Position numbers and translations under genes: made by a program. Shown here one piece after another: positions 1 to 64,000 of a stretch of DNA of 64,000 nt; position 1 is the stretch's first letter; the number at the start of each line of letters is the position of its first letter. Source of the stretch: Thermoplasmatales archaeon (GTDB lineage Archaea; Thermoplasmatota; Thermoplasmata; Thermoplasmatales; Thermoplasmataceae). The stretch spans positions 434,001 through 498,000 of the forward strand of contig CP060531.1 in NCBI GenBank assembly GCA_016806715.1, read 5' to 3'. The notes beneath the pieces are model-generated. The model did no database searches, was not told where the DNA came from, and saw only the letters and a list, made by a program, of their open reading frames with translations.

Positions 1-161
1 GAGAAGAGGTCGGGCCGGTCAGGATTGAATTCCACTTTTACCGTTCCACTATCAATCTCAACAGAAAAACCGATAACAGATGCATATTTCTGCAGCCGAT
101 CAACGAAGTTATTGCCAAATCTTTCAGCAAGGAATTCAGAATTATCCCTGATTACTACCAT
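1..161 (-). CDS. pheT: Phenylalanyl-tRNA synthetase beta subunit, N-terminal end (partial)
   Basis: This is the first 53 codons of a gene that runs off the left edge. The start is the ATG at 159-161 on the minus strand. The end of the visible protein carries the motif VEFNPDRPDLFS, which is typical of the first domain of archaeal/eukaryotic PheT (core consensus NPNRPDL). PheT pairs with PheS to charge tRNA-Phe. The next gene upstream (206-526, same strand) is a small regulator and is probably a separate transcript. The identification rests on this short motif plus its correct distance from the start, so it is good but not certain. Confidence 0.75.
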   Translation of the reverse strand, partial: MVVIRDNSEFLAERFGNNFVDRLQKYASVIGFSVEIDSGTVKVEFNPDRPDLF

Positions 162-205
162 TCAGTATGACAGATTGATGTAGCGTATTTAAAAGTCTTG
201 CAGTC

Positions 206-526
206 CTAACTCTTGCCTGATATTTCATCAATTTCCTTGTTGACTTTCTTGAGGGTGTAGTCTCTCAGGACAAGCCTAATCAGGTCTTCCAGTGATATGG
301 CACCGCCGGTATCAACGTCCTTCTCCAACTCTTCCACAACCTTCTTCGGCAGGACCAGATCAACCTTGCTTGTTCCCCCTTTCCCGTCATTCTTATCTAT
401 GAATTCATTAATTGCGAGTCTTATGATATCCGATACGCTTTCATACTGGAAGTTCTCTACCATGTCTTCAAGTTTCTGCATCACCTGCTCGGAAATCCTG
501 ACTGTTATTCTATATGGAACTGACAT
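206..526 (-). CDS. Double ribbon-helix-helix (CopG/MetJ-type) DNA-binding protein
   Basis: A 106-residue protein with two ribbon-helix-helix units in tandem. The first begins PYRITVRISEQVMQKLEDMV and is followed by a helix ending in IIRLAINEFI. The second begins KVDLVLPKKVVEELEKDV and ends LEDLIRLVLRDYTL. A short beta strand of alternating hydrophobic/polar residues followed by two helices is the family hallmark. Such proteins bind DNA operators as dimers; two units in one chain would act as a built-in pseudo-dimer. No target can be read from the context. It lies between pheT and the divergent gamma-carbonic-anhydrase-like gene, with about 140 bases of shared upstream region to the latter. 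Confidence 0.75.
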   Translation of the reverse strand: MSVPYRITVRISEQVMQKLEDMVENFQYESVSDIIRLAINEFIDKNDGKGGTSKVDLVLPKKVVEELEKDVDTGGAISLEDLIRLVLRDYTLKKVNKEIDEISGKS

Positions 527-669
527 ATTCTCACCGGCTGCCTACGGTTCCAGTGTTTCGTACCGTATACTTGTCTGACACTTCATGACAGCTTATAAAT
601 CTTTTTAGCATATAATTGTAAGACACACTGCAAAGAAAACAGTCTTAAATCAATTATGGATTTCGAACA

Positions 670-1176
670 ATGGCTATTAAGATAGGCAGGAACGTATATA
701 TTGCTCCGACCGCGGTAATTCTTGGGCAGGTTGACATATCCGATGGCGTTTCCATTTTCGATGGTGCAGTTATCAGAGGGGACATGAATTTCATAACACT
801 GGGGGAAAATTCTAACGTGCAGGATAATGCAACAATTCATACAGATTCCGGGAATCCAACTGTTATAGGAAAAAACGTATCCATAGGGCATAACGCCATA
901 GTCCATGGCGCAACCGTTGACGACGACGTGATTATCGGCATGGGATCCATCATTCTGAATGGCTCCCATATCAGGACCGGGACCGTCGTTGCAGCGGGTT
1001 CGGTAGTCAAGGAAAATTTTGAATCACTGGAAAATTCCCTGTTGGCAGGTGTTCCAGCTCAGTTGAAGAGAACGGGGGATTCAATGCATGAGTATGCAAT
1101 TGCAAACGGGAGATCTTATCAGGGGCTGCGCGACCTCTATCTTGCTGGAAAAATTGAAAGGTACACAAGAAAGTGA
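670..1176 (+). CDS. Gamma-carbonic anhydrase-like left-handed beta-helix protein
   Basis: A 168-residue protein built of hexapeptide repeats (for example AVILGQVDISDGVSIFDGAV, then IGKNVSIGHNAIVHGATV). This is the left-handed parallel beta-helix of the gamma-class carbonic anhydrase/YrdA family, which acts as a trimer. Three histidines at about residues 57 (IHTDS), 74 and 79 (GHNAIVHG) match the metal ligands of the class, so zinc- or iron-dependent CO2 hydration is plausible. Many family members have no proven activity, so acyl- or other roles cannot be excluded. It is a single-gene unit; an AT-rich stretch upstream of the ATG could hold the promoter. Confidence 0.85.
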   Translation: MAIKIGRNVYIAPTAVILGQVDISDGVSIFDGAVIRGDMNFITLGENSNVQDNATIHTDSGNPTVIGKNVSIGHNAIVHGATVDDDVIIGMGSIILNGSHIRTGTVVAAGSVVKENFESLENSLLAGVPAQLKRTGDSMHEYAIANGRSYQGLRDLYLAGKIERYTRK

Positions 1177-1314
1177 GGGAACCTGGGGCAAGGAAACAGT
1201 ACCTACACATTCTACTGCAGTCACACTTGCACAACAACCAATTCATGAGTAAATATCTGTTTGTGCAAAAAATCGATAATAGAGCACAGTGCCTTGAATC
1301 GATGAGGTGTCTAA

Positions 1315-2091
1315 GTGAATAGAACCATAATAAGAGGAGTCAAGGGACTCAAAAGGATGTTCAGCCTGAAAGTGAACAGCAAGGCAGACACGGGAATAGG
1401 AACACTGATCGTGTTTATCGCGATGGTGCTTGTTGCCGCAGTCGCTGCAGCAGTTCTCATAAACACGGCTGGACAGTTGCAGACGAGGGCCCAGACCACA
1501 GGGTCACAGACCACACAGCAAGTTGCGAGCGGATTGGGAATACAGGCTATATACGGGCAGGACAGTAATATAGCTACACCGGAAGCAGGTCTAATCGAAT
1601 ACATGGCCATATATGTAACGCCTAACGCGGGAAGCTCCCCAATAAATCTTGGAAACGTAACAGTTTCGTTGACATATCAGGGATTCAGTGCTTCGCTAAC
1701 ATACGCGCCATCAAATGCAACTGGACCAAAAGCTTCATCATATGAAGGCTATCACTCTGCAATCGGCGGAACAGCAAACGTCTTTAGTCTGAAATACTTC
1801 AGTGCAATCAATGGTACTGCAAACGGATCAGTACACTTTGCCCTACTCGGAGTGGCGAACGCAACAAAGTCAATTACCGGGACATATCCTGTTGTACAAC
1901 CAGGAGATGAAATGGCAATACTCATCAACGTATCCGCAGTGTTCGGAGGGCTTGGCAGTGGGGCTGTTTCTACCGGAATCGCACAGGGCCAGCAAGTCAG
2001 CGGAACAGTATCGCCACAGACAGGAGCTCCAGCATCGATATCTTTCACATCGCCAATAGCGTACACAACGAGAGTGATGCAGCTTCAGTGA
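1315..2091 (+). CDS. flaB: Archaellin (major archaellum filament protein)
   Basis: A 258-residue protein with a class III signal peptide. A basic leader of roughly 25 residues is followed by [20 protein letters not shown], the conserved archaellin N-terminal hydrophobic helix that the prepilin-type peptidase processes and that packs in the filament core. The rest is Ser/Thr/Ala/Gly-rich and contains several N-x-S/T sequons (for example NVT, NAT, NGT, NVS), fitting N-glycosylated archaellins. The start chosen is GTG at 1315 because a GAGGTG Shine-Dalgarno-like site lies five bases upstream; an internal ATG at 1357 would give a shorter leader. It is first in the archaellum operon and the only archaellin gene in the window. 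Confidence 0.95.
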
Positions 2092-2122
2092 GGCTGTATC
2101 ATTTGAGGAGCAGTGATATCAA

Positions 2123-2611
2123 ATGGGTCTTCTTGACAAAGTGAAAAGGGGGAAAAAGGAGACCACAGCCACTAACGAAACCATTTACAAAAACCAACCC
2201 CAGCAAATCCCGGGAATGGATGCGGGAGCCCAGGCACAATCGGAAAACGACAAGTTCGTGGAGAGCGTAAATCAGAGAATCTCTTCGCTTGAAAACGATC
2301 TGGGAAAGCTCAATACAACAACCGACGGACTCAAAAGGAACATCGGAGAAATAAGAACAGAGCTGGAAGCCATGAAGGAAAACGTCAAACTGGTCGTCTC
2401 GTTGTACGAGATGGTCTCAAAAGACTTTAATCCCTTCATGGATACTACACCAGAAGAAATAAAGGCGATTACGGATAATATGAGGGAAGAGATGGAAGAA
2501 ATGAACAGAAAAATTACATCAGCAATATCTGATTTGGGTGAACTCTACGGAACACCGAACCTGGACGCCATAATTTCAGAAATGGATCGGGAGGATTCAA
2601 ATGATCAATGA
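2123..2611 (+). CDS. flaC: Archaellum accessory protein FlaC
   Basis: A 162-residue soluble protein with a charged N-terminus, a long predicted coiled coil (about residues 45-100, ISSLENDLGKLNTTTDGLKR onward) and the FlaC signature LYEMVSKDFNPFMD around residues 93-106. FlaC forms part of the cytoplasmic ring around the archaellum motor and links it to the chemotaxis system in other archaea. It is the second gene of the operon, starting 32 bases after flaB, and overlaps the next gene by 11 bases, indicating translational coupling. No cofactor motif is visible. Confidence 0.85.
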   Translation: MGLLDKVKRGKKETTATNETIYKNQPQQIPGMDAGAQAQSENDKFVESVNQRISSLENDLGKLNTTTDGLKRNIGEIRTELEAMKENVKLVVSLYEMVSKDFNPFMDTTPEEIKAITDNMREEMEEMNRKITSAISDLGELYGTPNLDAIISEMDREDSNDQ

Positions 2612-3296
2612 TGCACTAAAAGGGTACCTGCAGACAAAGATAGATACTGCGGACAAGTCCGTACCGCATTTCGTCCTGGAAGAACTGAGACAGAAAATCC
2701 TGACATCAGACGCTAGATTTGGCAAAACTGAAATCGATTCGCTGTTTGACAACCTGAAATCTAAATATGCACAGAGCAAGGAAGGCAGTCTACTTGGAAA
2801 GGTTGACGCAATATTCAAAGAATTGACGAGCATGGAAAATGCTCTTTCCAGGTCTCTCGGCAAGGCACCGGATGCTGGAAACGATCCCGCGGATGTTGAA
2901 CGAAAGCCAATCAAGGAACCATGGAAGAGAATGAGAACACCCAAGGTAGAGAGAATCGGTGATGACATCATATCCATGATGGTGGCCATGAGGTGGCTTG
3001 AATTTCTGCTGGATAATTACGGACAGGAGAACTCAATGGATGTCCTCGACTATTACGAGAGCATCGGCTGGATCTCTTCTGAAGTCAAGCAGGACATGTT
3101 CAAGTACATCAAGATGACCGGAGTCATAGCCCCGCCTCAGGAGTACAAGGTGAAGCCAACAATTCAGGACCACATAATCAACATGCTCTTCATCGAGAAA
3201 CTGAATGGCGAGGAGATAACAAGGGACATGATCGAGTCTCTCGAAAGGGATTTCAGGATGTTGAAGAAAGGGGTCGACGAGCTATATGGGATTTAG
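2601..3296 (+). CDS. flaD: Archaellum accessory protein FlaD/FlaE
   Basis: A 231-residue soluble protein. The C-terminal half, from about residue 120 (RIGDDIISMMVAMRWLEFLL onward), matches the FlaD/FlaE domain, with the conserved WLEFL...YYESIGWIS pattern. The N-terminal half is helical and variable, as in FlaD. In euryarchaea FlaC, D and E build the cytosolic scaffold that connects the motor to the switch machinery. The window holds only one FlaD/E-type gene, so it may cover both roles. It overlaps flaC by 11 bases and flaF by 11 bases. Confidence 0.85.
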   Translation: MINDALKGYLQTKIDTADKSVPHFVLEELRQKILTSDARFGKTEIDSLFDNLKSKYAQSKEGSLLGKVDAIFKELTSMENALSRSLGKAPDAGNDPADVERKPIKEPWKRMRTPKVERIGDDIISMMVAMRWLEFLLDNYGQENSMDVLDYYESIGWISSEVKQDMFKYIKMTGVIAPPQEYKVKPTIQDHIINMLFIEKLNGEEITRDMIESLERDFRMLKKGVDELYGI

Positions 3297-3705
3297 TTAC
3301 GTGGCAGCTGTGGCAATTTTGCTCAGTTCCTCCCTTATTTTTTTTGGTATGGTATACGGTGAATTCGTGCAGAGCAACTCACAGGTAAGTTCGGCACAGA
3401 ACAAAATGAACCAGGAAAATTACGACCTGTTGAATTCCAAGGTAAATATTACCGGGTACTACGTTGTACCGGGTACAACATATAATATAACGATTAACAT
3501 GACAAATACTGGAAGCATAACGTTAAATCTGGATACGTCCAGCTTATTGGTAAATGGCACTATGGTGAATGCAGTGCCATCGTCAAACTACCTTTTCCCG
3601 CTGGGAAATGGCAGCATAACTTTCCACTCAACTTCGGCCGGCATTAAGGCAGTTGAGCTGATATTCAACACAGGATACGAGAAATTTACGAAGGTGAATG
3701 TATAA
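3286..3705 (+). CDS. flaF: Archaellum stator protein FlaF
   Basis: A 139-residue protein with one N-terminal membrane helix (about residues 4-26) followed by an extracytoplasmic beta-sandwich-like domain with several N-x-S/T sequons (NIT, NMT, NGT, NGS). FlaF is known to bind the S-layer and, with FlaG, to act as the stator of the archaellum motor. The gene overlaps the end of the FlaD/E gene and its stop overlaps the flaG start by one base (TAATG), as expected for a tightly coupled pair. Confidence 0.85.
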   Translation: MGFSYVAAVAILLSSSLIFFGMVYGEFVQSNSQVSSAQNKMNQENYDLLNSKVNITGYYVVPGTTYNITINMTNTGSITLNLDTSSLLVNGTMVNAVPSSNYLFPLGNGSITFHSTSAGIKAVELIFNTGYEKFTKVNV

Positions 3706-4154
3706 TGGCGTCAGCAGCAGCATCTGAGATGATATTCTTCATAGCCACTATGGTGATAGCGGCTTCAGTGGTGGGCGTGCTGGGAGGGCAGACTCTGCAC
3801 GTTACACAGAGCATGAGCCAGTCCTCAAAGGGTCTATCTTCTATGATCCAGTCTAACTTTGAGATAATAAACGATCCTTCAAACATTCCATACCATAATG
3901 GATACGTTTTTTACGTGAAGAACACGGGAACAAATTCATTTTTCTTCACAAACGCATCGATATCCACGGTGATAAACGGTACGCTGCTTTCAGGGCAGTA
4001 CGTTTCTTATGCATCGCCAGGCAATTCGTCCCAGCTCCTTCCAGGGCAGGTTGGGGACATAGTTGCAAACATCACCTTGGCACCGGGATACTACTCTATA
4101 GTGGTGACATTAAACAACGGGCTTTCGAAAAGTCTGGAATTTCAGGTAGGGTAA
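3705..4154 (+). CDS. flaG: Archaellum stator protein FlaG
   Basis: A 149-residue protein with an N-terminal membrane helix (EMIFFIATMVIAASVVGVLG, about residues 8-27) and an outside beta-rich domain containing KNTGTNSF, a motif shared with FlaF/FlaG proteins. FlaG forms a filament capped by FlaF that anchors the motor in the pseudo-periplasm. The start ATG shares its first base with the flaF stop. Position between flaF and flaH is the standard order and supports the assignment. Confidence 0.88.
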   Translation: MASAAASEMIFFIATMVIAASVVGVLGGQTLHVTQSMSQSSKGLSSMIQSNFEIINDPSNIPYHNGYVFYVKNTGTNSFFFTNASISTVINGTLLSGQYVSYASPGNSSQLLPGQVGDIVANITLAPGYYSIVVTLNNGLSKSLEFQVG

Positions 4155-4158
4155 TTCA

Positions 4159-4830
4159 ATGTATCTAAGTTTTAAGATAGAGGGAGACGAACTGGACAGG
4201 AGAATGGGAGGCGGACTTTACGTTGGGCAGGTGGTCACGATACTTGGTGCCAGCGGGGAAGGCAAGACCCTTCTTTCAATCCGCCTAGCCTACGGGGTGA
4301 TCAAGAACGGGTCAAACATCTGCTATGTGTCATCGCAGTTTCCCGTCAGGGAATTCATATCCGAGGCCGAGACGCTGGGATATGGTATGTTCAATGAAAT
4401 TCTCTCCGACAAGGTTTCATTCATAACCTCAGTTTTCATATTACGGAAGAACAAGAGAGCTGACCTGGACGAACTTCTCAGCCTGGACAAGGTGAAGGAG
4501 AAGCAGGTACTGATAATAGATTCCCTCTCTCCGGCAATGTTCAAGGATTTTGACGTCTCGACCTTCCTTGAGAGGCTGAGGAAGTTTTCGGAAGGGAGGA
4601 TTGTCATAATTACGATGAACCCTGACGAACTTGATGCAAAGGCAATGAGCAAAGTCAACCAGCTTTCAACGACCATAATCCACATGAGATCAAAGGATTT
4701 GGCAGGGGAGAGGAAGCATTACATTGACCTCATGAAGTTTCCCATGGCAATGAAGAACTTCCAGCAGTCCATCCCATTCAGGATTGAGCCGAAGCGTGGA
4801 CTGGTTGTTGAAATATCGAGTGTATCGTGA
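4159..4830 (+). CDS. flaH: Archaellum ATP-binding protein FlaH
   Basis: A 223-residue RecA-like protein of the KaiC/FlaH family. Walker A is GASGEGKT at residues 30-37 and the Walker B strand is QVLIIDSLSP (around residue 116). FlaH binds ATP and sits as a ring under FlaI/FlaJ, but is thought to hydrolyse poorly. It follows flaG by four bases and precedes flaI by 23 bases, and lengths agree with the family. A run of purines (GGGGG) just upstream of the flaI start fits continued co-translation. Confidence 0.92.
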   Translation: MYLSFKIEGDELDRRMGGGLYVGQVVTILGASGEGKTLLSIRLAYGVIKNGSNICYVSSQFPVREFISEAETLGYGMFNEILSDKVSFITSVFILRKNKRADLDELLSLDKVKEKQVLIIDSLSPAMFKDFDVSTFLERLRKFSEGRIVIITMNPDELDAKAMSKVNQLSTTIIHMRSKDLAGERKHYIDLMKFPMAMKNFQQSIPFRIEPKRGLVVEISSVS

Positions 4831-4853
4831 TGAAATTGCGGGGGTGCTGATAA

Positions 4854-6473
4854 ATGGCAGAAGAAATCATATCGGATACGATCCAGGATGCCCTTAACAG
4901 GAATCCGCATCTGGCTGATTACCTTCTCAATTACAGGCGAGCGACCGGGAGAACTCCGGAGTTTGTGCCAGTGCCGGATGGCAGTCTCAGGGGAAGGGCT
5001 TCTCTGGACGTCATATACCCCGTCGGAGATCCAATATTCATACATGCGGTCAAGGAGAAGAATGCAATCATGTACAAGCCCATAGAGCCTAACCTGACCC
5101 CGGAAGAACAGGTAATAATGGAAAAGGTTATGGCCATAATCCTTGAGCATGCTGCTGATTACCCTCCGCCCGAGAGTGCTGATGTTCTCGAGTCAAATAT
5201 TGATAAGATTTACGCTAAAATCGTCAGCGTAGGGTCTGTCAATAAGACAAAGGGGAACTCCGTTGTAGTGGTGAAAGGGCTGTACGAGAAGCTTCTGTAT
5301 AACATCAAGCGGGAAGTAATAGGGCTCGGGCCAATAGAGCCGCTCATACGGGATTCTCACATTGAAGATATAAGCTGTATCGGCGCAGATGGCGTTTACA
5401 TTGTCCATAAGATTTTTGGGTCCATAACCACGACCATTACATTCGGGGACAATAACAGGCTTATGCTTTTTGCCAAAAGGATAAGCGAGAGAGTTGGAAG
5501 GCCGGTGAGTGACAAGGTGCCAATAGTCGATGCAACACTGCCTGATGGATCCAGGTTATCAGTGGTATACAGCATGGATGTTTCAGCAAGGGGACCGAGC
5601 TTCACTATAAGGAAATTCTCCGATGTTCCCATAAGCATTGTCCAGCTGGTGCAGTTCAACACACTGAGTGCTGAAGAGGCTGCATATGTGTGGCTCGCCC
5701 TTGAATACGGGCAGAGCGTGTTCGTGTGCGGTGAAACTGCCAGCGGTAAAACTACAGTCGTTAATGCGATAATACCGTTCATAAGGCCTGAGCTCAAGGT
5801 TTTCAGTGCAGAGGATACCCCTGAAATAAGGGCGCCTCAGGAAGCATGGCAGCAGCTGGTAACCAGGGAGAGGGGAGCCGCGGACAGTAGGGTAAGCCTG
5901 TTTGACCTGCTCAGGACAGCACTGAGATCAAGACCCAACTACATCATAGTGGGAGAAATCAGGGGAGCGGAGGGATCCATGGCATTCCAGGCCATGCAGA
6001 CAGGTCACCCTGTAATATCCACTTTCCATGCCGCATCCGTAAGGAAGATGATACAGAGGTTCACGGGAGATCCAATTAACATACCCGTCACCTTCATGGA
6101 TAACCTGAACATAGCCATGATCCAGCAGGCCGTATATGTGAATGGAAAATTCCTGAGGCGTACAACAAGCATAAACGAGATCGAGGGATACTATGAAGAA
6201 CTTGGAGGTGTATCCACCAAGCAGGTTTTCCAGTGGGATCCAACAACGGACCAGCACACGTTCAGGGGAATGAATAACAGTTATGTACTGGAAAAGAGGA
6301 TTGCGGTTACAACTGGGCTGGAAGACCCGAAGATGATATACGATGAGCTGTTTAAGAGAGCCAGGATAATTGAGTACCTTGCGAAGAACAACATAAATTC
6401 CTACTTCCAGGTGTTTGACCTTATAAAGAAATTCTATCAGACCGGTGATATTGGATTGCCGGTATATGGGTGA
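4854..6473 (+). CDS. flaI: Archaellum motor ATPase FlaI
   Basis: A 539-residue type IV secretion/pilus assembly ATPase of the PilB/GspE superfamily. Walker A is GETASGKT at residues 293-300, followed by the Asp box (VFSAEDTPEIR) and the Walker B/His-box region (IIVGEIRGAE ... TGHPVISTFHA). FlaI powers both filament assembly and rotation by acting on FlaJ. The gene overlaps flaJ at the stop codon. Length and domain order are normal and no key residue is missing. Confidence 0.96.
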   Translation: MAEEIISDTIQDALNRNPHLADYLLNYRRATGRTPEFVPVPDGSLRGRASLDVIYPVGDPIFIHAVKEKNAIMYKPIEPNLTPEEQVIMEKVMAIILEHAADYPPPESADVLESNIDKIYAKIVSVGSVNKTKGNSVVVVKGLYEKLLYNIKREVIGLGPIEPLIRDSHIEDISCIGADGVYIVHKIFGSITTTITFGDNNRLMLFAKRISERVGRPVSDKVPIVDATLPDGSRLSVVYSMDVSARGPSFTIRKFSDVPISIVQLVQFNTLSAEEAAYVWLALEYGQSVFVCGETASGKTTVVNAIIPFIRPELKVFSAEDTPEIRAPQEAWQQLVTRERGAADSRVSLFDLLRTALRSRPNYIIVGEIRGAEGSMAFQAMQTGHPVISTFHAASVRKMIQRFTGDPINIPVTFMDNLNIAMIQQAVYVNGKFLRRTTSINEIEGYYEELGGVSTKQVFQWDPTTDQHTFRGMNNSYVLEKRIAVTTGLEDPKMIYDELFKRARIIEYLAKNNINSYFQVFDLIKKFYQTGDIGLPVYG

Positions 6474-6475
6474 TC

Positions 6476-8134
6476 ATGATGGATGAAGTAATCAGGCTGG
6501 GGAAATTCTCCAACATAGAGTTCAAGAAAAACGATGTTTTCATGATACTGGCAGCTTCGGCAATGGCCGGAGTATTCCTTGGCCTTTATCTCATTTTCAA
6601 CTCAATGCTTACTATTATCCTCACGATTGTAGCAATACTTGCCATGGTCGGCATGGTACTGAAACCCATAATAGACCGGGACGCAAAACGCGCTAACATA
6701 AATGCAAACATACCATTTTTCGTTACCTCGCTTGCAACCCTTTCAACTAGCGGTGCAAACAGGATTAGTGTACTTGATATCCTATCGAAGAAAGAGAAGA
6801 TCGGGATGATCAAAGACGACCTGACGAAAATCGTCAATCTTGTGATGAACTGGAAGAGGGGTTTGTCTGAAGCCGCTAACGTTGTTGCAAGGAAAACACC
6901 AAGCGACCTCTTTGCTGATTTCCTTGACAGGTTCGGCCAGGCTCTCGACAGCGGGCAGGATTTCATAGAGTTCGTCAATCTCGAAACAGACGCCGTAATG
7001 AGCAACTTTGAGACAGCCTACATATCGGCTCTGGCAACATTCGATATATACAAGGATATGTATGTCTCACTGCTCCTGGCTTTCGCCTTCCTGATAGCGT
7101 TCATACTGATCATGCCGGTGCTGATACCCATAAACATACTCCTTCTGCTTGCATTCAGCCTTATTACCGTTTCACTGGGAGAATTTATGCTCCTTTACGG
7201 CATAAAAATGGTGCTGCCAAACGACCCAATATGGCACGGAACAGGAATAAAGACCGAACTACAGAAAACAATGGAGAAGAGGTTCATCATAGCCGGAATT
7301 ATATCCGGCCTAATCCTCCTCGTTTTCCTGGTTACCAAGATCGCCTACATCATACCATTCTATTTCACGGCAACTTCCGTTGTAACGCCATTTGCCTGGC
7401 CAAGTATAGTGGGGTCCAGACTGGAAAAGACTATCGGGAAGAAGGACGACATGTTCGGAAGCTTCATGCGATCCCTTTCGGGATCGGCATCCGCCAGGGG
7501 AAACATGATCATAGACGCCATGAAATCCATGATAGTACATGACTTTGGGATGATGACCAAGGACGTGAAGAACCTGTACAAGCGTCTTGTGTACAGGATC
7601 GACAGCCTCATTGCGTGGAGGAACTTCAGCGCAGATACCGGTTCACATCTCATCGAACTGTTCACGGAGTCATTTGTGGAGAGCGTCGAACTTGGTGCAG
7701 AAGCATCCTCTGCAGGTAATATTGTCAGCACAAACGTTGACAAGATAACCAGGCTGAGAAGGAGGAGGAGGCTTTCAGTCAACACGTTCACCGGTGTAAT
7801 ATACGGAATAACTGGTGGGCTTGCATTCTCGCTTGCAATTTCATTTGGCATCCTGGAGATTATAGACAAGGTGTTCAAGCAGTTCGCGATCTCCGGACTT
7901 GCCACATACGGCATATTTTTCAGCCCGCCGGCAGCTACTATACTCAGCATCGAGATCTTCCTGTTTGCTATTCTTTTCATCCACGCGGCCATATCTGGCA
8001 TATCGATGAAAATAGCTGATGGAGGGAGAAAACTCCACGGGATACACCATATTGTCATAATGATGTGGATAATCTCCATAGTGGTTTACGGAACGCTCCT
8101 GATAACATCAACGCTTCTCGGTTCGTCTTTCTGA
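6476..8134 (+). CDS. flaJ: Archaellum membrane platform protein FlaJ
   Basis: A polytopic protein of about 552 residues related to PilC/GspF, with two copies of the T2SF-type cytoplasmic domain separated by clusters of membrane helices (around residues 25-65, 190-250, 265-305 and the C-terminal third). It anchors the motor ATPase in the membrane. Starts at GTG 6470, ATG 6476 and ATG 6479 are all possible; an ATG just after the flaI stop is preferred. The cytoplasmic stretch rich in arginine (TRLRRRRRLS, near residue 425) is expected to contact FlaI. It is the last recognisable archaellum gene of the operon. Confidence 0.93.
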   Translation: MMDEVIRLGKFSNIEFKKNDVFMILAASAMAGVFLGLYLIFNSMLTIILTIVAILAMVGMVLKPIIDRDAKRANINANIPFFVTSLATLSTSGANRISVLDILSKKEKIGMIKDDLTKIVNLVMNWKRGLSEAANVVARKTPSDLFADFLDRFGQALDSGQDFIEFVNLETDAVMSNFETAYISALATFDIYKDMYVSLLLAFAFLIAFILIMPVLIPINILLLLAFSLITVSLGEFMLLYGIKMVLPNDPIWHGTGIKTELQKTMEKRFIIAGIISGLILLVFLVTKIAYIIPFYFTATSVVTPFAWPSIVGSRLEKTIGKKDDMFGSFMRSLSGSASARGNMIIDAMKSMIVHDFGMMTKDVKNLYKRLVYRIDSLIAWRNFSADTGSHLIELFTESFVESVELGAEASSAGNIVSTNVDKITRLRRRRRLSVNTFTGVIYGITGGLAFSLAISFGILEIIDKVFKQFAISGLATYGIFFSPPAATILSIEIFLFAILFIHAAISGISMKIADGGRKLHGIHHIVIMMWIISIVVYGTLLITSTLLGSSF

Positions 8135-8173
8135 TCCGGGAAACAATTTATCCTGCAGATTAATGAAGGGTGG

Positions 8174-10156
8174 ATGTATGAATACAGCCCTTCGATTTCT
8201 GTGAATGACAGGCATTATACAATCGGTAAGGGATTGAACATAGGACATGCGGTGGGTGGGTCAGGAATCTTTCTGCCGCCAGAAGACCTTGCTGGGCATA
8301 TGCTGGTGACCGGAAAAACCGGATCCGGCAAATCGTCATTCGTGGGGATGGTCATGGAACAGTTATCTGAAAGGGAAGGTTGTAACATAATCCTGCTGGA
8401 CCCTCACGGGAAGCTAGCCGAGGATTTTGTGGTCGCGAATAGGTCAAAGGAACTGGTATACATTTCTCCCAGGATTGTTGAATCAGGAAAACTGCAGGTC
8501 GGCATACAGATGAACGGAATAATTCGAGGAGACGGGGACAACCCGGAGAACAGCCTCGGCTGGGTGAGGGAGTTATTCTCACATGAAACTGCGTTATCAA
8601 ATAACACATGGGGGCCAAGACTGGAGGTCATATTCCGTTCACTTCTTTCGGAGATGGTGAAGCAGAGACCCGATTCCAACCTTTCAGACCTGGCAGCAAT
8701 CCTTACCAATCAATCTGACCTGAGATCGCTTCTCAGACAATCCACCAATGTTGCGATCAGGGAATTCCTTGAGATGCAGATGAAGGACTGGAGAAACTGG
8801 AACCAGTATGTGTCAAGCGCCCTGAACAAGTTGCTTCCCATCATATCAAGCAGATCAGTTTCTACCCTTATATCGTCCAGGAAGGACTCTTTTGACTTGA
8901 AAGGATCAATAGAGAGCGGAAATCATGCATTTGTGATAGAGATTTCAAAAACCAGCATGCCGGAGGACACTTCCCGGATACTCACCTCGATATTCCTTCA
9001 ACGCTTCTGGTCAGAATACCTTTCCCTAGGTAAAAGCATTGAAACCTATGTCATTGTGGACGAGTGCCAGCTTGTGGAATCAAACCTTCTTGAAAGATTG
9101 CTCAGCGAAGGAAGAAAATATGGGCTCAAGCTGATACTGATAACCCAATCCATAGGCCTCCTGGGCAACTGGCGCCGCAATGCCATACTGTCAAACGTCA
9201 GGAATTTTACCTCTTTTCCAGTTTCGGACGAGGATGCGCAGGCTCTGTCAAGAACTATCAGTGTGGGACGGAGGGAGAAGGAATTTGTGAATGCATTGAA
9301 GAACCAGGAACTTCACAGGGCGATTATCTGGTCGCAAGGCGATGAGGGAATATCCGGTCCCCTTAGTTTCAGCCCGGTTCAGCTCCCGCAAAGTAATGAA
9401 CCCAAAAATTTCATCGAAATAGTTAATAGAAGCATACTGAAATTCGGCAGCCCTTTTATCAGCGAAAGACGTGTTGAGACTGAAACTGGCAGGCACAGCA
9501 GGTTAATTGGGATCATGGAGGCATACCTTTCAGGGAAAAAAATTCCTCTTATAGTAAACCAGAAGGTGAACGGCATGATTCCGGATGGTCTCTTAACTGT
9601 TAACGGTACAGAATATATACTGGAGGCAGAATGCTCGGATCTCGATAACTTTTACCGCATATTCAGGAAGATAAAGGCATACCAGAACAGGAAGGTAGTT
9701 TTCCTTACGTACGCTGAAGACGCTGACAGGCTCTTCCTGTTGCTGACGGGTGCGTTCAAGGTAATGATGAAGAGGTCAGCAGTCCTTGAAGTCCCAATCT
9801 ACAGGGAGAATGACACAATTTATTTCAGGGATATCAAGGATTATCTGGAGAGAACATTCATAATAGCAGTGGATCAGGAAGGCCCGAAGTTTTACGACGG
9901 CCTGAAGCTGAGGAGGTTCTTCGCTTCCAGCCTTTCCCGTCATGCCGGTTTAACTGGGATCTTTTCAAGGCTTGATTACGGGGAATTACGTGCCGCACTC
10001 TATAAATCAATAGTCCATACCGGTTATCCATACATAATGAAGAGTGATCTTGAGAAAATGACCCTGTTCGATCAGGTGAAGGTAACGGAGGCAGCGGAAA
10101 TGTTCGGTAAAAGGCCATTTATAATGCTTTCAGACCTATTCATAAAGGTTTCATGA
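8174..10156 (+). CDS. HerA/VirB4/TraG-like ATPase with C-terminal nuclease-like domain
   Basis: A 660-residue protein. The N-terminal 400 residues form a DNA-pump type P-loop ATPase. Walker A is GKTGSGKS at residues 46-53, LLDPHGKLAEDF follows, and the Walker B-like VDECQ is at about 295, then a sensor-like ITQS. These features match HerA/VirB4/TraG family proteins. The C-terminal region contains PDG at 470-472 and EAE at 484-486, spaced as PD-x(n)-ExE in restriction-endonuclease-like folds, although the usual lysine is replaced by E-x-E. It starts about 40 bases after flaJ, so it could be read through from the archaellum operon, but nothing shows an archaellum role. It could equally be a relic of a plasmid or conjugation-like system. 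Confidence 0.72.
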   Translation: MYEYSPSISVNDRHYTIGKGLNIGHAVGGSGIFLPPEDLAGHMLVTGKTGSGKSSFVGMVMEQLSEREGCNIILLDPHGKLAEDFVVANRSKELVYISPRIVESGKLQVGIQMNGIIRGDGDNPENSLGWVRELFSHETALSNNTWGPRLEVIFRSLLSEMVKQRPDSNLSDLAAILTNQSDLRSLLRQSTNVAIREFLEMQMKDWRNWNQYVSSALNKLLPIISSRSVSTLISSRKDSFDLKGSIESGNHAFVIEISKTSMPEDTSRILTSIFLQRFWSEYLSLGKSIETYVIVDECQLVESNLLERLLSEGRKYGLKLILITQSIGLLGNWRRNAILSNVRNFTSFPVSDEDAQALSRTISVGRREKEFVNALKNQELHRAIIWSQGDEGISGPLSFSPVQLPQSNEPKNFIEIVNRSILKFGSPFISERRVETETGRHSRLIGIMEAYLSGKKIPLIVNQKVNGMIPDGLLTVNGTEYILEAECSDLDNFYRIFRKIKAYQNRKVVFLTYAEDADRLFLLLTGAFKVMMKRSAVLEVPIYRENDTIYFRDIKDYLERTFIIAVDQEGPKFYDGLKLRRFFASSLSRHAGLTGIFSRLDYGELRAALYKSIVHTGYPYIMKSDLEKMTLFDQVKVTEAAEMFGKRPFIMLSDLFIKVS

Positions 10157-10191
10157 AGAAGTAATTATGATGATTCCATGTTTCTTCCAGA

Positions 10192-10983
10192 TCATAAGGT
10201 TGTGGCATCATCATGCCTGCCCTTAAGCGATTCTGCAGCCTTCAATATTTCCGAGATTGCTGTTGTAACCAATTCGGCGCAGTCAATTCGCTCCGAACCG
10301 TAAGAGGACACTTCCACCTCGATTTTGGGCAGGATATTTTCGGAGTTCAACGGGTGTGTTTTTATATAAACAGCTCCGTCGTGTTTCTTCATTATAGCCG
10401 TTATTACAGGCGCAATGGTGCTCTCCATCATGTTCTCAATTATGACAGATTTTTCGCAATATACGCCACCATAAAGGTACTGATCCTTTGCCAACCCCAT
10501 CAATGCTTCCATTTCAGTAGGAACCCCTGGGAGGAGGATAATCCTGCACGATCCAACGTTTACAACCACACCGGGTGCAATGCCTACCGGGTTTTCAATG
10601 TAACCAGCCCCTTCCGGAAGGTATGCCATCTTTTCCCTCTCTGGTGTAAGCGGAAGGTTGAGGCTCGAATAATGGTTCCTAAGTATTGTAGTGATATGAT
10701 CATTTTTCACCATCTTCAGGGAGAATGCCCTGGCCACCGAATCAACAGTAATGTCGTCAAACGTTGGGCCAAGACCACCGGAAGAAACCACAATTTCACT
10801 GTGCTTGACGGCTTCCCTGAATGTCTCGGAAATACCCTCCGTTGTGTCTTCACACACATACCCTCTCTGGACTCGATAACCTGCGAATGTCAGGATCCGA
10901 CCGATGTGTGCAAAGTTCGTGTTGACAGTCCTGCCCTTTAGAATTTCGTTTCCAACAGATATTATTGATGCAATTTTTTCCAC
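10192..10983 (-). CDS. CinA-like/molybdopterin-binding domain protein
   Basis: A 263-residue protein whose N-terminal half is the MoCF (MoeA/MogA-type) fold. It begins with ISVGNEILKGRTVNTNFAHI and contains SSGGLGPTFDDITVDSVA, both conserved in CinA N-terminal domains. In bacteria this domain family includes ADP-ribose or NMN-processing enzymes; in archaea the function of the stand-alone form is not settled. The C-terminal amidase domain of full-length CinA is absent, which is normal for archaeal homologues. It is convergent with the ATPase gene before it, with only 35 bases between the two stops. Confidence 0.8.
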   Translation of the reverse strand: MEKIASIISVGNEILKGRTVNTNFAHIGRILTFAGYRVQRGYVCEDTTEGISETFREAVKHSEIVVSSGGLGPTFDDITVDSVARAFSLKMVKNDHITTILRNHYSSLNLPLTPEREKMAYLPEGAGYIENPVGIAPGVVVNVGSCRIILLPGVPTEMEALMGLAKDQYLYGGVYCEKSVIIENMMESTIAPVITAIMKKHDGAVYIKTHPLNSENILPKIEVEVSSYGSERIDCAELVTTAISEILKAAESLKGRHDDATTL

Positions 10984-11050
10984 GCTGTCACTTCTCTTAC
11001 ATTGGATTAATGTATTAATGCGTTTTTAAGGAAAAGGAAAATTGGTTGGA

Positions 11051-12043
11051 CTATTCTGCAGGGGGTTCCTGCAGACTGGCAGAAGTCTGCACCGGTTCCT
11101 CGTCTTTCGTGTATCCGAGTTCAGTTGCTTTTCGTATAGAGGCGGTATAACCGAGAAACCCGATTATCACCACTGCAAATATCACAAGGAAGAAACCAAT
11201 CCCAAGATTGTCAAGGTTGTGAACGCGAACTCCAGTACTGATCCCGTAGTCCAATAGCTGTGGAAATACCAGTATCCCAGCTCCGGCAATAACAAATGCA
11301 ACCCCTCCATATGTAAGCACATACCTGCTGATACTCTTCGCGACGAATGCTATGCCGTTCTTGGTCAAATTCTTGCTCTTGGAAAGCCAGGCGCCAAATC
11401 CTGCCCCAAATAGTATCTGCATTGTCATGGTTCCAAGCCCGAACAGCAATCCTGGAGCAAATCCCCAGTATATGGACGGCATGTTTGGTGCCAGTACTGT
11501 ATAAATTATAAGGGCAAAGGCACCGAACCCGAATCCTGCAATGAGTCCATGCACAAATGCCAGCTTCAGGGGAATGGGCTTCATGTTGTCCCCGAGGAAC
11601 ACTGGGTTCGCCTCGTGCTCAAGTTCAGCATGCTCCTTTTCAGGGTTATTCCTGTGCAATCCAACGAGCCTGCCCAGAGTGTGCTCAAGATAATGCCAGT
11701 GAAGATATTTTCCTCTGGATGCGATATACATTCCGGCTGCAGCCATTGCAATGCCAACGATTATATATGTTATTCCAAAGGCGGACGCAGTCATGAATAT
11801 GCCGGCAAGAGCAAGGAATGCAACTTCCGATAGCAATGCGCGCTGCAGGGTGAATCCGCTTGAGAAGATCAGTCCAGCCTTCATTCCTTTCCGGCTGCTG
11901 TAACTGCCCACTGAATACGAAAATGTAATCGGCCAGGTATGCTCATCGGGTGTTATCCCGTGAAGTATTCCAAGCAGGTAGGATATAATTAGTGCCGAAA
12001 GCAGGTCAACATTTGTAGGGTTCCAAAGATTAATTACTACCAT
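11051..12043 (-). CDS. NicO/RcnA-UreH-like membrane metal transporter
   Basis: A 330-residue protein with about seven hydrophobic segments. The first helix carries HGITPDEHTW, a variant of the H-x-x-PDH metal motif found in NiCoT/NicO/RcnA transporters. A His/Glu-rich cytoplasmic loop (LHWHYLEHTLGRLVGLHRNN, then EKEHAELEHEAN) and a second H-G motif (FVHGLIAGFGFGAFAL) follow. These features fit transport of nickel, cobalt, iron or manganese. It lies 10 bases after the DtxR-type regulator and is almost certainly co-transcribed with it. The substrate and direction are inferred only from the family and the neighbour. Confidence 0.7.
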   Translation of the reverse strand: MVVINLWNPTNVDLLSALIISYLLGILHGITPDEHTWPITFSYSVGSYSSRKGMKAGLIFSSGFTLQRALLSEVAFLALAGIFMTASAFGITYIIVGIAMAAAGMYIASRGKYLHWHYLEHTLGRLVGLHRNNPEKEHAELEHEANPVFLGDNMKPIPLKLAFVHGLIAGFGFGAFALIIYTVLAPNMPSIYWGFAPGLLFGLGTMTMQILFGAGFGAWLSKSKNLTKNGIAFVAKSISRYVLTYGGVAFVIAGAGILVFPQLLDYGISTGVRVHNLDNLGIGFFLVIFAVVIIGFLGYTASIRKATELGYTKDEEPVQTSASLQEPPAE

Positions 12044-12053
12044 ATTTTCACTC

Positions 12054-12458
12054 TCAGATTATCGGTTTTCCGTGTGGGCACGCTTTCGGGTTTCCCACAA
12101 ATGCCGAAAGCTTCTTCACTGAAACAGAATCAATCATATAATCAAAAGCACTGACTTCTTTGCAGGCTTCCTCAAGATCAATGCCGCTATCGACAAACAG
12201 GGTTTCGAGTATGCGATGGCAGTTTACTATGAAATGATAGCTTTCCTTTCCGGCTTCGGTAAGCACTACCATTCCCTTCTCCCTGCTCACAAGCCTTTTC
12301 GCTTCAAGTCTCTTAAGAATCTCGATCACTGTTGGCGGTTTCAGCCTCATAATTTTTGCAATTTCCGAAAGGCGCACTGGAAAATCGGGGGAACCGTTTT
12401 CCTGTATAGTTACCACGCAGTCTCTCTCCCTCCGCGTAAGGTTTATTGCTTCCTTCAT
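12054..12458 (-). CDS. DtxR/MntR-family metal-dependent transcription repressor
   Basis: A 134-residue protein with an N-terminal winged helix (ARG/LYS-rich start, then VRLSEIAKIMRLKPPTVIEI as the recognition unit, about residues 28-47) and a C-terminal metal-binding/dimerisation region that includes HRILETLF and ends NPKACPHGKP. Both are hallmarks of the DtxR/MntR family, which represses uptake or induces export genes when loaded with Fe(II) or Mn(II). The SH3-like third domain is absent, as in MntR. The gene heads a two-gene unit with the NicO-like transporter, and an inverted repeat lies directly upstream of its start. Confidence 0.85.
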   Translation of the reverse strand: MKEAINLTRRERDCVVTIQENGSPDFPVRLSEIAKIMRLKPPTVIEILKRLEAKRLVSREKGMVVLTEAGKESYHFIVNCHRILETLFVDSGIDLEEACKEVSAFDYMIDSVSVKKLSAFVGNPKACPHGKPII

Positions 12459-12461
12459 AAG

Positions 12462-12478
12462 GTTAGCATAGCACTAAC
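12462..12478. promoter_or_regulatory. Candidate DtxR-type operator (inverted repeat)
   Basis: GTTAG-CATAGCA-CTAAC is a perfect 5-bp inverted repeat with a 7-base spacer, placed 4 bases upstream of the dtxR-like ATG. The half-site TTAG...CTAA resembles the TTAGG/CCTAA arms of known DtxR/IdeR operators. Its position overlaps the region where transcription of the repressor-transporter pair must begin, so autoregulation is likely. The assignment is inferred from symmetry, similarity and position. Confidence 0.55.
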
Positions 12479-12514
12479 ATATTTAAATGTGTCTAAATTA
12501 ATAACAATTTTGCT

Positions 12515-13039
12515 TCAATGGACTATGGAAATAAAATTTCCAACGGCAGTGACAATCAGGCCTAGCAAAACCAGTGCAGCCATCCACTTGTACTTGTTTC
12601 CGGACGATATTCCACCTATAGTAAGACCCATGGTTGCGAGCACAATGTATGCGGAGAGAATGGCGATGAAACCCATTTTCGGGTCAAATACATCCACTGA
12701 GAGGGGGATAAGTGCGCCAATGAACCCAAATGAACCTGATAAAAGTGTTCCAGCTATGGATTCAAAGAAGATCTTCATGCCGAGTTCGCTCTTTATAAGC
12801 GATCCCGGAGAATTCATGGTAAGCTGCCTGGAAGCTCGGATAAGCTGGAATCTGAGCCTTGAATACTCTGCGATGAAGAAACTCAGCGTACCAACAAATG
12901 CGGAACCGAAAGAAATCCTGACTGCAAGGTCTACAGTCATCACGCTTGGCCCCAGAAAGTCCGCCGATGCGAGCATTAAAACCGTAATTACCCCGTCAGT
13001 TAGACCCATCGTGACAGGGAAAACCAGGTTTTCCCTCAA
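12515..13039 (-). CDS. VIT1/CCC1-like membrane protein
   Basis: A 174-residue protein with five hydrophobic segments. The start FPVTMGLTDGVITVLMLASA resembles the first helix of the VIT1/CCC1 iron/manganese transporter family (consensus GLTDG). It is shorter than typical VIT proteins and lacks an obvious cytoplasmic metal-binding domain. It overlaps the DUF211 gene by four bases and lies next to the DtxR-type regulator, which strengthens a metal-transport role. Assignment rests on the N-terminal motif and context only. Confidence 0.55.
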   Translation of the reverse strand: MRENLVFPVTMGLTDGVITVLMLASADFLGPSVMTVDLAVRISFGSAFVGTLSFFIAEYSRLRFQLIRASRQLTMNSPGSLIKSELGMKIFFESIAGTLLSGSFGFIGALIPLSVDVFDPKMGFIAILSAYIVLATMGLTIGGISSGNKYKWMAALVLLGLIVTAVGNFISIVH

Positions 13040-13320
13040 ATGTTTCCTCGAATATTTTCAATCAGCTTTTTGCCAACGGCAATCTGGTCAATTGAATGCA
13101 CAGCTGAACCGCTCCTCTCTATTTTGTCAATCAATTCGTCATAGTCTATGTTGTTCCCCTCGACTGTAATGCTGATTCCCATGGTTTCCATATCCATTTC
13201 GGTGACTGAAGCATTTACTGCTTCTACGCCTGGCACTGTATCTATGGCATTGAGCAATTCTACAAAGGTAGGCCTTGATAGTGACTTTCCAACATCCAGC
13301 ACTATTCTTCTGATATTCAT
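13036..13320 (-). CDS. DUF211 family protein
   Basis: A 94-residue protein matching the archaeal DUF211 family along its full length: an N-terminal IRRIVLDVGKS strand, the central PGVEAVNASVTEMDMET region and the C-terminal GSAVHSIDQIAVGKK. Family structures show a ferredoxin-like fold that assembles into rings and can bind metal ions; the role is not established. It heads a coupled pair, its stop overlapping the VIT-like gene by four bases. Its repeated association with membrane transporters is consistent with a regulatory or accessory function. Confidence 0.85.
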   Translation of the reverse strand: MNIRRIVLDVGKSLSRPTFVELLNAIDTVPGVEAVNASVTEMDMETMGISITVEGNNIDYDELIDKIERSGSAVHSIDQIAVGKKLIENIRGNI

Positions 13321-13683
13321 TTTTAAACTTCCTCATTCGCAAAGTGATGGCAACTTAAACATGACGTAATGTGCGAACTCTTTTTAAAATTTTTCAAGAC
13401 ATAAAGAAGGATGAGAATGCTTAAATCAGAATGATTTCCTAGCCTTATTGTAGACATCATTATTCTATGGATTGCAAGCGCTAGGAAAGTTGGTGCTTTC
13501 ATTGAAATTGCGCCCCTTCCTTATTCACAGGTGAAGAAGCTTGTTATTATTATTACCGTAAAACCCACTCATATATTGAATGACAATACATTATACCTAT
13601 CTTATAACTTATCTGATTCATAAAATCAACCGTGTGAAACATGCACATACATTTATATATACCTATCCACATATTGCGATGAC
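13321..13683. promoter_or_regulatory. Divergent intergenic region with TATA element for the permease
   Basis: No gene is seen in this stretch. An element TTTATATA at 13652-13659 lies 25-32 bases upstream of the permease ATG at 13684, so the permease mRNA is probably leaderless or nearly so. The other side must hold the promoter of the DUF211-VIT pair, but no clear TATA element was found there. The rest is AT-rich with short T-runs. Confidence 0.55.
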
Positions 13684-15435
13684 ATGACTGAAACAGAAGT
13701 TGTCGCGGAAAAGTCAGATAGGAAATTGAGAACGAGCCTTAATACATGGGATCTTCTCTTCCTTAGCTTGGGAGGGATAATAGGTTCAGGCTGGCTGTTC
13801 GCTGCGTATGCTGCGTCATCTATAGCAGGTCCTGCAGCTATAATCTCCTGGATCATCGGTGGTGTCATTGTGCTCATCATTGCAATGAACTATGCTGAGC
13901 TCGGTGCAATGATACCAAGATCCGGGGCTATAGTGCGATATGGACAGTATTCGCATGGAAACATGGCAGGATACTTTATGGCGTGGGCTTATTTTTTATC
14001 CGCAGTGTCAGTGCCGGCAATTGAGGCCGAGGCAGTTATTGAGTATGCAAACCCATATATATCGGGCGGGTCATTGCTTTACAACGGAGTTGTACTGCAG
14101 CCGGTGGGTATTTTCTTTGCCGCTTTGCTCATGGTGTTCTTCTTCTTCCTTAATTACTGGGGAATCAGAATAATGGGAAAAACAAACACCGGAATGACAT
14201 GGTGGAAAATGATACTACCCCTTGTTACGATACTCTTATTGGTAACTGTGAGATTCGATGTTGCAAACTTTATCACCCTGGGTTCTGGAGCGACCACAAG
14301 CTCCGGTTTCATGCCATACGGATTTGCACCTGTCATGGCCGCTGTTGCCACGTCGGGCATTGTGTTTTCATTCCTTGGGTTCAGGCAGGCACTGGATTAT
14401 GGTGGTGAGTCAAAAACACCACAGAGGTCCATTCCGATTGCCACAATAGGTTCAGTGCTCATTGGAATACTCATCTATGTGCTGCTTCAGGTTGCCTTCA
14501 TCGGAGCTATAAACTTCTCCAGCCTTCATATATCCGCTGGACAATGGAACCTGCTCGCTCCGCTCGCAAATGGAAGTTATACTGGTGGTAGTACTGGTCC
14601 AATTGCCAGCCTTAATAGTGCACCGTTTGCGTCAATAGCCTCGTCTGTGGGACTCGTGATGCTAACATACGTGCTGTTCGCGGATGCGTACGTATCTCCG
14701 AGTGGGACGCTTAACGTGTATCTGGGAACATCCATGAGGACTCTATACGGCACCGCAGCACTTGGCTACTTACCCGAACCTCTCCTGAAAGTGGATGAAA
14801 AGAGGAGGATACCCGTGATGCCGCTGGTAATATCGCTCATAGTCGGAATAATATTCTTCGCTCCTTTCCCGAGCTGGTATAAACTCGTTGGCTTCATTAC
14901 CAGCGCCACGGTATTCACCTATCTCATAGGCGGGCCAGCTCTCAGATCGCTCAGGAGAAACGCTAAGGAACTCAAGAGACCGTTCAACCTTCCCGGTTCG
15001 GCTATACTCGCGCCTCTTGCATTCATTGGTGCATCACTGATCGTTTACTGGTCTGGATGGCCACTGGTCGGAGAACTTGCCATAGCTATATACCTTGGTC
15101 TCATAGTTTACGCTATCTTCTACTTTGCAAAAAAGAAAGGCGATACAACAAGAAAGGATATACACACCTCTAAATTCATCAAAGCCGGTTTGTGGGTGCC
15201 CGTGTATATTGTTGTACTTTCCATAGAGTCTTTCCTTGGAGAGAGCGCCTATGGAGGAAACAATTATGTACCCTATCCATACGACCTGTTCATGGTGATC
15301 ATCGTGGCGATTATCTTCTACTTCTGGGCAGAACACAGTGGAATAAGAACAGAGGAGATCCAGGAAATTGTAACCCTCGACTCACAATTCCTGAAACCAG
15401 AAGATGAGCCATTCAGTGCTCGCGGAGGTGAGTAA
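13684..15435 (+). CDS. APC-superfamily amino acid permease
   Basis: A 583-residue integral membrane protein with about 12 or more helices. The first helix carries the APC signature GGIIGSGWLFAAYAASSIAG (around residues 36-55) and helix 2 continues with NYAELGAMIPRSGAIVRY. Family members exchange or symport amino acids or amines. The substrate cannot be read from the sequence. A long loop between residues about 275 and 320 is Ser/Gly-rich. The gene is followed after two bases by a small two-helix protein that is probably co-transcribed, and the pair ends at a strong T-rich terminator. Confidence 0.88.
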   Translation: MTETEVVAEKSDRKLRTSLNTWDLLFLSLGGIIGSGWLFAAYAASSIAGPAAIISWIIGGVIVLIIAMNYAELGAMIPRSGAIVRYGQYSHGNMAGYFMAWAYFLSAVSVPAIEAEAVIEYANPYISGGSLLYNGVVLQPVGIFFAALLMVFFFFLNYWGIRIMGKTNTGMTWWKMILPLVTILLLVTVRFDVANFITLGSGATTSSGFMPYGFAPVMAAVATSGIVFSFLGFRQALDYGGESKTPQRSIPIATIGSVLIGILIYVLLQVAFIGAINFSSLHISAGQWNLLAPLANGSYTGGSTGPIASLNSAPFASIASSVGLVMLTYVLFADAYVSPSGTLNVYLGTSMRTLYGTAALGYLPEPLLKVDEKRRIPVMPLVISLIVGIIFFAPFPSWYKLVGFITSATVFTYLIGGPALRSLRRNAKELKRPFNLPGSAILAPLAFIGASLIVYWSGWPLVGELAIAIYLGLIVYAIFYFAKKKGDTTRKDIHTSKFIKAGLWVPVYIVVLSIESFLGESAYGGNNYVPYPYDLFMVIIVAIIFYFWAEHSGIRTEEIQEIVTLDSQFLKPEDEPFSARGGE

Positions 15436-15437
15436 AC

Positions 15438-15665
15438 ATGAATAAGTACGAAGTCGGTGCAATTGTAGGGATAGTGATTGGCGCGATTGGTCTCGGGCTC
15501 CTCGTCTATCAAACTCTTATAACCACAAGCGTAGGAGTATATATAGGAAATATCCCTGCAATAGGCATACTGTATGCATTCATATTCGCAGTGGGAGTAA
15601 TTATTGCAATAGCCATGGCCAGCCTGAACTCGCCAACGAGACCTGCTCCACCCACTAAAAAATAA
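15438..15665 (+). CDS. Small two-helix membrane protein
   Basis: A 75-residue protein with two membrane helices (about residues 6-26 and 38-60) and a short Pro/Lys-rich tail. It starts two bases after the permease stop, with GGAGGTGAG as a clear ribosome-binding site inside the permease end, so it is translated with the permease. A small partner subunit of the transporter is a reasonable guess from context, but no family is recognised. Confidence 0.7.
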   Translation: MNKYEVGAIVGIVIGAIGLGLLVYQTLITTSVGVYIGNIPAIGILYAFIFAVGVIIAIAMASLNSPTRPAPPTKK

Positions 15666-15690
15666 TTTTTTTTTAATAATTTTTTATTCT
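15665..15690 (+). terminator. T-rich terminator after the permease operon
   Basis: Two uninterrupted T-runs (nine and six T) separated by AATAA follow the last stop codon directly. Archaeal intrinsic termination needs only such T-tracts. It also separates this operon from the convergent small genes to the right. Confidence 0.6.
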
Positions 15691-15736
15691 ATTTCATAAA
15701 CCTTACTTCTAGCGTTACTCTTTTTTTGGTGAAGGA

Positions 15737-15847
15737 TCAGATGTAATCCCATAATTTGTCCTGCCACAGGTTGTACTCCTCCTTTTTTTCCTGTATTGGC
15801 TGTGAGGTAAAATCCCCTGTTTTCTTTGCCTGTTTATACTCCTCCAT
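15737..15847 (-). CDS. Small hypothetical protein (36 aa), possibly the displaced C-terminus of its upstream neighbour
   Basis: A 36-codon reading frame starting ATGGAGGAG and ending in NLWQDKLWDYI. It is charged and helical. Its start lies 7 bases after the stop of the preceding gene (15855-16109). Reading one frame over, the two join smoothly (SHKR-DKEVMEEYKQ), so a single-base indel could have split one longer gene, or the two could be a coupled pair. No family is recognised. Confidence 0.4.
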   Translation of the reverse strand: MEEYKQAKKTGDFTSQPIQEKKEEYNLWQDKLWDYI

Positions 15848-15854
15848 TACTTCC

Positions 15855-16109
15855 TTATCTCTTGTGAGATAATTCATCAAACCTTTCCCTTATCCTCTTC
15901 TCATTGAGCGGATGCAGTTTGCTCAGGTGCGGTCCGGCATAAAGGACTCTGAAGTATCTATTTTCGCCAAGCGTAACATGAAATATCCGCCAGTCAACTC
16001 CCAACTCTGCCTTGAACTCGTTTCCAACAATGTTAGACATTGCCATCACAAGTTCCCTGTCCTCGGAACCATTGCTGAGCTGAAAGGCAATTTCGACTCC
16101 TTTTTCCAT
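15855..16109 (-). CDS. Hypothetical protein, 84 aa
   Basis: The most likely start is ATG at 16109, giving 84 residues beginning MEKGVEIAFQLSNG. An AATATATT element at about 16129-16136 is 20-27 bases upstream and would give a leaderless mRNA; the longer frame upstream of this ATG lies inside the insertion sequence and is not used. The protein is mixed alpha/beta with no recognised motif. The insertion sequence landed 57 bases upstream of the start, beyond the proposed promoter. Confidence 0.55.
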   Translation of the reverse strand: MEKGVEIAFQLSNGSEDRELVMAMSNIVGNEFKAELGVDWRIFHVTLGENRYFRVLYAGPHLSKLHPLNEKRIRERFDELSHKR

Positions 16110-16160
16110 GCAACAAAAAAGCGATGACAATATATTACTCTTTTGAGAACAGCGGTTGAG

Positions 16161-16166
16161 ATCTAA
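16161..16166. repeat. Target-site duplication, left copy (ATCTAA)
   Basis: This hexamer directly abuts the left inverted end and is repeated exactly at 17825-17830 next to the right end. Exact agreement at both sides marks the insertion event and fixes the element boundaries. Confidence 0.85.
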
Positions 16167-16259
16167 CCTGAACCCCCCTTTTTTAGGTACATGATCCATC
16201 AGGAATCTTTGTGAAACCACTGGTAATGCTCACTCTTCTGAACCGAAACATGTAAATAA

Positions 16260-16281
16260 TATATACCTATTTAGGTATATA
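16260..16281. promoter_or_regulatory. Palindrome abutting the transposase start
   Basis: Arms TATATACCTA and TAGGTATATA flank a TT centre, giving a perfect 10-bp inverted repeat that ends one base before the TTG start codon at 16282. The arms contain TATA-like sequence. It may serve as an operator, limit read-through expression by forming a hairpin at the 5' end, or both. The location inside the element, between the left end and the transposase, suggests a role in transposition control. Confidence 0.5.
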
Positions 16282-17808
16282 TTGAACAGTTACACAAGAA
16301 AGAAGACGATCAATGGCAGGGAATATTTCTACGAGATGACGCCATACTGGGACAGGGAGAAAAAGAAGATCAGGTATCACAGCAGGTACCTTGGCGTGCA
16401 GAAGGAAAAGGGCATTGAAAAGGCCCGGATGCACCTGCCCAGGAACATCTTCGTCTACGGCCCCTTCATACCCGTGCTGCGAATCATCAGGGAGATGGGC
16501 ATTGAGAAGATCCTTGATTCAATGTTCGGGAAGGAGGACAGGAACACTATCCTGGTACTTGCCGCTGCCCGGGCAATAAGGTCACTCCCCATGGATTTAG
16601 TGCACACATGGTATGAGGGAACCTACCTGGCCAGGGAATACCCATGTGATCCATCTTCGCAGCGCATATCCCGCCTGCTGGAGGACATAGGTAACAGCAA
16701 TATACCGGACAGGTTCTTCTCCGCCTTCTCATCACGCATGAAGGCGGAATCCTCTCTCCTGTACGATATAACGACCATTGCATCGTATTCCGGAAACAGC
16801 ATGTTCGAGTATGGTCATGCAAAGGATCATGGCGATCTTCCCCAGATCAATCTATCCCTTGTAATGGAGAGGAGAAGATCCCTGCCCATACTGTTCGAGA
16901 TATACCCGGGGAGTATTGTGGATGTTTCCACCCTAAGGGTAACAGTGGAAAGGATCAGGAATCTCGTCACCGGAGTTGTGATCATCCTTGACCGCGGCTT
17001 CTTCTCCCTTGACAATCTTAAGGTACTCCACGAACATGAATACATAATCTCTGCAACGTACTCAAGAAAGGAGGTAAAGCATGTATTCTCCGCCGGCATG
17101 AGGAGGCTGGATTCCGCAGATAACACAATCCTCTACAGCGGCAGGCCCATATTCGCGATGCATGTGGATTTTACCATTGACGGTCTTGGCCTGGAGGGGT
17201 ACCTCTACCATGACCTTGATCTGGAAGCACGGGAAAGAACCAATTTCCACAGACACATCAGGGAGGTCATGGATACCATTGAGAAAACGAAGCCGAAGGA
17301 GAAGAAACCTGCCCAGATCGCACAGGTCCGGTCCATGGCGGGAGAATATTACAGATACATAAGAACCACGGTGAAGGACGGGAAGTACCATGCACAGGCA
17401 AGGAACAATGCCATATCACAGAGGGAGAACCGCATGGGCCGTTTCATGCTGGTCTACAGGGGGAAATACGGTCCAATTGAGTGCCTTGATCTCTATCGGG
17501 ACAAGGATCGTGTGGAGAAAGCCTTTGAGATCCTGAAATCAGATCTGGACATATTTCCTCTCAGGGAGAGGAAACCTTCCACCATAAGGGGCCTTGTGTT
17601 CATCCTTTTCCTCTCACTCATCGTGAGGCTGTCCATGAGGAGAATGCTGGGTGAATCAGGGCTCAACAGGAAATATTCCATGGACAGGGTATTCCTTGAA
17701 CTGGAGAAGCTGCAGATGATGGAGATTGACGGGAAAATGATCGAAAGGGAGAGAACCAGAAAGCAGGGTGAAATCCTGGAAGCTCTCCAGTCAGTTACAT
17801 GTACCTAA
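16282..17808 (+). CDS. IS1634-family DDE transposase
   Basis: A 508-residue transposase starting at TTG. The N-terminus (RKKTINGREYFYEMTPYW, then HSRYLG) is typical of the IS1634 group. Catalytic residues can be placed at Asp162 (LLYDITT), Asp237 (ILDRGFFS) and Glu412 in the YRDKDRVEKAFEILKSD motif, the Y-x-K-x-E-type signature of IS4-like enzymes. The frame is intact, so the protein may be functional. It catalyses cut-and-paste movement of the surrounding element. Confidence 0.92.
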   Translation: MNSYTRKKTINGREYFYEMTPYWDREKKKIRYHSRYLGVQKEKGIEKARMHLPRNIFVYGPFIPVLRIIREMGIEKILDSMFGKEDRNTILVLAAARAIRSLPMDLVHTWYEGTYLAREYPCDPSSQRISRLLEDIGNSNIPDRFFSAFSSRMKAESSLLYDITTIASYSGNSMFEYGHAKDHGDLPQINLSLVMERRRSLPILFEIYPGSIVDVSTLRVTVERIRNLVTGVVIILDRGFFSLDNLKVLHEHEYIISATYSRKEVKHVFSAGMRRLDSADNTILYSGRPIFAMHVDFTIDGLGLEGYLYHDLDLEARERTNFHRHIREVMDTIEKTKPKEKKPAQIAQVRSMAGEYYRYIRTTVKDGKYHAQARNNAISQRENRMGRFMLVYRGKYGPIECLDLYRDKDRVEKAFEILKSDLDIFPLRERKPSTIRGLVFILFLSLIVRLSMRRMLGESGLNRKYSMDRVFLELEKLQMMEIDGKMIERERTRKQGEILEALQSVTCT

Positions 17809-17824
17809 ATAAGAGGAGTTCAGG

Positions 17825-17830
17825 ATCTAA
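17825..17830. repeat. Target-site duplication, right copy (ATCTAA)
   Basis: This is the partner of the hexamer at 16161-16166 and directly follows the right inverted end of the insertion sequence. Confidence 0.85.
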
Positions 17831-17911
17831 AACAATCTTGGAAATAGCATTTCAAGCGCAAAATCTAAGGGTGCCAACAGTTAATGAAAACATCTTCAGA
17901 GAAAATGCTGA

Positions 17912-18274
17912 TTATACGGATAGATTTTCTCCGTTCCCATGAAACGAGATCCACAGGACGTAAAGGATGTAACCACCAACAGATATGGAATGTCCCAGTA
18001 TGAGAATGATTATAAACACCGTGAGTGAGAAATGGTAAGTGAAGTCTGCCAGAATAAAAATCAGGTAATAAAGGAGCATGACAATAACAAGGATGTAGGT
18101 TGCCGTTACCAAGGGTCTCCTGGTCTTCAGGCGCTTCGCAAATTCCACTTTCTGATCTTCGCTCTCCTCAACCTTTACCGTTCCCAGGCCAAGGCAGCTG
18201 GGGCAGATATCTATGTGCCCATTGTCGTCTTTTGTGGTTCCGGTGCCATTGCACAGTTCACATACTGTTTCCAA
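17912..18274 (-). CDS. Small membrane protein with DnaJ-type zinc finger
   Basis: A 120-residue protein. The first 30 residues contain two C-x-x-C-x-G-x-G type motifs (CELCNGTGT and CPSCLGLGT), a half of the DnaJ cysteine-rich zinc-finger. Two hydrophobic helices follow at about residues 55-75 and 82-108. The combination of a zinc-binding head and a two-helix membrane anchor does not match a characterised family known to me. It sits downstream of the copper regulator on the same strand, 57 bases after it, so co-transcription with copR is possible. Confidence 0.65.
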   Translation of the reverse strand: METVCELCNGTGTTKDDNGHIDICPSCLGLGTVKVEESEDQKVEFAKRLKTRRPLVTATYILVIVMLLYYLIFILADFTYHFSLTVFIIILILGHSISVGGYILYVLWISFHGNGENLSV

Positions 18275-18331
18275 TGTGATAATTATTGTTTGATAGTATG
18301 TAAATTATTGTTATCCTTAAGAAACACGATC

Positions 18332-18862
18332 TCAAGTTTTCATTTTCTCAAGTTTTGACACTTTCTGCCTGATGCTTCTCTCGCAATTAGAGCAGCATGC
18401 GTAGTAAACGTGATTATTAAGTGTTACGCGGAGTGGAGAATCTCTTATGAGTTTTCCACAATAATCGCAGTGCACGTGAGACAATCTTATATTCGCGTCG
18501 AAAAATTTTCTCCTCTTGACTATCTCCAGATTCCTGATTTCCAGGTCGCCGATTTTTGGGATATCTTCATAGTGCATAACAGCCATGTGGCTTCCATCAA
18601 TGAGTTCGTAGTCCTCAAGGAGAAGATCTGCTGGCAGTTCAGAGTTTTTACTGAAGTGCACAATTGCCAGGTTTTCATCCTCGATCGAGAGCTTTAGAGT
18701 AAAGCCTGAAATTACTCCGGATGAGACAAGATCATCAATTCTGTGCTTGACAGTTATCCGGCTTATATTTAGTTCCCTGGCGATGTCAGAGAGAGGCATC
18801 CGGGAATTTCCCCTCAGGATAGATATTAGTCTCTGATCGAGTTCAGCCCTATCATTGATCAT
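18332..18862 (-). CDS. TRASH-domain copper-responsive transcription regulator (CopT/CopR type)
   Basis: A 176-residue protein with an N-terminal Lrp/AsnC-like helix-turn-helix (MPLSDIARELNISRITVKHR, about residues 22-41) and a C-terminal TRASH domain with paired cysteines (HCDYCGKL and YACCSNCE, about residues 130-165). Archaeal proteins with this architecture sense copper and control a linked copper ATPase and metallochaperone. Here it is divergent from exactly such a pair, and a palindrome lies in the shared upstream region. Whether it activates or represses cannot be seen. Confidence 0.88.
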   Translation of the reverse strand: MINDRAELDQRLISILRGNSRMPLSDIARELNISRITVKHRIDDLVSSGVISGFTLKLSIEDENLAIVHFSKNSELPADLLLEDYELIDGSHMAVMHYEDIPKIGDLEIRNLEIVKRRKFFDANIRLSHVHCDYCGKLIRDSPLRVTLNNHVYYACCSNCERSIRQKVSKLEKMKT

Positions 18863-18886
18863 GTTGTGATAATTTCATTGTTGTAT

Positions 18887-18901
18887 TTTACAATTTGTAA
18901 A
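18887..18901. promoter_or_regulatory. Candidate copper-regulator operator (palindrome)
   Basis: TTTACAA-T-TTGTAAA is a perfect inverted repeat with 7-bp arms in the 74-base region between the divergent regulator and YHS genes. Its symmetry and central location suggest a binding site for the TRASH regulator controlling both directions. Confidence 0.55.
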
Positions 18902-18936
18902 GAATCGTCTTTAATACATGTCTGTAATATACACCT

Positions 18937-19080
18937 ATGGCAAAAAATATTGATCCAGTTTGTGGAATGAAGGTATCGGACACCAGTGTTTCCAGCACGT
19001 ATAATGGAAAGACCTACTATTTCTGCTGTGACCACTGCAAACAGACATTTGACCAGAATCCAATCAAGTACACAAGGTAA
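18937..19080 (+). CDS. YHS/TRASH-type copper metallochaperone, 47 aa
   Basis: A 47-residue protein below usual length cut-offs. It begins MAKNIDPVCGMKV and contains YYFCCDHCKQTF, the paired-cysteine layout of YHS/TRASH metal-binding mini-domains. It directly precedes the copper ATPase (five bases apart) and resembles that ATPase's own N-terminal domain. By analogy with archaeal copT-M-A loci it should carry Cu(I) to the ATPase. The start ATG is preceded by a TAATAC/TAATATAC AT-rich element, consistent with a short or absent leader. Confidence 0.88.
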   Translation: MAKNIDPVCGMKVSDTSVSSTYNGKTYYFCCDHCKQTFDQNPIKYTR

Positions 19081-19085
19081 TATAG

Positions 19086-21170
19086 ATGCCTACAGACCCA
19101 GTATGCGGCATGTACGTTCCCGAAACAAGTAACATATATACTGTTGTTGACGGCGAGAAAATTTATTTCTGCTCCAAGTCATGCATGCAGGAATACACAT
19201 CCCCCGATGTCAGGGAAAGGAGCCTTAAATCAAGACTTGAGGTTGCGTGGGCGTTCGCGATACCTGTACTGATCCTTACATACTTCTTTCAGTTTCCATT
19301 CAAGGATTACGTGCTTCTTGCGCTTGCACTTCCAGTTCAGCTCTATTCAGGCTACGTATTCTACCAGGGCGCATACATGGCAGTAAAATCCCGTTCAGGT
19401 AACATGGATCTGCTTATCACTATCGGCACTGTAACTGCCTTTGTCTTTTCCATTTTCATCACACTGTTCCCCCGGGCCATAACATCGGCGGGTGTTTACT
19501 TTGATGCATCAGCATTCATAATCACCCTGATACTCACTGGAAACTATGTAGAGAACAGCACAAAGAAAAGGGCAAACAGGTCAGCCGCCCGGCTGGTTGA
19601 CATGATCCCGGCCACGAGCCATTTCATCAACAGTAGTGGCGATGTAACTGACAGGAGCACGTCCGAACTGTCTGCGGGAGACAGAATCCTGGTGAAGCCC
19701 GGGGAGTTGTTTCCATGTGACGGCAAGATATACGAGGGGCTTACAGAAGTGGATCAGTCTATACTGACTGGCGAGCAGGAACCGGTTACCCGAAGAGAGG
19801 GGGATGATGTGTACTCAGGCACGTCCAACCTCAACGGATCTGTGAAGGTCACGATTTCAAAGACCGGAAAGAATACAACCGTTGGCCAGATTTACGACAT
19901 GATAAGAAGGGCTGCAACCGGAAGGGCCAAGGTACAGAAAATAGCGGACAGGTTCTCTGCCATTTTTATACCTATTGTTCTGAGCGTAGCTTTCGCTTCA
20001 TCAATATTCTGGGTTCTTTTTCTTACTTATGTTGGAAGCCCATATGCCATCGAGATAGCAGTGCTGTCATTCGTTTCTGTTGTAGTGATAGCATGTCCCT
20101 GTGCAATCGGGCTTGCAGGTCCAATTACCATGCTTATATCGTCCAGCATCTCGTCGGAAAATGGCATTGTGATCAAGAACGCTGGCTCGCTTGACCGTCT
20201 GGCAAAAGCGACGAGGGTGGTGTTCGACAAAACCGGAACCCTTACTGAGAGCGAGCCGGAAATACTGTCCATATCCGTACAGGGAAGCATGAAAGAGGAA
20301 AGTCTGCTTGCAATGGCAGCTGCAATTGAGATGAATTCAAATCATCCTGTGGCTAAGGCCATTACCGTTGAGGCAAAACGCAGGAACCTGAATATACCTC
20401 CTGCTACTGGAATAATCGAAATTCCCGGAACCGGCATTGAAGGAAAGGCCGAAGGCAGAAAGATACGCCTTGAGAGGTCGTTCCAGCCTTCTGGATCTGC
20501 CGTAGATGTTTTCGTTGATGGCAATAATGTGGGGTCGATCCATCTTGGGTACAGGATACGCCATGGATCAAAGGAAGCAGTGGATCAGCTGAAATCAATT
20601 GGATTGTCGTTATCTGTACTTTCGGGTGATTCCGAGCCGGCTGTAGCAGACATAGCAGCGAAACTGGGCATAACAGACATACACGCAGGGGTCCTGCCAG
20701 GGAAGAAGGCAGAAGTCGTCAAACAGTTCCAGGCAGATGGGGACTATGTTATTTTCGTTGGAGATGGCATAAATGATACAGTAGCCCTGGAGACAGCAGA
20801 TGTTGGCATTGCAATGGGAAGCGGATCAGAAATTGCAAGGAACAGCGGTGATCTTATAATCCTGAGCAATGATCTTGGCAGCATACCAAAAGCAATTGTC
20901 ATAGCCGGTAAAACAGTTTCCAAGATCAGGCAGAACATCTTCTGGGCAATAAGTTACAACAGCGCATTGATACCAGTTGCTGCAGGAATACTTGTTCCTG
21001 TATTTGGCCTGACAATATATTCAATACTGCCAATGCTTGCTGCCCTGGCTATGGGATTTAGTTCCACCACGGTGGTAATGAATTCAATTCTCATGAAGGG
21101 AAGAACTCAGAAGGTGCTGAGGGGCATTGGGAATTCAGCCGTGGTCAAACAAGTTACCGGGGGCGCGTGA
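19086..21170 (+). CDS. copA: Copper-transporting P1B-type ATPase with N-terminal YHS domain
   Basis: A 694-residue P-type ATPase. It begins with a YHS metal-binding domain (DPVCGMYV ... YFCSKSCMQEY) in place of the usual heavy-metal-associated domain. Key motifs are the membrane metal site CPC at 337-339, the phosphorylation loop DKTGT from residue 381, the SNHP motif near 420 and GDGIND from 559. Helix 7 and 8 motifs (YNSALIPVAAG and MGFSSTTVVMNS) match the Cu(I) subgroup. It exports Cu(I) from the cytoplasm using ATP. Position after the YHS mini-protein and opposite the TRASH regulator confirms a copper-resistance operon. Confidence 0.95.
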   Translation: MPTDPVCGMYVPETSNIYTVVDGEKIYFCSKSCMQEYTSPDVRERSLKSRLEVAWAFAIPVLILTYFFQFPFKDYVLLALALPVQLYSGYVFYQGAYMAVKSRSGNMDLLITIGTVTAFVFSIFITLFPRAITSAGVYFDASAFIITLILTGNYVENSTKKRANRSAARLVDMIPATSHFINSSGDVTDRSTSELSAGDRILVKPGELFPCDGKIYEGLTEVDQSILTGEQEPVTRREGDDVYSGTSNLNGSVKVTISKTGKNTTVGQIYDMIRRAATGRAKVQKIADRFSAIFIPIVLSVAFASSIFWVLFLTYVGSPYAIEIAVLSFVSVVVIACPCAIGLAGPITMLISSSISSENGIVIKNAGSLDRLAKATRVVFDKTGTLTESEPEILSISVQGSMKEESLLAMAAAIEMNSNHPVAKAITVEAKRRNLNIPPATGIIEIPGTGIEGKAEGRKIRLERSFQPSGSAVDVFVDGNNVGSIHLGYRIRHGSKEAVDQLKSIGLSLSVLSGDSEPAVADIAAKLGITDIHAGVLPGKKAEVVKQFQADGDYVIFVGDGINDTVALETADVGIAMGSGSEIARNSGDLIILSNDLGSIPKAIVIAGKTVSKIRQNIFWAISYNSALIPVAAGILVPVFGLTIYSILPMLAALAMGFSSTTVVMNSILMKGRTQKVLRGIGNSAVVKQVTGGA

Positions 21171-21215
21171 AAAAGTGGAAATAAGGGTTGGTAAAAAGTG
21201 GAAATAAGGGTTGGT
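21170..21215. repeat. 23-bp perfect tandem duplication spanning a start codon
   Basis: Positions 21170-21192 and 21193-21215 are identical, beginning AAAAAGTGGAAATAAGGG. Each copy contains a GTG with the same context. The first GTG reads ten codons into a TAA inside the second copy; the second GTG at 21198 opens the 105-codon gene downstream. Because 23 is not a multiple of three, copy-number change would swap which GTG is productive. Confidence 0.85.
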
Positions 21216-21515
21216 AAAGGTTCCGTAACCATAGATGACAATATTCTGTACAGGGTAGGGAAGAATTTTATAGTCCTGAAACTAACAACGGAAGCCGGCC
21301 CGTGCACTGATGCCATGTGCCAGATCATAACAACAGCCGAGGCTGAGATAAAGGACAGTATCGATCCGGATCTCCTGACCTTCCAGTTATCAGGCGGATA
21401 TCTTGCGATGGATCCCGCAGTTTACAGGTCCATAGATCGGGGAAGGCAGTCTGTCTCAATCAGGGCAGGCAGGAAATCTCCCCTGACAGTAAGGAATTTT
21501 TCTTTCGTGCAGTGA
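21198..21515 (+). CDS. Hypothetical protein, 105 aa, after the copper ATPase
   Basis: A 105-residue protein starting at a GTG in the second copy of a 23-bp tandem repeat. It has a beta-strand-rich start and one Cys pair (GPCTDAMCQ, about residues 35-43), and no recognised family. It follows the copper ATPase on the same strand by 27 bases and may be co-transcribed with it. The C-x4-C pair could bind metal, but this is only a guess from composition and neighbourhood. Confidence 0.6.
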   Translation: MEIRVGKGSVTIDDNILYRVGKNFIVLKLTTEAGPCTDAMCQIITTAEAEIKDSIDPDLLTFQLSGGYLAMDPAVYRSIDRGRQSVSIRAGRKSPLTVRNFSFVQ

Positions 21516-21524
21516 AAGCAAGCT

Positions 21525-21944
21525 TCAAATATTGCCCTTTTTCAACACTGCCCTCTGAAAGATAAGCGTTTGCCTGTATTTGCGTTCAGGGGTGACGGAG
21601 ATGTTATTTTTGAAGAACTGCATCTCGGTTTCCTTATTGCCGGCAAAACCAGCAACGTTAAAGGTCATTGATATAACATCCTTCCGCTGCGACATACCGG
21701 GCATTTCATCAAAAATTCCTGTTTTCCCATCCGGCATCTGTACCTCCGCATAACCAAAGGAAACAAGGTAAACAAATTCATCAGACCGGTACTCAACTGG
21801 AGAATCCTGGCTTACAGATGCATTGTGCCAGAGTATGTCAAGAACCTCGGTGTTATCGACCGGGACTTCACTTACTGCCCTGTCAAGTTCGTCTTTATGT
21901 TTCTCGTTTTTCAGCTTCTGTTCAATTTTCTCTATTTCTCCCAT
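21525..21944 (-). CDS. Hypothetical protein, 139 aa
   Basis: A 139-residue soluble protein with a charged, helical N-terminus (GEIEKIEQKLKNEKHKDELD) and a beta-rich remainder. Codon use looks normal for the region. No family is recognised. It converges with the preceding gene with nine bases between stops and is separated by about 110 bases from the next minus-strand gene. Confidence 0.6.
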   Translation of the reverse strand: MGEIEKIEQKLKNEKHKDELDRAVSEVPVDNTEVLDILWHNASVSQDSPVEYRSDEFVYLVSFGYAEVQMPDGKTGIFDEMPGMSQRKDVISMTFNVAGFAGNKETEMQFFKNNISVTPERKYRQTLIFQRAVLKKGNI

Positions 21945-22056
21945 TGTTAAATCACCCTCAATTTTATTTCCATGCCAGTCGAGTATTCTGAGTCAACACA
22001 CAATAACAGCATCATACTTTAATTAAGCTGCCATCAGGCCAATAGCCGGAATAGTT

Positions 22057-22455
22057 TTATTGGCCTACAGTGGCTGCTGTGTTAACCATCTCTTTTGCAG
22101 CTTTTGTGTATCGCATTATCTTCATCATGGGACCTTCGAGCTTGAATTTTCCGGTAAGGATCCCCTGGATTGGGTCTATCTCTCTGTTTAACAGCTTGTT
22201 CCAGTTTGAATATTTTCCTATGTACTTGAATTCAGTTTTCGGCAGGTTATCAGCAGATGCTATGTACTTTGCCGAACGGCATTTCCCGTGATACAGGTCC
22301 AGGTAAATATACTCGTCGCTCGGGTGTGCCTCATCTTTCTGCACCACAAACATGATATCTCCCTCCCATGTCTTACCCGCGTCTTCGTAGGCTTTGCTTG
22401 CATTGAGCTTCTCCATGTACTCCTTGACCCACTCTTCACTCGGAAATTTTGCCAT
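22057..22455 (-). CDS. SCP2-like sterol/lipid-carrier domain protein
   Basis: A 132-residue single-domain protein. The layout FPSEEWVKEYMEKLNASKAY, then a beta-sheet core, then DPIQGILTGKFKLEGPMMKI, matches the SCP2 fold, whose terminal G-K-(L/I)-(K/R)-(L/V)-x-G motif is visible. SCP2 domains bind lipids or fatty acyl groups in a hydrophobic cavity; in archaea the ligand is unknown. It lies upstream of and divergent from the lipid-linked three-gene run at 22.8-26.5 kb, which makes a lipid role attractive but unproven. Confidence 0.72.
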   Translation of the reverse strand: MAKFPSEEWVKEYMEKLNASKAYEDAGKTWEGDIMFVVQKDEAHPSDEYIYLDLYHGKCRSAKYIASADNLPKTEFKYIGKYSNWNKLLNREIDPIQGILTGKFKLEGPMMKIMRYTKAAKEMVNTAATVGQ

Positions 22456-22604
22456 ACTTATACACGCTTAATCTTTATATAAGGTTTAGCCAAGTTAACA
22501 GACTTCTCCATCCTCTACCATGGCTGGTGTCAATTAAATCCTTGGTGCATGTATCTATCGAAGGTACGTGAGATGTATGCAGAATGTCTTATGCCTGATC
22601 GTAG

Positions 22605-22778
22605 ATGCTTCAAAGCAGTCAAACACACGTTGTGAGTAATGAATTCAGGAAAACCGTAAATGAGATGAGGTTTGTCAATAAATTTTTCATCCAGGGTGTT
22701 GAAAATCTGGAGACAAAAACAGCAATTTCAGGGGAAAGCAAGTTCCGCCGGCAAAAAATTAGGGCAGAAGCGAAATAA
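22605..22778 (+). CDS. Small basic hypothetical protein, 57 aa
   Basis: A 57-codon frame from ATG to TAA with a hydrophobic/charged middle (EMRFVNKFFIQGVENLE) and a very basic end (KFRRQKIRAEAK). No family is recognised. It ends 27 bases before the flavoprotein gene start on the same strand. Coding status rests on length and composition alone, so confidence is low; an overlapping minus-strand frame of similar size exists but is less convincing. Confidence 0.35.
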   Translation: MLQSSQTHVVSNEFRKTVNEMRFVNKFFIQGVENLETKTAISGESKFRRQKIRAEAK

Positions 22779-22805
22779 TTTGTACGCTTACACACTCCTC
22801 TAAAC

Positions 22806-24314
22806 ATGCCTGCCGTCAGGGTTCTTTATGGAACTAGGGACAAATACGAAATTCATCCGGCAGCAGTTAGAGAGATAGAGTCATTTTTCGGGATTAGATG
22901 GTCCGATATACTTTGGGATGGAAAGGTTCAGGTACCGGATTTGCCACAGGATAAGAAACTCAAGGAAGATCTGTCCGGGATGCTGGATCCGGATAAAATA
23001 TCGCTGGACCCACAAAGCAGGCTGATTCATTCCTTTGGTTTATCTTCCAATGAGATCGCCGGACTTAAGGCTGGCAGATATCCTGAAATTGTCGACGCTG
23101 TCGTCGAGCCGGAAGCTAAAGACCTTCCCGGACTCATCGCCTTCCTGAAATCCAGGAAAATCCACTCCATAATCTACGGGGGCGGGACTTCCGTTAATGG
23201 GTCTTTGCTCTACAAGAGAAAAGGTTTGACAATAGCAATTTCCACAGATCGCCTGAAAGAATACAGGGTCGTTGACAATATTGCCATAGTGGGGTCAGGC
23301 TGGAAAGGCGGCGAACTCGAGAAGAAACTCAACGAATCAGGATTGACAGCGGGGCATTTCCCTGAATCAATGCTGGCCTCAACAGTTGGCGGTTGGGTAG
23401 CTACAAAAGCAGCCGGACAGGAATCAAACTATTATGGATCTATAGAAGACAGAACCATCGGAGCTGTTGTAGTGAGATCAGACGGTATTATAAGGGATAC
23501 AATCAGTCCAAGGGAATCATCCGGGATCATGGCAAAGGACATTGCTCTTGGTTCTGAGGGAAGGTACGGCGTGATAACAGAGGTTGCACTGAAGGTACAA
23601 TCCCTTCCCAAAAAAAGATTTTACAGGGCATTTATCCTGAGAGATTTTGAGTCAGGCATAGATTACATGAGAAAACTCCATGGCATTCCTGCAGTAGTGA
23701 GGCTTTCTGATGCAGAAGAAACTGGATTTTCCCTAAACAATACTGAGGAATCATTTGGCATCAGGTATGTGCGGAGCAGGATAAGGTCCATGGGTTTCGA
23801 GAAACCGTGCCTCATTATAATGATAGACAATGATCAGGACAGGATCGTCAAACCACCACGATCCATATCACTTGGAAGGTCACCTGCAGTGACCTGGGAG
23901 CGTGATAGATACGAAAGGCCGTATCTCGGAAACGAATTATGGAAGAGGGGAATCATTCCCGATACCCTTGAAACTTCAGCGATATGGGATAATATGGCTA
24001 CCCTCCACTCCACAACTTTATTGGAATTTGAAAGGATCAGGGAAGAGAGAGGGTTCAGGGGATTCATAATGTCCCACATTTCGCACGTATACGATCAGGG
24101 TGCATGCATATATTTCACATTTGCGATCATGTCAGGAAACGAGATCGAGGATCTGTCGGCAGTAAGAGAAGCTATCCTGAACAACTTCATTACTCAGGGG
24201 TCTCCCGTGACGCATCATCATGGCCCTGGAACGCTCATGCGGAAGTACGTGGAGAAGAACATGATCGCAATGCAAGCTTTACTGATGGACCCGATATTTT
24301 CGGAGGTTGAATAA
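22806..24314 (+). CDS. FAD-linked oxidase of the alkyl-dihydroxyacetonephosphate synthase type
   Basis: A 502-residue flavoprotein of the vanillyl-alcohol-oxidase/GlcD superfamily. The FAD PP-loop is seen as YGGGTSVNG (about residues 122-130) and the second cofactor region as PESMLASTVGGWVATKAAG (about 190-208). The C-terminal cap carries IPDTLETSAIW (about 383), SHVYDQGACIYFTF (about 423-436) and a THHHGPGT cluster (about 468-475). These are the hallmark motifs of alkylglycerone-phosphate synthase, the enzyme that swaps an acyl for an alkyl chain on DHAP to make an ether bond. The gene abuts the next one (stop TAA, then ATG) and heads a three-gene lipid-related operon. D-lactate/glycolate oxidase-like activity is the main alternative. 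Confidence 0.78.
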   Translation: MPAVRVLYGTRDKYEIHPAAVREIESFFGIRWSDILWDGKVQVPDLPQDKKLKEDLSGMLDPDKISLDPQSRLIHSFGLSSNEIAGLKAGRYPEIVDAVVEPEAKDLPGLIAFLKSRKIHSIIYGGGTSVNGSLLYKRKGLTIAISTDRLKEYRVVDNIAIVGSGWKGGELEKKLNESGLTAGHFPESMLASTVGGWVATKAAGQESNYYGSIEDRTIGAVVVRSDGIIRDTISPRESSGIMAKDIALGSEGRYGVITEVALKVQSLPKKRFYRAFILRDFESGIDYMRKLHGIPAVVRLSDAEETGFSLNNTEESFGIRYVRSRIRSMGFEKPCLIIMIDNDQDRIVKPPRSISLGRSPAVTWERDRYERPYLGNELWKRGIIPDTLETSAIWDNMATLHSTTLLEFERIREERGFRGFIMSHISHVYDQGACIYFTFAIMSGNEIEDLSAVREAILNNFITQGSPVTHHHGPGTLMRKYVEKNMIAMQALLMDPIFSEVE

Positions 24315-25652
24315 ATGAAGGAATTCTCATTCAGGACAAGGGAAAAAGAGATATCAGAGCTAGATGGAAAGCATTTCCAGGTTGCAATAATAGGCGGTGG
24401 AATTACCGGGGCGGGACTGGCAAATATTATGGCAGAGAATGGTGTCAGCACTGTTCTATTTGACAAGTCAGATTTCTGTGCAGGCACCAGCGCAGGCTCA
24501 TCAAAACTGATCCACGGAGGTCTGCGGTACCTTCAGCAGGGAAAGATCCGCCTGACACGGGAGTTGCTCAAGGAGCGGGAATACCTTCTCAAGACAACGG
24601 ACATTGTAAAAAAGCTGGATTTCAAGGTCATCATTGACGATTACTCCTGGGGGAAAGGGGAACTTACGTTTGGCATATTCCTTTACAATGTTCTTGCTGG
24701 TCACCTGAAGGTGCAGAGAATGGTGAAAGACAATCTCGGCATCCCCGGAGTGAAAGGTTACTTTCCGTATTATGATGCTGTCACAGAGGACACAGAGCTT
24801 GTGATGTATAACATAGCTTACGCTTCTCAACTTGGTGCAACATGCCTTAACTATACAGAGATAACTTCCATATCAAAGCCCGACAAAAATTATGCGCTGG
24901 AATATATCGACAGGCACGGAAAGAAGACAGGCAAGGTTTCAGCCGAGATTGTGGTCAACTGCGGCGGACCATGGGCTAAGAGGGTAAGGGAACTTTACGA
25001 TCGGAATAGCCCGGGAAACCTGAGTTTGAGCAAGGGAATACACATAATTCTAGACAAAAAGGTGATCGGCATAAATTATGCAATAGCGTTCAGATCACAC
25101 ATTGACAAGAGGCAGCTCTTCATCATCCCAAGGGATAAGGTTACGATTATAGGCACAACGGACAAATTCATCGATTCTCCAGACGATTTCTCGGTTCCTG
25201 AAGAAGATATAAATTATCTGATTGATAGCGTCAAACGGCTCTTTCCCACAGTAAGCAGGGATAAGGTTATAGGGTCGTTTGCGGGCATAAGGCCGCTTTT
25301 CGGCAGCGGAGATGACCCGGGAAAGATATCAAGAGATTTCCACATAGAACGAGATAATGGATTAATAGACATATACGGCGGGAAGCTCACCAGCTACAGG
25401 GCAATTGCCAGGAAAGTTGCCAGGATGATTGCTCCAGAATTAAAGATAAATATTAGGACAAAAGGTCTTCCTGTTATAGATTATAAGCGTCCTAAAGGCG
25501 AGGATCGTATTAGTTTTGAAGCCATGTATGAATGCCCCCTGTATCCGGAAGACATAAAGCTAAGGAGGGAAGCTGCACAGATATACGATCCCATGGGGCA
25601 GGAAAAGGTAGAGAAGGACGCGGAGACTGTGCTGAAGTCCATGGAAAAGTAA
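24315..25652 (+). CDS. glpD: FAD-dependent glycerol-3-phosphate dehydrogenase
   Basis: A 445-residue protein with the dinucleotide-binding GGGITGAG at residues 28-35, GTSAGSSKLIHGGLRYLQ (about 58-75), which is diagnostic for GlpA/GlpD, and a C-terminal YGGKLTSYRAIA motif around residue 355. It oxidises sn-glycerol-3-phosphate to DHAP, passing electrons to quinone at the membrane surface. The C-terminal helical domain is shorter than in bacterial GlpD. It starts directly after the alkyl-DHAP-synthase-like gene and precedes a lipid kinase, so it probably feeds or drains a common G3P/DHAP pool. Confidence 0.9.
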   Translation: MKEFSFRTREKEISELDGKHFQVAIIGGGITGAGLANIMAENGVSTVLFDKSDFCAGTSAGSSKLIHGGLRYLQQGKIRLTRELLKEREYLLKTTDIVKKLDFKVIIDDYSWGKGELTFGIFLYNVLAGHLKVQRMVKDNLGIPGVKGYFPYYDAVTEDTELVMYNIAYASQLGATCLNYTEITSISKPDKNYALEYIDRHGKKTGKVSAEIVVNCGGPWAKRVRELYDRNSPGNLSLSKGIHIILDKKVIGINYAIAFRSHIDKRQLFIIPRDKVTIIGTTDKFIDSPDDFSVPEEDINYLIDSVKRLFPTVSRDKVIGSFAGIRPLFGSGDDPGKISRDFHIERDNGLIDIYGGKLTSYRAIARKVARMIAPELKINIRTKGLPVIDYKRPKGEDRISFEAMYECPLYPEDIKLRREAAQIYDPMGQEKVEKDAETVLKSMEK

Positions 25653-25653
25653 C

Positions 25654-26520
25654 ATGAAGATAGGTCTGATAGTCAATCCAATAGCTGGCGGAGGAAAGGC
25701 TGTAAACAGCATTCCGCAGATTCAGGAAAAACTCGGTGACATTACAGAGCTTGTAATTACCGGAAAGAGGGGGGAAGCTGAAAGCAACGCAAGGAAGTTT
25801 TCCCAAGATAGATTTGATATGGTAGCTGTTGCTGGTGGAGACGGAACCCTCAACGAGGCCGCCCAGGCTCTCACCGGTACTGATACTGCAATGATCCCCC
25901 TTGCTTTCGGCAACGGATCGGACTTCATCAAAAGCGTCGGAAATATAGAGATCGCAGAACTTCCTGAAGCAGTGAAGGCAGCTAAAACAAGAAAAATAGA
26001 CACAGTGCTGGTAGAACTCGGCCAGGATAAGTTTCATTTCATAAACATCATGGAACTGGGCTTTGGCGCTCTTGTGATGAAACGTTTCAACGAGAGACGC
26101 AGGTACTCCGGGGACACATCATTTACAAGACAGATTCTCAGGGAAGCGTTGAGACTCAGGCAATTCCCGATGGAAATGGTTTCCGATACATTCTCGTATT
26201 CCGGCAATCTCATAGAGGGAATTTTTGCCAACGGGAAATATTTCGGGAGAGGACTGCTCGCTGCACCCGGGGCAAGCATTGACGACGGCTTGATGGAAAT
26301 TCACCTGATCGAGGGTATGGGCAAGGCGGAATTCTTGATGAAATTGCGCAAGATTAAAAACGGAAGTTATACCACTGAACCCAAGGTAAAAAACTACACC
26401 GCAAAAAATATCGAAGTCAGTACTGCAGGGATACCATGTGAAGTTGATGGAGAATTCATGGGATACACTCCCCTGAGAGCAAGGGTTGAGCCGCGGTCTC
26501 TGAAAATCCTTCAGGTGTGA
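25654..26520 (+). CDS. Diacylglycerol kinase/YegS-family lipid kinase
   Basis: A 288-residue protein beginning KIGLIVNPIAGGGKAV and carrying the nucleotide-binding GGDGTLNEAAQ from residue 61, the signature of the DAGK catalytic domain. The C-terminal beta-sandwich includes GGRGLLAAPGAS-like and CEVDGEFMG motifs typical of the family. Members phosphorylate lipids such as diacylglycerol, sphingosine or, in archaea, possibly ether-lipid alcohols or inorganic NAD substrates (ATP-NAD kinase relatives). It follows glpD by one base. The lipid context favours lipid phosphorylation. Confidence 0.85.
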   Translation: MKIGLIVNPIAGGGKAVNSIPQIQEKLGDITELVITGKRGEAESNARKFSQDRFDMVAVAGGDGTLNEAAQALTGTDTAMIPLAFGNGSDFIKSVGNIEIAELPEAVKAAKTRKIDTVLVELGQDKFHFINIMELGFGALVMKRFNERRRYSGDTSFTRQILREALRLRQFPMEMVSDTFSYSGNLIEGIFANGKYFGRGLLAAPGASIDDGLMEIHLIEGMGKAEFLMKLRKIKNGSYTTEPKVKNYTAKNIEVSTAGIPCEVDGEFMGYTPLRARVEPRSLKILQV

Positions 26521-26569
26521 GTGTATGGGAACTCATCAAGTAGTGGGAAGCAGCCCCCAACACTATGAA

Positions 26570-26587
26570 AAAACCGGTACGGGTTTT
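26570..26587. promoter_or_regulatory. Short hairpin between lipid operon and heptose gene
   Basis: AAAACC-GGTACG-GGTTTT forms a perfect 6-bp stem with a 6-base loop in the 139-base gap after the lipid kinase. It may mark the 3' end of the lipid operon or an operator upstream of gmhB. Evidence is symmetry only. Confidence 0.3.
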
Positions 26588-26659
26588 CACCGAAGTATCA
26601 ATTAACGCAGTGGAATGACTTAATACGTTCCAGATAATTAACACAGGAGAAAAGTTGAC

Positions 26660-27121
26660 ATGCAGCCCAGAAATAAAGCTCTATTCATTGATAGGGACGG
26701 AACAATCAACATGGACTGTCCATATTGCTATAAGCCAGAGGATCTCAAGATTTTTGATGATGCAGTAAGATTGATGAAAGAATGGCAGGATAAGGGCTAT
26801 CTAATAATCATAGTTACAAATCAGTCTGGGATTAGCAGGAAATATTTTACTGTTCAGCAGATGGACGCATTCAACAACGCATTATTGCTGAAATTGAGAA
26901 AATCTGGAGTTTTTGTCAATGCTATATACTACTGCCCTCATCTTCCCGAGGACAACTGCAGTTGCAGGAAACCAAAGGACGGGATGGTTCGTCAGGCAGT
27001 GGATGATTTCAACATTGACCTAAACCAATCCATAATCATTGGAGACAGGGACGATATTGAAGGCGTTATGGCAAGAAGCCTGGGCATTCCATATCGCATT
27101 ATTGCTCACCAGCCACTATGA
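26660..27121 (+). CDS. gmhB: D-glycero-D-manno-heptose-1,7-bisphosphate phosphatase (HAD family)
   Basis: A 153-residue HAD-superfamily phosphatase. The nucleophile motif DRDGT is at residues 12-16, TNQSG near 53 is motif II, and GDRDDIEG near 134 is motif III/IV. The zinc-knuckle region CPHLPEDNCSCRKP (about 93-106) is specific for the GmhB/HisB-N group. GmhB removes the 1- or 7-phosphate from heptose bisphosphate. It is the first recognised gene of the glycan island; other heptose enzymes (gmhA, hddA, nucleotidyltransferase) lie up to 21 kb away. A HisB-like phosphatase role is less likely given this context. Confidence 0.85.
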   Translation: MQPRNKALFIDRDGTINMDCPYCYKPEDLKIFDDAVRLMKEWQDKGYLIIIVTNQSGISRKYFTVQQMDAFNNALLLKLRKSGVFVNAIYYCPHLPEDNCSCRKPKDGMVRQAVDDFNIDLNQSIIIGDRDDIEGVMARSLGIPYRIIAHQPL

Positions 27122-27245
27122 TCCAATTCATTATTTCTGGTGGCGGGCTCAATAACTCTTTCTAGAATAAACTAACAACTAAAATCATGCTCAGACAATG
27201 AAATTTAAATATTCAACCATGATCGCCTAATGGTTCAGGAAACAT

Positions 27246-28799
27246 ATGCAGGTCTGGGAAATAGTGTCTATAATTTCGATTCTATTTACGATACCTGTTC
27301 TTATGGTCTCGTATTATCAACTTGTATTATTCTACCATTCATTAAGATACCCTCTCGACCTTGAAAAGGATACACCTGTCCTTACGGATTATCCCAAGGT
27401 TTCGATTCTTATAGCGAGTTACAACGAGAAGTACGTTATCGACAGATGTGTTGATTCAGTTATTGCTACTAACTACCCAAAAGATAAACTTCAGATTGTC
27501 TTCGCTGACGATTCTACCGATGAAACTGTTGCCATAATAGACACCGCTGCTCAAAGAGCCCAAAAAGCTGGAATTGAATCAGCTATCTTCAGGCGCCCTG
27601 ATAGAGACAACTTCAAATCGGGTTCAATGACCCTGGCAATGAGTCTTGTAACCGGGGTATATGTGCTTCAGCTCGATTCTGATTCTCGCATACTCGAGGA
27701 CACGATCATAAAAGGAGTCCATGCATTCCAGACTCATCCTGATGCCTCTTTTGTTTCTTTTCGCGTCGGGCATTATAACAGGTATTTCAATTACATTACT
27801 ACCCTTTTCGCTATTTCCCAGGACCAGGGAGATACCATCTCCAAGATGGGTTCATACCTACCAAATTTCCCGTTTTCCGGGCAGGGTGGATACATAATGT
27901 ACAATTGCACAGACATAAGGAAAGTCGGTTTATGGTCTGAGCACATAGAAATCGACGACGCGAAAATTTCTTGGAACCTGTATTCGGCTGGTACTCGTGG
28001 CATCTACCTTAGCAACGCCAGGATCATGAGTGAAGATCCTGAAACCCTCGAAATATGGAAAAAAAGGGCATATCAGATTCAGAAAGGCTGGACAAAAATT
28101 GCTTCCGTTTATTTCAAGAAGACTGTTCACTCCAAGGACATATCCTTCAGGGATAAGTTTGTACTATTCCTTACATATCTTTCCCCATTCACTAACCTCA
28201 GCTGGATTATAACCAGTTTCCTTTCAGGGTTCTCGCTGGTTTTCGGATGGCAGGCACCAAGCTCCTCGGTATTCAGCAATCCACTCTATGTGATAATAGT
28301 CTCATTACCTTCAGTTGTGTTTTACCTGTCTGCCTTTTATGCACTGAAAGTTCAGAATATCGTTACTGTGAAAAACCTGGTTATGATCCCAATATTGACT
28401 TATGCAAGCGCCTGCATGATTATTCTTGGTGCAATAGCATTTATCCAGGGTATTTTCAGGAAGAAAACACCATACTTCAAGACTCCTAAAACTGGGGACA
28501 AGAAATTCATGAAAAGTGTTGATTACAACAAGGAACTTAAAATCTGGAAAGTGTCCTACCTGGAATTAGCATTTTCCCTGGTCGGATTATTCCTCGGTGC
28601 GTATTCTCTTTATGCTGGTGTCTGGGTGCTTGGCTTATCCATGTTTGGATTTTCAATACTGACGATAAAGTCTCTTAACCTGTCCCGTCTCTTCGTCCGC
28701 GGGCATAATGGAGGGGGTGGGCAGATCCCGGCAAAGGATAGGGAAATTGCCATGCAAACTTTTGAGGCAATAGAATCAGGCAGTTCAGGGATTCGTTAA
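27246..28799 (+). CDS. Membrane-bound family 2 processive-type glycosyltransferase
   Basis: A 517-residue protein. One membrane helix at residues 6-30 precedes a GT2 catalytic domain with SILIASYNEKYVIDRCVDSV (about 57-76), FADDSTDET (about 95) and LQLDSDS (about 141), and QIQKGW (about 280) in the place of the Q-x-x-R-W motif. At least four C-terminal helices follow (about 300-480). The layout matches cellulose-synthase/hyaluronan-synthase-like enzymes that build and export polysaccharide, or dolichol-phosphate sugar transferases. The donor sugar cannot be told. An AAATTTAAATATTC AT-rich element about 40 bases upstream may be its promoter. Confidence 0.85.
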   Translation: MQVWEIVSIISILFTIPVLMVSYYQLVLFYHSLRYPLDLEKDTPVLTDYPKVSILIASYNEKYVIDRCVDSVIATNYPKDKLQIVFADDSTDETVAIIDTAAQRAQKAGIESAIFRRPDRDNFKSGSMTLAMSLVTGVYVLQLDSDSRILEDTIIKGVHAFQTHPDASFVSFRVGHYNRYFNYITTLFAISQDQGDTISKMGSYLPNFPFSGQGGYIMYNCTDIRKVGLWSEHIEIDDAKISWNLYSAGTRGIYLSNARIMSEDPETLEIWKKRAYQIQKGWTKIASVYFKKTVHSKDISFRDKFVLFLTYLSPFTNLSWIITSFLSGFSLVFGWQAPSSSVFSNPLYVIIVSLPSVVFYLSAFYALKVQNIVTVKNLVMIPILTYASACMIILGAIAFIQGIFRKKTPYFKTPKTGDKKFMKSVDYNKELKIWKVSYLELAFSLVGLFLGAYSLYAGVWVLGLSMFGFSILTIKSLNLSRLFVRGHNGGGGQIPAKDREIAMQTFEAIESGSSGIR

Positions 28800-29146
28800 G
28801 ACTAATTATTAGCTATCGCGCCATCTTATGACTGAAATAAATAACTAGCTTGAATGCTCATAATAATGGCTAACAAGCATGGTTGGAGTGTTGATAGGAT
28901 GGTTTCACGATTCTGCGAGCCATCCCTCAAGTTAAAATTAGTCTAGAGAAAAGGCTCAGCTTTTTGTATGACGCACTTTACATGATAATGAATAAATAAA
29001 TGTTCCGACGGTTATCGCAGGATTTACCGGTGAACAGGCAAATCCTAATTGCGACGCTATCCAAATTATAATTAACTGTAAAGGGAAACAACTGTTAATT
29101 GTTGACATCAAGATAGCTACCGGTTCTATTTCACACTACCTAGTTT
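28800..29146. other. Convergent intergenic region without a gene
   Basis: No gene is seen between the two converging stops. Two short inverted repeats occur: GGATTT...AAATCC around 29020-29045, and AATTAAC...GTTAATT around 29071-29100. These could be 3'-end structures of the two transcripts. The sequence is AT-rich and contains no tRNA-like fold that I could recognise. Confidence 0.4.
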
Positions 29147-30871
29147 CTAGACAAAGACAACAGTCTGAATACCGGTGTAATTCCTCTCATATAAGGTGAT
29201 GTTTCCCGGGTAGCTATTAGTGCTGACCACAGATGCACGGACTCCAAATAATGAAGTATTGGATAAGGCATTCATAATGGAGGGGGGAACCAGGTCTTTT
29301 TGACTCTGGTCAATAAATATATATTGAAAGAGCCCGGGGTCGCTAAAGTTATAGTAACCCGGCCTGCCAAGTTCTCCAAGCGGGAGCCAGTAAAAAGAAT
29401 AAGCATTAATGTCCGTGGCAACCAGAGGAAATAAATTATCTGAAGCCGCTACAGTTGCATTTGAGGGGACCAGTCCGGCAAGTGACTCTGCAGCATGGAA
29501 CTCTGGATTTAGGGAATAAGAGAATGCATATCCTGAATCAATAGTAGGGATGCTGTTGTTTGTATTCAGTGGACCGGCAAGGAAGTTGAATACCAGGAGG
29601 AGAAGTACAAGCAGTATCAGTGCATGCTTCCAGTTTACTTTTACCTGAAGTGATCGTATCAGTTGTTTTCCACCGTTTGCCCTGGTAATGTACAGGATAA
29701 TTACAACAGCGAGAGCGATGCAGGCAATGACAGCTAATAATACATTATAGAAGTGAAATGAGATCACTGTACCTAGGTTTGCGCCTATAATGATAATGCC
29801 AATAAAGGGTGCAATATATGGAATTTTTTTAGATACTGATCCCGCCTCCCCCTCAGAGAGTTTTTTCAGCCCGAAGGCTAGGCCTATCACTACTGCAGGT
29901 AGTGCAATTAGGTTGTACTGCTCTGTCACGTTTGCGTAAGACTGATGGAGCAGGAATGTTTCGTATAGCCATGGGGTGCTGAGGATCAGGCTCTTCTTAT
30001 CCAGTAATGGTATAAATCCAAAAGATGCGTAAATAAGGGGCCAGTACGTGATAGGGAATTCAAACTGACCAAGATTGTTAGTGGATGGGATAAGTGAGGG
30101 GAGGCCATATTTTACGAGATTTGCAATTCCATCCTGATTATTGAGCAGTACAGGGATTACCGTCAACTGCATCGTCCTTTCCACGATGAATATGGCAATG
30201 GCAATAATTACGAGAATATACAGGTTAATATACTCTCCAGAAAAGAGGTATTGCGGACGTTTCAAAAGCTTCAATCCGCCTCTTTCGACAAAAAAATACA
30301 ACAGGATGCCCAACGCCAGGAAAGGAAAGACCTCAAGTGTCATGGAACCAAACAGCATAGCCAGCCCGGCTAGGAAATAGCGTTTGACAGAAATCAGGTA
30401 GAACATGGAAAAGAAGAAGAAAGGTATAAACGACATCCAGTGGAAATCATACAATAGCGAGGAGATCATTGGGAAGCTTAAGAGATACAATACAAGAAGC
30501 GCTATGGTGTAATTCCTTTTCAAACCAATGTGCCTTGAAATAAGGTACAGGGGAATGGTTCCAATTGCCACTGCAAATCCTTCTGTGGCGAAGAGTATTA
30601 CCGGGGTTCCGGCCAGATTGTAAAGGAATGCATAGGGAAGCTCAATGTAAGTAGCGTGTATCTCAAGGTACGAGAGGGTTCCATATCCCTGGAAGTCACC
30701 AGCTTCGTACAACAGTAGACCACTCTTTACGCTGGAAAGCTGTTGGATGAATATACCCAGGTCATCGTTGGAGGTAAAGAAGTTAAGGTACCGTATATAC
30801 GAAAGCACAGTGATGGACGCAGTAAAAGCAGCAATACTTAATACAAAATAGAGAAATCTCCGATACCGCAT
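29147..30871 (-). CDS. DUF2079 polytopic membrane protein (paralogue 1)
   Basis: A protein of about 574 residues with many membrane helices. DUF2079 features are the NDDLGIFIQQL motif after the first helix, SSLLYDFHWMSFIPF (DFH motif) near residue 140, and an outside C-terminal domain ending with TLYERNYTGIQ. These proteins resemble GT-C glycosyltransferases, which place a catalytic Asp in the first outer loop and use lipid-linked sugars. ATG 30871 is preferred to the TTG at 30877 because a TTTTAATT element lies about 25 bases upstream. It is one of three paralogues within 11 kb. Confidence 0.78.
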   Translation of the reverse strand: MRYRRFLYFVLSIAAFTASITVLSYIRYLNFFTSNDDLGIFIQQLSSVKSGLLLYEAGDFQGYGTLSYLEIHATYIELPYAFLYNLAGTPVILFATEGFAVAIGTIPLYLISRHIGLKRNYTIALLVLYLLSFPMISSLLYDFHWMSFIPFFFFSMFYLISVKRYFLAGLAMLFGSMTLEVFPFLALGILLYFFVERGGLKLLKRPQYLFSGEYINLYILVIIAIAIFIVERTMQLTVIPVLLNNQDGIANLVKYGLPSLIPSTNNLGQFEFPITYWPLIYASFGFIPLLDKKSLILSTPWLYETFLLHQSYANVTEQYNLIALPAVVIGLAFGLKKLSEGEAGSVSKKIPYIAPFIGIIIIGANLGTVISFHFYNVLLAVIACIALAVVIILYITRANGGKQLIRSLQVKVNWKHALILLVLLLLVFNFLAGPLNTNNSIPTIDSGYAFSYSLNPEFHAAESLAGLVPSNATVAASDNLFPLVATDINAYSFYWLPLGELGRPGYYNFSDPGLFQYIFIDQSQKDLVPPSIMNALSNTSLFGVRASVVSTNSYPGNITLYERNYTGIQTVVFV

Positions 30872-31144
30872 GGGCAAACCTTAATTAAAATACAGAATTT
30901 AATAATGGTGTTCTTCACTCACGATCAAAGGCAGATCTTCTCAAAATCGATCAGATTGCGGATCAAAGAAACCGTGCTAACCGTATAAGTAATGTTGTGT
31001 CAGTGCATCAGAAATTAAATGTATGTTTACTGACAATACTGTTATCCCGCTATTGTTTCGTTAAGGATTTCAGGAAAAACTTGGAAGCATTGTTAGTCAG
31101 AATTCTGAGATCACAAAGTTCAATGACTAAACATTACAACTTCC

Positions 31145-32956
31145 TCAGCTCAGCCCATTGCTTTTAAGGTAAGCGGAAGAATGTCCGTAATATTCCATTA
31201 TCTCAAATGATGTATTGGATGGCAGAAGTTCGGAAGCATATTCGGGTTTTATGATTACTGTGTTGGTCCCGGTCGATAAATTGGGAGTACCATACCATAA
31301 GAGAGGATTGAAGTTTCCGGAAAGTAAAGATGCCTGGTTATTGGAAACAAATATGGCAAACAATGCAGGTATGCTCTGGTTCATATTTGCTTCCGGGCGA
31401 TAATTTATCGTCAACGTTATAGAAGATACGAAATTGCCTTTGGAATTCAAGCTGGTGTGATTTTCTATGGAAATAATATCAATAGCGTTGCTTGCTGGTT
31501 GTATTGATGAGAAATGATATCCGGCAAAACCCATCGTTGTAACAAGGATTAGGATCAGCAGAATTGTGACGGTTGCCTTTACATGAACTTGTGGTATCCT
31601 TCTAGTTGCAACCTTTCTCTTCGGCGTTCTTACGGCCGCAGTATTCGTTCCTGCAGATTTCCCTTTGAAAATTTCCGCAATCACAGGCAACAGGAACAGT
31701 GGCCAGACATTAAGATAGTCAGTCTCAACCCTGAAATTGAAGAGGAGGATAAGGATAGGAAAAACAAAGAACGCAAACTTAAGTCTCTCGTAGTGGATTA
31801 TGTATATCGCTACCATGAAAACGAACATTATAACCATTAAAAATGTAAAATAAGATGTGGATATGCGCAAATAACCGACAAATTCAAGTGCGGATGGACC
31901 AAAGCCGACTCCCAGCAGCGGTGTGGTGAGAATTGAAGTTACTCCTTTGAACCAGGAGAGTGGAGATATGAAAATGAAAGGCAGGTTAGGCAGGATAAAT
32001 GCGCCAGCAGTGCCCAGTAGAAATACAGCAGGGTTTTTCAGCCGCTTCTCACTTTCCATGTAAATCAGGATAAGAAAGAATGGAAACAGCAGCAGTGGTA
32101 ACTGTTTCAAAGCAATGGACAGCCCAAAGAATATACCTGATAACGCAGGCTTTTTTCTGGTGGTAAAAGACAACAGGATAAAGAATATCCAGATAGAATC
32201 AACTGCTCCTCCAATGGCCACCAGGGAGTAATAGAGGGTTAAAGCAACCAGAACTGCAATCAATGCTCTGCTCGCAGGATTCTCAGTATTTCCAAGATAG
32301 AGGTAAATTACGATAAAATTCCCGACGGAGAAAAAAAGCGGTATTAGCATGGGCTGAACGTTCAAGGCAACTGCGGGAACAAAAATTAAAGCAGCAAGGG
32401 AGGGGTAAGAGAATGATGTAACGTATCCGCCGGTCAGCAGAGGGGTGGTGCCTGATAAGGGAAATGCCATGAAAGCAAAGACATTTTGCATGTTAGCTGA
32501 AAAATATGGATTCAGTCCGTGAAGTATCAGATATCCTGCGTAGTAGTCTATGTTAATTTCATCTGTTCCCGGCCATCTGAGGTAACCCTCTAAGAAATAC
32601 ATTCCAATGAAGATGGCGGCAGAAATTATCACGGGTATTATAAACGGCAAAGGCCAGTGTTTTTTCGCTGTTGGAACAACCTCACCATCAGCTTTCATTC
32701 CCGAAGCTGTCGTGTATCGCAGCCGGATGTGTAATCCGTAAACTGAGAAAACAAGAAAAACAGTTGAGAGAATAACGAGAAACCATGTAAGTATTAATCC
32801 GGGAAGAGAAAGGTAACCTAAGGCCGAAAAGACCACAAAAGACAGGTTCAATACGAGGAAACCTACTGAAAAAAGTATGACCCTCGCTCCAGCTTTAAAG
32901 CCATTGTTTAAAGTGTCTTTCAACATTTGTTTTGGATCCATAGGTTTCTCCGGCAT
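31145..32956 (-). CDS. GT-C-type membrane glycosyltransferase or related membrane protein
   Basis: A 603-residue protein with about 11 hydrophobic helices in the first 460 residues. An acidic outer-loop stretch (WPGTDEINIDYYAGYLILHG, about residues 128-147) has the layout of the first outer loop of GT-C/DUF2029-like mannosyltransferases. A C-terminal extracytoplasmic beta-rich domain of about 140 residues follows one more helix. The likely role is sugar transfer from polyprenyl-phosphate donors on the outer face. It lies between two DUF2079 paralogues. The acceptor is unknown. Confidence 0.65.
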   Translation of the reverse strand: MPEKPMDPKQMLKDTLNNGFKAGARVILFSVGFLVLNLSFVVFSALGYLSLPGLILTWFLVILSTVFLVFSVYGLHIRLRYTTASGMKADGEVVPTAKKHWPLPFIIPVIISAAIFIGMYFLEGYLRWPGTDEINIDYYAGYLILHGLNPYFSANMQNVFAFMAFPLSGTTPLLTGGYVTSFSYPSLAALIFVPAVALNVQPMLIPLFFSVGNFIVIYLYLGNTENPASRALIAVLVALTLYYSLVAIGGAVDSIWIFFILLSFTTRKKPALSGIFFGLSIALKQLPLLLFPFFLILIYMESEKRLKNPAVFLLGTAGAFILPNLPFIFISPLSWFKGVTSILTTPLLGVGFGPSALEFVGYLRISTSYFTFLMVIMFVFMVAIYIIHYERLKFAFFVFPILILLFNFRVETDYLNVWPLFLLPVIAEIFKGKSAGTNTAAVRTPKRKVATRRIPQVHVKATVTILLILILVTTMGFAGYHFSSIQPASNAIDIISIENHTSLNSKGNFVSSITLTINYRPEANMNQSIPALFAIFVSNNQASLLSGNFNPLLWYGTPNLSTGTNTVIIKPEYASELLPSNTSFEIMEYYGHSSAYLKSNGLS

Positions 32957-33836
32957 TCAGTTAGCTTGCTTATTATTTATTGCAGTTCAACAATTATATG
33001 ATTTTGACACATAAGTGTTCTCTTATAATTCCAATCATCCTGCTATGGGGATTCCAATTTGAGTATTTGTATAGTGTCATTTTAACGCGATTCTTGCGGA
33101 GTAAACATGCCTCTACGGTTGATTCGTTCCACGGTACGGTTCTACCTACGAAGGAGGCAATCTGTACATTTACCACTTCATCTGTGGACTTCGCGTCAGA
33201 TATCAGTTTATACCTGACTTCCCACCATCTGCGCCACATCTCCTAGTCGCATCATGTGGCAGGCCTTTACTGGATCATTTCAGTCTTGTTCAACCCCTGC
33301 CAGCAGTGTTTAAGAAGGCATTCAGATCACTGTCGACCTATCAAGAATTATAAAACTCTCTCTCATCAGCTATGAATTGCATATTAGGGGGAACATAATT
33401 TACGGACTTGATCGGAAAAGTAGTGAGAATCATTCCGGGAGCGCGGATGATGCCATTTTTAGTAGGGTACTCTCTGTCTCTAACAAAAGGATACGTTTCT
33501 AATGCGCTTATGAAGTTCGATTAAGCCGACTGATTTTAGGCGCCCGATTCACCAAATTTATAAAAAAAGGTTAATTTAAACGGATCATCAGACTTTCATG
33601 TGGGTGTAACGCCTCAAACATTCCACCGAATACGGAGAGCATTGAATTTTTGGCACCCGCCTATAACCATAATTTCCCGGTCTTTATATTTCAATGTTTA
33701 CCTGTTTTTTCAGGCAGTTTCCTGTTACCCATCAACTCTTAAACTGCATGAAAGTGTGAAGAACCAATTTATCCTTAAGCTGTCCCTTCAAGTTGAGTGT
33801 GGCAATCATTTTAGTATTCATCTCAATAACCACTTG
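32957..33836. other. Long region with no supported gene between divergent membrane-protein genes
   Basis: No convincing gene is seen in this 880-base stretch. A minus-strand frame at 32994-33239 (starting MWRRWWEVRYKL) is short and unrecognised. A TATA-like TTTATAAAA near 33559-33567 with an AT-rich flank suggests a promoter for the right-hand gene starting about 33585; if so its mRNA has a 5' leader of about 250 bases, or translation begins at the GTG at 33600. The T-rich, low-complexity sequence of 33600-33836 looks non-coding. Confidence 0.4.
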
Positions 33837-35639
33837 ATGCCTGATAACCATGAACAAACCAGAGACAAATTTGGCATGATGATAGTCATCATTTCAATAG
33901 GCAGTTATGCGGTAATATACTCCATATTTTCCGTTATGAGGTTCTTGACATACAATGCCTATGTTTATGACCTGGGCCTGAGTTCATCGCTCCTGTACAG
34001 CGCAGTACATGGGGGTGTGTACTATTTCATTCAAAATCCAGCTTCCATTACTGCAAATAAAATGATATACATTCCACTGTCTGTTATTTTTCAATTCTAC
34101 CCCAACTTTATTCCACTGCTCGTCTTTCAAGCCTGCTGGATTGCAATTGGTGCATACCCGCTATATATGATTTCCAGGAAGGTAATAGTTGATGCGAAAC
34201 TCGCCCTTTTGCCGCCTTTGCTATACCTTTTGTATTATCCTCTCGCAGGTGTGGCCTGGTACGATTTTCACTTCATGGCGATATTCCCCACTTTCTTTTT
34301 CCTTGGTTTCTGGCTATACCTGTCAGATAGGAAGGCAACCTCCGCTATAGTGTTATTTCTTGCGGCAATGACTAATTATCTTGCTGTCGTTATTGTCCTC
34401 TTCTTTGGTTTAGTGACATTACTGGGTAAAAAAGGCATTGTGTCCGCACGGTCAAGCAGGATATATGGCATCACCCTGATCATTTTTTCTGTCTTATTGC
34501 TTCTAATTATAAACATGCATTTTGGAGCTGCCTATACGGCTACAGTCTCAAATGTCACCGGGTTCCCGCAGAGCATATTCCAATATCTTTCCCTGAAATT
34601 ATTCCTGGTGTTCGCACTATTAGTTCCGCTATTCTTTATCTCTTTATATTCACCTAAGTATCTTATTCTTTCACTGCCGTATTTTGTTTTCGTCTTCTTT
34701 CAGGGAAGTCACCTCCCATACTTCAGCCCGATAAATTTTCAGTACCCTTCACTGGTAATCCCCGGGATCTTCATCTCTTTTGTATATGGTACTAGAAAAT
34801 TGAAGGATATATCCAGTAAGAAGAGCAACGGTAGAAGAATCAGGAGGATTGCCAAAGCGCTCATTGCTACAAATATTATCCTTGCCATAGTACTGACGCC
34901 GGTTGGTAGCATTATCACTGGCGATAATGCCCTTTATGACGGGCATTCAGTCATGTTATATACCGCACAGGACTCAGCCCTTAACGCAATGATTGGGCAT
35001 ATACCGGCGGGATCATCAGTAATGATACAGGCAAATATGCCTCAACTGACTGCAGGTTATAACTGGATTGTACCTTACGAATTCAATGGGAGTAATTACC
35101 CGGATTATGCGATAAATGATCCTTACGAGCATCTTTTCAACAACACCCAGGAGGTGTATCTTTCCAATACATCCCAGGAAGTCACGGTATTCAATGAGTT
35201 CCTCAATTCCGGCGAATATGCTATATTGTCGGAGCAATACGGAATTATCCTTCTTGAGAGAAATTGGACAGGAATCGCCGAGTTTACTCCGCTGATCATC
35301 AACCATTCAATATCCTTGACTGGCAAGAGTGGCATCATAGCAAGTAAAACCTTTAACTGGAGTAACAGCTTCATTGCCCCGGGGACTTATAATGTCACAA
35401 TATACCTTGGAGATACAACATTCTCTCACCTGATGTTCCGGGCATCCATCGGAAACGCCACATCACAAATCTACAACGTGAAAAATTGGAGCCTGGGATC
35501 GGGTATATATGCCTCGTGCTTGTTGCCCGTGGGGACCTCATACTTCCTGGACCCTCATTTCAGCATTTCAATGGACATTAATGGTTCGGGCATCAAAGAA
35601 GGATGGATTTCAATCACGCAAGAGAGTCCGTCACTTTAA
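33837..35639 (+). CDS. DUF2079 polytopic membrane protein (paralogue 2)
   Basis: With the start at ATG 33837 the protein is 600 residues. The in-frame GTG at 33600 would add 79 residues of unusual, T-rich-encoded sequence and is not favoured. After the first helix comes VYDLGLSSSLLYSA, then GVAWYDFHFMAIFPTFFFLG, the same DLG and DFH motifs as paralogue 1. The C-terminal outside domain has YGIILLERNWTGIAEF, then a beta-rich extension of about 100 residues rich in N-x-S/T sequons that the other two paralogues lack. It is likely a GT-C-like surface glycosylation enzyme. Confidence 0.78.
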   Translation: MPDNHEQTRDKFGMMIVIISIGSYAVIYSIFSVMRFLTYNAYVYDLGLSSSLLYSAVHGGVYYFIQNPASITANKMIYIPLSVIFQFYPNFIPLLVFQACWIAIGAYPLYMISRKVIVDAKLALLPPLLYLLYYPLAGVAWYDFHFMAIFPTFFFLGFWLYLSDRKATSAIVLFLAAMTNYLAVVIVLFFGLVTLLGKKGIVSARSSRIYGITLIIFSVLLLLIINMHFGAAYTATVSNVTGFPQSIFQYLSLKLFLVFALLVPLFFISLYSPKYLILSLPYFVFVFFQGSHLPYFSPINFQYPSLVIPGIFISFVYGTRKLKDISSKKSNGRRIRRIAKALIATNIILAIVLTPVGSIITGDNALYDGHSVMLYTAQDSALNAMIGHIPAGSSVMIQANMPQLTAGYNWIVPYEFNGSNYPDYAINDPYEHLFNNTQEVYLSNTSQEVTVFNEFLNSGEYAILSEQYGIILLERNWTGIAEFTPLIINHSISLTGKSGIIASKTFNWSNSFIAPGTYNVTIYLGDTTFSHLMFRASIGNATSQIYNVKNWSLGSGIYASCLLPVGTSYFLDPHFSISMDINGSGIKEGWISITQESPSL

Positions 35640-35752
35640 ACCAGTAGTCTAAGAAATAAGACAACGGTTTTCGTAGATATATGCAAGTGATAATGTAAGT
35701 GACAGTATTTCAGTGATTTTACAGGGAAACTTTAAATTCTCCGTTTTCCATA

Positions 35753-36988
35753 ATGACGGCAATGAATAAAGGCAAAAACTCCCTTAGCTTTAAGATTAGA
35801 TCTGGGGAGCAAACTTCCATTAACAGTGATCCTACTTTTTTTTCTGATAAGAATTTTGTTATCATAAACTGGCGCGATATCCTTAATCCAAAAGCCGGTG
35901 GAGCTGAGAGATACTGCTATGAGATGGCAAGGAGGCTGGCAAGCGATGGCATAAAGGTTACATGGATAACATCAGGATTTGAAGGCGCACCATCTCAAGA
36001 GTACCATGAAGGGATCAAGATATTACGTGTTGGCAATGTTTTCACGGTTTATTTGGCAATGATCGGTAAATTCATCAGGAACAGGAAGAATTCATACATC
36101 CTTGAATCCGTTAATGCCATACCGTTTCTATCAGCAATGCTCAGCAGGAAGAATAAGACGGTCATGATTCATCACCTGATACCATATTCTGTGTTCAGAG
36201 AGAAACTCGGATTTCTGGCACCGGTTGCATATTTCCTTCAGAATGTTCTCAATCCCGTACTTTATAGAAAAGCCAGAGTCATAACTAACAGTGAATCCAC
36301 TAAGAAGGAGCTTCTGGATCAGGGGTACAGGGACGTAAACATCGTGAAGACCGGCGTTGACTCCGGTTTCTATAAACCGACGATAAAGATGGATTATATA
36401 GTTGCTCCTGGCCCGCTGAGACCGTGGAAGAATCATTCAGACATATTGACTGCGCATTCAATTCTCCCTGATAATTTTCATCTCTTCATATTCGGTGCGG
36501 CAGAGTCCGAAGGGTATTTACAGTTACTTAAGGCCAAGGCTATCAGCCTTGGCACCAGGGAACGGGTGCATTTCCTTGGCAAGATATCAGACGATGAAAA
36601 GAGGAAGCTGTTTTCTATATCAAAACTTTCGTTTGGAGCCTCTGTAAAGGAGGGCTGGGGATTGAGCAATATGGAATCACAGTCATTCGGCTGTCCGGTT
36701 GTAGCCTACGATGTCCCTGGTGTCAGGGACTCTGTGAGGAATTATGTAACGGGGAGGCTGGTTGAATTCGGAAACATTACAGCTTTGGCCTCCAGCGCCA
36801 CGGAACTTCTTACGAACAGCAGTCTCCTCAATCAGTATTCAGAAAGATCAATTTCATGGTCCAGGAACTTTCAATGGCAGGAATGCTACAGGGACTTTCT
36901 GAATGCTACGGTAACATACGGCAGGAAACTCAAAGCCGAGGCGCCTGAAAACCGGTTTGATCTTTTTGCAAGATTGAGGGCACGTTAA
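35753..36988 (+). CDS. Family 4 glycosyltransferase
   Basis: A 411-residue protein with the two-Rossmann GT-B layout. The acceptor-domain start has NWRDILNPKAGGAERYCYEM (about residues 43-62), where GGAE is the glycine-rich loop of GT4 enzymes. The donor domain has APGPLRPWKNH and the E-x7-E motif in SVKEGWGLSNMESQSFGCPV (about 298-317). It transfers a nucleotide-activated sugar with retention of configuration. The first of several GT4 genes in the island, it is nine bases from the next one and likely co-transcribed. The start is ATG 35753 or ATG 35759. Confidence 0.88.
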   Translation: MTAMNKGKNSLSFKIRSGEQTSINSDPTFFSDKNFVIINWRDILNPKAGGAERYCYEMARRLASDGIKVTWITSGFEGAPSQEYHEGIKILRVGNVFTVYLAMIGKFIRNRKNSYILESVNAIPFLSAMLSRKNKTVMIHHLIPYSVFREKLGFLAPVAYFLQNVLNPVLYRKARVITNSESTKKELLDQGYRDVNIVKTGVDSGFYKPTIKMDYIVAPGPLRPWKNHSDILTAHSILPDNFHLFIFGAAESEGYLQLLKAKAISLGTRERVHFLGKISDDEKRKLFSISKLSFGASVKEGWGLSNMESQSFGCPVVAYDVPGVRDSVRNYVTGRLVEFGNITALASSATELLTNSSLLNQYSERSISWSRNFQWQECYRDFLNATVTYGRKLKAEAPENRFDLFARLRAR

Positions 36989-37021
36989 TAAACAGATTTG
37001 GAATCAGCATTCAAAGGTGCA

Positions 37022-38128
37022 ATGTCGTACAATAAATCAGAGGGGCTGGGTCAGGATTTGAATGGCAGGAACAATTCTGCCGTTATTTCATGTTCTCCAT
37101 TGCGCAGCGGGTTGGGGACGTACTCAAAGCTCCTTTACGATCTTGGGTTTTTTGAAAGCCTTGTTTTCTTCAGGAAGTCATCTGTTAGCGATGAGTCTGG
37201 GTATGAGAGTGTTATTAAACCGAAACCTGGACTATACTCAGCCCGTGCAATGCTCTCCGCCTTTGGAATCTCCTTCTGGAAAAAGTATATTCAAAAATAT
37301 GGGTTTGCCCATCTTACATCCCCGGAATTTTTTCATTTGGCGAGATTTAACAAAAACTTAACCGGGACTGTTCATGACCTGCAGCCCATTGACGATAGGG
37401 TTTCAAGGAGTGCCTATTCGTATGCTTTCAAAAGGTACATGAAGAAGAACTATTCAGCAATGGGCAGGATGAAGGGAGTCGTGGCAATATCCAACGTAAC
37501 GGCCCAGAAGATCGGGGAGAAAATTCCTGATGTTGATCCAGTGGTCATTCACCAGTGGACCGACAACAGATTCATCTTCCGTGACAGGAAGACCGTGCGA
37601 GATCAGCTTGGGATAGATGAGAAGACCAGGATCATACTGAATGTAAGTTCCACTGAACCAAGAAAGAACCTGGAATTCCTCCCCAGGATAATCGACAAGC
37701 TTCCTGAGGACTTCACCCTGCTTAGAATAGGTCAAAAGTCACCTCTCCTGGAAAGGATCGAGAGCCATAGGTTCGTGAATATAGAATCAGTGGCTGATGC
37801 AATTTACCCGCTATATTTCAATGCAGCAGACGTCTACCTCAGCCCCAGCCTGAGAGAGGGATTCGGCAGGCCCACCATAGAGGCTGTAAACTCCTCCCTT
37901 CCCGTGGTGGTATCAAATATCCCTATCAACAGGGAAATTCTCAGGGACCAGAAATTTCTGGCAGACCCCGATGATCCCGGCGATTATGTTTCTAGAGTCC
38001 AGCAAATGGCAGATATGGATGAAAAGGAAAGGAAAACCCTCTACTCCTCATTGGGAAACTATTACAGGGAAGAAAGAGCTCGAAAGGAGTATGCAGACTT
38101 TTATGAAAAATTAGGTGGAGTGACCTGA
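37022..38128 (+). CDS. Family 4 glycosyltransferase
   Basis: A GT-B enzyme of about 368 residues. The region LNVSSTEPRKNLEFLPRII (about 205-223) and the donor motif SLREGFGRPTIEAVNSSLPV (about 277-296) are typical of GT4 mannosyl/glucosyl transferases. ATG 37022 has AGGTG just upstream; a TTG at 36998 would add eight residues. It lies between a GT4 gene and a DUF2079 gene whose GTG start follows its stop directly, so the three are one unit. Substrates cannot be read. Confidence 0.86.
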   Translation: MSYNKSEGLGQDLNGRNNSAVISCSPLRSGLGTYSKLLYDLGFFESLVFFRKSSVSDESGYESVIKPKPGLYSARAMLSAFGISFWKKYIQKYGFAHLTSPEFFHLARFNKNLTGTVHDLQPIDDRVSRSAYSYAFKRYMKKNYSAMGRMKGVVAISNVTAQKIGEKIPDVDPVVIHQWTDNRFIFRDRKTVRDQLGIDEKTRIILNVSSTEPRKNLEFLPRIIDKLPEDFTLLRIGQKSPLLERIESHRFVNIESVADAIYPLYFNAADVYLSPSLREGFGRPTIEAVNSSLPVVVSNIPINREILRDQKFLADPDDPGDYVSRVQQMADMDEKERKTLYSSLGNYYREERARKEYADFYEKLGGVT

Positions 38129-39730
38129 GTGGATAGTACAGCTACAAACGATACAGCCGATGGAAAGGTGCAGCTAAACTCTCGCTACATGCTTGTTCTT
38201 GTCCTTGCTCTTATACTGTACAATGCAGCATGGATCTACGTGAGTTATATTAGATACACATCCCTGAACTATTCAGTCTGGGATCTCGGCGTTAATTACG
38301 AAAGGGCGTGGCAGGTTCTACACGGATCACTGACGTCATTGCCGGATTTTGTTTCTTTCTTTACGACGGATTTCATAGTAGTTCTTCTCTCTCCGCTTTC
38401 TATGCTGGACCAGTTATCATCGTTGCTTGCAGCCCAACTTGCAGCAATGGACATTTCATGCATCCTGTTATACGGGATAGCAATGTATACGCTTCATGAC
38501 AGGTGGAAGGCCATTGCCATCTCTTCCGCATTTCTCTTTTACCCGCCGCTGGCCGGCATAACATGGTTCGACTTTCATTACCAGGTATTCTTCATCCCAT
38601 TCTTCCTGGCCGGATACTTGCTTTACTTGCGGGGACATTACATACCCTCAGGAATACTGATGGTACTGAGCGGAACGGTGCGCTTCCCTTACGTAATCTT
38701 TCCATTCCTTTTTTCTCTGATCATCATTCTTAATGAACTTCGCACGGGACATGACCTTGTTACCAGGAACCGGCTGTGGTATGCGGCAATTCTTTTTCCA
38801 TCAACTCTAGCTCTTCTCATTGCAGGATATGTTGAGAGCAAAGGAATGACATACATTCATTTTCTTGCTTCGTCATTTGGGGGACCCACAAGTTTCCAGC
38901 ATACTCCGGAGACGATCGCTTTAACCATATTTTTCATGTTTATATTTGTTCTTTTCATACCGCTGGTTTCCAGGAAATGGCTCTTATTTTTGATACCGTT
39001 CATCGCCCTGATTATAATATCCTCAAACACATATTTCCTTTATCCTCAATTTTTCCACCGGCAGTATGGTGGCCTGTACATACCATTCATTTTTCTTGGC
39101 CTTATCGACTCTGTAGTTGTGCTGAGAGATTATCTGAAGGTTCATGGCCACAACGGGAGGAAAATCATTAAAAAAATCAGGTGGCTGTCAAAGCATTCAG
39201 TTACAGCAATTTTTGTAGTAATGCTGGTATCCATTCCTTTTTTCCAGCCATACGGGCCGCTGAACTTTGCAAGTCCAAACAATTTTTACCTGGGCAGGGA
39301 AATTTCAAGCTCTAACTTAACGCAGTTAAATGGCCTCAACACAGTTATTTCCCTCATACCGGCAAATGCAACCGAGATACTGGTGCAGAACAACCTTCCT
39401 GAATATTTTCCTAGAACATTGTACAATAACACAATTCTTGCGCCGCCAATCGTCAACTTCGTGAATTTTTCCCTCTATTCAATTGAGATGAATATGTTCA
39501 ATGTAACTGGACTTGGGGCAATAATGGCTCAATATCCGTTGGAGTATGTTCTGCTTGATTATGCATCCAGCCAGTTCACTGCCGGAAACCCCAGTCTGCA
39601 CAATATGTCAGAGTTGATGGTCAGTTCCGGATATTATGGCGTTTATGCACAAAATGGTATCATTGTGCTCCTTGAGCGCAACTATACAGGGCATCCAGTG
39701 ATGATGGTTGGGACTCAATATTTCCAGTGA
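38129..39730 (+). CDS. DUF2079 polytopic membrane protein (paralogue 3)
   Basis: A 533-residue membrane protein starting at GTG directly after the upstream stop, with GGTGGAG as the ribosome-binding site. It repeats the paralogue plan: YSVWDLGVNYERAW after helix 1, GITWFDFHYQVFFIPFFLAG near residue 150 and a C-terminal outside domain with GIIVLLERNYTG close to the end. It is translationally coupled to two GT4 enzymes, which supports a role in the same glycan pathway. Confidence 0.8.
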   Translation: MDSTATNDTADGKVQLNSRYMLVLVLALILYNAAWIYVSYIRYTSLNYSVWDLGVNYERAWQVLHGSLTSLPDFVSFFTTDFIVVLLSPLSMLDQLSSLLAAQLAAMDISCILLYGIAMYTLHDRWKAIAISSAFLFYPPLAGITWFDFHYQVFFIPFFLAGYLLYLRGHYIPSGILMVLSGTVRFPYVIFPFLFSLIIILNELRTGHDLVTRNRLWYAAILFPSTLALLIAGYVESKGMTYIHFLASSFGGPTSFQHTPETIALTIFFMFIFVLFIPLVSRKWLLFLIPFIALIIISSNTYFLYPQFFHRQYGGLYIPFIFLGLIDSVVVLRDYLKVHGHNGRKIIKKIRWLSKHSVTAIFVVMLVSIPFFQPYGPLNFASPNNFYLGREISSSNLTQLNGLNTVISLIPANATEILVQNNLPEYFPRTLYNNTILAPPIVNFVNFSLYSIEMNMFNVTGLGAIMAQYPLEYVLLDYASSQFTAGNPSLHNMSELMVSSGYYGVYAQNGIIVLLERNYTGHPVMMVGTQYFQ

Positions 39731-39911
39731 TAATTGGGTATAAGCATTCTACATGTAAGCTGCAGAATCATTTCTTAGCCAAACATGGAGAAAAAGAACG
39801 TGTTTTACAGATATTCTGCATTGGCTTGGCTTTTTCAACCCGTACGGATAAACTGCAAAATGCAGGTTGAGGGAAATCTTTATCATTGGTTCACCATTTA
39901 TTGTGTATTAT

Positions 39912-40469
39912 ATGGATATCCATGAAATTAGCGAATACATCGAATCGGGAGTAGAAGCGCGGAAAGCACTTGATCCATCTCTGGTTCTGGAAACAGGCAA
40001 TGAAATCGCAAGGTGTTTTGGCAAAGGCGGAAAACTGATTATTTTTGGAAACGGGGGGAGCGCGGCTGACGCCCAACATATTGCTGCGGAATTTGTGGGA
40101 AGGTTTGAAAAGGAACGCAGATCACTTCCAGCCCTGGCCCTTAATACAAACACATCCTCTATCACCGCGATTGGAAATGATTACAGTTTTGATGCAATAT
40201 TTTCTCGCCAGATTGAAGCGTTTGCTGCGAAAGGCGATGTTGTGGTCGGAATTTCAACCAGTGGCAACTCCGCCAATGTAAATAGTGCGCTTGAAAAAGC
40301 CAACTCCGTGGGGTGTATGACAATTGCTCTTACTGGCAGGACTGGAGGAAAAATGGCAGGAATTGCGAAGAAGTCAATTATTGTCAGGAGCAACAGGACC
40401 TCAATAATACAGGAAGTACACATTGCAATAGGACACATGTGGTCAAAGATTGTGGAGGACACTATCTGA
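39912..40469 (+). CDS. gmhA: Phosphoheptose isomerase (sedoheptulose-7-phosphate isomerase)
   Basis: A SIS-domain protein of 185 residues from ATG 39912; an in-frame TTG at 39867 would add 15 residues with no conserved character. FGNGGSAADAQHIAAEFVGR (about 44-63) and VVVGISTSGNSANV (about 106-119) are the diagnostic GmhA motifs, including the Ser/Thr phosphate-binding loop and the metal-binding His. A terminal HIAIGHMWSKIVE includes the second catalytic His. It makes D-glycero-D-manno-heptose 7-phosphate, the entry step of the heptose pathway whose other enzymes are nearby. An AT-rich element around 39880 may be its promoter. Confidence 0.92.
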   Translation: MDIHEISEYIESGVEARKALDPSLVLETGNEIARCFGKGGKLIIFGNGGSAADAQHIAAEFVGRFEKERRSLPALALNTNTSSITAIGNDYSFDAIFSRQIEAFAAKGDVVVGISTSGNSANVNSALEKANSVGCMTIALTGRTGGKMAGIAKKSIIVRSNRTSIIQEVHIAIGHMWSKIVEDTI

Positions 40470-40521
40470 GAGCACGCATCACTCTTTCTCTGTATTAAAG
40501 TAAGAGACGCCATTAATTGCC

Positions 40522-40644
40522 CTACATCTTCAGCTCCCTTATGCACTTAATTAAAAGGTTGAAGCGATCAGAATCTATGGATTCAATAACAGCTTCAGAG
40601 GATGACTCTATTTCAGCCTCGCTGCGCGGCTTCTGCACACTCAC
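40522..40644 (-). CDS. Small hypothetical protein (40 aa) or gene remnant
   Basis: A 40-codon frame from GTG to TAG reading SVQKPRSEAEIESSSEAVIE and ending NLLIKCIRELKM. The even hydrophobic pattern suggests real or once-real coding. The ending vaguely recalls small KEOPS Pcc1-like proteins, but the frame is too short to claim this. The remaining intergenic sequence to 40813 holds nothing recognisable beyond a small CTCCA/TGGAG hairpin near 40758. Confidence 0.3.
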   Translation of the reverse strand: MSVQKPRSEAEIESSSEAVIESIDSDRFNLLIKCIRELKM

Positions 40645-40813
40645 CCTTAATCCAGAGAATCAGGATGAGGGGCGTTGCCGAATGGAGTAGTGAATAACTG
40701 TTGAGACCAGCAATCAATCCAGCCCGGCAAATCGTGGTATAATTCAGGCCACATTATCTCCATTTCTGGAGCATTTTACCAACTTCAAATTTCATTGAAG
40801 CAGAGATTTGCCT

Positions 40814-41578
40814 TTATGTTATCCTGCCCACGTACATCCTGGTAACGAACTTCAGTGTTACCGATGCATCTTTCTCGTATGTCATGAAAGCATCCTGCAG
40901 TTCCTTCATCATGGGATCATGCCCTGCATTCTCCTGTCCGAGGCTGTATGGCATTGATTCTTGCATTCTGGCAAGTTCACCGCTGGTCATCGAGAGTTCG
41001 CTGCTAAACTGGTTGTAGTCGAAACTCCAGCTGAAGAATTCCGTGATCTGCTCGTTGGTCAGTACATCGCTGCCTGAGGCGAGATAGTCTTTGCAATACT
41101 TCCTGCATATTCTTTCATATTCATTGGAGAAACCATCCCTGAGATCAACATCGTTCCAGATCATGGCAACGAGGTTAGGCGCCTTCAGTATTCTCCGGAA
41201 TTCATTCCTTGTTTTCTGCTGGTCAACGCCTATGAAAGCGTGTCCTATTGTAATCATGCTAACGCTGTTTCTCTCCAAGCCCGTGTTTTGCGTATTGCCG
41301 TTGATAAATTGAACATTGTTGAAACCTGAGAGTAATCTTTTGGTTCTATCGACAAATTCGTCATTACGCTCAACGCATATAACATCATTTCCATGCTCAA
41401 CAAAAATTCTTGCAATGAGGTCTCTGCCACAACCTATGTTTGCAACCGTCATTTTCGAATTCAGGAGAAATTTATCCGTAAGTATCTGTTTTATTTTCTG
41501 TGCGTATGGGATAGTGGAGGCATTGCCACTGTGTGTTTCATCAGTATTAATTCCCTCGTTCACAAAAAGAGATTCCAA
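40814..41578 (-). CDS. Class I SAM-dependent methyltransferase
   Basis: A 254-residue protein with motif I VANIGCGRDLIARIFVEHG (about residues 44-62), the acidic end of strand 2 ICVERNDEF and the post-I region NGNTQNTGLERNSVSMITIG. These form a standard Rossmann-like SAM-binding domain similar to UbiE/YcgJ-type enzymes. The C-terminal third is helical. Substrate is unknown; its place among sugar genes suggests sugar or glycolipid methylation. It is a lone minus-strand gene divergent from the epimerase at 41791. Confidence 0.82.
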   Translation of the reverse strand: MESLFVNEGINTDETHSGNASTIPYAQKIKQILTDKFLLNSKMTVANIGCGRDLIARIFVEHGNDVICVERNDEFVDRTKRLLSGFNNVQFINGNTQNTGLERNSVSMITIGHAFIGVDQQKTRNEFRRILKAPNLVAMIWNDVDLRDGFSNEYERICRKYCKDYLASGSDVLTNEQITEFFSWSFDYNQFSSELSMTSGELARMQESMPYSLGQENAGHDPMMKELQDAFMTYEKDASVTLKFVTRMYVGRIT

Positions 41579-41790
41579 GTGAATTATTAATCCTTATCAA
41601 TGCTCAATATTTCCAGCAGGAGTTTTAATATTCATAATGGGTGATAGATGGAACTTAACACCAATATTAAGTTTGATATCGATTAGATGATAAACCCTAT
41701 GAAATTAGATGAGGAATACGACCATGTAAAAATACCATGGGCGGTCTCTATGACCTGATCTTTTTTATCTTTCCTGATATTTCCCTAACC

Positions 41791-42708
41791 ATGGATATAA
41801 TTTCTGGCAAGAAGATAATCGTAACCGGTGGTGCCGGATTCATAGGAAGCAACCTCGTTGATCGCCTTTCTAAGAATAACGAGGTTCTTGTGATTGATAA
41901 CATGCACACCGGGAGCGAAAATAACATAGAGGGTGCTAAAAAAGAGGGAAAGGTAACTTTCCAGAAAGGGGATGCCAAAGACATCGGCAAATCCGCGTTC
42001 AAGGCTGATTATGTTTTCCACATAGGCATATATTCCGCATCACCAATGTACAGGGCCAACCCGCACCTTATAGCTGATGTGGTTGACGGTATGATTAGCG
42101 TCCTTGAATACGCAAAATCCAATGGATCAAAAGTGGTTTTTGCCTCCACATCCTCCATATACAATAGTGTAGACCCACCCCACAGGGAAGACTGCATCCC
42201 CCTAGTGACTGATTACTATACTGAAGCAAGGATAGCAGCAGAACGCGTTTCCGAACTTTATTGCAAACTCAACGGACAGACAGTTTCTGCAGTCAGGTTC
42301 TTTTCCGTTTACGGATGGCATGAAGAGGCAAAGAAGGAATATGCCAATCTCGTCACTCAATTTATGTGGGCAATAAAGAAGGGCGAACAACCGATCATAT
42401 ACGGCGACGGCAAGCAGAGGCGGGATTTCATCTTTGTTGACGATGTAGTCGAGATACTGATTCGATCGTCCCAGTTGAAAGGATACAATGTCATTAACGC
42501 GGGAACAGGCAGGAATTACGATCTCAATGAGATGCTGGAGAAACTGGACAGATACATGGGTAAGGAAGTAAAAGCAAAATATATCGAAATGCCGGTCAAG
42601 AACTATGTGATGGAAACTCTCGCAGATACAACAAGGCTCAAGAGTCTGCTAAATTATGAACCAAAGGTTTCGCTGGATGATGGGATAAAGAAATTACTGG
42701 GAATCTAA
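41791..42708 (+). CDS. NAD-dependent sugar-nucleotide epimerase/dehydratase
   Basis: A 305-residue extended short-chain dehydrogenase from ATG 41791. The cofactor motif TGGAGFIGSN is close to the start, ASTSSIYNS and the catalytic Y-x-x-x-(K/R) variant YYTEARIAAERV follow. The canonical Lys of YxxxK is replaced by Arg here (YTEAR), which is unusual. The upstream in-frame ATG at 41737 adds a hydrophobic stretch that is not part of the fold. It precedes the heptose kinase gene by one base, so it may act on a GDP- or other NDP-heptose or on an unrelated sugar nucleotide. Confidence 0.85.
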   Translation: MDIISGKKIIVTGGAGFIGSNLVDRLSKNNEVLVIDNMHTGSENNIEGAKKEGKVTFQKGDAKDIGKSAFKADYVFHIGIYSASPMYRANPHLIADVVDGMISVLEYAKSNGSKVVFASTSSIYNSVDPPHREDCIPLVTDYYTEARIAAERVSELYCKLNGQTVSAVRFFSVYGWHEEAKKEYANLVTQFMWAIKKGEQPIIYGDGKQRRDFIFVDDVVEILIRSSQLKGYNVINAGTGRNYDLNEMLEKLDRYMGKEVKAKYIEMPVKNYVMETLADTTRLKSLLNYEPKVSLDDGIKKLLGI

Positions 42709-42709
42709 G

Positions 42710-43699
42710 ATGAAGAAAAGAATGTTTATGTCGAAGACTCCACTTCGAATAACTTTTGTGGGTGGAGGCACTGATATAAAGGACTACTACTCTAAATACG
42801 GAAAAGGTGCGGTCCTATCTGCTTCAATAAATAAGTTCATTTACATTATAGTCAACAGGAAATTCGACAGCAAGATCAGGGTAAGCTACTCCAAGACCGA
42901 AATCGTGGATTCAGTGGATATGATAGAACATCCGTCCGTGCGGGAAGCGCTGAAGCTCCTGAATATAGATGGAGGCATTGAGATAGTAAGCATTTCCGAC
43001 ATTCCCTCCGGCGGCACTGGCCTCGGGTCCAGCAGCACCTTCCTAGTAGGGTTGCTTAACGCACTGCATGCATGGAAAGGGGAATTCGCATCACCGGAAC
43101 AACTGGCGCAGGAAGCCGTCAAGATCGAAAGAGAAATACTTCGTGAACCCGGTGGAAAGCAGGACCAGTACATGGCTGCGTATGGCGGCGTCAATTATCT
43201 TGAATTTTACCCAGACGAGAGCGTATTAGTAAAACCTGTAATATCATCCGAGGAGACAAGAGAAAAGCTCCAGGAAAACCTTCTTCTTCTATATACGGGT
43301 GTGCAGCGTGCATCGGGAGATATACATACCGCACAGTCAAAAAACGTTGAGAGCAAGTCAAGAAATTACGAGGAGATGGTTAGGATAGCAGAAGAGGCAT
43401 ATTCGAGGCTTTCAAACGGAGATTATGAATCAATGGGACCATACCTGCACAGAAACTGGATGCTGAAGAAGGAACTCAGCAACGGTATAAGCAATTCATT
43501 CATTGATGATGCGTACAACAGGGCGATGAGATGCGGAGCAGGAGGAGGCAAACTAATCGGTGCTGGCGGCGGGGGTTTCTTGCTTTTTTATGCAAATCCT
43601 GGCACCCAGGAAAAAATCGTGTTGGAACTGAGCCAAATGAAGCAGGAGCCGTTCAGGTTCGAGTTTCAAGGTAGCAGGATCGTTCATGTTGGCGATTGA
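42710..43699 (+). CDS. hddA: D-glycero-D-manno-heptose-7-phosphate kinase (GHMP family)
   Basis: A 329-residue GHMP kinase. The start KTPLRITFVGGGTDIKDYY, the ATP loop PSGGTGLGSSSTFLVGLLNA (about 98-117) and EPGGKQDQYMAAYGG (about 146-160) are characteristic of HddA and its sugar-kinase relatives, as is the C-terminal GAGGGGFLLFY motif. It phosphorylates the 1-OH of heptose 7-phosphate. It is coupled to the epimerase before it. Together with gmhA, gmhB and a nucleotidyltransferase in this island it suggests a full GDP/NDP-heptose route. Fucose/mannose kinase-like activity is the main alternative. Confidence 0.88.
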   Translation: MKKRMFMSKTPLRITFVGGGTDIKDYYSKYGKGAVLSASINKFIYIIVNRKFDSKIRVSYSKTEIVDSVDMIEHPSVREALKLLNIDGGIEIVSISDIPSGGTGLGSSSTFLVGLLNALHAWKGEFASPEQLAQEAVKIEREILREPGGKQDQYMAAYGGVNYLEFYPDESVLVKPVISSEETREKLQENLLLLYTGVQRASGDIHTAQSKNVESKSRNYEEMVRIAEEAYSRLSNGDYESMGPYLHRNWMLKKELSNGISNSFIDDAYNRAMRCGAGGGKLIGAGGGGFLLFYANPGTQEKIVLELSQMKQEPFRFEFQGSRIVHVGD

Positions 43700-43756
43700 A
43701 AACAATTTCGCGGATAAAAATAAATAATTATATGCCCGGCTATAATGATCTTGTAT

Positions 43757-44413
43757 ATGCCAATATATGAGAGTGACGAGCATGAGATACTGAATGAGAA
43801 GACAGTGCTGTTCGATCACGGAGTCAAGGTTTCTAAGGGCATCCTCTACCTAACAAGCAAGAGGATAATTTACGTCAAAAATGGAAGGAGGGGGATTTTC
43901 AGGGCAGCTCCATCCCTCGTGGAACTGGAAGTGAAGCTGGATAGTCTTGATGACGTCGGGAAGGCTATACCGAGGCTGAAAATTGCAAAGAAGAGAATTG
44001 TATCTATCAAGTTTTATGAGGGGGCGTCTCTTCAGTCAAAGGATTTCACAGTATTAAATCCAGAACTCTGGGAGAAGAGCGTGAGGCAGTGGGCACTCGA
44101 GTACAAAAGGCGTGTAAACGATGAAAGCCGCAGGAACATCGAGGACGAGAAGAAGCGTGAATTAGAGATGGCCAGGGCAAAGGCTCCAACTGCTAACATA
44201 GGCTATGTTTATTATGGGAAGGAAGGCCAGAAGAAAAACCAGGGAAAAAACGCAATAAAGACTCAGATCGGCAAAGTAGTTGAAGAGCCGATTGAAGGTA
44301 AGGAAAATCAAGAGCTACCAGAATTATGCGAGAATTGTGGAGCGGTGATACCACCTGGGTCTAAATTCTGCCCTGAATGTGGCGCACCTGTTGCAAGTGA
44401 AGAAGGCAAATAG
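43757..44413 (+). CDS. PH-like domain protein with C-terminal zinc ribbon
   Basis: A 218-residue protein from ATG 43757. An AATTATA element at about 43725-43731 would give a leaderless mRNA. The first 110 residues (VSKGILYLTSKRIIYVKNGR ... KIAKKRIVSIKFYEG) resemble GRAM/PH-like beta-barrels. A charged helical linker follows. The C-terminus is a zinc ribbon with CENCGAVIPPGSKFCPECGA (about 195-214). The combination suggests a membrane- or protein-binding adaptor; no enzymatic motif is visible. It breaks the run of sugar genes. Confidence 0.72.
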   Translation: MPIYESDEHEILNEKTVLFDHGVKVSKGILYLTSKRIIYVKNGRRGIFRAAPSLVELEVKLDSLDDVGKAIPRLKIAKKRIVSIKFYEGASLQSKDFTVLNPELWEKSVRQWALEYKRRVNDESRRNIEDEKKRELEMARAKAPTANIGYVYYGKEGQKKNQGKNAIKTQIGKVVEEPIEGKENQELPELCENCGAVIPPGSKFCPECGAPVASEEGK

Positions 44414-44447
44414 TATCTTTCATCATCTTCTTCCTGTATTGATACGA

Positions 44448-45452
44448 TCAGTTAGATGCATATTCAAGGGATTTAGTGAGGTATCTGTAGTAGACAGTTC
44501 TGGAAAGACTCAGGGAAAGTCTTCTCATGAGGTAGGCAAGAATCCAGACGAACTGGTAGCGTGATGATGCATATTTCAGGCATAAAATGAAATTGAAATA
44601 TTCATTGAAAGATACTTTGTTTCTTCTATCACTGCTAATGAAATAGAGATTAATCTTATGTTGAATGAGTTGGCAATTAGCAAGTCTTTCACCATCAAGC
44701 CCCTTAGAGATCCTTACAATATTATCAAAGATTTTTACCGTGTTGTAAAAAAAAAGTTCCCTGCGTTCAAAGAAATTACTCTTGCTACCTGTATAAGTCG
44801 TTGTGCTCTCATGCAACCTATACCTTGTAAGTCTATCCGGGATCAAGGCAAGTTTCCTTCCATAGTTAAGCGCTGAAAAAAACAGGAATTTATCTATACT
44901 CTGGTAGGTTTGTGTGAGTTCGTCCAGTACATTTGAAAGAGTACTTCTCCTGAACGACATACAGCTTAGATACCAGTCTACTCTGTGTCTGATCATTGAA
45001 GACAATTTGGAATTATGATCCACATCAGGACTAAACTGGATTCCATTCTTGATATTCTCTGAAGGATTATTGTCAATCACTGATCCAGTTTCATTAATTT
45101 TTACAATTGAATCATGAATGAAGTCCAGGGAAGAATCTGATCCGATTATACGGTCAAGAACAGTGAGTTTTGAACTCTCAAATTCATCATCATCATCCAA
45201 GAGACATACAAAATCACCTTTGCACTCTTTCAGTCCAGCAGATATCTTGGCACCGAGGCTCTTTTCATCAAAGTAAATTCGTCTGACATTCATCCTATCC
45301 AACTGTTCGTCGATTTGCGTATCCTCAAAACCCTTCACAACAACTATTTCATAATTTTCTCTGTTGTACTTCTGTGCCAATGCGGATCGGACTGCACCAA
45401 TGAGGTGTTCCTTCCTTTTATAAGTGTAAATGAGAATAGAGAAATAGACCAA
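44448..45452 (-). CDS. Family 2 glycosyltransferase
   Basis: A 334-residue GT-A enzyme. The start VYFSILIYTYKRKEHLIGAV carries the GT2 core strand, and FVCLLDDDDEFESSKL (about 82-97) includes the D-x-D-like acidic motif for divalent metal and nucleotide sugar. The C-terminal half is helical with no clear membrane segment. It lies on the minus strand with two further glycosyltransferases and converges with the zinc-ribbon gene. Confidence 0.85.
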   Translation of the reverse strand: MVYFSILIYTYKRKEHLIGAVRSALAQKYNRENYEIVVVKGFEDTQIDEQLDRMNVRRIYFDEKSLGAKISAGLKECKGDFVCLLDDDDEFESSKLTVLDRIIGSDSSLDFIHDSIVKINETGSVIDNNPSENIKNGIQFSPDVDHNSKLSSMIRHRVDWYLSCMSFRRSTLSNVLDELTQTYQSIDKFLFFSALNYGRKLALIPDRLTRYRLHESTTTYTGSKSNFFERRELFFYNTVKIFDNIVRISKGLDGERLANCQLIQHKINLYFISSDRRNKVSFNEYFNFILCLKYASSRYQFVWILAYLMRRLSLSLSRTVYYRYLTKSLEYASN

Positions 45453-45519
45453 TCAGATCTATACGTGATCTGATCGAATAATCATAAATCTTTCCCAGGA
45501 TCTGGATTATCACAGCGAA

Positions 45520-46560
45520 TCAATAAAGGTTCTCCACTTTCTGGTAAATCCTCAACAAGTTATCCTTGAATTTTTCGCGAGAAAATTCAATTGATCTTTT
45601 GAATCCGGCTTTTCTGAGAACTTCTGTCTTTTCGAGCGCTTCCAAAATCCCTGAATGGCAACCTTCAACACTCGGTTCTATGTACACAGCGGAGTTTTCA
45701 GCTATTTCCCTCATTACTTCTATATCTGAAACGACTGAAGGCAGCCCAGTTGCCATGGCTTCGATCAATGGCATACCGTAACCTTCATTTAAGGTAGGAA
45801 ATAGCAAAATATCACAGGCATTGTATATCAGGTTCAATTTTTCAGATGACAAATCTCTGTATGTTATACTATTTCCGAGTGGAGGACCAACCCTTACCAA
45901 TCTGTACTTGTCCCCTAGTTTCTTCATGGCCTCATTCACAACTGAAAGGTTCTTCCTTTTCAGCGCACTAGAAACGGAAAGGATAAGAATCTTATCCACA
46001 GGAAGGCCGAGTTCCTCTCTCAACTTATTTCTGTCTTCGATATGAAAGAAGGTGTCAGGAGGAGGGCGGTAGACTACCTCTATGTTCCCGGTAAATCCAT
46101 AGTCCATGAGACTTTTTCTAATGTATTTAGATGGAGATATCACATTCTCAAATTTCAGGAATCTATCTAACAAAATTTTTGAAACGTTAAAATTTTTTCT
46201 GTATGCTTCATCCTCACGGTTTAGAAAAAAGAGGTCATGGATAGTAACCAGGTCTCCAGTATTATTCCTGAGTACTGGAAGCCCAAAGGTAGTATAATGA
46301 ATCGGATTCTGCCGAAGTTCTCTGGAAAGTTTTCTGAAAATAATTTTCCCTAGCAGGTTGTTTAATGCCCACCCATCACCGGGGACAAACCTGAGCAATC
46401 CCTCTTCCTCTCTTACACCGAATTTGCCGGAATAAGTCAACTGTTTCTTAGAGTTCAATAAGACTATACGACTGCGGCCAGATATATTAGAACATTCTTT
46501 AGCGTAACCGTTCAGGCTACTGTTCAGTTTACCAGACCCGAGTATGACGATCTTGGACAT
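45520..46560 (-). CDS. Family 4 glycosyltransferase
   Basis: A 346-residue GT-B enzyme with LILSVSSALKRKNLSVVNEA (about 183-202) as the donor-domain start and FPTLNEGYGMPLIEAMATGL (about 247-266) as the nucleotide-sugar motif, including E-x7-E. The N-terminal domain is shorter than usual. It follows the family 2 gene at 46720 on the same strand by about 160 bases. Donor and acceptor are unknown. Confidence 0.86.
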   Translation of the reverse strand: MSKIVILGSGKLNSSLNGYAKECSNISGRSRIVLLNSKKQLTYSGKFGVREEEGLLRFVPGDGWALNNLLGKIIFRKLSRELRQNPIHYTTFGLPVLRNNTGDLVTIHDLFFLNREDEAYRKNFNVSKILLDRFLKFENVISPSKYIRKSLMDYGFTGNIEVVYRPPPDTFFHIEDRNKLREELGLPVDKILILSVSSALKRKNLSVVNEAMKKLGDKYRLVRVGPPLGNSITYRDLSSEKLNLIYNACDILLFPTLNEGYGMPLIEAMATGLPSVVSDIEVMREIAENSAVYIEPSVEGCHSGILEALEKTEVLRKAGFKRSIEFSREKFKDNLLRIYQKVENLY

Positions 46561-46719
46561 TCAAGAATTGTAGAACGCTTCGTGGATTTATTGTTTTCTA
46601 CGACACGGTTTACAGAAAATACTGTTTACTATTATCATCATTGCTAAATAGAATTTGGCTCGGTGACTTGCTAGGAGAGCAACCGTCAATGATTCAACCA
46701 AATTAAGTGGACATAAAAG

Positions 46720-47508
46720 TTAGTCCCTGAGGGCTTCCACTTCCGACCGTTTCCATTTTTTGCCAAACACTGAAATATTATCAAAGAAATGGCTCTTCAC
46801 GGAATTCAGTGAAGCGTGTTCTTCATGGACAGCCGATGCAGAAGCTTCCACTCTTACAGCCAAGCCCATTTTCCTCGCTCTCAGACAGTAATCAGCATCT
46901 TCAAAGCCATTTACGTAATCCTCGTCTAATAAACCTATCTTCCTGAAAGCAGCATTGGGTATGAAGAAAAGGGCGCCAGTAACAAAATCCAGCGAACCCG
47001 GTCTAGTGGTAGTTCGATGAAATGCTCTTACATATTTCACTCCCCTCCTTCTCGCCTCCAGCGCTGAACGAATTGTATTGAACGGAGCTCCTTTTGTCAG
47101 GTCCTTGAAGAAAATCGTCAAAGTGTTGAAGTACAGCAAACCACCATTATGCTGTATTTTACCGTTACTGTATCTGAGAAGGCCACCAATCACCCCATCG
47201 TTGCTTGTAATTGAGTCAACCATATTCTTTATTGTAGTGGGTTCAACGTAGCAATCATCGTTCAGGAGAAGCACGTTCTCGTCATTGACCATGGCCAATG
47301 CATAATTTATGGATCTGGCAAAAGAGAAAGTCGGCCCAGAGGAAACGACTGCTGTAAGAATTGAGTTATTCGGAAGTTGTGATCTTCTGACACTGTCGAG
47401 GCATTTCTTGAACTTTTCAGATTCCAATGAAGATGTGGGCACTATTATCCTTATCGGCTTTCCCCCAAAAAACGTATCACCTGGTATTATATCTGTTGCG
47501 TTAATCAA
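46720..47508 (-). CDS. Family 2 glycosyltransferase (rhamnosyltransferase-like)
   Basis: A 262-residue GT-A enzyme. IIVPTSSLESEKFKKCLDSV (about 19-38) is the nucleotide-binding start, VLLLNDDCYVEPTTI (about 77-91) holds the D-x-D-equivalent motif, and GFEDADYCLRARKMGLAVRV (about 198-217) followed by an H-E-E-H-A-S stretch is the typical end of rhamnosyl/GT2 proteins such as WbbL. The gene is divergent from the nucleotidyltransferase at 47636, with the intergenic region holding promoters for both. Confidence 0.85.
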   Translation of the reverse strand: MINATDIIPGDTFFGGKPIRIIVPTSSLESEKFKKCLDSVRRSQLPNNSILTAVVSSGPTFSFARSINYALAMVNDENVLLLNDDCYVEPTTIKNMVDSITSNDGVIGGLLRYSNGKIQHNGGLLYFNTLTIFFKDLTKGAPFNTIRSALEARRRGVKYVRAFHRTTTRPGSLDFVTGALFFIPNAAFRKIGLLDEDYVNGFEDADYCLRARKMGLAVRVEASASAVHEEHASLNSVKSHFFDNISVFGKKWKRSEVEALRD

Positions 47509-47635
47509 TCATTCCAGTTAATGAAGCAGACATTTTAAATCTTACAGTTTCGTGCAGGTTAAATCTCTTATAGAAACATTGATATATAAAATCCAGGCAC
47601 AAGAAAGAATATTTAATCAATTGTACTTCTCACTT

Positions 47636-48373
47636 GTGAAATCTGTTATCCTGGCAGCCGGACAAGGTACTAGAATGAGGCCATTATCGTATATAATACC
47701 CAAAGTGCTTCTCCCGGTGAGGGGTAAGCCAGTCCTCGATTACCTCCTTACAAATCTAGTGAATCTACCTGTTGAACACCACTACTTGGTGGTTTCAGAA
47801 CACTATGACACAATCCAGAATTATCTGGAGAAGACAAATATGCATAATGTTTCTGTTGTAAAGGGTCTGGGATGGGAAACTGGCGGAGACTTATCCATTG
47901 CACTTCAGGAAATTGGAATGGATGATGACCTCGTGGTTATGAATGGTGATATAATCACAGATGTAAATCTGGAGGAACTGTTTGATTATCATCTGAAGGT
48001 TGAAGCCCCTGTTAGCATGGCCTTATTTGAGCTTAACGATGAGGATGAAGCGAAGAGATTTGGGCAGATATCTCTTGAGAAGGACGGATCCATTTCCGAG
48101 TTCCTGGAAAAGAATGAGAAAATAAAGAGAAAATCAAACCTTGTTAATGTCGGATTTTATGTCTTCGGGAAAAAATTCCTTCAGGAAAGTGCTGATTATC
48201 TAATCCCGCGGAAATTCAAACTTGAGACTGAACTGTTTCCGGACCTGGCAAAGAGACACATGCTTTTTGGCATGCCTATGAAGATCAACTACTGGTGGGA
48301 CGTTGGAACCATGTCATCGTACCTGAGGGCCGAGCATTACTTTATCAACGGTCAAGGTATAATCCCCCCATAG
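47636..48373 (+). CDS. Sugar-phosphate nucleotidyltransferase (HddC/RmlA/ManC-like)
   Basis: A nucleotidyltransferase of 245 residues from GTG 47636. The signature VILAAGQGTRMRPLSYIIPK (residues 4-23) is followed by KVLLPVRGKPVLDYLL and the metal-binding NGDI (about 103). Upstream in-frame codons exist back to 47552 but the conserved domain starts at the GTG, and a TTTAATCA element lies about 25 bases before it, suggesting a leaderless mRNA. It couples NTP to a sugar 1-phosphate. With gmhA, gmhB and hddA nearby it is the best candidate for activating heptose, though glucose or mannose 1-phosphate are also possible. Confidence 0.85.
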   Translation: MKSVILAAGQGTRMRPLSYIIPKVLLPVRGKPVLDYLLTNLVNLPVEHHYLVVSEHYDTIQNYLEKTNMHNVSVVKGLGWETGGDLSIALQEIGMDDDLVVMNGDIITDVNLEELFDYHLKVEAPVSMALFELNDEDEAKRFGQISLEKDGSISEFLEKNEKIKRKSNLVNVGFYVFGKKFLQESADYLIPRKFKLETELFPDLAKRHMLFGMPMKINYWWDVGTMSSYLRAEHYFINGQGIIPP

Positions 48374-48382
48374 GTGTCATTT

Positions 48383-49648
48383 ATGAAATTAGCCGTTATA
48401 GGACTTGGCTATGTGGGTCTTCCGCTGGCTTCCCTTTTGTCCCGCGATTTTGATGTGATTGGATTCGAGGTTGACAGATCAAAGGTTGAGAGCATAAATC
48501 GCGGTAAAGTGCCGATAAATGAACCCGGCCTCGACGAGGAACTGGTAAAATCTCTGAAATCCGGCAGACTGACTATTACCAGTGATCCGAAAAATTTGAA
48601 GGAAACCACGGTCAAGATCGTGACAGTGGGGACGCCGTTCAGCCTGGAAAGTAATAATGTTGACTATTCTCAGTTGGAAAGTTCGCTTGATGCTATTTTA
48701 CCAAATCTGAACAAAAAAGATGTGATCATACTGAAATCCACGGTTCCTCCAGGTACAACCATGGGTCTGGTAAGAAAAAGGATTGAAGCGGTTGGCTATA
48801 GGGTGCCAGAATCCATAGGACTCGTTTTTTCCCCAGAGAGAATGATAGAAGGTCAGGCCATGATTGATTTCAGGGCCCTTCCAAAAGTTGTAGGTGCTTC
48901 CGACACAAGGTCTCAGTCTATTGCAGTGGAGATATTAACAAAACTCGGCGGCAAGATCATAACAGTAACAGACCCGGACACCGCAGAGATGGTCAAAATG
49001 GTTGACAATTATGCGAGGTTTGTATTTCTTGGGTTGACAAATGAATTGGCTCTCGCTTGCGAGAAAGTGGGTGTCGACGTCCTTGAAGTTATAAGAACAG
49101 CGAAGGATGATTACCCTCGGAATGCCGGCCTTCTCGTTCCCGGACCTGGCGTTGGAGGCTCCTGCCTGAACAAGGATCCGTTCATTCTACAGGCCATATT
49201 GAGAGGTAGAGGACTGGAACTCGATATCGTGAAGTCGGCCCAGCGTGTGAATTCACTGATGCCAATACATGTTGCCGAACTCGTTTCAAAATACAGACAT
49301 AATGGCAATGTTGCCATACTGGGTGTTGCATTCAAGGGTGACACCGATGATACCAGATTTGCTCCATCTTATGCTGTAAGAAGTGAGTTAATAAGGAGGA
49401 AATATGGAGTCAGGCTTACAGATCCTTTCGTCAAGGGTGACGGCATAAACAAGGATCTCTATGAATCCTGTAATGGAGCTAGTGTCGTTGTTGTTCTAAC
49501 AGATCACAGTGAGTACAAAAATATTGATCTTGGCAGGCTTAAGGAATTAATGACTGAAAATCCACTAATCATTGACGGAAGGGGATATATAGACAGAGAA
49601 CGGGCTGTAAAACTTGGATTCGAATATCATGGGTTAGGTAGATTATGA
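48383..49648 (+). CDS. UDP-glucose/UDP-ManNAc-type nucleotide sugar dehydrogenase
   Basis: A 421-residue three-domain dehydrogenase from ATG 48383. GLGYVGLPLASLLSRDFDVI is the NAD-binding start, KSTVPPGTT and FSPERMIEGQA mark the middle, VDNYARFVFLGLTNELALA the dimer helix, GPGVGGSCLNKDP carries the catalytic Cys (about residue 258), and GVAFKGDTDDTR the C-terminal domain. It oxidises the 6-OH of a UDP-sugar (glucose, ManNAc or similar) twice, yielding a uronic acid donor. It follows the nucleotidyltransferase by nine bases and overlaps the next epimerase by four, so the three are coupled. Confidence 0.93.
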   Translation: MKLAVIGLGYVGLPLASLLSRDFDVIGFEVDRSKVESINRGKVPINEPGLDEELVKSLKSGRLTITSDPKNLKETTVKIVTVGTPFSLESNNVDYSQLESSLDAILPNLNKKDVIILKSTVPPGTTMGLVRKRIEAVGYRVPESIGLVFSPERMIEGQAMIDFRALPKVVGASDTRSQSIAVEILTKLGGKIITVTDPDTAEMVKMVDNYARFVFLGLTNELALACEKVGVDVLEVIRTAKDDYPRNAGLLVPGPGVGGSCLNKDPFILQAILRGRGLELDIVKSAQRVNSLMPIHVAELVSKYRHNGNVAILGVAFKGDTDDTRFAPSYAVRSELIRRKYGVRLTDPFVKGDGINKDLYESCNGASVVVVLTDHSEYKNIDLGRLKELMTENPLIIDGRGYIDRERAVKLGFEYHGLGRL

Positions 49649-50577
49649 AAACTATACTTATTGCTGGTGGCGCAGGGTTCATCGGCTCACACTTGACCGA
49701 AAGCCTTCTGGATAAGGGATATAATATCACCGTCGTTGACGATCTCTCTAGCGGACTGGAAAAAAATCTGTCAAAAGTTCGATCCAAAATAAAATTTGTA
49801 AGATCGGATATTTCAGAATTCAAGAGCAAGGAACATTATGATGTAGTTGTCAATCTAGCGAGCAGAGCGAGCCGAGTCGAATGGGAGACCCTCCCTGTGG
49901 AAGTAGCACTAACAAATTCCATTGGGAACAACAACCTGATTAAACTGGCTCTTAGAGAAAAATCTCTATATATCTATGCATCCAGCTCCGAAGTATATGG
50001 TGACCCGGACGTGGTTCCAACACCTGAGACATATGTAGGCCGTGTCAGTACAACCGGTTCCAGGTCTCCCTATGATGAAGGGAAGAGATTTGGAGAAGCC
50101 CTAACCAAAGGATATGAAAGAGAATACGGGCTAATGAACATAATTGTAAGGCTCTTTAATACCTATGGACCGAGAATGCGGGGCGGCGATTTTTATGGGC
50201 GTGTTGTTGACAGGTTCGTTCAGCAGGCAATTGCAGGTATTCCGATAACCATATACGGAGACGGTAAACAAACGCGGTCATTCACATATGTGGCAGATAG
50301 CGTTAATGCATTGGAGACATTGATTATCAACGGCAAGCATGGAGAAGTCTATAATGTTGGCAATGACGTTGAGACAACCATTCTGGATCTTGCAAATGAG
50401 GTCAAACGAATATGCAAATCATCGTCACCGATAAAGTTCATGGACTTACCGGATTACGAACCAAGAAGGCGATCAGCCGACATAACGAAAATTAAAAATC
50501 TAGGTTTTCAACATAAAGTTTCCCTTCCTGAGGGGATAGAAAAAATGGCTAACTATCACGGAGAAATGGGAAATTAA
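49645..50577 (+). CDS. NAD-dependent sugar epimerase/dehydratase
   Basis: A 310-residue extended SDR enzyme. AGGAGFIGSHLTESLLDKGY is the cofactor loop, ASSSEVYGDP the Ser motif and SPYDEGKRFGEAL (about residue 143) the catalytic Y-x-x-x-K. It resembles UDP-glucuronate decarboxylase/UDP-glucose 4-epimerase relatives. It overlaps the UDP-sugar dehydrogenase by four bases, so a sequence dehydrogenase then decarboxylase/epimerase, for example UDP-glucose to UDP-GlcA to UDP-xylose or GalA, is plausible. Confidence 0.88.
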   Translation: MKTILIAGGAGFIGSHLTESLLDKGYNITVVDDLSSGLEKNLSKVRSKIKFVRSDISEFKSKEHYDVVVNLASRASRVEWETLPVEVALTNSIGNNNLIKLALREKSLYIYASSSEVYGDPDVVPTPETYVGRVSTTGSRSPYDEGKRFGEALTKGYEREYGLMNIIVRLFNTYGPRMRGGDFYGRVVDRFVQQAIAGIPITIYGDGKQTRSFTYVADSVNALETLIINGKHGEVYNVGNDVETTILDLANEVKRICKSSSPIKFMDLPDYEPRRRSADITKIKNLGFQHKVSLPEGIEKMANYHGEMGN

Positions 50578-50603
50578 TTTAACTTCAGAAAACATACTGC
50601 GGC

Positions 50604-51716
50604 ATGGAAAAGGTTCTAGTGACCGGTGGGCTCGGGTTTATCGGTAGTCACACAGTTGATGAACTTATCAGATTAGGATACAGTGTAACGGTGCTTGACA
50701 ATCTTGACAGGCAGGTACATCAGGGAAAGGTTCCGGCTTTCAAAAACAAGGATGCGACATACATCATAGGGGACATCAGGTATAAGAAGCATTGGATGAA
50801 GGCATTAAGCGGCATTGATTACATCATTCACCTTGCAGGGGCAGTCGGTACTGGACAGAGCTTCTGGCAACCCAGCAAGTATCTCTCTGTAAATACTGTG
50901 GGAACTGCCATTCTCTTCGAGATACTGGAGAATGATGTCAATATTCGCAATCACATTAAGAAAATTGTTGTGGCATCATCCAAAAGCGTCAACGGCGAAG
51001 GGGCTTACATATGCAATACTCATGGCGTTAAGTTCCCTGAGACCAGAAACATCAGCGATCTATCCTTGCACAAATGGGAACCAATGTGCCCTGAATGTGG
51101 GAAAGTAATGGGACCTTATCCTTTACCAGAAACAAAACCTGTACAGAATCCCAACCCTTACTCACTGGGGAAGTACACAACCGAAATTATCTCACTCCAG
51201 TATTCCAAGCTCCTCAATATTCCAACAGTTGCTTTCCGCTACTTCAATGTCTATGGGCCAAGACAGAGCTTGAATAATCCCTATACCGGAGTACTTGCTA
51301 TTTTTCTATCCAGACTGAAAAATGGAAACCAACCCACTCTCTTTGAGGACGGGAAGCAACTTAGAGACTATGTCTACGTAAAGGATGTTGCAAAACTCAA
51401 TGTTGCCGCCCTCAAGAATGGAAACGGGGTGTACAATCTTGGAACTGGAGAACCTACTTCCCTGCTGGATATTGTGAAGCTACTCAGCAATGGACTAGGA
51501 CTCAATATATCTGCTAAGATCCTTGAGGAATTCAGGCCTGGCGATAACAGGCATGACTATGCGGACACCAGCAGGCTCCTGAAGGATTTTGGCGCTATAA
51601 AGTTCACTAAGTTGAACGAAGGCATAAAGGAACTGATGGAATGGTCAAAGGGGGTAGACGCAATAGACAACTTTGAAAAACAGGAGAAAGAAAGGAAAAA
51701 ATTTATTCCCTCATAA
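50604..51716 (+). CDS. NAD-dependent sugar epimerase with internal zinc-ribbon insert (dTDP-L-rhamnose 4-epimerase-like)
   Basis: A 370-residue extended SDR. TGGLGFIGSHTVDELIRLGY opens the fold; ASSKSVNGEGAYICNTHGVK begins an insertion with cysteines at AYICNTHG and CPECGKVMGP (about residues 136-175), and NPYSLGKYTTEI provides the catalytic Y-x-x-x-K. The inserted paired-cysteine region is a known trait of dTDP-L-rhamnose 4-epimerase/WbiB-type enzymes. It is 26 bases downstream of the previous epimerase and probably makes another activated deoxy- or epimerised sugar for the same glycan. Confidence 0.85.
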   Translation: MEKVLVTGGLGFIGSHTVDELIRLGYSVTVLDNLDRQVHQGKVPAFKNKDATYIIGDIRYKKHWMKALSGIDYIIHLAGAVGTGQSFWQPSKYLSVNTVGTAILFEILENDVNIRNHIKKIVVASSKSVNGEGAYICNTHGVKFPETRNISDLSLHKWEPMCPECGKVMGPYPLPETKPVQNPNPYSLGKYTTEIISLQYSKLLNIPTVAFRYFNVYGPRQSLNNPYTGVLAIFLSRLKNGNQPTLFEDGKQLRDYVYVKDVAKLNVAALKNGNGVYNLGTGEPTSLLDIVKLLSNGLGLNISAKILEEFRPGDNRHDYADTSRLLKDFGAIKFTKLNEGIKELMEWSKGVDAIDNFEKQEKERKKFIPS

Positions 51717-51778
51717 TCCAGTAACTTCAGCGAGACGCATTACGCAGTTTTCCATCACACATATAGGTAATGAAACCT

Positions 51779-52609
51779 TCACTTCACTAGCTTGCCAATT
51801 CTTGAGATCAGAAGCTTTCTTTCCAACCGACGAATCATTGCTGATGCCCATTTGTTTGCCAGTTGAGTTGTATTGTTTCCCTTGAAGTTCTTTAAAGAGT
51901 TCAGATAGAGGTGTATCCATTTGATGTAATTATCTGCCTCTTCTGAGGGACTAGATGAGGTTGGATGATGGTACCTGTATATGGTAAGTGGATCTGGTTG
52001 GTGTATAACGGTTCCCTTCTCAATAGATTTCACAAAAAGTATATTGTCAATTCCCGTGGAGACTCCTTTTAGATAGTTTCCTTTAATAATGTCAGATCTG
52101 ATGCTGATACTGCTGAGGTTGAAGGAAAATCCAATATCTTGCAGGAATCTAATTCGATTTAAATCTAGAGTCTTGGGAATCTTCATTTCCTCATCTATTA
52201 CTTTCAAATTACTAGTCTCTTCAGGGGTCAAAATTTTCTGTTGGTCATCTATTGAGACAAAACCATTGTGAAAGAACGTTACATCCTCCTGGAATACTTC
52301 CTGAACCCATTCAATTTTACCCGGGCTAAAATAATCGTCGTCCTCCAGAAAGCAAACAACTTCTGTAGATAGTTCTCTGAGAGCCTCCAATATCTTGTCG
52401 CCTTCAGATATCAATTCAGTAAATAAATTTATGACGCCATTTTTTTTAAGTTCAAGATCCAATTGAGATTCCATAAATGACTTGACTACAACTACCTTTT
52501 CGGCTTTTATTCGCTGCGTTATCACAGATTCAACAGCACGGTGAATGAATTCTTGTCTTTTATGGGCTACTATTATAACACCTATTGACGGCTTGGACAA
52601 GGATGACAC
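51779..52609 (-). CDS. Family 2 glycosyltransferase
   Basis: A 276-residue GT-A enzyme. IGVIIVAHKRQEFIHRAVES (about 9-28) opens the fold and VVCFLEDDDYFSPGKIEWVQ (about 86-105) holds the acidic metal motif. It resembles the GT2 at 44448 in layout. Its start is preceded after three bases by the stop of the GT4 gene at 52613, so the two form an operon on the minus strand. Confidence 0.84.
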   Translation of the reverse strand: MSSLSKPSIGVIIVAHKRQEFIHRAVESVITQRIKAEKVVVVKSFMESQLDLELKKNGVINLFTELISEGDKILEALRELSTEVVCFLEDDDYFSPGKIEWVQEVFQEDVTFFHNGFVSIDDQQKILTPEETSNLKVIDEEMKIPKTLDLNRIRFLQDIGFSFNLSSISIRSDIIKGNYLKGVSTGIDNILFVKSIEKGTVIHQPDPLTIYRYHHPTSSSPSEEADNYIKWIHLYLNSLKNFKGNNTTQLANKWASAMIRRLERKLLISRIGKLVK

Positions 52610-52612
52610 GAT

Positions 52613-53752
52613 TCAACTTCCCTTCAAAATGTTCTTTTCAATAAATATCTTGAAATTCTTAATAAAGTCGGTCCAGTTGTATGCTTTGGCGGTTTCCATA
52701 GCCCCGGATCTGAGCGATTCCCTAAGGGAATCAGAAGAAAGAATCATATCAAGTTTATCTGCCAGCTCAACATCGTTGCCGGGGGCAGCAAGAACACAGT
52801 TATCCAAGTCCCTGGCGTATTCCACTGAACCTCCGTTAGCGGTCATTACAACCGCGCCCCCGCATGCCATTGCTTCAAGCGGTGGCATTGGCAGTGTTTC
52901 ATTTACTCCAGTATTTACAAATATTGAACTCGTGTACAGTTTAGCCATGAGTTCGTCGTCTGTTATCCATCCGAGATACTCAAACGGAAAGTTCATCTTT
53001 GTCCCGACTACTGCACTTTTATGTCCTGCAATGACTACCTTGAAATCCTGCCTTTTTTTCCATAATCGGTTAACAGCGTTCGCGAAAACAGAGAAACCCT
53101 TGGTAGGTTCAGATCTTGCAATAGTGAATATCAACTTCTCTTTTTCATAATCCCTGGGGTAGAATACGTTGTGATCCACACCAAATCCTATGTATTCTAT
53201 GTCAGTTCCAAATTTCTCCCTCAGATCATCCACAAGCCATCTGCTCTGGGTAAACTTCGGGACATCATTCCTGTACGTTTTAAGGACTTCTCTCTTGAAA
53301 ATCTTCTCCCTGCTAAATTCAGTCTCATCTCCCTGCACAAAGTATGCCATTGGCTTCGAAAAATTCCCTGAGGCCCTAAGAGTGGGATGAAAACTCTGCC
53401 AGCTAGTTGCAACATACACATCCGGGATTTCATGCCTGTACAATATTGAAGGTCGAGAAAAATATTGTTGAAAGATAAATACCGGCCATCTTTTCAAGTT
53501 CAGATTGTCGGAGAATGATGTGATTGAATCGATTAAAGAGAAAAGATTGCCAGGACTGACTCTTTCAGCACCATAGAAGTTGAACACGTTCCTCCTCCGC
53601 CACAACATGTCAAGGTACTTCATGGAATGAAAAGCCAGAATCTTGCTCTGATAACCCTCTTCGCATAGTAATCTTGATATGGTAAACACATTTCTTGGCC
53701 CGCCGCCCCTGATCGGATCCATTACAAAAAAAATCTTTGTACCCAACTTCAA
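52613..53752 (-). CDS. Family 4 glycosyltransferase
   Basis: A 379-residue GT-B enzyme. The acceptor domain begins IFFVMDPIRGGGPRNVFTIS (GGG loop at about residues 16-18). The donor domain contains FTIARSEPTKGFSVFANAVN (about 202) and NTGVNETLPMPPLEAMACGG (about 278-297), a GT4 motif with the E-x7-E spacing. It heads a two-gene unit with the GT2 at 51779. It is the last intact gene before the decayed mobile-element zone. Confidence 0.87.
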   Translation of the reverse strand: MKLGTKIFFVMDPIRGGGPRNVFTISRLLCEEGYQSKILAFHSMKYLDMLWRRRNVFNFYGAERVSPGNLFSLIDSITSFSDNLNLKRWPVFIFQQYFSRPSILYRHEIPDVYVATSWQSFHPTLRASGNFSKPMAYFVQGDETEFSREKIFKREVLKTYRNDVPKFTQSRWLVDDLREKFGTDIEYIGFGVDHNVFYPRDYEKEKLIFTIARSEPTKGFSVFANAVNRLWKKRQDFKVVIAGHKSAVVGTKMNFPFEYLGWITDDELMAKLYTSSIFVNTGVNETLPMPPLEAMACGGAVVMTANGGSVEYARDLDNCVLAAPGNDVELADKLDMILSSDSLRESLRSGAMETAKAYNWTDFIKNFKIFIEKNILKGS

Positions 53753-53881
53753 ACTATCGACCCGCCGCCTATTTTATTGCAGCGTATTACATGAATCCTT
53801 TATGAACATTTCCACAAGTTTTAAGAGTTCAGCCGTTTGAAGTCGTCTCGGATCGGGCATGGGAGAAAGTTTCCCTTCATT

Positions 53882-54067
53882 TCAGTTTAATTCAAGAACA
53901 CTGTAGACTCTTGCCAAGTCCATTCCACACCCATCCAAACCTGATTCGCCTGAGATCTTCCTGTAAATAACCGAAGGTCTAAGTGCTCTCTCTGCTCTGT
54001 TGTTTGTAGATTCCGACGGTCTGTCAATACCGAACCTGAAGAGATTGTTTCTCCTGTACTTTATCTC
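53882..54067 (-). pseudogene. IS66-like transposase, C-terminal remnant
   Basis: The minus strand encodes about 61 codons reading KYRRNNLFRFGIDRPSESTN, NRAERALRPSVIYRKISGES and DLARVYSVLELN. The string NNRAERALRP followed by RKISG is the hallmark C-terminal motif of IS66-type transposases. The open frame is preceded by an in-frame TGA at 54068-54070 and lacks the rest of the protein, so it is a relic. The ISL3-like relic on the other strand begins at the same junction. Confidence 0.75.
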
Positions 54068-54071
54068 TCAC

Positions 54072-54422
54072 TTCTGGGCAGATCAGCATGCATATCACTT
54101 CAAGATAGCCCTGCAGAGATTATGGCAGATCAATGGCAGCATTGTTGAATCATACCTAGGGAAATGGATATTATGGGCATCCAGGTCAAGGATGCCGGAT
54201 ATCAACTAGCTTGGAAAGACCGTAAATCGGTATCTCGCAGGCAGAATGGAAGCCATCAAATGTGGAATAAATTTAGCTGTTGCAGAGGGATTGAACAACA
54301 AGATCCGGACAGTATTCAAGCGTTCTTACGGGTTCAAGGCTCAGGAATATGGGGACACGATCATATGTCTTGTGGCAGGAGGTCTCAAGTTACCCCACAA
54401 TGTTGAAGAGATCCAAGTTTGA
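54072..54422 (+). pseudogene. ISL3-like transposase, C-terminal remnant with in-frame stop
   Basis: The plus strand reads FWADQHAYHFKIALQRLWQI, then GKWILWASRSRMPDIN, an in-frame TAG at 54207-54209, then LGKTVNRYLAGRMEA and VAEGLNNKIRTVFKRSYGF. The (E)GLNNKI(R/K)T-x-KR-x-YGF pattern and the W-x-x-WA spacing are diagnostic of the C-terminal part of ISL3/DDE_Tnp_ISL3 transposases. The N-terminal half is missing. The frame is preserved across the stop codon. Confidence 0.75.
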
Positions 54423-54468
54423 TAATTTTCTGTCACGACTCAATGAGATAATAGAAACGGTTGTTCAA

Positions 54469-55218
54469 TTAAACTTTTTCTGCTTCAAATAAGATAACCT
54501 CTTTCAAGTCCGTTGGCATTACATCCCTAATCAATTCTATAAATTTGTTTCTTTTAGTTCCATACGGATTTAATCCGTATATTTTCTTCACTTTAAATTT
54601 CTGCGTAAGTAATTCCCTGATCTCGCTTGTTGTATATTCTCTTATGTGACCATATCCGCCGAAAACTCCATCGACTATGCTGCGTTTGGACCAATGTATA
54701 TTTCTACCTAACAGTGCAGCGAACCTTTTGTGTACACTTACTGCGTTGGGAACACTGCCAACTAACATGCCACCCGGTCTTAAAATTTTATATATATTGG
54801 AAAAAACAACTTCATCGGGTGCCAGAATATGCTCCAATGTTTCATAAAATATGACAAGGTCAAAATTAATATTGGTCTTACTCTCAGCTACATTTTGATC
54901 AATCACATTATAAAATTCCGTCTTGACGCTGTTGTAATATGGATTTTTTAGATTTTCAAGATAATGTAAATTAGGTATAAGCGACGTATAAGAAGCATCC
55001 AATCCGGTTATGATCTCATTAAAAAGTGGATCCAAAATTGATAACCCAATGTTGGCAACTCTCATCTTGGGTTTTATATGGGAAGCAACATCGTTAACTA
55101 TGAAGGAGAACCGTTTTTTGTGCGCTAATGCATATCCCTTCTCTTCTTCAGTCTCGCAAAAACTTATAAGTTTATCATATACCCAATTCGGTTCATATTT
55201 AGTAACTTGTTTATGCAT
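54469..55218 (-). CDS. Class I SAM-dependent methyltransferase
   Basis: A 249-residue protein. MRVANIGLSILDPLFNEIIT (about residues 54-73) resembles motif I, although the usual G-x-G is weakened; FDLVIFYETLEHILAPDEVV (about 124-143) is motif II and LRPGGMLVGSVPNAVS the following strand, typical of UbiE/BioC-like methyltransferases. The gene is AT-richer than the sugar genes to its left, hinting at a separate origin. It overlaps the downstream end of a truncated gene to its right by 55 bases on the same strand, which suggests partial deletion or rearrangement there. Confidence 0.78.
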   Translation of the reverse strand: MHKQVTKYEPNWVYDKLISFCETEEEKGYALAHKKRFSFIVNDVASHIKPKMRVANIGLSILDPLFNEIITGLDASYTSLIPNLHYLENLKNPYYNSVKTEFYNVIDQNVAESKTNINFDLVIFYETLEHILAPDEVVFSNIYKILRPGGMLVGSVPNAVSVHKRFAALLGRNIHWSKRSIVDGVFGGYGHIREYTTSEIRELLTQKFKVKKIYGLNPYGTKRNKFIELIRDVMPTDLKEVILFEAEKV

Positions 55219-55655
55219 TTTATCCTGATACCCTTAACCGTTCTCAATCTTTTAACTACTATAAACGTTTTTCTTAATAACGTCCTCCTTAGAGATAGCA
55301 TGGAATCGATTATATCCCACCTTTCCAGGTTATACAATTTTGGGAAATCTACAAGTTTCTGTGCCTTCAATCCTATCTTGGTCAGTCCAAATCCTGATAG
55401 ACCACAGTATTCAGGTTTCGTTTCTATCCTGACTCTATCAATGTATTCTGAACCATCAAAGGTCTTCCAGTTGTCTGGTTTTGAGCGGTCAGTAAAGTTA
55501 AAGATAGAATATGTGTCAACCCTGTCACTCTTCACCAGGTATGGAAAACAGCATAAGTTTTCGTGACATGAAATAAGATTCCGGATATGCCAGGGAGATG
55601 CAACTATGTCCTGCTCAATTATCACGTGATTGTGGCCCGATCCCCAATAATGATC
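55164..55655 (-). pseudogene. 5'-truncated glycosyltransferase-like gene
   Basis: An open frame on the minus strand reads YWGSGHNHVIIEQDIVASPW at its upstream end and ends RIGYMINL. E-Q-D in the first stretch corresponds to the D-x-D-equivalent region of a GT-A-like enzyme, so about 160 C-terminal residues remain and the N-terminal nucleotide-binding half is gone. The frame runs upstream without a start into sequence that looks like the end of an IS3-like element (TGATCTGACCCCCC near 55651), which probably cut the gene. It may still be read from an internal GTG at 55625 but should not be catalytically complete. Confidence 0.55.
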
Positions 55656-55840
55656 TGACCCCCCTGGATTCTGGACAGATATTCTGTCTTACAATGAGAC
55701 ATTTTCCTTCAACCTCTCTTTCTTCTCAATTCTGTTCTTCGCTCTTCTCTCCTCCTTTCGGTATACCTCCTTAAATAGTGAGGCAAAGTTGTCTTATAGT
55801 GTTAGATATATATTAGATGATGAATTGAAAGGGGCTTGGG

Positions 55841-56542
55841 GGAACAATAACAGAGCGACGAAGATGGAAAGCTGAAGGGAAATTTGTCATCATACGTGGG
55901 GTCAAGGAAAACAACAGGGTTGTTGAAACATGCTGGAAATACCCTGTGGATCCAAGCATGTAAAACAAGTGGAATGAATCCTACGGCACCTTCGGACTTG
56001 TCGGCCTTAAGCCACTCTACAGGAGGATGGAACCTGGCGTCGGAAAGCTCATGAAGGAGAACGAGAAGCTGAAAGGTATCATAAAGGATCTAGGTCTTAC
56101 ACTCAGTCCTGAAAAAATACATTTGGTCGGAGCGGAGTATGGTTTTGAACTCCTTGGCTTCACGTTTGTGAGGCGTTACTCCGGAAAAAGAAGGAAGGTT
56201 ACCACAAGATGGTACCCTTCTCCCAGGTCGGAGAAACGAATCCGGGAACGCATAAGGAACATGACGGGGAGGAACATGCTGGCGATAACCAAGCCGGAAG
56301 AGGCAAAGGAAACTCCCATACCCATACTGAAAGGATATGGGAATTATTTTGCATACAGCATGGGTGCGTCTATTTTCCATGAAATATGAAACTATCTGCA
56401 GAATCGTTTTATGACCATTTACTGCAACCAGCACAACCGGACAAGTCACTGGAGAAACTCTGAAATAGGGAAAAAATGGCTCTCGCTAATGGAATACGCC
56501 CCGTTATCTCTTTATTCCAAACGACATAATGCCATGTCATAA
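55841..56542 (+). pseudogene. Chimeric relic: IS3-type OrfA fused to a group II intron maturase tail
   Basis: A single frame carries two parts. The first reads TERRRWKAEGKFVIIRGVKE, then an in-frame TAA at 55961-55963, then NKWNESYGTFGLVGLKPLYR and KLMKENEKLKGIIKDL: the helix-turn-helix and coiled coil of IS3-family OrfA. The second follows without a break: GLTLSPEKIHLV, GFELLGFTFVRRYSG, PSPRSEKRIRERIRNM and ILKGYGNYFAYSMGASIFHE, the C-terminal thumb/domain X of group II intron reverse transcriptases, interrupted by TGA at 56387-56389 and ending at 56542 after YCNQHNRTSHWRNSEIGKKW. The junction lies near a shared DLGL-like codon run, suggesting recombination. No catalytic YADD core remains. 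Confidence 0.7.
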
Positions 56543-56582
56543 CTATACCAAAGGGTAAAGGCTACGAATATCATGACCAGAT

Positions 56583-57809
56583 ATGACCTCAAAACTCTTA
56601 CAGGGTGAACTCAATTTGATAGGCAAATTGCCGGATACCGCGGGAAAGACAATCGTGGACTTTGATCAGGATCTGGCATTGAAAAGCCTATCGGAACTTA
56701 GGAGATTATTCTACATTCAGAAATTACGGACCATTCATTAGAACGTGGGACTATTACCACTAAACGCGGACAAGTTTAGGAATATTGTAAAGGGGTTAAA
56801 CGATCAGCCCTACAAACAATGGACAAAGATAACATACAAGGAGTCCGTGAAGAAATTCTGGGCATTTCTGATAGGTGAGGATATACCTAAGGACCTTATG
56901 GGAATGTTAAAGGCAAAGATTCCAAAGGACAATGGCAAAACCTCACAGGACTTGTTAATAGATGATATTCAAAAATTGATTGGGACTGCACGTAACAACC
57001 GTGATAAATGCGTCATCTCATTACTTTATGAGTCAGGAATGTGATCGGGTGAATTGCTTAACCTTAAGGTCGGTGATGTGGAACAGTTACCCGGGCGGTT
57101 GTGGATAAAGGAATATGCATGTAAAACTAACACCAGACAAACCGCAGTGGTCATGGGTCGCACAGTTGACATAATGAGGGAATTTCTTAACTTTCATCTT
57201 AGAAAAGATAATGCTGATAGACCGTTATTCTATGCACTCTCACATCCTGACATACCAATGACACACAGTAGTTTACAACGAATGATCGATACCTGTGTAA
57301 GCCAGTCAGGCGTTAAGAAGAAGGTTTATCCGCACTTATTCAGGCATTCCTATGCGAACCGAATGTCTGGCGTGTTATCAGAATCGACATTAAGGCAGCA
57401 TTTAGGCTGGGAAATGGATTCTAAAATGCCCAGAACATACATTCACAGGAATGATCGGCAATTGGACATATCGGCCGCATATGGTAAGGTAAAGGAAATG
57501 AACACAAAACTGATCATTAAAGTGATTGAAAATCCGGAATGCCCAAACTGTCATGAAACCATTGATTCAAAAAAAAACACATTCTGGTCTAAGTACTGTG
57601 AACCATTAAACGTGAATGAATCAGTATATACAGAAGAACCTAAAACGATCGCATTACTTATTGAGAACATGAAAAATATGCAGAGTACTGTGGATCCTTC
57701 ACTAAAACAGATTAACGAATATGAAGAAGCGACTAAAGCGGCATACGAAATCCTGCCGTCGTATGGTAAGACACTAGAAGAGCTGAAAGAACAGGTAAAG
57801 GCAAAGTAA
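56583..57809 (+). pseudogene. Tyrosine recombinase/integrase with two in-frame stops
   Basis: One frame of 408 codons from ATG 56583 to TAA 57807-57809. Codon 53 is TAG (56739-56741) and codon 154 is TGA (57042-57044). The N-terminal half is a SAM-like core-binding domain (KQWTKITYKESVKKFWAFLI). The catalytic domain has LLYESGM-stop-SGELLNLKVGDV, where the stop replaces the first catalytic Arg (CGA to TGA), then HLFRHSYANRM with H251, R254 and H255, and Tyr286 in PRTYIHR. A C-terminal C-x-x-C pair (CPNCHET) follows. Apart from the stops the catalytic set is intact. It likely belonged to an integrated plasmid or virus. Confidence 0.8.
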
Positions 57810-57932
57810 TTTTCCCCCCATTCTGAAAGCCAGGGACAGGGACAGTCGAATGAAAGGCACAGGTGTTGGTAAATACATTAAGAGACCGCAAAATGTCTAA
57901 TTTCATTTCTAAATTAATGGTGAATAAAAATA

Positions 57933-57988
57933 CCTCGGTGCCCGAGTACCGTAATTGACAGGCTTTCTTGGTCTGGGTGCCCCCGAGG
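57933..57988. repeat. GC-rich repeat/hairpin after the integrase relic (candidate attachment or RNA structure)
   Basis: CCTCGG at 57933-57938 pairs with CCGAGG at 57983-57988, and GGTGCCC occurs as a direct repeat near both ends (GGTGCCCGAG and GGTGCCCCCGAG). This GC-rich block stands out in AT-rich surroundings, 120 bases after the integrase end. It might be an integration-site remnant or a structured RNA element upstream of the next gene. No tRNA identity was found. Confidence 0.3.
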
Positions 57989-58022
57989 GAAGAAAATCAT
58001 AAAGGATAAACAGGTCAACATT

Positions 58023-58100
58023 ATGGTATCAACAATAAAAATTAAAGGGGGAAAGCCTATTAGGATTTATGATAAGACGGAGGTGAAAGTGAAAAAATGA
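58023..58100 (+). CDS. Small ORF (25 aa) coupled to the FkbM gene
   Basis: A 25-codon frame reading MVSTIKIKGGKPIRIYDKTE and ending VKVKK. Its TGA stop overlaps the ATG of the methyltransferase gene (ATGA), the standard arrangement for translational coupling. It is lysine-rich with a beta-hairpin pattern and could be a leader peptide or a shortened small protein. No family is recognised. Confidence 0.35.
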   Translation: MVSTIKIKGGKPIRIYDKTEVKVKK

Positions 58101-59008
58101 GTATAAAGAATATAATGCATGCTAGAAACAAATTTAAACTAGCGTACAAGAACTATGTGAGCGTTATGGGGAACATTTGGAGAGGAAAAAACAAGATTAA
58201 GGTTATCTTGCAGAATGGAAATTCAAACTATTTAAGCAACGATTCAGCTTGGAACTATGCTCAATTAATTGCTAATAAGAATGTCCATATTGCTGAATTA
58301 CCCTCAGACAGTAATAGTATAAAATTTACTTATTCTGGTAAGAGCATAACAATAGAAGATGGTATCGGGGACATCTGGGGTGTTTTTGCCCGTGAGGAGT
58401 ATGCTTTCCTTGAGGTTGAAAATGAAATAGTGGTAGATATAGGTGCTAATATTGGTGATTCCCCAATATATTTCGCATTAAATGGCGCAAAAAACGTTAT
58501 CGCTTTAGAACCATTTCCCTACTCATATAACATAGCATTAAAAAATATCAAAAAAAATAATATCGATGACAAAATAATATTATTGAATGCTGGTTATGGT
58601 AAAGATGGTACTATAAAGATAAATCCTGATTTTGAAAACACCGCTGGTTCTGATTTAAAATCCTTCAATGATGGCGTGGATATTAAAATATTGTCATTGA
58701 AAAAGTTATTGAGTGATTACCATATAGATATGGCTGTTCTAAAGATGGATTGCGAAGGCGGTGAGTACAATTTACTTAAGGAGGATAACGATACCTTAAA
58801 GAAATTTAAAAGAATACAAATCGAGTATCACTACGGTTATGAAAAATTACTGGAAAAACTCGAAAATGCCGGATTCACTGTAACCTACTCTAAACCTGTG
58901 AAATATTTTAATAAAAATGCAACAGAACCGAATATGGTTATGGGTTATATCTATGCAAAATCAGGTGTGTTAAGAAACGCATTTCCACAGTTGACCAATA
59001 ACGGATAA
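58097..59008 (+). CDS. FkbM-family SAM-dependent methyltransferase
   Basis: A 303-residue protein. IVVDIGANIGDSPIYFALNG (about 115-134) is motif I, VIALEPFPYSYNIALKNIKK the acidic strand-2 end, and AVLKMDCEGGEYNLLKEDND (about 214-233) the FkbM hallmark. FkbM enzymes methylate sugar hydroxyls or polyketides. The gene is clearly AT-richer than the glycan genes (long runs of AAA/ATA codons), so recent transfer is likely. It is translationally coupled to a 25-codon frame before it. It may act on the cell-surface glycan. Confidence 0.87.
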   Translation: MSIKNIMHARNKFKLAYKNYVSVMGNIWRGKNKIKVILQNGNSNYLSNDSAWNYAQLIANKNVHIAELPSDSNSIKFTYSGKSITIEDGIGDIWGVFAREEYAFLEVENEIVVDIGANIGDSPIYFALNGAKNVIALEPFPYSYNIALKNIKKNNIDDKIILLNAGYGKDGTIKINPDFENTAGSDLKSFNDGVDIKILSLKKLLSDYHIDMAVLKMDCEGGEYNLLKEDNDTLKKFKRIQIEYHYGYEKLLEKLENAGFTVTYSKPVKYFNKNATEPNMVMGYIYAKSGVLRNAFPQLTNNG

Positions 59009-59285
59009 AGTCAATGTTTTTTTACCTTTATTATCTGTCAGAATGTATACTGTCGGATCCGGTTCACCGGGAAACATTGACATTTTAGGGTGAAAACGTC
59101 AATATGGGCACTGAAGGGCATGGATAACCGGCATACCTTTCATGCAGGGCCCATATAACGTTTTTTAAAAACCCTGCTCTGTTTAACAAATTCGTCCTGA
59201 ATCTAATCGTTTTCGTTATTTCTGGTTTACTCCATCGTTGTATCCCTTCCTATCCGGGGTTTTTCATCTTTACCTCCTCCCTTGC

Positions 59286-59936
59286 TCATTGATTTATACA
59301 ATCGTATACCCACAATCTCTGGTATCCCTCTGTCTCCAGACCTTCTCTGGATCTGCTGACACAGTTCTCCCCGAATTTACGCTTCACTGCAGAGACTATA
59401 CCCTCGGTACCCGGCCATCTCATGCCATAATGATTCTCCTCTGCACATATTTTGTATCCCCTGTCCTCGTATTCCCTTATGGCTCTTCTCCCTTACTTGC
59501 TTCCGTTGTATCGGTTAGAGGAGGCGTTCTTCCTGATCTTATTGACCGGTTTAGCATGTATGGAGTGCGTAAGATCGAAGAGATCGTTCACGTCAAATGC
59601 ACCGTCACCATAGAATTCCCTCGCGGTGACGTCTTTCATCACTGCTTCCGTTATGTGCTTCCCCGCAGTTTCAGGTTCTGACATTCCGTTTCCCTCAATG
59701 TGTGATTCTATGCCGATGATCTTCTTTGTCCTGACATCAGCTGTTATTATGAGGATGAAATGCTCCCTCTGCCTTGCATCCGGATCACTGTATTTCATGA
59801 TCCTGTACGATCCCGCGTTGTTTGTCTTCAATCCGGTGTCGTCTGTACCGAGTTCTGCATATCTCAGGCCTGAAATATCGATATCAGGCATCATGTCATA
59901 AAAGCAGTTGGTAAGGAGTGTGCGGGAAATCCGCAA
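59286..59936 (-). pseudogene. IS5/IS1182-type transposase remnant with in-frame stop
   Basis: On the minus strand one frame reads LRYAELGTDDTGLKTNNAGS, DPDARQREHFILIITADVRT, VTAREFYGDGAFDVNDLFDL, then an in-frame TAA at 59493-59495, then RAIREYEDRGYKICAEENHY, GMRWPGTEGIVSAVKRKFGE and WVYDCINQ before TGA. DTG...YGDGAYD...RWP-x-(T/E)EGI-x-SA-x-KR-x-FGE is the DDE pattern of IS5-like transposases. The N-terminus is missing and the frame is otherwise kept, so it is a decayed copy. The bases to its right up to 60132 hold no clear gene. Confidence 0.8.
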
Positions 59937-60132
59937 GCACTGTTGGACGAGAGGGTTCTGCGTATCGGCAGGACTTTACTCTATTTCCGGGAGGGCCTGG
60001 AGATGAGATTCCTCGGGGCTACCTACCAATACGTAACACCAAGGGAGATGAATTTGAAATGCACGGACTAGAGACAAAAAACCTGAAATCTTATAAGACA
60101 ATATTGTATCCAATTAGCGGAACTAACCAGTT

Positions 60133-61044
60133 TTACTTCGCAGAAAAATAAACATTTTGTACATAGTCCATCCCAGGCTGGTCCACAAAAACTTTTCTAC
60201 CTTCAAAGTCCACAGAGTATGCAAAGTCCGAAAGAAATTTGATTGACGCGTTCTTAAGTACCCGTGAATGGGTCTCCAATATTATTCTAGGTCTAAAATC
60301 CTTAAGGATTTGTTTCGCTCCATTCAGTACATCCAACTCAAAACCTTCTACATCAATCTTCATTAACGTTGGTCCTTTGTCGTAGAATGAATCCAAGGTG
60401 ACTGTGGATACTTCCTCTATTTTTCCACCCCCGATTTTTGCACCCATGTTTCCGGAAATATGTAGTTTTGTCTTACCATTACTAGAGCTGGCAGCATAAT
60501 TGTAAGCATCAACATTCTTAGCAGCGTTGATTCTGAGGTTCTTCAGTAGAATATTGAAGTTATCTTTGAGAGGCTCAAGACTTATTACCTCTTTGCTTCC
60601 AGCATAATTTGAACACAGCAGGGCATAATCTCCAAACTGTGCGCCCACATCTAGAATAACATCGTTTTCTGTAGGAGCGAACCCTTGAAAGCTGCTATAT
60701 ATTTTGTCAATGAAGACTTCTACAATATCCTTCCCCGGAGTCTCATCTGTGAATTCTATACCAAAGTTTCTCTTCACATATTCCTTTGGAAGATAATCCC
60801 AGCTTTTCTTCCAATCTTTATAGTTCAAAAGCCTGTTCTCCTTTCTTAAAAGGTGGGAAAGAATCAATCCTAGAAAGGTTGAATTACCTCTGATTGCCTT
60901 TATATCTTGAAGGTAGCGATATTTCCAGACCAGTTTGTTTGCTATATGATTTTTTGGTACAAATGAACCATACTGGTTACTCATCATTTTACTCAGAATA
61001 AGATCACTGCTTTTCAAGTCTTGATATTTAAGTTGATTCATCAT
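60133..61044 (-). CDS. FkbM-family SAM-dependent methyltransferase
   Basis: A 303-residue protein. DVILDVGAQFGDYALLCSNY (about 128-147) is motif I, VISLEPLKDNFNILLKNLRI the following strand, and PTLMKIDVEGFELDVLNGAK (about 230-249) the FkbM signature. The N-terminal 110 residues are helical and specific. It shares family and length with the gene at 58097 but is not a close copy. It is likely a sugar O-methyltransferase acting on surface glycans. Confidence 0.87.
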   Translation of the reverse strand: MMNQLKYQDLKSSDLILSKMMSNQYGSFVPKNHIANKLVWKYRYLQDIKAIRGNSTFLGLILSHLLRKENRLLNYKDWKKSWDYLPKEYVKRNFGIEFTDETPGKDIVEVFIDKIYSSFQGFAPTENDVILDVGAQFGDYALLCSNYAGSKEVISLEPLKDNFNILLKNLRINAAKNVDAYNYAASSSNGKTKLHISGNMGAKIGGGKIEEVSTVTLDSFYDKGPTLMKIDVEGFELDVLNGAKQILKDFRPRIILETHSRVLKNASIKFLSDFAYSVDFEGRKVFVDQPGMDYVQNVYFSAK

Positions 61045-61306
61045 ATGTTAAAACTTATTTCATTGGTTGGTATAAGTGCTCTTTATCGGTTCTAATGTAT
61101 GTAGCTTTTCATTATCTCGCATTATATAGTCTAATGAGAGCGGTATTCAAACTTATGAGAGATATAGCTGGTATGTAAGCTGATTGAAGATTTGGCAATA
61201 TTTTAAAGCTTCCTTACTCCACATTCGTAAAGAATTATGAATAAATTATCATGGAAAATGATGTTGAGATGGAAACATTTTTTTGGGGCAGCAAAACCAA
61301 CATACT

Positions 61307-61804
61307 GTGGCAAAAAACGGCGAGTTTATAGCTTTTGTAGGTCTTGATGGTTCAGGCATTTCGACTCATTCGGATCTGCTTGGAAAATGGTGACAGGAAT
61401 CAGGGAAGAGAATATACCCTACAAAGAGGTTTTCTCAAGGACCAATCGGTTTTCTGAAAAGATAGGCACTAAATGGTTATTTCAGAACATTTCAAAAGCT
61501 TCCGGATGTAATGAGTCTCCTTTTTGCCGCAGGCAGGCTTTATGACCTTAACGGCGTAGTTTATGGCCTCAGAGGCAGAGAAGATTCCGCGCAGATAGGA
61601 ATCATCAAGTCAGAAAGCGAGAGATATTACGTTATTTCTGACAGGTATATGCTTTCAGCGCTAGCCTATCAGAGTGTGCTGGTTGGCGAGAGAAGCGTTG
61701 ATCTTGACTGGATGATGGAGCTCAATATACTGGCGAAGATATTCACCCCACATATCGAGGAAAAATCTGGGTACCGGTTAAGAATTCTCGGCCCCTCCAT
61801 TTGA
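61307..61804 (+). pseudogene. Thymidylate kinase pseudogene
   Basis: One frame from GTG 61307 reads FIAFVGLDGSGISTHSDLL, a TGA at 61391-61393, then RFSQGPIGFLKR, a TAG at 61463-61465, then MSLLFAAGRLYDLN, YYVISDRYMLSALAYQS and SVDLDWMMELN. These are the P-loop, LID/DR-box and C-terminal motifs of thymidylate kinase in correct order. The P-loop lysine is isoleucine (GSGIST for GSGKST), so catalysis would be lost even without the stops. No frameshift is needed to align it. Confidence 0.75.
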
Positions 61805-62398
61805 GTTCCCACAAATCTGAAGATTTATGGTGTACTTGATGGAAAGGCCACTCAGGTTCACGGAATACAGATGTGTCACTGTCTTAAAAAACAATTCGTT
61901 CGTGGTCTGCACATATTCCTTGAATACACTTTCGGACATGGGACTGGCCAGTAAGTTGCTTATCTCAAAGCTTTCAGTGTTGTTTGAATACATCCCTTGG
62001 GTATAAATCATAAATGTTTCAAGGGAAAGATACTAACCAATATTCAGGGCTGGATCAACCGGGAAACTGGTTCCGGTCGGTAAACTTACAGGCAGTGTGA
62101 TGTTTGATAGTGCAGTGTCGTTGGTAACGTTAAGTGCATTACCATCCAAGACATAAATACAGCTTGTTTCAGGATCAAACGAGATTCAACTGATGAAGTT
62201 ACACTGTGCTTTTACTCCGATTGTAGTGGCCATGCTGTTTGTGCAGGTATTAATGACCAACACGGACAGTGTAGATTCCTCATCACTAACAAAGTAAACA
62301 TTGTCGTTGACGGGATCAAAAAGACCCATAGAAGTATTAGCCGGTACGCTTATTGTATGAAAAACAGTGGAACTGCCATAGTTTTAAACGTAGAGCAT
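61778..62398 (-). pseudogene. Beta-propeller (YVTN-type) surface protein remnant
   Basis: On the minus strand one frame reads MLYV, TAA (62384-62386), NYGSSTVFHTISVPANTSMG, LFDPVNDNVYFVSDEESTLS, VLVINTCTNSMATTIGVKAQ, TGA (62186-62188), ISFDPETSCIYVLDGNALNV, TLPVSLPTGTSFPVDPALNI, TAG (62033-62035), then MIYTQGMYSNNTESFEISNL onward. Repeats of FDP-x(4-7)-(V/I)YV-(S/L/T)D-x-(S/N)-x-V are those of YVTN beta-propellers common in archaeal surface proteins. Three nonsense codons but no frameshift break it. It overlaps the end of the thymidylate-kinase relic by 27 bases. Confidence 0.65.
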
Positions 62399-62459
62399 AT
62401 TGGCATAAAATGAGGGAGGATATCAGTTTATTATCTCCATTTTTTCTGGCGACACGCTA

Positions 62460-63485
62460 CTAGAGCAGCAGGTTCTCAATGTTCAGCCCATGCCCATTTT
62501 GTTTGTCTTTCGAGGCAAGTAATTTTTTGTACTGGTTGACAGTATGCATCTCGGGCATGTCCACGAGTTCACCCGATTCCAGTTTCTCCACTATTTCCCT
62601 GACGCCTTCTTCAATAGATATCTTCGCTTCGAATCCCAACTCTTCCTTTGCCCTCCTGAAGGAAGCCCTGTAAGACCTGGTATCCGGGTCACCGTACCAC
62701 TCAATTTCTGACTCAATGCCCACAGCTTTCCTGACTGTTTCCGCCAGATCGCTCAGTTTAACGTTCAGCTTGTCCGATCCAATGTTGTATATCTTTCCTG
62801 AAACAGTCTCGGGTTCCGATTCAAGCGTTTGTAAAAGTGCTGCAGAAATATCCTTGATATGAACAAACGGCCTGTACTGGGTGCCATCCCTCATCAGGCG
62901 CACCTTCCTGTCTTTATAGGCATACACTGTCATGGCATTTATTGCAATGTCCAGCCTCATCCTCTTGGAATAACCGAACGCTGTTGCCAGTCTCAGAGCA
63001 GTGGCGGTGAAGTTCCTGTCTGCTATTTTAGTGTTATCCTCCTCGACTGCAACATTGGCCTGGGCATATGCGGTGAGGGGATTGGTAGGGGTATTCTCAT
63101 CCGCTATAGAGTCAAGAAAGCCATACACACTACAAGATGAGGAAACAACATACCTGGAAACCCCAAGCTTTTTTGCAAGTCTTGCTACCCTGACCCTGCC
63201 AAGATAATTGATGTCCCAAGTCTTAATGGGGTCCAGGTCGCCACTGGGATCATTGGAAAGAGCAGCAAGATCGATGACGCCATCGTGTCCTTTCAGCAGG
63301 TTTGGATCAAAGTACCTGATGTCACCGGTTATGAAGTTACACCCCATATCCCGGTACTCGCTTTCAACATCATCATAGTTAAGGAATTTTCTGTCTATAA
63401 CCGTGACCTTGTGCCCCTTCTCAACAAGCATCGGCACGAGAGCCCTGCCTATATATCCTGCTCCTCCGGTTACAAAGATTTTCAT
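62460..63485 (-). CDS. NAD-dependent sugar-nucleotide epimerase/dehydratase
   Basis: A 341-residue extended SDR. FVTGGAGYIGRALVPMLVEK is the NAD loop, VVSSSCSVYGFL the Ser motif and NPLTAYAQANVAVEED carries the catalytic Tyr in a Y-A-Q-A-N context; the usual Lys four residues after Tyr is Asn here, which needs checking. DGTQYRPFVHIKDISAALLQ (about 199-218) is the typical nucleotide-sugar loop. It overlaps the 3,5-epimerase gene by four bases and is the second of at least two genes on the minus strand. Confidence 0.85.
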   Translation of the reverse strand: MKIFVTGGAGYIGRALVPMLVEKGHKVTVIDRKFLNYDDVESEYRDMGCNFITGDIRYFDPNLLKGHDGVIDLAALSNDPSGDLDPIKTWDINYLGRVRVARLAKKLGVSRYVVSSSCSVYGFLDSIADENTPTNPLTAYAQANVAVEEDNTKIADRNFTATALRLATAFGYSKRMRLDIAINAMTVYAYKDRKVRLMRDGTQYRPFVHIKDISAALLQTLESEPETVSGKIYNIGSDKLNVKLSDLAETVRKAVGIESEIEWYGDPDTRSYRASFRRAKEELGFEAKISIEEGVREIVEKLESGELVDMPEMHTVNQYKKLLASKDKQNGHGLNIENLLL

Positions 63486-64000
63486 TGTCTATCACCATAT
63501 TCGAATACATTCTTAATTTCCTTCAGCCCTGGCCACTTTGTATCCTTCTCAGATATAACCGGCTTATCAAAAGGCCACTCCACTCCGACATCAGGGTCAT
63601 TCCATATCAACCCTCCCTCGGAATTTTTGTTATACTCCGACGTTGCCTTGTACAGCACCACTGCATCTGTCAAAGCAAGAAATCCGTGAGCGAAGCCTTC
63701 CGGCACCCACAGAATCAGATGGTTCTCCGAAGATAGTTCTCTGGATACATACTTCCCATATGTAGGGGACCCTGCCCTAACATCCACAGCAACATCAATT
63801 ATCTTACCATGTACTACCCGCATCAGTTTTCCCTGGGAATATGGCGGTTTCTGGAAATGCAATCCCCTCAAAGTACCCGCAACTGAAAAAGAATGGTTAT
63901 CCTGCCTGAAATACCTCTTTATGCCCATGCCAGAGAAGTCGGACTCCTTGAAAGACTCCAGAAAGTAACCTCGTTCGTCTGGAAACGCAATGGGTTCAAT
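63482..64000 (-). CDS. rfbC: dTDP-4-dehydrorhamnose 3,5-epimerase-like protein (5' end beyond window)
   Basis: An RmlC-type cupin whose 5' end lies past the right edge; the frame is open to position 64000 and about 172 codons are visible. FPDERGYFLESFKESDFSGM, SVAGTLRGLHFQKPPYSQGK with the catalytic His, DVAVDVRAGSPTYGK and ILWVPEGFAHGFLAL are diagnostic. The enzyme epimerises C3/C5 of the 4-keto-6-deoxy sugar nucleotide on the way to dTDP-rhamnose or related sugars. RmlA, B and D homologues are not identified with certainty in this window. Confidence 0.92.
   Translation of the reverse strand: MEPIAFPDERGYFLESFKESDFSGMGIKRYFRQDNHSFSVAGTLRGLHFQKPPYSQGKLMRVVHGKIIDVAVDVRAGSPTYGKYVSRELSSENHLILWVPEGFAHGFLALTDAVVLYKATSEYNKNSEGGLIWNDPDVGVEWPFDKPVISEKDTKWPGLKEIKNVFEYGDRQ

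Follow-up and report, generated by a model that had tools for sequence, protein, structure and literature searches.

What purpose is served by adjoining genes for an alkylglycerone-phosphate synthase (AGPS)-like flavoprotein, a GlpD-like dehydrogenase and a lipid kinase in an acid-loving archaeon? AGPS is known as an ether-forming enzyme, and to our knowledge few enzymes are known for taking ether lipids apart. One report describes alkylglycerol monooxygenase (AGMO) as the sole enzyme known for alkylglycerol breakdown (PMC7911779), and archaeal ether-lipid turnover is poorly known (PMC12718374). The genes lie in a 64,000-nucleotide stretch of a Thermoplasmatales genome (the window; contig CP060531.1, positions 434,001 to 498,000), and the initial annotation proposed for them either an extra ether-lipid pathway or the catabolism of glycerol ethers.

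Layout of the Locus

The three ORFs, all on the + strand, encode an AGPS-family FAD protein of 502 aa (22806..24314; FAD_binding_4 and FAD-oxidase_C domains), a GlpD-like FAD glycerol-phosphate dehydrogenase of 445 aa (24315..25652; DAO domain) and a YegS/BmrU/DAGK-type lipid kinase of 288 aa (25654..26520; DAGK_cat and YegS_C domains). The gaps between them are 0 and 1 base, in agreement with the 0–2 bases initially annotated. The SCP2 lipid carrier annotated nearby was likewise confirmed (22057..22455, − strand; 132 aa; Pfam SCP2 9.6e-09), though its gene is divergent, 350 bases upstream of the trio and outside the trio transcript; it may carry a hydrophobic substrate or alcohol. A HAD-IIIA/GmhB-like phosphatase gene (26660..27121, + strand) begins 139 bases downstream, adjoins the trio only within the same genus and is probably outside the pathway. 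No structured RNA was found in the window.

The Flavoprotein Belongs to the AGPS Family by Sequence, Tree and Predicted Fold

In a phmmer search of the flavoprotein against the PDB, the Dictyostelium (E 2.8e-55) and guinea-pig (1.7e-44) AGPS were its closest matches, while glycolate/lactate dehydrogenases scored weakly (about 1e-10 to 1e-9). A tree rooted with a GlcD-like outgroup joined it to AGPS with 100/100 support, and the best Foldseek match of its AF2 model (pLDDT 87.6) was the AGPS structure 4bby (E 2.3e-40, TM 0.87). Judged by these sequence, tree and model comparisons, the flavoprotein is an AGPS-family member as initially annotated, and its identity as a glycolate/lactate dehydrogenase is ruled out. 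In free trees it stood separate from the eukaryotic AGPS clade; as the AU test left a joining of both unrejected (p 0.57), the clean split at which the tree hinted is not claimed.

The active-site Tyr and His, singled out for checking by the initial annotation, are both kept in the alignment. Tyr436 (codon 24111..24113, + strand) corresponds to Dictyostelium Tyr508 and guinea-pig Tyr578, the active-site base of AGPS (PMC3509576), and His470–472 (24213..24221, +) to the conserved HHH of AGPS. Dictyostelium Arg352 and Arg447 also have catalytic roles (PMC3509576). By alignment mapping the former is kept as Arg299 (23700..23702, +), as in nearly all alignment rows, and the latter is replaced by Gly375 (23928..23930, +). 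A new arginine, Arg371 (23916..23918, +), is placed one helical turn ahead of the lost one, residues 359–380 forming a single helix in the AF2 model. The Arg447 equivalent is missing, with Arg371 present in its stead, from every Thermoplasmatales relative examined, and a motif of the type RPxx[GAYS]N occurs in all rows of this clade vs. (P/A)xxR[DEN] in nearly all others. Because the catalytic Arg447 is replaced throughout the clade, AGPS chemistry itself is not assured for the flavoprotein.

The GlpD-Like Dehydrogenase and the Lipid Kinase

By phmmer against the PDB, the GlpD-like protein matched the GlpDs 3da1 (3e-57) and, from E. coli, 2qcu (1.1e-46), and it keeps the active-site segments GGLRYL, IRPL, ISRD and GGKLTSYR. 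It scored below the NCBIfam cut-offs, and Pfam matched DAO only, with no match to DAO_C. The kinase matched Pfam DAGK_cat (1.5e-17) and YegS_C (4.6e-28), and its PDB relatives are DgkB/YegS.

The Trio Recurs With Alcohol-Oxidizing and Decarboxylating Partners

Among relatives, the AGPS-like gene was found ≤10 kb from a GlpD-like gene in 24 genomes and from a kinase gene in 26; in several of these, AGPS identity is as low as about 30–35%. Such retention indicates that the trio arrangement is not due to chance. Recurrent partners of the trio in Thermoplasmatales are SCP2, an Fe-alcohol dehydrogenase (FeADH), an aldehyde-oxidizing enzyme, a 2-hydroxyacid dehydrogenase/decarboxylase (HADH–TPP) pair and a phospholipase-C-like enzyme (PLC). 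AGPS–SCP2 linkage was found in 16 genomes and AGPS–FeADH linkage in 11. The SCP2 homologue directly adjoins FeADH in all 14 genomes having both within 10 kb; FeADH and aldehyde dehydrogenase (ALDH) are adjacent in 9/9, and aldehyde:ferredoxin oxidoreductase (AFOR) lies near FeADH in 3 genomes. HADH and TPP genes are adjacent in 20/21; in 13 of 22 genomes they lie ≤10 kb from a further gene of the pathway, vs. about 1.7 expected. These linkages persist in rearranged genomes, and nearly the whole gene set lies within one locus in two of them (G136 and G016).

Over 25 good genomes, co-occurrence with AGPS gave p values of 3e-4 (GlpD), 4e-5 (FeADH), 0.009 (TPP) and 0.002 (PLC), the thresholds having been chosen after the scores were seen and the related genomes not being independent. 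In the same 25 genomes, the GlpD type of the trio and a true glycerol kinase (GlpK) were nearly exclusive (3 with both, 13 with GlpD only, 9 with GlpK only; p 1e-4).

The window's own genome was searched family by family. HADH, TPP decarboxylase, FeADH and ALDH genes lie together at C1:1268787-1276850, acyl-CoA dehydrogenases are present (6 matches), and the genome carries a glycerol kinase; no P450 was found in it, P450s being patchy in relatives, and no phospholipase-C-like gene in its genus. PhyH was found in none of the 41 genomes. PF01553 acyltransferases, the one acyltransferase family searched, were found in 0/41 genomes, with a positive control in 10; acyl-DHAP, from which ethers are usually synthesized, is therefore probably lacking.

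A Proposed Route for Ether-Lipid Breakdown

On balance, we somewhat favor a reading in which the operon encodes the central part of a pathway for ether-lipid breakdown, which would comprise kinase, GlpD-like oxidation, AGPS-like cleavage and alcohol oxidation. The sequences show which genes are present, to which families they belong and that they are repeatedly linked; we infer the substrates, direction and order as follows. The polar head would be removed by the phospholipase-C-like enzyme encoded next door in relatives, and the DAGK-type kinase would phosphorylate the alkylglycerol, a glycerol monoether, that is left. The GlpD-like FAD enzyme would then oxidize C2 of the alkylglycerol phosphate to give alkyl-DHAP, which is achiral, so that one same compound would arise from G1P- or G3P-type ethers. 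The AGPS-like enzyme would act on it in a reverse or hydrolytic sense: Tyr436 would remove a C1 proton, the FAD N5 would form a DHAP adduct with departure of the long-chain alcohol, and DHAP (or acyl-DHAP) would be set free by water (or a carboxylate). The alcohol would be brought by SCP2 to the Fe-dependent alcohol dehydrogenase, and ALDH or AFOR would make the acid. Finally, the 2-hydroxyacid dehydrogenase and the benzoylformate-decarboxylase-like TPP enzyme may remove one carbon from beta-methyl-branched (phytanyl-type) acids, and this shortening would precede beta-oxidation.

This shortening is the weakest step, as its 2-hydroxylation is without a known enzyme: the relatives have no PhyH, and the window's genome lacks a P450. 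The route also cannot remove the second chain at sn-2 of archaeal diethers. In the window's genome, GlpD could serve glycerol, since a glycerol kinase is present and the genus is without the phospholipase-C-like gene. The full version of the proposal, in which an AGPS has turned alkyl-DHAP cleaver, perhaps via the one-turn shift of its catalytic Arg, followed by CoA-independent alpha-oxidation of the branched chain, and by which glycerol ether lipids including archaeal ones are cleaved, is put forward only tentatively. Our literature search for ether cleavage by, or reversal of, an AGPS found no report.

Thermoplasmatales of acid mine drainage (AMD) have been proposed to feed on the lipids of lysed cells (PMC3750248). 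The same study proposed a methanol-oxidation role for a dehydrogenase of AMD relatives, possibly another gene; for FeADH this role is disfavored by the constant adjacency of SCP2.

Alternative Explanations

The trio could instead make G3P/DHAP-based alkyl ethers like peroxisomal AGPS, with GlpD supplying DHAP and the kinase phosphorylating alkylglycerol. Membership in the AGPS family and the kept Tyr and HHH agree with this, and the authors of the GliR study suggested a glycerol to alkylglycerone phosphate route for a related Pseudomonas operon (PMC8151288). We nevertheless regard biosynthesis as improbable: PF01553 is absent from the 41 genomes (this family only), the partner genes oxidize alcohols and aldehydes instead of making alcohols, and GlpD-made DHAP would be superfluous, as a cell with glycolysis needs no GlpD to obtain it. 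Of the two possibilities initially annotated, the catabolic one is thus favored over G3P-ether synthesis, since PF01553 is lacking and the trio is accompanied by genes for alcohol and aldehyde oxidation and for decarboxylation.

Plain glycerol or glycerophosphodiester catabolism, which the initial annotation held would refute its reading, would have GlpD oxidize ordinary G3P, the AGPS-like protein being an accessory flavoprotein for another small substrate. The GlpD segments binding glycerol phosphate are kept, a glycerol kinase is encoded in the own genome, and in family f12 a distant AGPS-like protein has as neighbors an Fe-S (CCG) protein, a GlpA-like enzyme and an FGGY kinase. Across relatives, however, this explanation is disfavored by the near-exclusive distribution of GlpD and GlpK; G016 has, besides its AGPS-linked GlpD, a second homologue (28% identical) near its GlpK, and the lipid kinase and SCP2 would be left without a role. 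We therefore consider it unlikely. Still less likely, in our judgment, is oxidative ether cleavage, by which the flavoprotein would oxidize the chain carbon beside the ether oxygen and the hemiacetal would yield an aldehyde and glycerol phosphate, the latter used by GlpD. VAO-type flavoproteins are mostly oxidases, the clade has lost the catalytic Arg447, and the ALDH/AFOR neighbors deal with aldehydes; yet an aldehyde product would need no FeADH, which SCP2 adjoins in 14/14 genomes, and the flavoprotein retains the Tyr and HHH that belong to the non-redox AGPS mechanism.

If true, the reversed AGPS route would be a genetically simple answer to how acidophilic archaea turn over ether lipids, and would point to a role for the widespread, unassigned bacterial AGPS–GlpD–kinase loci. 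The enzymes recovered for LUCA in one study include alkyl-DHAP synthase, listed there under ether/ester-lipid synthesis (PMC11383801); were the archaeal members catabolic, their presence would say little on lipid synthesis in LUCA.

Comparison With Known Systems

The window protein resembles AGPS/ADPS (EC 2.5.1.26) in fold and in the Tyr508/578, HHH and Arg352 equivalents, and differs in the replaced Arg447 with an Arg one turn upstream, in its catabolic partner genes and in a genome without PF01553 acyltransferase. The archaeal oddity implied by the initial annotation is overstated: many bacteria carry the same trio. In P. aeruginosa, the regulator GliR jointly switches on an FAD oxidoreductase, a GlpD homologue, a YegS lipid kinase and the phospholipase PlcA, and deletion of the operon left growth on glycerol unaffected (PMC8151288), which speaks for the breakdown reading. 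That regulon (PA3026–PA3023 and PlcA) matches the archaeal set in oxidoreductase (PA3026, likened by description), GlpD homologue, YegS-type kinase and phospholipase C; it is bacterial, has an additional FGGY kinase and an AraC-type regulator, and SCP2/FeADH/TPP partners are not reported in the part available (PMC8151288). Mycobacterial and other actinobacterial AGPS–GlpD–DAG kinase loci cluster the same three families, but their GlpD is divergent, DAO_C is present and Arg447 is canonical; one such kinase, Rv2252, has been described as a diacylglycerol kinase serving phospholipid synthesis (PMC3229680). Aerobic GlpD shares the DAO domain and active-site segments with the window's GlpD-like protein, which differs in being without DAO_C, below NCBIfam cut-offs and, across relatives, uncoupled from glycerol kinase. 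AGMO would likewise serve ether-lipid breakdown, but by another protein family and another chemistry.

The flavoprotein and its operon

Genes for an alkylglycerone-phosphate synthase (AGPS)-like flavoprotein (22806–24314), a GlpD-like dehydrogenase (24315–25652) and a YegS/DAGK-type kinase (25654–26520) were found in tight succession, separated by 0 and 1 base, and a gene for the lipid carrier SCP2 (22057–22455) lies divergent to them, confirming the arrangement proposed in the initial annotation; the source assembly is a single 1.96 Mb contig, of which the window covers G000:C1:434001-498000. A 139-aa protein without Pfam match (21525–21944), kept in the same genus (loci L032 and L034), is encoded beside SCP2. 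The window also holds an AsnC-type regulator with an archaeal TRASH metal-binding domain, encoded divergently to a P-type ATPase (18332–21170), the pair probably serving copper or heavy-metal export; consecutive T2SSE ATPase, T2SSF membrane protein and TrwB/HerA-like ATPase genes (4854–10153), which are pilus or secretion-like; and a surface-polysaccharide or glycosylation region (27246–63485) with a long series of glycosyltransferases, DUF2079 membrane proteins and epimerases, plus GHMP kinase, nucleotidyltransferase, UDP-sugar dehydrogenase and FkbM methyltransferases.

Whether the flavoprotein is AGPS-like or a glycolate/lactate-type enzyme was evaluated by sequence, rooted tree and model, all of which placed it on the AGPS side. 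Among solved structures, AGPS matched best (2.8e-55 and 1.7e-44), whereas glycolate/lactate enzymes reached about 1e-10 to 1e-9. With GlcD-like paralogues as outgroup, the window protein and all AGPS-like rows fell on one side (100/100), with a tool warning that long rows of the Thermoplasmata family f12 may fall falsely on the outgroup side. The AlphaFold2 model (pLDDT 87.6) matched guinea-pig AGPS best (E 2.3e-40, TM 0.87), and the best 37 matches were all AGPS chains, lactate dehydrogenase appearing only after these. In a 121-row tree, 29 Thermoplasmatales-clade rows formed one clade (SH-aLRT 100) on a long stem, other Thermoplasmata lay near actinobacterial proteins linked to GlpD/kinase, and eukaryotic AGPS clustered with bacterial proteins without GlpD neighbours; holding the Thermoplasmatales clade together with the eukaryotic group was not rejected (AU p 0.57).

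Tyr508, Arg352 and Arg447 are important in Dictyostelium AGPS (PMC3509576). By alignment, with a construct-to-native numbering offset of 3 inferred from Tyr508, the first two correspond to Tyr436 and Arg299; both residues and the HHH motif (470–472) are kept, while Arg447 is replaced by Gly375. Among 133 related rows (some sharing a genome), the window and two eukaryotic AGPS, this column is Arg in bacterial and eukaryotic rows and in three deeper families of Thermoplasmata (f15, f25 and f27), while every Thermoplasmatales-clade row has G, A, Y or S with an Arg four residues before, and f12 rows have neither. Since residues 359–380 form a single helix in the model, the new Arg would lie one turn off on about the same face, and it may substitute functionally for Arg447. 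The f12 loci (L153:7665-15153 and L154:841-8278) are a different glycerol-phosphate-type cluster, in which a distant AGPS-like protein lies beside a CCG iron-sulphur protein, a GlpA-like FAD enzyme with BFD-like domain, a second FAD oxidoreductase, DUF1667 and an FGGY kinase.

Partner genes of the AGPS-like gene

Near the AGPS gene in 20 relatives were found the kinase (16), SCP2 (13), GlpD (12), an Fe-alcohol dehydrogenase (FeADH, 9), a pair of 2-hydroxyacid dehydrogenase (HADH) and TPP decarboxylase (5–6), aldehyde dehydrogenase (ALDH, 4) and a phospholipase-C-like phosphoesterase (PLC, 4). In an enlarged region set, AGPS was linked within ≤10 kb to GlpD in 24 genomes, the kinase in 26, SCP2 in 16 and FeADH in 11, where counts for the gene by which a region was picked are not independent evidence, while linkage to other genes is. 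In this set SCP2 directly adjoined FeADH (14/14), FeADH adjoined ALDH (9/9), with aldehyde:ferredoxin oxidoreductase near FeADH instead in 3, and HADH adjoined TPP decarboxylase (20/21). Of 22 genomes, 13 had the HADH–TPP pair close to a further gene of the pathway, versus ~1.7 expected by chance (by genus 8/14, p 3e-6). The nearest relatives are benzoylformate decarboxylases for the TPP enzyme, phosphoglycerate/2-hydroxyacid dehydrogenases for HADH, and AdhE-type and other iron-type alcohol dehydrogenases for FeADH. In the window's own genome, HADH, TPP, FeADH and ALDH are clustered 0.8 Mb from the operon. Three extra genes (349, 269 and 191 aa) lie between FeADH and TPP decarboxylase in this genus (L137:7643-10371; G000:C1 about 1271642-1274370), which may resemble the AmmeMemoRadiSam trio.

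Across 25 genomes of ≥90% completeness, genomes with versus without AGPS held GlpD in 14/15 vs. 2/10 (p 3e-4), FeADH in 15/15 vs. 2/10 (p 4e-5), TPP in 13/15 vs. 3/10 (p 0.009) and PLC in 13/15 vs. 2/10 (p 0.002), while true glycerol kinase (GlpK) showed the opposite trend (4/15 vs. 8/10, p 0.015) and occurred together with trio-type GlpD in only 3 genomes (p 1e-4), the own genome being one of them; these p-values are indicative, because score thresholds were set after the lists were seen and the genomes are related. No PLC-like gene was found in the window's genus.

Direction of the predicted pathway

The initial annotation left open an extra glycerolipid or ether-lipid pathway or glycerol-ether catabolism. 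Ether synthesis by AGPS requires acyl-DHAP. PF01553 acyltransferases were absent from 41/41 genomes, with positive controls, which disfavours synthesis. The recurrent partners are alcohol- and aldehyde-oxidising enzymes; acyl-CoA dehydrogenases occur as well, with 6 matches in the own genome, but not in family f5 genomes, which are also without AGPS. Acid-mine-drainage Thermoplasmatales were proposed to use lysed-cell lipids (PMC3750248). Taken together, these points favour ether-lipid breakdown as the predicted direction.

In such a breakdown route, the kinase would act first, the GlpD-like enzyme would then oxidise C2, the AGPS-like enzyme would cleave the ether and the freed alcohol would be oxidised. 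The ping-pong mechanism of AGPS, via a flavin–DHAP intermediate, makes a reversal chemically reasonable; our literature search found no report of such a reversal. For diethers, the sn-2 chain would need another enzyme. An alpha-oxidation branch is a guess, as no 2-hydroxylase was identified; it is suggested by the linkage of the genes and by the beta-methyl group that phytanyl chains carry.

Parallel in bacteria

Among the best 80 AGPS-like loci in other genomes, a GlpD-like gene lay within ≤8 kb in 42 and a kinase-like gene in 28, rough counts given contig ends and high-GC ORF calling. Pseudomonas aeruginosa GliR co-activates the phospholipase PlcA and PA3026–PA3023, encoding an FAD oxidoreductase, a GlpD homologue, an FGGY kinase and a YegS lipid kinase, and deletion of PA3026–PA3024 left growth on glycerol unchanged (PMC8151288). 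The GliR regulon differs from the window trio by the FGGY kinase within PA3026–PA3023, but resembles some of the Thermoplasmatales loci in combining an FAD oxidoreductase, a GlpD homologue, a YegS lipid kinase and a phospholipase.
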